The notes under the pieces are model-generated. The model had not been told where the DNA came from, ran no database searches, and saw only the letters and a list, made by a program, of their open reading frames with translations. A DNA stretch of 12,916 nucleotides, from NCBI GenBank assembly GCA_003601535.1, contig PIXW01000248.1, forward strand, positions 1 to 12,916, read 5' to 3'. Below, in pieces: positions 1-12,916 of this stretch (the first letter of the stretch is position 1; every line of letters starts with the position of its first letter). The position numbers and the translations under genes were made by a program. The stretch is from ANME-2 cluster archaeon. Lineage in GTDB: Archaea; Halobacteriota; Methanosarcinia; Methanosarcinales; Methanogasteraceae.

Positions 1-40
1 AAGGTGGCATGGGCTGGCAGATTGTACCGGCTATGACCGG

Positions 41-259
41 CTAATCCTGTGCTGACGCTGTATCAGGTTGTTCAACACGATTCTCCAGTTCCCTGATGAG
101 CATGCTGATACTCGAACTGCGCAGGAAATGGCAGGGTTTATTCCTCAATTTACATGCCTTCTTGACGTATCTGCATGCGTTATGACTGTTTATATCCACA
201 GGGCAGAATATTATATCCGTCCTAACGTGAGCCCGATTTAGAATCGGGCTCGTGTGTAT
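41..259 (-). pseudogene. 5'-truncated DUF2325-like segment, in frame after the feoA-like TAG stop
   Basis: Reading the minus strand on from the TAG that ends the feoA-like gene, the same frame stays open for 72 codons to a second TAG at 41-43. Its last 58 codons (217-44) resemble the C-terminal half of DUF2325: a hydrophobic strand DIIFCPVD, then SHNACRYVKKACK, then a basic Cys-containing stretch and FLRSSSISMLIREL. That matches the family pattern of a hydrophobic strand ending in D, a SHxA motif, a KKxxK helix, then a KPxxFLRSSG-like strand. The usual N-terminal half beginning with a VLIVGG-type strand is missing, and no ATG precedes the conserved part in frame; the nearest GTG (197-199) would cut off the first strand. 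It could be a decayed gene, or an extension read through the amber codon. DUF2325 beside FeoA and DUF3793 fits an iron-related neighbourhood. The domain call is from memory of the family pattern. Confidence 0.5.
229..251 (-). terminator. Perfect 10-bp stem-loop just downstream of the feoA-like stop codon
   Basis: GAGCCCGATT and AATCGGGCTC form an uninterrupted, GC-rich 10-bp stem with a 3-nt loop, beginning 8 nt after the TAG of the feoA-like gene in transcript order. It is the strongest hairpin noticed in the window. No U-run follows, so it is not a textbook archaeal terminator. It may instead protect or process the 3' end, or act on the amber codon. On the opposite strand G-U pairs would lengthen the stem to 14 bp. 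Confidence 0.5.
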
Positions 260-967
260 CTACTCGACCAGCACCTTTTCAGCCAGACCATGACCGATTG
301 TGACCAGTTGTTCTCCTATCCTGGCAAGTATGTAGGCACCTTGCTTGGGAGTCGGGGCTACCGTCTCTCTTCTGAGCAGGGTTATCTCAGCTCCTTCGTT
401 GAGCCCGAGTTGTCTGAACTTCTCTTGCAGATGAGTTCCACCGGTAATCCGTTCTACCGTGGCTTTTTCACCATCGTTCAGGTAGTTGATCTGGGTAGAT
501 CTCCCTTCCCTGGTCACAAAGACCTTCGATGCCTGACCCTCGCCCATTCTCATCTCTTCACCCTCGACCGCAAGTACCATGGTACGATCAGGGATATGGC
601 TCAGGAATATGAGTTCGCTCTCTTTTACGATGCCGCATTCGGATAGAAAACCTTCGAATTCCTTTCCGCCTTCAATCGTTTTGACTGTTCCCACGTCTCC
701 TTTCTCCAGTCTCAGTAGCGGAACTGTCTCTCCGCCCTTCTCCACATAGATCTTATCAGCCCATCCACGAGCTATGATCACTTTCTGATCACCTACTGCC
801 AGAGAAATGGGTCCCCAGTGCACATGCACCGGCTCGGTTGCAACCACATCAAGTGTAACCCCTTCCTTTATCCCGAGCTCCTCAAGGTGCTGCTTGACAT
901 CCAGACCACCTGTGATATCCTTAACGGTCACTGTTGTATCAGATTCCACATCCATCAATGAGTTCAT
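260..967 (-). CDS. Triple FeoA-domain protein (FeoA family, iron transport-associated)
   Basis: The 235-residue protein consists of three tandem FeoA (SH3-like) domains at about residues 11-76, 82-151 and 158-235. Each has the FeoA pattern: a short strand, a GG or GGK turn, a helix ending in LG or CGI, a hydrophobic strand, and a terminal GxAxKxxVE-like strand (ARGWADKIYVE, GEGQASKVFV, GHGLAEKVLVE). A classical FeoA is about 75-85 residues and works with the FeoB ferrous iron permease. No FeoB is in the window, so its partner is unknown. It has no membrane segment or signal peptide and is expected to be cytoplasmic. The start is supported by a strong Shine-Dalgarno, AAAGGAGGT, 7 nt upstream of ATG. 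The operator/promoter repeat at 1025-1080 lies upstream and suggests iron-dependent repression. The stop is TAG, followed by an in-frame DUF2325-like segment. Confidence 0.9.
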   Translation of the reverse strand: MNSLMDVESDTTVTVKDITGGLDVKQHLEELGIKEGVTLDVVATEPVHVHWGPISLAVGDQKVIIARGWADKIYVEKGGETVPLLRLEKGDVGTVKTIEGGKEFEGFLSECGIVKESELIFLSHIPDRTMVLAVEGEEMRMGEGQASKVFVTREGRSTQINYLNDGEKATVERITGGTHLQEKFRQLGLNEGAEITLLRRETVAPTPKQGAYILARIGEQLVTIGHGLAEKVLVE

Positions 968-994
968 TTCATATACCTCCTTTTTGGATTTATT

Positions 995-1007
995 GACCTT
1001 ACAGGTC
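995..1007. promoter_or_regulatory. Inverted repeat in the feoA-like leader region
   Basis: GACCT-TAC-AGGTC is a perfect 5-bp inverted repeat with a 3-nt spacer, 28-40 bp upstream of the feoA-like ATG. It lies about 25 bp downstream of the module's TATA-like element, close to the predicted transcription start. The DUF3793 promoter has its ATTAGG/CCTAAT palindrome at nearly the same relative place. An operator role is inferred from position only. Confidence 0.35.
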
Positions 1008-1024
1008 TGATTCTATAGTGTACT

Positions 1025-1080
1025 CCTAGGTATGCAAATAATCTTCCCTAGAAAAGCTAGGTTTATTCAAAAAACCTAAT
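1025..1080 (-). promoter_or_regulatory. Iron-box-like promoter module, copy A (for the feoA-like gene)
   Basis: From right to left in transcript order the module has an inverted repeat CCTAG-AAAAG-CTAGG (1047-1061), overlapped by a second one, TAGGTTT-7-AAACCTA (1058-1078). A TATA-like A/T tract follows, read on the minus strand as ATTATTTGCATA around 1031-1042, and then CCTAGG (1025-1030). The layout repeats at 1678-1714 with the same 21-bp offset between CTAGG and the inverted repeat. CCTAR/YTAGG half-sites resemble DtxR/IdeR iron boxes. The module lies inside the 3' coding end of the DUF3793 gene, from its TAG stop inward. Confidence 0.65.
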
Positions 1081-1634
1081 TCCGCTCCTCTGATGATGTT
1101 GACAGGGTCTTCTCCTGAAAAGAGCCTTTTAATTATCATCTTCCTTGCACGGCGGTATTCGTCCATCCTCTTTTCGGATACTTCAGGGTCCCCGTATATC
1201 TTCCATAAACCGCACTTTGTGTTTCTGAGAGAGTTGAGTCCCATAAACCCTTTAACATCCTTCATCGGAATACCGAGAAATATTCCGATCTCAGGAGGGC
1301 ATCGATCGGTTGTATACCTGTGCCTGAGCATCTTCAATACATAGTCGATGGAATCAGACTCATATCCGCATTCGGATAGGAATTCCATCACTGATTCGTC
1401 TTTCAACAGTTCGTTCAACCGGTTCTGATCGAAAAACAGAACAACCGCATTTTTATCGGTCCTTTTCAACTCATAATAATCGATTTCAGATCCGATAAAG
1501 ATGCCTGCCTTATAACGGTCCCATACGTCCAGCAGCCTGCCATACTCATTGGAGATGTTCATCAGCGTTGCTGGTTTTCCACCTGCAATGGTAGCTGCGA
1601 TGCATCTCACGATTCTGTGAACCAGATATCTCAT
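1026..1634 (-). CDS. DUF3793 family protein
   Basis: This cytoplasmic protein of about 202 residues matches DUF3793, a family of unknown function often found near Feo genes. The clearest signature is CPPEIGIFLGIPMKDVKGFM in the centre, followed by a GLWKIYGDP segment, as in the family's PHEIGxFLGYPxxDVxGFI and WKVYxD motifs. The N-terminal GGKPATLMNI also fits the usual AGLKPANL-like stretch. A GTG at 1643 would add three residues, but the ATG at 1634 is preferred because AGGTGA lies 5 nt upstream of it. Its own iron-box promoter (1648-1714) sits immediately upstream, so it is probably transcribed separately from the methyltransferase gene before it. The last 12 or so codons double as the promoter/operator of the feoA-like gene. 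I infer a role in iron homeostasis from neighbours and operators; no catalytic motif is recognisable. Confidence 0.85.
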   Translation of the reverse strand: MRYLVHRIVRCIAATIAGGKPATLMNISNEYGRLLDVWDRYKAGIFIGSEIDYYELKRTDKNAVVLFFDQNRLNELLKDESVMEFLSECGYESDSIDYVLKMLRHRYTTDRCPPEIGIFLGIPMKDVKGFMGLNSLRNTKCGLWKIYGDPEVSEKRMDEYRRARKMIIKRLFSGEDPVNIIRGAELGFLNKPSFSREDYLHT

Positions 1635-1647
1635 GTTATTCACCTGT

Positions 1648-1714
1648 ATTAGGTTATCCTAATCCACATCTGTGGCATCTAGGTACATAAATAATCTACC
1701 CTAAAAAAATTAGG
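1648..1714 (-). promoter_or_regulatory. Iron-box promoter module, copy B (for the DUF3793 gene)
   Basis: In transcript order this contains the inverted repeat CCTAA-AAAAA-TTAGG (1700-1714), a TATA-like element read on the minus strand as ATTATTTATGTA (about 1684-1695), and CTAGG (1679-1683). At the predicted transcription start lies the palindrome ATTAGGTTATCCTAAT (1648-1663). TTAGGTTATCCTAA differs at one position from the core TTAGGTTAGCCTAA of the bacterial DtxR consensus, and archaeal DtxR-type repressors use similar sites. Operators flanking the TATA element and covering the start site suggest repression when iron is sufficient. Confidence 0.75.
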
Positions 1715-1735
1715 TTTTTGAACAAGAATCCGAAG

Positions 1736-2713
1736 TTACGAAATGGTCGGCTTTGATTTATTCCGCCCAACATACACCCACTGATCATACATCCCGGCAC
1801 CGTCCCGGTTGTCGATGATCCTCCCGCTCATACCAAGCTCATCCAGAACCTCTTTTAAGATGAGAATCTCCTCATTCTTATGAACCGTGAAGATGAGCAA
1901 TCCATTTTCACGCAGCAAGATAACAGATTCTGACATGATTCGCATCCAGAGATCCTTATTGAACGGATAGATCGCACCGAGCATAAATCCGGTGACACAG
2001 TCAAAGGTACCTGCAGAAAAGAACTGCGAGAGTTCGGTTGCATCCAGTACTATCGACCGGTGCGGGGCAAGTACGCCGTGCTCGAGCCCCTCGCAGATGG
2101 CGCACCGGTCAGAATCCAGACACTGCGGATCGCAGTTCAGTTCACGGAGCGCGATCGTCGCCATCCCGTTGCCGCAGCATATCTCGATCACATCTACGTC
2201 TGCAAAATCGATTCCTTCGGATTGTTCGATTCCTGTTAAGAGCGTTACGAGTCTATGCACACGGGATTCTGAAAATATCTCTGAAAAACTCTTTTTTTTA
2301 TGGATGCATCGATCACACAGCATCCGGTTCACAAGCATGATCGAATAATATTCGATTACTGCATCCATGAATTGCGAACCTGTTGTTTTTACGATGCGAA
2401 CGTTATCTGCGTGTTCACACAGTCTCATTGCATGATCTCTGAAATCAGGACTCCTGCATATCATATTGACGAAGATCGTCCAGAAGTCCTGATCCTCCGA
2501 ACGCATGAGAACCGCAATTCCGATCAACTCATCCTGATCTTTTATCTGGATCACATCATCAAATGGTATCTCTGATCTGGCGATCTCTGATAGGTACTCT
2601 TCTGTTGATTCACATCGCTTCTGGTCGTAGAAACTGCGTTCTATGAGATACAGAACCTCTGCGCAATCGATGTCCAGAAGATCGTGAAGAAGCATGGTCA
2701 TGAAAACGATCAC
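1736..2713 (-). CDS. Class I SAM-dependent methyltransferase with an unknown N-terminal domain
   Basis: The C-terminal half (about residues 170-320) is a Rossmann-type methyltransferase. Motif I is VIEICCGNG (175-183), an acidic LDSD follows strand 2 (199-202), VLDAT (222-226) and FDCVTGFM (237-244) follow, and a late strand GLLIFTV (271-277) is present. The N-terminal 130 or so residues have no domain I recognise. Cysteines are notable: CDRC at 133-136 and a cluster at 194, 198, 204 and 207. The substrate cannot be told. The longest frame opens with GTG at 2713, but a TATA-like GATATAAG (2717-2726) lies so close that transcription should start near 2695. The in-frame ATGs at 2701 or 2695 are therefore more likely starts, giving 321 or 319 residues. 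It is divergent from the aspartate kinase gene. No iron box was seen at its own promoter. Confidence 0.75.
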   Translation of the reverse strand: MIVFMTMLLHDLLDIDCAEVLYLIERSFYDQKRCESTEEYLSEIARSEIPFDDVIQIKDQDELIGIAVLMRSEDQDFWTIFVNMICRSPDFRDHAMRLCEHADNVRIVKTTGSQFMDAVIEYYSIMLVNRMLCDRCIHKKKSFSEIFSESRVHRLVTLLTGIEQSEGIDFADVDVIEICCGNGMATIALRELNCDPQCLDSDRCAICEGLEHGVLAPHRSIVLDATELSQFFSAGTFDCVTGFMLGAIYPFNKDLWMRIMSESVILLRENGLLIFTVHKNEEILILKEVLDELGMSGRIIDNRDGAGMYDQWVYVGRNKSKPTIS

Positions 2714-2782
2714 ATATCTTATATCGCTTACTGAAGATCAACCGCTATCTTTTTCAATGAGTGCTTTCTCATAAGAAGAAAC
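2714..2782. promoter_or_regulatory. Divergent promoter region between methyltransferase and aspartate kinase
   Basis: The intergenic space is only 69 bp and holds one clear A/T-rich element, CATATCTTATATCG (about 2712-2725). It can serve as a TATA box in both directions: read rightward it would give a leader of roughly 35 nt for the kinase, read leftward a near-leaderless methyltransferase transcript. No strong Shine-Dalgarno precedes the kinase ATG. Shared use of the element is inference. Confidence 0.4.
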
Positions 2783-4177
2783 ATGCGGCTGGTTATGAAA
2801 TTCGGAGGCGCCTCGATAGCAGACGGCGAGAAGATAAAATGGGTTGCTGAGTTGATAAACCGCTATCGAGAGCATGAACTGGTCGTTGTAACCTCTGCGC
2901 TCAAGGATGTGACCGATCATCTGCTGGAGCGGGCAGACAGGGTAGCGGATTCGGGAAAGCTCGAGACGGTTCAGGAATTGATCGCGCATCTCCGCAATCT
3001 GCATAATGATGCAGCGGATATCGCAATCAGCGATGAGACGATCAGAGATCAGGTATCAGACGAGCTGGACACCCGGATCCATGAACTTGAGCAGGCGTTA
3101 ACAGGAATATGCTATCTCGGAGAACTGACTCCCCGCTCCCGCGATTACATCTCCTCCTATGGAGAATTGCTTGCAGCACCGATATTATCAGGAGCGATGC
3201 GATCGATCGGCATGCCTTCGATACATCTCACAGGAGGTGAGGCTGGAATCCTGACCAACAGCAAACATGGAGCGGCAAAACCGCTTGAAACTACTTATGA
3301 GCGGGTATGCCGGAAATTGGTTCCGCTGATCGCTGAATGTGTGCCGGTTGTCGCCGGATTTATCGCAGAGGAGGAATCCGGGATCACAACAACGCTTGGA
3401 CGCGGTGGATCTGATTTTTCAGCCTCGTTGATCGGCGCTGCGATTCATGCAGATGAGATCTGGTTCTGGAAGGAGGTCTCCGGTATCATGACCTCTGATC
3501 CTAAGATCGTGCCTGATGCGCGTACCATTCCACAGGTCTCATACATCGAAGTGATGGAACTCTCGTACTTTGGCGCAAAGGTGCTGCATCCGCGTGCGAT
3601 CGAACCGGCAATCAGGCATGACATTCCTGTGAGAGTGCTAAACACCTTTGATCCGGATTTCGCTGGCACGCTTGTGGTGAAGGATCAGGAGCAGGGAAGA
3701 GAGGTCGTAAAAGCGGTCACTGTAATCGAGAAGATCGCTCTGATCAATATCTCTGGCGCAGGCATGGTTGGCACCATCGGGGTTGCTGCGCGCGTATTTG
3801 GCGCGCTCGCTGATGCCGGCGTGAACATCATCATGATCAGCCAGGGCTCATCAGAAGCGAACATCTCCATCGTTGTTGAGGAGTCGCATCTTAACCTCGC
3901 TATGGACGCAATCGGGTCAGAGTTTCGAAATGGACTGGTACGTGAGTTGACAACGAACGCAGATGTCTGCGCAATCACCGTGGTTGGTGCAGGCATGGCT
4001 GGCATACCTGGGGTCGCTGCACGCGTCTTTACCGCAATGGGAGATAATAACATCAATGTGATCATGATCAGCCAGGGCTCTTCCGAGCATAACATCTCGT
4101 TTGTGGTACGAAGCGAGGACGCGAAAAAGGCTGTGCGGGCGCTGCATAGCGAGTTCGGGCTGGGTCACAGTTTTTGA
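2783..4177 (+). CDS. Aspartate kinase with two C-terminal ACT domains
   Basis: Catalyses ATP-dependent phosphorylation of L-aspartate to 4-phospho-aspartate, the first step toward lysine, threonine and methionine. The amino-acid kinase domain (about 1-300) opens with VMKFGGAS (4-11), corresponding to the family's KFGGTS. It contains GRGGSDFSASL (207-217), WKEVSGIMTSDP (229-240) and the ELSYFGAKVLHP block (259-270). Two ACT domains follow (about 317-378 and 396-457), each with a G-rich loop and an IMISQGSSE strand. The DNA for these two strands shares an identical 20-nt stretch (3830-3849 and 4061-4080), so the ACT repeats look related by duplication. ACT domains usually provide feedback inhibition by lysine or threonine. 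The 464-residue length is normal for a monofunctional enzyme. Threonine in KFGGTS is replaced by alanine; otherwise the catalytic blocks look intact. Confidence 0.95.
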   Translation: MRLVMKFGGASIADGEKIKWVAELINRYREHELVVVTSALKDVTDHLLERADRVADSGKLETVQELIAHLRNLHNDAADIAISDETIRDQVSDELDTRIHELEQALTGICYLGELTPRSRDYISSYGELLAAPILSGAMRSIGMPSIHLTGGEAGILTNSKHGAAKPLETTYERVCRKLVPLIAECVPVVAGFIAEEESGITTTLGRGGSDFSASLIGAAIHADEIWFWKEVSGIMTSDPKIVPDARTIPQVSYIEVMELSYFGAKVLHPRAIEPAIRHDIPVRVLNTFDPDFAGTLVVKDQEQGREVVKAVTVIEKIALINISGAGMVGTIGVAARVFGALADAGVNIIMISQGSSEANISIVVEESHLNLAMDAIGSEFRNGLVRELTTNADVCAITVVGAGMAGIPGVAARVFTAMGDNNINVIMISQGSSEHNISFVVRSEDAKKAVRALHSEFGLGHSF

Positions 4178-4216
4178 TCGAACTGTTGTGAAACGTTGTT
4201 GTACGACCCGGCAAAG

Positions 4217-4226
4217 AATATATCAA
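4217..4226 (+). promoter_or_regulatory. TATA box of rtcA
   Basis: The A/T-rich GAATATATC is centred about 27 bp before the rtcA ATG, following a purine-rich GGCAAAG that could serve as BRE. This spacing predicts transcription starting at or next to the ATG, i.e. a leaderless message; no Shine-Dalgarno is present. Confidence 0.6.
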
Positions 4227-4247
4227 CACCACAGCAGATCATAGTTC

Positions 4248-5246
4248 ATGCTCACCATCGACGGCTCTTTCGGAGAGGGTGGCGGGCAGATCATGCGCAC
4301 ATCGGTTGCCATGGCTGCGATCACCAGAACGCCTGTAAAGATCATCAATATCCGCAGCAACCGCCCAAATCCAGGACTTTCGGCTCAGCACCTGACCGCG
4401 ATAAAAGCGGTAACATCACTTACCAATGCTGAAGTTACCGGTCTTGCGCTGCGATCCACTGAAATAACATTTATTCCGAAAGATATCAGGGGTGGGACGT
4501 ACCACCTGGACATCGGCACAGCAGGAAGCATTTCACTGCTTCTCCAGTGTCTGATCCCTGTTGCGCTGCATGCTCCGGAAACGGTTGCTTTCGTTATCAC
4601 AGGTGGCACCGATGTGAAATGGAGCCCGCCAATCGATTATCTGCGATATGTCACCCTGCCCGCGCTCGCTCTGATGGGGTGTGCTGTGAATATCGAGGTT
4701 TGGAGACGGGGCTATCATCCGCGTGGAGGCGGGCGTGTCAGGGCTGTGATTACGCCATCTCGTATTTCAGGAGTTGATTTCAAGAGAAGAAATGCAGACA
4801 TGGTTTACGGATGCTCTCATGCATCAAGGCTTCCGGAGCATGTCGTAAGAAGGCAGCGCGATGCTGCTGTCGCCAGACTGCATGATCATGGATACGATTC
4901 TGATATTACAATGGAACATGAAGACGTCGCATCAACTGGCAGCGGAATCACACTCTGGTGCGGTCACGTAGGCGGGTCTGCGCTTGGAGAGCGTGGAAGA
5001 CGAGCAGAGGTGGTCGGATCCGATGCAGCCGACAGCATCATAAGAGAACTGGATTCCGGAGCATCGGTGGATGTTTATCTGGCGGATCAACTGATCCCGT
5101 ACATGGCAGTGGCAAAATCCGGATCGTTTACCACAAGGGAATTATCCATGCACACGGAGACGAATATCTGGGTGAGCGAACAGTTCACAGATACCAGATT
5201 TGATGTGAAACCGATGGATTCTGTTGTCAGGGTTGTTTGCAGATGA
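4248..5246 (+). CDS. rtcA: RNA 3'-terminal phosphate cyclase
   Basis: Converts an RNA 3'-phosphate to a 2',3'-cyclic phosphate using ATP through a covalent enzyme-AMP intermediate. The protein opens with the family hallmark IDGSFGEGGGQIMRTS (4-19), includes RSNRPNPGLSAQHL (36-49), RGGTYHLDIGTAGS (81-94), and RRGYHPRGGGRV (153-164). It ends with the catalytic block SGSFTTRELSMHTETNIWV, in which His302 corresponds to the nucleotidylated histidine of E. coli RtcA (His309). Length (332 residues) is typical. In archaea the gene is usually stand-alone, without the bacterial RtcB/RtcR arrangement, and no ligase gene is nearby here. It follows the aspartate kinase by 70 bp but has its own TATA box, so independent transcription is likely. 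All key residues I can check are present. Confidence 0.97.
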   Translation: MLTIDGSFGEGGGQIMRTSVAMAAITRTPVKIINIRSNRPNPGLSAQHLTAIKAVTSLTNAEVTGLALRSTEITFIPKDIRGGTYHLDIGTAGSISLLLQCLIPVALHAPETVAFVITGGTDVKWSPPIDYLRYVTLPALALMGCAVNIEVWRRGYHPRGGGRVRAVITPSRISGVDFKRRNADMVYGCSHASRLPEHVVRRQRDAAVARLHDHGYDSDITMEHEDVASTGSGITLWCGHVGGSALGERGRRAEVVGSDAADSIIRELDSGASVDVYLADQLIPYMAVAKSGSFTTRELSMHTETNIWVSEQFTDTRFDVKPMDSVVRVVCR

Positions 5247-5416
5247 TCGGGTTTAAATATTTATTCCATGCGGGGTTGTACAGTTATTGGGTGCTGGGGT
5301 TGTTTCAGCATTGTCATTGATGCCTGGAAAAACCAGAGTTTTGGCATAACATCCAATAAGTTGACAGCCCCTTGTTCTGGATTTGCGCCATTCAGAGCAC
5401 TTCTTCACGATGCAGT

Positions 5417-7153
5417 TCACCAGGACACCCCGAACGTTTGATCGCGCTCGATCCAGTCACTATCGCTGTCTGTGTCGAGTCCATCGGTCCGCCGCTGCCA
5501 GGATTTGCCTTCGGTTGAGTGTGTGTAAGCGATACTCTGGTCAACCTCCTCGCCATCGTGGTACAGAGATACCTGACCGCCGCCGTTATCGAGTTGTATC
5601 TTCTTTGTCAGATAATATCCGTGCGCCTCGATAGTCTCGCCTGCCGGGATGGTATATGTATCACCATCCTCGTTTTCGAGAATCCAACCGCTGATATCCA
5701 CTGAATCATCGCCGCAGTTGTACAGTTCCGTGGTCTCGTTCCCATGGTCAGCCCCTACTGGATTCGGCATCAGTTCATTGATCACGATCTTCGGAACGGG
5801 TGTTGGGTCAGGAGCAGGTGTGGGCGTAGTTGTTGGGGCTGGTGTTAGAGTGAGTGCAGGCGGTGGCTCAGGTTCATCCGAATCCAGATTCACAACCGCC
5901 AGCACAAACTCCTGATCCGCAAGGTTATCAGACGGATCCCTGCATTTCACACGGACGTTATATACCCCAACCTGAAGCGGATCATAAGGATCAAAGACAG
6001 CACCTCTCACGTCACCGTCACCGGTGATACGCCCTGATACCCATCCACCATAAGGATCGACCACTGATATCAACAGCGTTGAGATGTCGATCCGTTCACT
6101 AAAAGAAACTGCAATATCACCGTTCACACCAATAGAATCATTAACGAGCGTTATTTCAGGAGGAGTTCTATCCGGCATAGAATTCTCTTTTCCGGGAGTT
6201 CCAATGCGTCCACATTCGTATCCAAGTGATGTATACCAGTTATCTCGATTCGTGCCATCTTCCGGCAGCATTCGCTCCATCGACTGCCCGACATCATCAC
6301 CTTTCCCGGCAAACCAGTTCCCATTCTGATTCACAACATCGATCCTCTTTGAGATCGGTGGAAATCCATTGAAGAGTTGTAGCACCTCACCACCATTTTT
6401 AAGCGTCATATTCGAGATTTGATCCGGTTTGCAGGTTGTAGCACCCTTATCTGCGATCAGATAGTAGCCATGTGCTGGTATGATCGCACCTGGATTGATG
6501 GTTATCTCGATCGTGTCGTTGACCGCACCCGTGCCTCTGGTGATCGTCCAGTTACCGATACAGATGGTGCGATCGAGCGTGCTATAGAGTTCGATGTACT
6601 CTGCCTCATCCCACATGATCTCGTTTATCACGACGTCCCACAACAGCGGATCGTATTCGTGTGTATGCTGTGGTGTGGTGGTAGCATTGGCGCACGGAGT
6701 GGCGCACGGAGTGGCTGAAACTGCAGGATCGGTATCCCTGGAGATTCCGGTGTGCAGATCAGAATCACCATCCTTGATGCGGAATGTTAGATCGAACAAG
6801 CATTCGCGAGTCTGTGGCAGCGTACGCTTCTGATCTGCCTGTACAGCGTATTCCATCGAAGGCATTTTAATCCAGAATGATATATACTTATTTGTGTCCG
6901 GATGTGCAAAGATATCCAGATCATAGTGTCCCGGCGCCACGATCTCTGTGGCACCGCATATCTTCTCATCGATCCTTGCGAGAATGGTGGTGTGTGCTGG
7001 TGCAGGGGTGTTGTTGATGCTGATATTTCCATGAAAATGATAGGAACTGATACTCCCCTCCGATCTATGATTGACAAATACCGTGAGCGCAACCGCTATA
7101 ATCACCAGTGCAAATATTATAACGGCTGCTCTTCTCACGGCAAGCGCGACCAT
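5417..7153 (-). CDS. Secreted or membrane-anchored protein with two lamin-tail domains
   Basis: The 578-residue protein starts with a basic, hydrophobic segment (VRRAAVIIFALVIIAVALTVFV, about 6-27) that is a signal anchor or signal peptide, so the rest should be outside the cell. An all-beta N-terminal domain (about 38-125) contains the phrase INNTPAPAHTTILARIDE, typical of archaeal surface-protein beta-sandwiches. Two lamin-tail domains follow, at about 173-320 (VVINEIMWDEAEYIELYS, later AHGYYLIADKG) and 456-575 (IVINELMPNPVG, later AHGYYLTKK). Between them lie an Ig-like stretch opening with TPPEITLVNDS (about 330-423) and a Pro/Thr linker (426-455). A second low-complexity stretch around 143-160 includes a repeated ATPC. 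Lamin-tail domains are thought to bind proteins or surfaces; no enzymatic domain is visible. The gene converges on rtcA. A weak TATA-like CATACAAATAG lies about 27 bp before the ATG. Confidence 0.85.
   Translation of the reverse strand: MVALAVRRAAVIIFALVIIAVALTVFVNHRSEGSISSYHFHGNISINNTPAPAHTTILARIDEKICGATEIVAPGHYDLDIFAHPDTNKYISFWIKMPSMEYAVQADQKRTLPQTRECLFDLTFRIKDGDSDLHTGISRDTDPAVSATPCATPCANATTTPQHTHEYDPLLWDVVINEIMWDEAEYIELYSTLDRTICIGNWTITRGTGAVNDTIEITINPGAIIPAHGYYLIADKGATTCKPDQISNMTLKNGGEVLQLFNGFPPISKRIDVVNQNGNWFAGKGDDVGQSMERMLPEDGTNRDNWYTSLGYECGRIGTPGKENSMPDRTPPEITLVNDSIGVNGDIAVSFSERIDISTLLISVVDPYGGWVSGRITGDGDVRGAVFDPYDPLQVGVYNVRVKCRDPSDNLADQEFVLAVVNLDSDEPEPPPALTLTPAPTTTPTPAPDPTPVPKIVINELMPNPVGADHGNETTELYNCGDDSVDISGWILENEDGDTYTIPAGETIEAHGYYLTKKIQLDNGGGQVSLYHDGEEVDQSIAYTHSTEGKSWQRRTDGLDTDSDSDWIERDQTFGVSW
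6689..6712. repeat. 12-bp tandem duplication within the lamin-tail gene
   Basis: The unit GGCGCACGGAGT occurs twice in direct succession, encoding the repeated ATPCATPC of the low-complexity segment between the N-terminal beta domain and the first lamin-tail domain. It is in frame and probably arose by slippage. Confidence 0.8.
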
Positions 7154-7221
7154 ATCATGGCAATCGAGCGGTTGCTATTTGTATGTTACGGTGATTTGAG
7201 GTAGAATTCTCAAACTAACAT

Positions 7222-7231
7222 CTTTAAGTAT
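7222..7231 (+). promoter_or_regulatory. TATA box of the DUF35 gene
   Basis: CTTTAAGTATC is centred about 35 bp upstream of the DUF35 ATG, predicting a leader of about 10 nt. The same TTTAAGTAT core recurs in front of purP. GGTGGT lies just before the ATG and may assist start selection. Confidence 0.55.
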
Positions 7232-7261
7232 CACCCGATCGAAATACTGTATGGTGGTCTC

Positions 7262-7651
7262 ATGGGCGTACCAAGATTCTGGAGACATATCAGCAGCAGA
7301 TACAATCTGATCGGAACAAGATGCAACACATGCGGCAAATACTACTTCCCGCCGAGAACGATGTGTCCGAACTGCCGCAGGGACGGTAGTATCGAGGAGT
7401 ATCGATTCAAAGGACATGGTGAAGTGGTTACTTACACCATCATACACACAGCGTCCGAGGGCTTCAATATTCTGACGCCATACTCGCTGGCGATCATACA
7501 GCTGGACGAGGGTCCGCGCATGACCGGGCAGGTGGTCTGCGATCCTGACGAGATCATGATCGGGATGCGTGTGAAGCCCGTATTCAGAAAACTCGGCGAG
7601 GATGGGGACGCTGGCATTATATATTATGGCACCAAGTTCATACCTGCATGA
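7262..7651 (+). CDS. DUF35 zinc-ribbon/OB-fold protein
   Basis: A 129-residue protein with the two-part DUF35 architecture: a rubredoxin-like zinc ribbon with four cysteines (C21-x2-C24, C35-x2-C38) and then an OB-fold (about 45-125) with GHGEVVTYTIIH and TPYSLAIIQLDEGPRMTGQ. In archaea this family bridges acetoacetyl-CoA thiolase and HMG-CoA synthase in the mevalonate pathway, channelling the CoA intermediate. Usually the three genes are adjacent; here neither partner is in the window, so that specific role is likely but not shown. The protein is cytoplasmic. Its stop codon is followed after one nucleotide by tRNA-Thr, and its 3' coding region contains a TATA-like sequence (encoding IIYYG) that probably drives the tRNA. 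Confidence 0.92.
   Translation: MGVPRFWRHISSRYNLIGTRCNTCGKYYFPPRTMCPNCRRDGSIEEYRFKGHGEVVTYTIIHTASEGFNILTPYSLAIIQLDEGPRMTGQVVCDPDEIMIGMRVKPVFRKLGEDGDAGIIYYGTKFIPA
7616..7626 (+). promoter_or_regulatory. TATA box of tRNA-Thr, inside the DUF35 coding region
   Basis: ATTATATATTA closely matches archaeal TATA boxes and is centred about 32 bp before the mature tRNA 5' end, predicting transcription from about 7647. It is encoded within codons for Ile-Ile-Tyr-Tyr near the DUF35 C terminus, so protein and promoter constraints overlap. Confidence 0.65.
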
Positions 7652-7652
7652 T

Positions 7653-7725
7653 GCCTCGGTGGCTCAGCTGGCAGAGCGAGTGATTTGTAATCACTAGGTC
7701 GCGAGTTCAAATCTCGCCCGAGGCT
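7653..7725 (+). tRNA. tRNA-Thr (anticodon UGU)
   Basis: A complete 73-nt cloverleaf can be drawn by hand. The acceptor stem is GCCTCGG (7653-7659) paired with CCGAGGC (7718-7724). The D arm is GCTC/GAGC with a GG-containing loop. The anticodon stem AGTGA/TCACT encloses loop TTTGTAA, placing TGT at 7686-7688. The variable loop is 5 nt, and the T arm is GCGAG/CTCGC with loop TTCAAAT. The discriminator base is T (7725), as known for archaeal tRNA-Thr. CCA is not encoded and no intron is present. It reads ACA (and possibly other ACN) codons. Confidence 0.97.
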
Positions 7726-7728
7726 TCC

Positions 7729-7738
7729 GTAAATTATG
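7729..7738 (+). promoter_or_regulatory. Possible TATA box of the aldehyde dehydrogenase gene
   Basis: GTAAATTATG lies just after the tRNA and is centred about 27 bp before the dehydrogenase ATG, consistent with a leaderless transcript. It is weaker than the rtcA and purP boxes. Read-through from the tRNA is an alternative. Confidence 0.4.
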
Positions 7739-7760
7739 CTGGTGTGGGCATATCCGGATC

Positions 7761-9170
7761 ATGACGGCACAATACAAACTATGGATCGATGGCGAATGGA
7801 CTGAATCAGAATCCGGAGAGACATTCCAGGTAATCAACCCCGCAACAGAACAAATAATCGCAACCGCTGCGGATGCAGAACGCACCGACACAGAGAAAGC
7901 GATTGATTCAGCGCGTGACGCATTCGATAACACAGACTGGAGCCAGAATCCCCAAAAAAGAAAGAACGTCCTGCAAAAAGTAGCAGAACTGCTTAGAAAG
8001 GACACAGATCGCCTTGCACATCTTGAAACACTGGATAACGGCATGCCGATCAGTTGGGCGAAACGGTTCATTCCTGACGTGGCAGACTTCTTCGAGTACT
8101 ATGCAGGTCTCACATCTCCACTCGAGGAGAGACTCGATTCCCACAGCACGGTCTACTATGAGCCGGTCGGTGTGGCAGCAGGAATCATCCCGTGGAATCT
8201 GCCGCTCAAGATGGCATCATGGAAGATCGCGCCAGCACTTGCCGCGGGAGATACATTCATCCTCAAACCATCGAGTCAGACCCCGCTTACTGCACTTGAA
8301 CTCGGAGAGCTATTTGATAGGGCTGGATGTCCGAAGGGTGTGCTGAACGTGATCACAGGAAAAGGGAGTGTGGCAGGAGCAGAACTTGCAAGGAATGCAA
8401 AGGTCGACAAGGTCGCGTTTACAGGTGGAACAGAGACCGGAAAAGAGATTATGAAACTTGCATCGAATAACCTCAAGAAGATCACGCTCGAATGCGGAGG
8501 AAAATCAGCGAATATCATCCTGGAGGATGCAGACAAAGCAAAGGCAGTAAATGGTGCGGTCTTTGCGATCTTTTTTAATGCGGGGCAGGTATGCACCGCA
8601 GGTTCGAGGCTGCTTCTGCCAGAGGGCATCCATGATGAGTTTATGGAGCACCTGATCGCAGAAACGAGAAGACTCAAGATCGGAGACGGGCTTGATGACC
8701 CTGACATGGGACCTGTGATCAGTTCCGAGCAGATGGAAAAAGACCTGAGATACATCAGATATGGAATCGAGGATGGCGCAGAACTCGTTACCGGTGGAAA
8801 TCGCATCGAGAGAGACGGCTTCTTCGTTGAGCCAACGATATTCGATCACGTGGAACCGGATATGCGTATCGCTCAGGAGGAGATCTTTGGTCCGGTGCTC
8901 TCTGTGCTCACATACCACGACGAGGAGGAAGCTATCGAGATTGCGAACGGTACCAGATACGGGCTTGCCGGAGCGGTGTGGTCAGAGGATATATCACATG
9001 CGAAAGTGATTGCAGGTTGTATCAGGGCAGGAACGGTATGGATCAACACGTATCATGGTGCTCCGAAACATGCGCCGTTTGGTGGATATCGCGAGAGCGG
9101 GATCGGCAGGGAACTTGGAATGCATGGACTCAGGAGTTATCTTGAGGTGAAGCATCTGATGGTTGGGTGA
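7761..9170 (+). CDS. NAD(P)+-dependent aldehyde dehydrogenase (ALDH superfamily)
   Basis: Oxidises an aldehyde to the carboxylic acid with NAD(P)+ through a thiohemiacetal on the catalytic cysteine. The superfamily blocks are in place: IIPWNLPL with the oxyanion-hole Asn146, KPSSQTPLTAL (cofactor binding), FTGGTETGKEI, LECGGKSANII with general base Glu244, GQVCTAGSRL with nucleophile Cys278, EEIFGPVLSV (373-382), and APFGGYRESGIGRELG near the C terminus. At 469 residues it is a little shorter than typical 480-500 residue members but nothing essential is missing. Sequence style is close to betaine aldehyde / broad-specificity dehydrogenases, but substrate cannot be assigned. It stands alone, with no adjacent osmolyte or alcohol dehydrogenase gene. 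In a strictly anaerobic archaeon it may have come from bacteria, which is inference. Confidence 0.95.
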   Translation: MTAQYKLWIDGEWTESESGETFQVINPATEQIIATAADAERTDTEKAIDSARDAFDNTDWSQNPQKRKNVLQKVAELLRKDTDRLAHLETLDNGMPISWAKRFIPDVADFFEYYAGLTSPLEERLDSHSTVYYEPVGVAAGIIPWNLPLKMASWKIAPALAAGDTFILKPSSQTPLTALELGELFDRAGCPKGVLNVITGKGSVAGAELARNAKVDKVAFTGGTETGKEIMKLASNNLKKITLECGGKSANIILEDADKAKAVNGAVFAIFFNAGQVCTAGSRLLLPEGIHDEFMEHLIAETRRLKIGDGLDDPDMGPVISSEQMEKDLRYIRYGIEDGAELVTGGNRIERDGFFVEPTIFDHVEPDMRIAQEEIFGPVLSVLTYHDEEEAIEIANGTRYGLAGAVWSEDISHAKVIAGCIRAGTVWINTYHGAPKHAPFGGYRESGIGRELGMHGLRSYLEVKHLMVG

Positions 9171-9176
9171 AGGATT

Positions 9177-9189
9177 GCTTTATTAAACA
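9177..9189 (+). promoter_or_regulatory. TATA box of the receiver/PPC gene pair
   Basis: CTTTATTAAAC is centred about 30 bp before the receiver ATG. A second A/T-rich tract, AAAATATACAC, lies closer and would be too near. The first spacing predicts a leader of only a few nucleotides. Confidence 0.5.
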
Positions 9190-9213
9190 TCTGTTACAAA
9201 ATATACACATTGT

Positions 9214-9591
9214 ATGAGCACAAAGATCATGGTAGTGGATGATGAACCAGATACAGTGGATCTGGTTTCACTGGTGCTTGAAGGCGAGGGCTATGAGATT
9301 ATGCCAGCTTATACCGGCAGAGAGGCGCTGGACATGTTAAGCGACGCAAAGCCCGATCTGATTTTACTGGATATCATGATGCCAGGCATCGATGGTTGGA
9401 ATGTATATCAATCGATACGTAAGAACGAGAAGACAAAAGACCTTCCAGTGGTGATGCTTACCGCAAAGGCGCAATCCATCGACAAGATGATCGGTCTGCA
9501 TGTCGTTGGTGTCGATGGCTACCTCACCAAGCCGTTCGGTCGCATGGAACTGGTTGACTGTGTAAAGGCGCACCTGAAAGAGAGAAAATGA
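9214..9591 (+). CDS. CheY-like single-domain response regulator
   Basis: The 125-residue protein is a bare receiver domain with no output domain. The acidic pocket is DDE (9-11), the phospho-acceptor is Asp53 in LILLDIMMPGIDGW, and the conserved Thr83 (MLTAK) and Lys106 (YLTKPF) complete the active site. The alpha/beta length is exactly that of one REC domain. It is expected to be phosphorylated by a histidine kinase in trans and act through protein-protein contact. No kinase domain is seen in the window; the PAS-repeat sensor at the right edge is 2.7 kb away and its end is not visible. Its stop is one nucleotide from the ATG of a PPC-domain protein, so the two are very likely cotranscribed and translationally coupled. 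Confidence 0.95.
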   Translation: MSTKIMVVDDEPDTVDLVSLVLEGEGYEIMPAYTGREALDMLSDAKPDLILLDIMMPGIDGWNVYQSIRKNEKTKDLPVVMLTAKAQSIDKMIGLHVVGVDGYLTKPFGRMELVDCVKAHLKERK

Positions 9592-9592
9592 G

Positions 9593-10027
9593 ATGAAATA
9601 CCAGACAGGTTCCATTGGTAGGGTATTTCTTGCACGTGTGGACCATGGCGAGGATCTGCTTGTTGAACTCACCAGACTTGCACGATCAGAAGATATCAGG
9701 CAGGCGTTCTTTATGCTGATCGGCGCAATTCGGGATGCGCGCATTGTTACCGGACCAAAGGAGGATACGGTTCCGCCAGATCCTATATGGTCAACGATAA
9801 CGGACGCTCATGAGATACTTGGCACCGGAAACATTCTCCAAAAGGATGGCGAACCGAGCATACATATCCATGCTGCGCTCGGCAGGGAAGGGGAGACACT
9901 CACCGGCTGCCTGCGTGATAGCGTTGGTGCATACCTCACGATCGAGGTCTTCATCCTCGAGATAACCGGCGATCTGGCAGAGCGTGCCTATGATGATACG
10001 CTCGGGATTACGCGGATGGCGCTATAA
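9593..10027 (+). CDS. PPC-domain (DUF296) protein, putative DNA-binding
   Basis: A single PPC (plants and prokaryotes conserved, DUF296) domain fills the 144 residues. Recognisable elements are an N-terminal VFLARVDHGEDLLVELTRLA segment (11-30), FFMLIGAIRDARI (39-51), the signature GEPSIHIHAALG (86-97) with histidines 91 and 93, TLTGCL (102-107) and VGAYLTIEVFILEI (111-124). In plants the domain occurs with AT-hooks in DNA-binding proteins; prokaryotic members are usually lone trimeric domains of uncertain function, and no AT-hook is seen here. Coupling with a response regulator, separated by one nucleotide, hints at a regulatory unit, but this is inference. No clear Shine-Dalgarno precedes the ATG, consistent with translational coupling. 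Confidence 0.88.
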   Translation: MKYQTGSIGRVFLARVDHGEDLLVELTRLARSEDIRQAFFMLIGAIRDARIVTGPKEDTVPPDPIWSTITDAHEILGTGNILQKDGEPSIHIHAALGREGETLTGCLRDSVGAYLTIEVFILEITGDLAERAYDDTLGITRMAL

Positions 10028-10034
10028 TCACACA

Positions 10035-10046
10035 ATTTAAGTATAA
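10035..10046 (+). promoter_or_regulatory. TATA box of purP
   Basis: ATTTAAGTATAA is centred about 27 bp before the purP ATG, predicting a leaderless message. It shares TTTAAGTAT with the box before the DUF35 gene. Confidence 0.6.
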
Positions 10047-10067
10047 CCTTGTACTGCAATTGTTACC

Positions 10068-11225
10068 ATGATTGGCAGAAACGATATCATACCCATACTG
10101 GAAGAGTACGACACGTCAGAGATAAAAATCGGGCTCGTAGGTTCGCATTCCGCACTGGATGTGTGCGATGGTGCGGTTGAGGAAGGTTTCAGAACATTTC
10201 TGATCTGCCAGGCAGGGCGTGAAAAGACGTATACTCGATATTTCAGGGCACAGCGCGATCCGGATGGAAATCTCCTGCGTGGAATTGTGGATGATTCTGT
10301 GGTTTATCCGCGGTTCGATGAGGTTTTGCAGCAGAAAAATCAGCAATTTTTGCGTGATAACAACATTCTGTTCGTACCGAACCGATCGTTCACCTCATAC
10401 TGCGAAATCGGCGCGATCGAGGATGATTTCATGGTTCCGATGGTGGGCAGCCGCAATCTGCTCCGGAGCGAGGAGCGGGGGGGCGAGAAGGACTATTACT
10501 GGCTGCTTGAGAAGGCAGATCTACCATATCCGGAAAGAATCAGTGATCCGGAGGAGATCGATTCTCTGGTCATGGTAAAGCTTCCACATGCGGTAAAGAA
10601 ACTCGAACGCGGCTTCTTCACAGCATCCGATTACGAAGAGTACAGGCAGAAATCAGAGTCCCTGATCAGGCAGGGCGTGATAACAGAGGATGCACTCAAC
10701 GCAGCAAGAATCGAGCGTTATGTGATCGGTCCGGTCTTCAATCTTGATTTCTTTTATTCACCAATCGAGGATACAATGAGTCCGATCGAACTGCTTGGCA
10801 TCGACTGGCGGTTCGAGACCAGTCTTGATGGGCATGTGCGCCTGCCAGCGCCGCAGCAGATGACGCTTGTCGAGACGCAGCAGATACCAGAGTATACGGT
10901 CTGCGGACACAATTCAGCGACGCTACGAGAGTCACTCCTCGAAGGGGCATTTGAACTCGCAGAGAAATATGTAAAAGCCACCCAGAAATATTATTCGCCA
11001 GGGATCATCGGACCGTTCTGCCTGCAGACGTGCGTTGACAAGGATCTGAACTTCTATATCTATGATGTCGCTCCCAGAATCGGCGGCGGCACGAACGTGC
11101 ACGTATCGGTCGGGCATCCTTATGGAAACACGCTCTGGCGCCGGAATATGAGCACAGGGAGAAGGCTTGCGATGGAGGTAAGAAGGGCTGTTGCGGCAGG
11201 AAGGGTTGCGGAGATTGTGACGTGA
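10068..11225 (+). CDS. purP: 5-formaminoimidazole-4-carboxamide ribonucleotide (FAICAR) synthetase
   Basis: PurP is the archaeal ATP-grasp enzyme that formylates AICAR to FAICAR with free formate and ATP, replacing the folate-dependent activity of bacterial PurH in purine synthesis. Hallmarks are KIGLVGSHSALDVCDGA (20-36), the RTFLICQAGREKTY segment (42-55), and the block GSRNLLRSEERGGEKDYYW (127-145). Further ones are VMVKLPHAVKK (168-178), the metal/ATP site DVAPRIGGGTNVHVS (333-347), and GHPYGNTLW near the C terminus. The length, 385 residues, includes a helical segment around 185-215 between core strands that some paralogues lack. Archaea may carry two PurP paralogues of which only some are proven synthetases, so exact activity is likely rather than certain. 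No other purine gene is adjacent. The start is supported by TATA spacing. Confidence 0.95.
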   Translation: MIGRNDIIPILEEYDTSEIKIGLVGSHSALDVCDGAVEEGFRTFLICQAGREKTYTRYFRAQRDPDGNLLRGIVDDSVVYPRFDEVLQQKNQQFLRDNNILFVPNRSFTSYCEIGAIEDDFMVPMVGSRNLLRSEERGGEKDYYWLLEKADLPYPERISDPEEIDSLVMVKLPHAVKKLERGFFTASDYEEYRQKSESLIRQGVITEDALNAARIERYVIGPVFNLDFFYSPIEDTMSPIELLGIDWRFETSLDGHVRLPAPQQMTLVETQQIPEYTVCGHNSATLRESLLEGAFELAEKYVKATQKYYSPGIIGPFCLQTCVDKDLNFYIYDVAPRIGGGTNVHVSVGHPYGNTLWRRNMSTGRRLAMEVRRAVAAGRVAEIVT

Positions 11226-11257
11226 TATAAGCGGTGAAATTAGGGTGGAAGGAGTAT

Positions 11258-11368
11258 ATGCGAACTATTTTCGGATATACTATGATAGGCAAAATAGCCT
11301 CGAAGACCTCTGAATCCGAACCACCATTTCCTTTCAGATTTACAGTTCCGATTGACCTGCTGTGTTGA
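11258..11368 (+). CDS. Possible 36-residue small protein
   Basis: A short reading frame begins MRTIFGYTMIGKIASK and ends FTVPIDLLC before TGA. Three things argue that it may be real. GGAAGGAG lies just upstream, though only 3 nt from the ATG. A TATA-like GATATAAG overlaps the purP stop about 30 bp before the ATG. The frame also sits in an otherwise empty 222-bp gap. Against it: the size is within chance expectation, and I recognise no family. The middle is rich in Ser, Glu, Pro and Phe with no membrane segment. It could equally be part of a non-coding intergenic repeat. Treat as tentative. Confidence 0.28.
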   Translation: MRTIFGYTMIGKIASKTSESEPPFPFRFTVPIDLLC

Positions 11369-11447
11369 ACAACTCCCACGATACCCAAGCACTCAACCAC
11401 CACACACCTTCATACCAGCATGAGTTGCATGGACGCTTGCAAATACA

Positions 11448-12014
11448 TCAGGGCTCTCTGTTGCGATTCTGCTCGGACTGATCACGAATTGCCTCGATGA
11501 TCTGGGGAATCTCATCAGGTGTAACGTTATGCGGTACGATATAGAAGACCCAGTTGTCATCCACCCAGAAGTACTGGGGCTGATCATCCGGCGCAATCTT
11601 ATACACAGCCATCCCATCGATCGTGGTCTCTTCGAGTGTGGATGCCCAGTCTCCGCCAAAGTTACGTATTCCGATGACCATCTTCTCGGTTTCGCTCTTT
11701 GCAATCGTTTTGTTCTGGTATAGAGTCGTCCACAGCGTCAAAAACCGATCATTTTTCCCGTAATAATGTATGATTGCAAGATCCTCAATATTCTCAATGT
11801 TGCCCGAGTGCGATTGTCTTACCTGTTGCAGTGCATCCGCACCCGTGGACACCACCATCTTATCCATGCCGAGGATCTCTGCCGGAGCGATCTCAGTAGC
11901 ATTCGGATGTGGTGCTGGCGCTGGTGATGGTGATGGTGGGCTGGTGATGCATCCGGCACATACGACTATCAGCAACACAGCGATGATTGCGAGAAAGCGT
12001 TTGGCTCTGTTCAT
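11448..12014 (-). CDS. Predicted lipoprotein of unknown function
   Basis: The chosen start gives MNRAKRFLAIIAVLLIVVCAGC: a basic n-region, a hydrophobic core and a lipobox ending at Cys22, followed by a Ser/Pro/Ala linker (TSPPSPSPAPAPHP). This is a classical lipoprotein layout, so the mature part should be tethered outside the membrane. Upstream in-frame starts at 12029 (ATG) and 12071 (GTG) would add residues ahead of the signal peptide; the inner ATG is preferred because AGGAG precedes it and the signal peptide then has normal length. The mature region (about 165 residues) contains YFWVDDNWVFYIVPHNVT and an alternating strand pattern reminiscent of small archaeal lipoproteins. I do not recognise a named domain. 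An inverted repeat GATTGT-6-ACAATC (12031-12048) lies just upstream. Confidence 0.75.
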   Translation of the reverse strand: MNRAKRFLAIIAVLLIVVCAGCITSPPSPSPAPAPHPNATEIAPAEILGMDKMVVSTGADALQQVRQSHSGNIENIEDLAIIHYYGKNDRFLTLWTTLYQNKTIAKSETEKMVIGIRNFGGDWASTLEETTIDGMAVYKIAPDDQPQYFWVDDNWVFYIVPHNVTPDEIPQIIEAIRDQSEQNRNREP

Positions 12015-12071
12015 GATCTCCTGTTTCATCGATTGTCCAATAACAATCTTTTGGTTGTCTGGTGCAGCCAC

Positions 12072-12275
12072 CGGAAGTTATGGCAGATGTCTGAAATAGC
12101 CCGTAACCGTTTGGATTTGCAGAAGAACCCGGAAGAGCAGGGTTTGTGATATTAATGTATCCAGCTACCATATCTGGCTATAGGATGGTGGATCGCATGG
12201 AAAGGGTAAATATGGTAAAGTCAAGGTATACACATAAAAAAATTACAGCCACATTGTTTCATCTGGGGTCATCAA
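12072..12275. other. Divergent intergenic region between lipoprotein and PAS-repeat sensor
   Basis: About 200-260 bp, depending on the lipoprotein start, separates the two divergent genes. A/T-rich stretches near 12222-12244 (TATACACATAAAAAAATTAC) could supply the promoter of the sensor. On the minus strand ATTAATATCAC near 12147-12157 is a weak TATA candidate. GGGGT lies 8 nt before the sensor ATG as a poor Shine-Dalgarno. A short direct repeat GGTAAA-TAT-GGTAAA (about 12206-12220) is the only other pattern. No gene is supported here. Confidence 0.4.
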
Positions 12276-12916
12276 ATGAATAAAACAACAGAAGAATTAC
12301 CACTTCGATACGCCGAAAGGGAACTGCAACTGATCAGCATTGATCCTCTGGTAATGTTTGACAGGGAAGGGATCATCCTGGACGTGAACGAGGCTACAGT
12401 TCAAGCTACAGGCAGAACCAGGGAAGAGTTGATAGGAACTCCGTTTGCTGACTATTTCACAGATCCTGAAAAAGCTAAAGGGATAATGCTGGTCTTTGAA
12501 GCGGGAGAGATCAGGGATTATGAACTGGTCATGAAGGCAAAGGATGGAACCGAGACCCCGGTCTCCTACAACGCTTCGGTCTACAGGGATCAGAGCGGAG
12601 AGGCGGTAGGTGTCTTTGCCGCTGCACGCGACATCACCGAGTACAAGCGCGCAGAGCAGGACCTGCAGAATCTTCAGCACTACAATCGCGGATTGATTGA
12701 GGCAAGCCTCGATCCTCTGATAACCTTCAACCAGGAAGGCATCATCCTGGACGTGAACGAGGCTACAGTTCAAGCTACAGGCAGAACTCGGGAAGAGTTG
12801 ATAGGAACTCCGTTTGCTGACTATTTCACAGATCCTGAAAAGGCATATAAAGGAGTAATGCTGACCTTTGAAACCGGTGAGGTTCGGGATTACGAACTGG
12901 TCATGAAGGCAAAGGA
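12276..12916 (+). CDS. PAS-repeat sensor protein (5' part, runs off the window)
   Basis: 213 codons are visible. The first PAS domain (about residues 18-124) contains IDPLVMFDREGIILDVNEAT, TGRTREELIGTPFADYF and a PAC-type end VGVFAAARDITEYKRAEQDL. A short helical linker leads to a second, nearly identical PAS that the window edge cuts off. PAS domains bind small ligands or redox cofactors and feed a signalling output, most often a histidine kinase in such archaea. The output domain is not visible. No signal peptide or membrane helix precedes the first PAS, so a cytoplasmic sensor is likely. The first repeat starts abruptly (LQLISIDPL) compared with the second (RGLIEASLDPL), suggesting the array was trimmed at its 5' end. 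ATG at 12276 is the only nearby start. Confidence 0.92.
   Translation, partial: MNKTTEELPLRYAERELQLISIDPLVMFDREGIILDVNEATVQATGRTREELIGTPFADYFTDPEKAKGIMLVFEAGEIRDYELVMKAKDGTETPVSYNASVYRDQSGEAVGVFAAARDITEYKRAEQDLQNLQHYNRGLIEASLDPLITFNQEGIILDVNEATVQATGRTREELIGTPFADYFTDPEKAYKGVMLTFETGEVRDYELVMKAK
12372..12841 (+). repeat. Near-identical PAS repeat (12372-12472 and 12741-12841)
   Basis: Two 101-bp stretches, offset by 369 bp (123 codons), differ at only two positions. Downstream the second copy has one extra codon (Tyr in EKAYKG) and then continues to match until the window ends. Such DNA identity, not just protein similarity, means recent duplication or gene conversion within the PAS array. Confidence 0.95.

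Follow-up and report, generated by a model that had tools for sequence, protein, structure and literature searches.

Comparison of related genomes indicates that a promoter module present twice in the 12,916-nucleotide stretch of DNA analysed here (the window) very likely serves, in both copies, as an operator-promoter of a single iron-starvation regulon under a DtxR-family repressor, whose gene ends the feoA-feoB operon in relatives. One copy lies in front of a gene encoding three FeoA domains and the other in front of a DUF3793 gene, which makes DUF3793 a strong candidate for an iron-starvation protein, and the control network as a whole is most likely an iron switch. The window carries the following features at and around the two copies:

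260–967, minus strand: gene with three FeoA domains, 235 aa (Pfam FeoA, PF04023, E 2.6e-30, three stretches).
1026–1643, minus strand: DUF3793 gene (202 aa from the ATG at 1634, 205 aa from the GTG at 1643; Pfam PF12672, E 1.5e-41).
1026–1061, minus strand: core of copy 1 (triple-FeoA promoter), CCTAG-N5-CTAGG-N16-CCTAG, exact core match, TATA-like tract at about 1031–1041.
1075–1079, minus strand: fourth, upstream half-site of copy 1, TTAGG, N13 before CCTAG.
1649–1662, minus strand: putative third operator TTAGGATAACCTAA at the predicted DUF3793 transcription start, TTAGG-N4-CCTAA.
1679–1714, minus strand: core of copy 2 (DUF3793 promoter), CCTAA-N5-TTAGG-N16-CCTAG, exact core match, TATA-like tract at about 1684–1694.
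1730–1734, minus strand: degenerate upstream half-site of copy 2, TTCGG, N15 before CCTAA.
1736–2713, minus strand: gene with weak methyltransferase matches below the Pfam cut-off, upstream of copy 2 and downstream of neither copy.

Re-reading of the sequence agreed, in letters and coordinates, with the pattern that the sequence-only reading had described at both loci. On the plus strand, CTAGG (at 1026 and 1679) is followed by an A/T tract containing AAATAATCT, then by CCCTA and by an inverted repeat (CCTAG-N5-CTAGG at 1047–1061, CCTAA-N5-TTAGG at 1700–1714), with the same offset of 21 bp from CTAGG to the inverted repeat in both copies. Viewed on the minus strand, which is the sense strand, both copies have the form CCTAR-N5-YTAGG-N16-CCTAR, the N16 enclosing a TATA-like tract (TTATTTGCATA / TTATTTATGTA in the two copies). 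The inverted repeat CCTAR-N5-YTAGG thus represents the junction of two TTAGG...CCTAA palindromes, the right one of which encloses the TATA-like tract, and the half-sites are 10, 19 and 21 bp apart from centre to centre. The usual archaeal spacing from TATA box to start, on which the predicted starts are based, would place transcription from copy 1 at about 1010. The core of copy 1 overlaps the DUF3793 ORF, whose final codons and stop are formed, in frame, by the putative operator DNA. Membership of DUF3793 in its family is clear (142.6 bits against a cut-off of 25.1 for PF12672), and since many relatives stop at 189–192 aa and the predicted structure becomes unreliable at about residue 181, its C-terminal tail may lack a function of its own. 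No functional lead was obtained from the predicted DUF3793 fold.

The 45-base stretches starting at 1022 and 1675 are identical at 34 of 45 positions without gaps, a score exceeded by just three pairs in the window (12372/12741, 12494/12866 and 3754/3985), which were judged by position to be repeats inside ORFs. Near-identical tandem repeats, PAS-like by eye, also occupy 12276–12914, within an ORF that runs off the end of the window. Ten of the 14 [CT]TAGG/CCTA[AG] words in the window fall within 1025–1080 and 1649–1714 (overlapping words at 1025 and 1026 counted as two), and as dinucleotide-shuffled windows average 25 such words, the window is poor in them overall and concentrates them in the two promoters. 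The exact 15-position core, present twice, was absent from all 1000 dinucleotide shuffles, and five half-sites within 60 bp were reached by two of 1000.

The home assembly (1.67 Mb in 263 contigs, 78% complete) contains CCTARN5YTAGG at three places, compared to 22 for the reversed control. No excess over the reversed control was observed there for the full core with up to one mismatch (3 vs 3) or up to two mismatches (4 vs 54, the latter being 25 + 29), nor for the N16 palindrome (11 vs 310). The matches with up to two mismatches comprise the two window copies, a third exact copy at C26:1434 and an overlapping partial match. As the home genome by itself gives no excess at loose matching, support comes from the scarcity of exact sites, two of three being in the window, and from comparison with the family. 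The sequence-only reading had anticipated further matches in front of feoB, DtxR-family or iron genes; this was not seen in the incomplete home assembly, where none of the three sites precedes feoB or dtxR and dtxR lies at a contig end, but it was seen in the family. The module at C26:1434 precedes a 26-codon ORF that appears lipoprotein-signal-like by eye.

Family comparison included 17 genomes of what is probably ANME-2c. With up to one mismatch the core is present in all 17, giving 137 matches compared to 26 for the reversed control, and these precede feo operons ending in dtxR, flavodoxin genes, a FecCD permease gene and FeoA paralogues. What was first taken for a duplicated element does occur as two copies in the window, but these are better described as two among many copies of a regulon-wide module. 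For further analysis 136 of the 137 matches were taken, leaving out G007:C4, whose module precedes a beta-helix-type protein like the members of cluster 0, and two antisense shadows were then removed to give 134 modules. Base counts across these modules resolve two abutting palindromes, the left one TTNGGNTTTT-N5-AAAACCTAA with a gap of 13–15 and the right one TTAGGGYA...TATTTRYATACCTAA with a gap of 16. The left half-site, [CT]TNGG at N13–N15, was found in 114 of 134 modules (70 of them strict), compared to 2.7% of random places. At regulon loci the spacings that stand out are TTAGG-N16-CCTAA (85), N14 (29), N13 (12) and CCTAA-N5-TTAGG (69), against at most four for control words whatever the spacing; N16 and N5 were built into the search itself, N13 and N14 were not. 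Loci retrieved by the DUF3793 protein alone have the same half-site spacings. The spacers diverge, whereas three to four separate half-sites are retained, with copies at corresponding promoters in different genera, and an ORF of at least 120 aa starts within 100 nt of 80 modules on the sense strand compared to 12 on the opposite strand.

DUF3793, which a search of 60 genomes located in 19 (16 of the 17 family genomes and three in family f2), lies downstream of a module in all 16 family genomes that carry it (16 modules). The triple-FeoA gene follows 18 modules in 13 of 17 genomes, single-domain FeoA follows modules in 15 of 17, and flavodoxin follows 11 modules in 10 genomes, with DUF454 behind modules in six genomes and a FecCD permease behind one module (FeoB_N, Gate/FeoB_C, FeoC, FecCD, flavodoxin and DtxR domains were confirmed on one representative each). 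Other downstream proteins include methyltransferases and CbiX-like, CobN, beta-helix, cohesin-domain and NHL proteins. By eye, several of these have export-type N-termini, and a mix of such secreted-type proteins makes up the largest downstream cluster (27 modules). Several of the 134 modules have no obvious gene downstream. The feo operon, read through in examples such as G003, G008 and G012, runs feoA, feoA, FeoB G-protein, FeoB gate protein, membrane protein, FeoC-like protein and dtxR. At L151:2248–5757 (minus strand) FeoB exists as separate G-protein and gate proteins; two FeoA genes come before them, and a membrane protein, a FeoC-like gene and dtxR after them. A TTAGGTTACCTAAATGGGTAACCTAA match at G000:C158:4556–4581 looks like part of a mobile-element repeat region and not of the regulon; the surrounding sequence is rich in GGTAACC and follows an ORF that, by eye, resembles an integrase gene.

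Each of the 17 family genomes has one strong DtxR-type match. The gene lies about 3 kb behind a module on the same strand in 12 genomes, and in the remaining five (G000, G009, G011, G015, G016) the contig ends before that distance; in G001 its frame contains stops. The G003 orthologue has both Fe_dep_repress (PF01325, E 2.6e-20) and Fe_dep_repr_C (PF02742, E 2.6e-13), and the home-genome protein, encoded at C127:6377–6832, matches PF01325 with E 4.1e-20. D8, E11, H77, C99, E102 and H103 are present in the eight aligned family sequences. At the positions of the IdeR ligands Met10 and Cys102, Cys99 is found in nine of nine aligned DtxR sequences, and the Met position is Asp in eight and Asn in one. 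In the PDB, the G003 orthologue matches B. subtilis MntR best, and the home protein scores 124.6 bits against NCBIfam MntR, below the cut-off of 138. Judged by its residues, the candidate repressor is a hybrid, with Asp8 as in MntR and Cys99 as in IdeR, and is MntR-like overall. Its nearest PDB and NCBIfam relatives and Asp8 would therefore suit a signal of Mn(II), or of a mixed Mn/Fe pool, acting on the same DtxR operator as in MntR. We regard this as unlikely, because Cys99 takes the place of the Mn-type Glu (PMC10317159), because the identified targets include FeoAB, flavodoxin and FecCD with no Mn transporter recognised among them, and because bacterial DUF3793 genes are often under Fur-type boxes. 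Fe(II) is thus the favoured signal.

Presence of the motif follows presence of this repressor across the order. Among 132 members outside the family, 12 have an orthologue and at least two motif matches, six an orthologue with fewer matches, three the motif without an orthologue and 111 neither, so that an orthologue is found in 12 of the 15 motif-bearing genomes (at least two matches). This co-occurrence (Fisher p 2e-10) is uncorrected for phylogeny, uses an orthologue cut-off of about 48% identity and at least 115 bits that was chosen manually once the table was known, and counts overlapping opposite-strand matches twice. In the large family f4, the four genomes with three or more matches (G066, G069, G123 and G134) carry a DtxR of 51–54% identity besides the usual one of about 40%, whereas G027, G108 and G148 have such a gene or fragments of it, yet 0 or 1 motif match. 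Motif matches occur within 40 kb of the 51–54% dtxR in G066, G069 and G123, and two of three are on its contig in G134; the genes read behind modules in G066, G123 and G134 encode surface and CbiX-like proteins. Since G066, G069 and G123 (one or two contigs, same order) have both orthologue and motif, a related organism may suit laboratory tests.

A different regulator, for example a FeoC-like winged-helix protein of the feo operon with DtxR merely co-travelling, is very unlikely: a FeoC-like HTH protein with a Cys cluster is indeed encoded next to dtxR, but the half-sites match those of DtxR/IdeR boxes (PMC10317159). The idea that the repeats are a special (BRE-like) core-promoter form or a spread mobile element, to which TTAGGG at the expected BRE place and the many similar copies might point, can practically be dismissed given half-sites kept amid diverging spacers, copies at corresponding promoters of different genera, an extra TTAGG-N4-CCTAA exclusive to DUF3793 promoters and the tracking of motif with DtxR orthologue across the order.

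Following the DtxR reading, metal-loaded dimers would bind the TTAGG/CCTAA half-sites flanking and overlapping the TATA-like tract when Fe(II) is sufficient, and would exclude TBP/TFB and keep the genes off. At DUF3793 a further dimer may occupy the predicted start site, where TTAGG-N4-CCTAA is located (1649–1662); this site is absent from the triple-FeoA copy, and among the family modules it lies downstream of 9 of 16 DUF3793 modules and 0 of 118 others. TTAGG-N4-CCTAA corresponds to the single-dimer site published for IdeR (PMC10317159). When Fe(II) falls, the repressor would leave, allowing production of FeoA-type proteins, DUF3793, flavodoxin and the rest of the regulon.

Comparison with known systems revealed both likeness and difference. 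The modules contain TTAGG/CCTAA half-sites as in DtxR/IdeR operators, and the actinobacterial iron boxes of IdeR/DtxR (TTAGGTTAGSCTAACCTAA) have identical TTAGG/CCTAA repeats, sites that overlap the promoter and a repressor with a sulphur metal ligand (PMC10317159). In contrast, the four half-sites here span about 55 bp and surround an archaeal TATA-like tract, and the candidate regulator, at about 152 aa and MntR-like, leaves no room for the SH3 domain. The canonical 19-bp four-repeat IdeR box was absent at the modules examined, and the claim is accordingly limited to an element that would work like a DtxR operator, not one that is an IdeR box. Closer in lineage, DtxR has been proposed as a repressor of FeoAB in Methanococcus voltae, where the levels of both increase in parallel if Fe(II) goes unsensed; this resembles the repression predicted here, but the work is a proteomics study and no operator is given in the portion of it consulted (PMC8516115). 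The regulon studied here includes a feoAB operon under the motif, the feature by which an archaeal FetR regulon is recognised. Leyn and Rodionov reportedly described such FetR (DtxR-family) regulons in 2015, with archaeal FeoAB under the same kind of DtxR-family control.

Beyond the family, the sites in front of DUF3793 are less regular. Family f2 is mixed: two loci (L014, L022) have just TTAGG-N4-CCTAA before DUF3793, a module in G040 (C57:6312) is followed by a flavodoxin-like gene and then by DUF3793, and at L024, as at L162 (an ANME-3 record), none of the sites was found directly upstream of DUF3793. L160 has TTAGG-N4-CCTAA alone, and L161 has TTAGG-N16-CCTAA together with TTAGG-N4-CCTAA. 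An Altiarchaeota locus (L169:3–5501) carries feoB, triple-FeoA, dtxR, a half-site cluster, flavodoxin and DUF3793 in a row; its DtxR keeps C99, E102 and H103 without D8, E11 and H77, and transfer of the whole control unit between phyla is possible.

For bacteria, 69 loci were examined, taken from the 80 best-matching of at least 585 DUF3793 relatives. Flavodoxin lies within 300 nt on the same strand at 36 of these loci and a feoA/feoB-like gene in the examined flank at 18, giving flavodoxin or feo at 46 and neither at 23, as counted without a background rate in a neighbour search of limited sensitivity that used archaeal queries. Scanning 900 bases upstream with the Fur-type box consensus identified boxes with up to two mismatches at 31 of 69 loci compared to 1.7 expected from shuffles; on a subset of 62 loci the figures were 27 and about 1.2. 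Flavodoxin and DUF3793 thus adjoin in bacteria as well, with Fur-type boxes upstream, but repressor and operator are different, making the arrangement analogous, not homologous. The iron link of DUF3793 therefore seems to persist in a second domain of life under another repressor. Overall, the proposed tie of this protein to the FeoA regulon is reinforced by the module shared in 16 of 16 genomes, by the flavodoxin or feo neighbours (46 of 69) and by the Fur-type boxes (31 of 69), which suggests for DUF3793 a role alongside flavodoxin, in archaea and bacteria alike, that experiments could address. A term search of the literature for DUF3793 found nothing related.

A high iron demand is expected for anaerobic methane oxidation, and among the literature matches listed for ANME-2c, iron uptake and FeoB none dealt with how iron genes are controlled in ANME archaea. 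The module offers a readable address label for these genes, and points to an unlisted Cys-rich small ORF and to chelatase-like exported proteins. The small ORF, of 27–29 codons (L059:5636–5722, plus strand, and equivalents), immediately follows the best-conserved version of the module, with the spacer ...TATTTCCATACCTAAC (14 modules in 12 genomes), and encodes CEC.G.C.HC.C in 14 of 14 cases followed by an acidic tail. Its first codon is ATG in ten cases, GTG in two and ATA, which is not a usual start, in two. Among nine distinct sequences, differences number 116 at the third codon position, 72 at the second and 52 at the first; given this third-position bias, yet more non-synonymous (111) than synonymous (64) codon differences, the ORF is likely rather than proven to be coding.

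Tentatively, a single DtxR-controlled programme might carry ANME-2c and relatives through iron scarcity, in which flavodoxin would be swapped in together with DUF3793 as a dedicated iron-starvation partner in archaea and bacteria, the new 28-residue Cys-rich peptide (e.g., MGCECDGNCVHCRCKKAKAASEEVEDEE) would handle or report iron, and exported CobN/CbiX-like proteins would, like HmuS, pull iron from tetrapyrroles without oxygen. HmuS is reported to be a heme de-chelatase (PMC12583661), a precedent that suggests the module-linked CobN/CbiX-like proteins as candidate anaerobic heme de-chelatases. Seven modules of genus g2 (L059:6006–6240 and six more genomes) are followed by some 230 nt of conserved leader, behind which lies an ORF with a CPKC zinc-ribbon-like start; this leader is possibly a structured RNA, and its comparison with Rfam gave no convincing match. 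CobN-like (1552 aa) and CbiX-like proteins were observed behind modules at L061:3308–7963 (minus strand), L059:3149–5062 (plus strand) and L093:778–3999 (plus strand).
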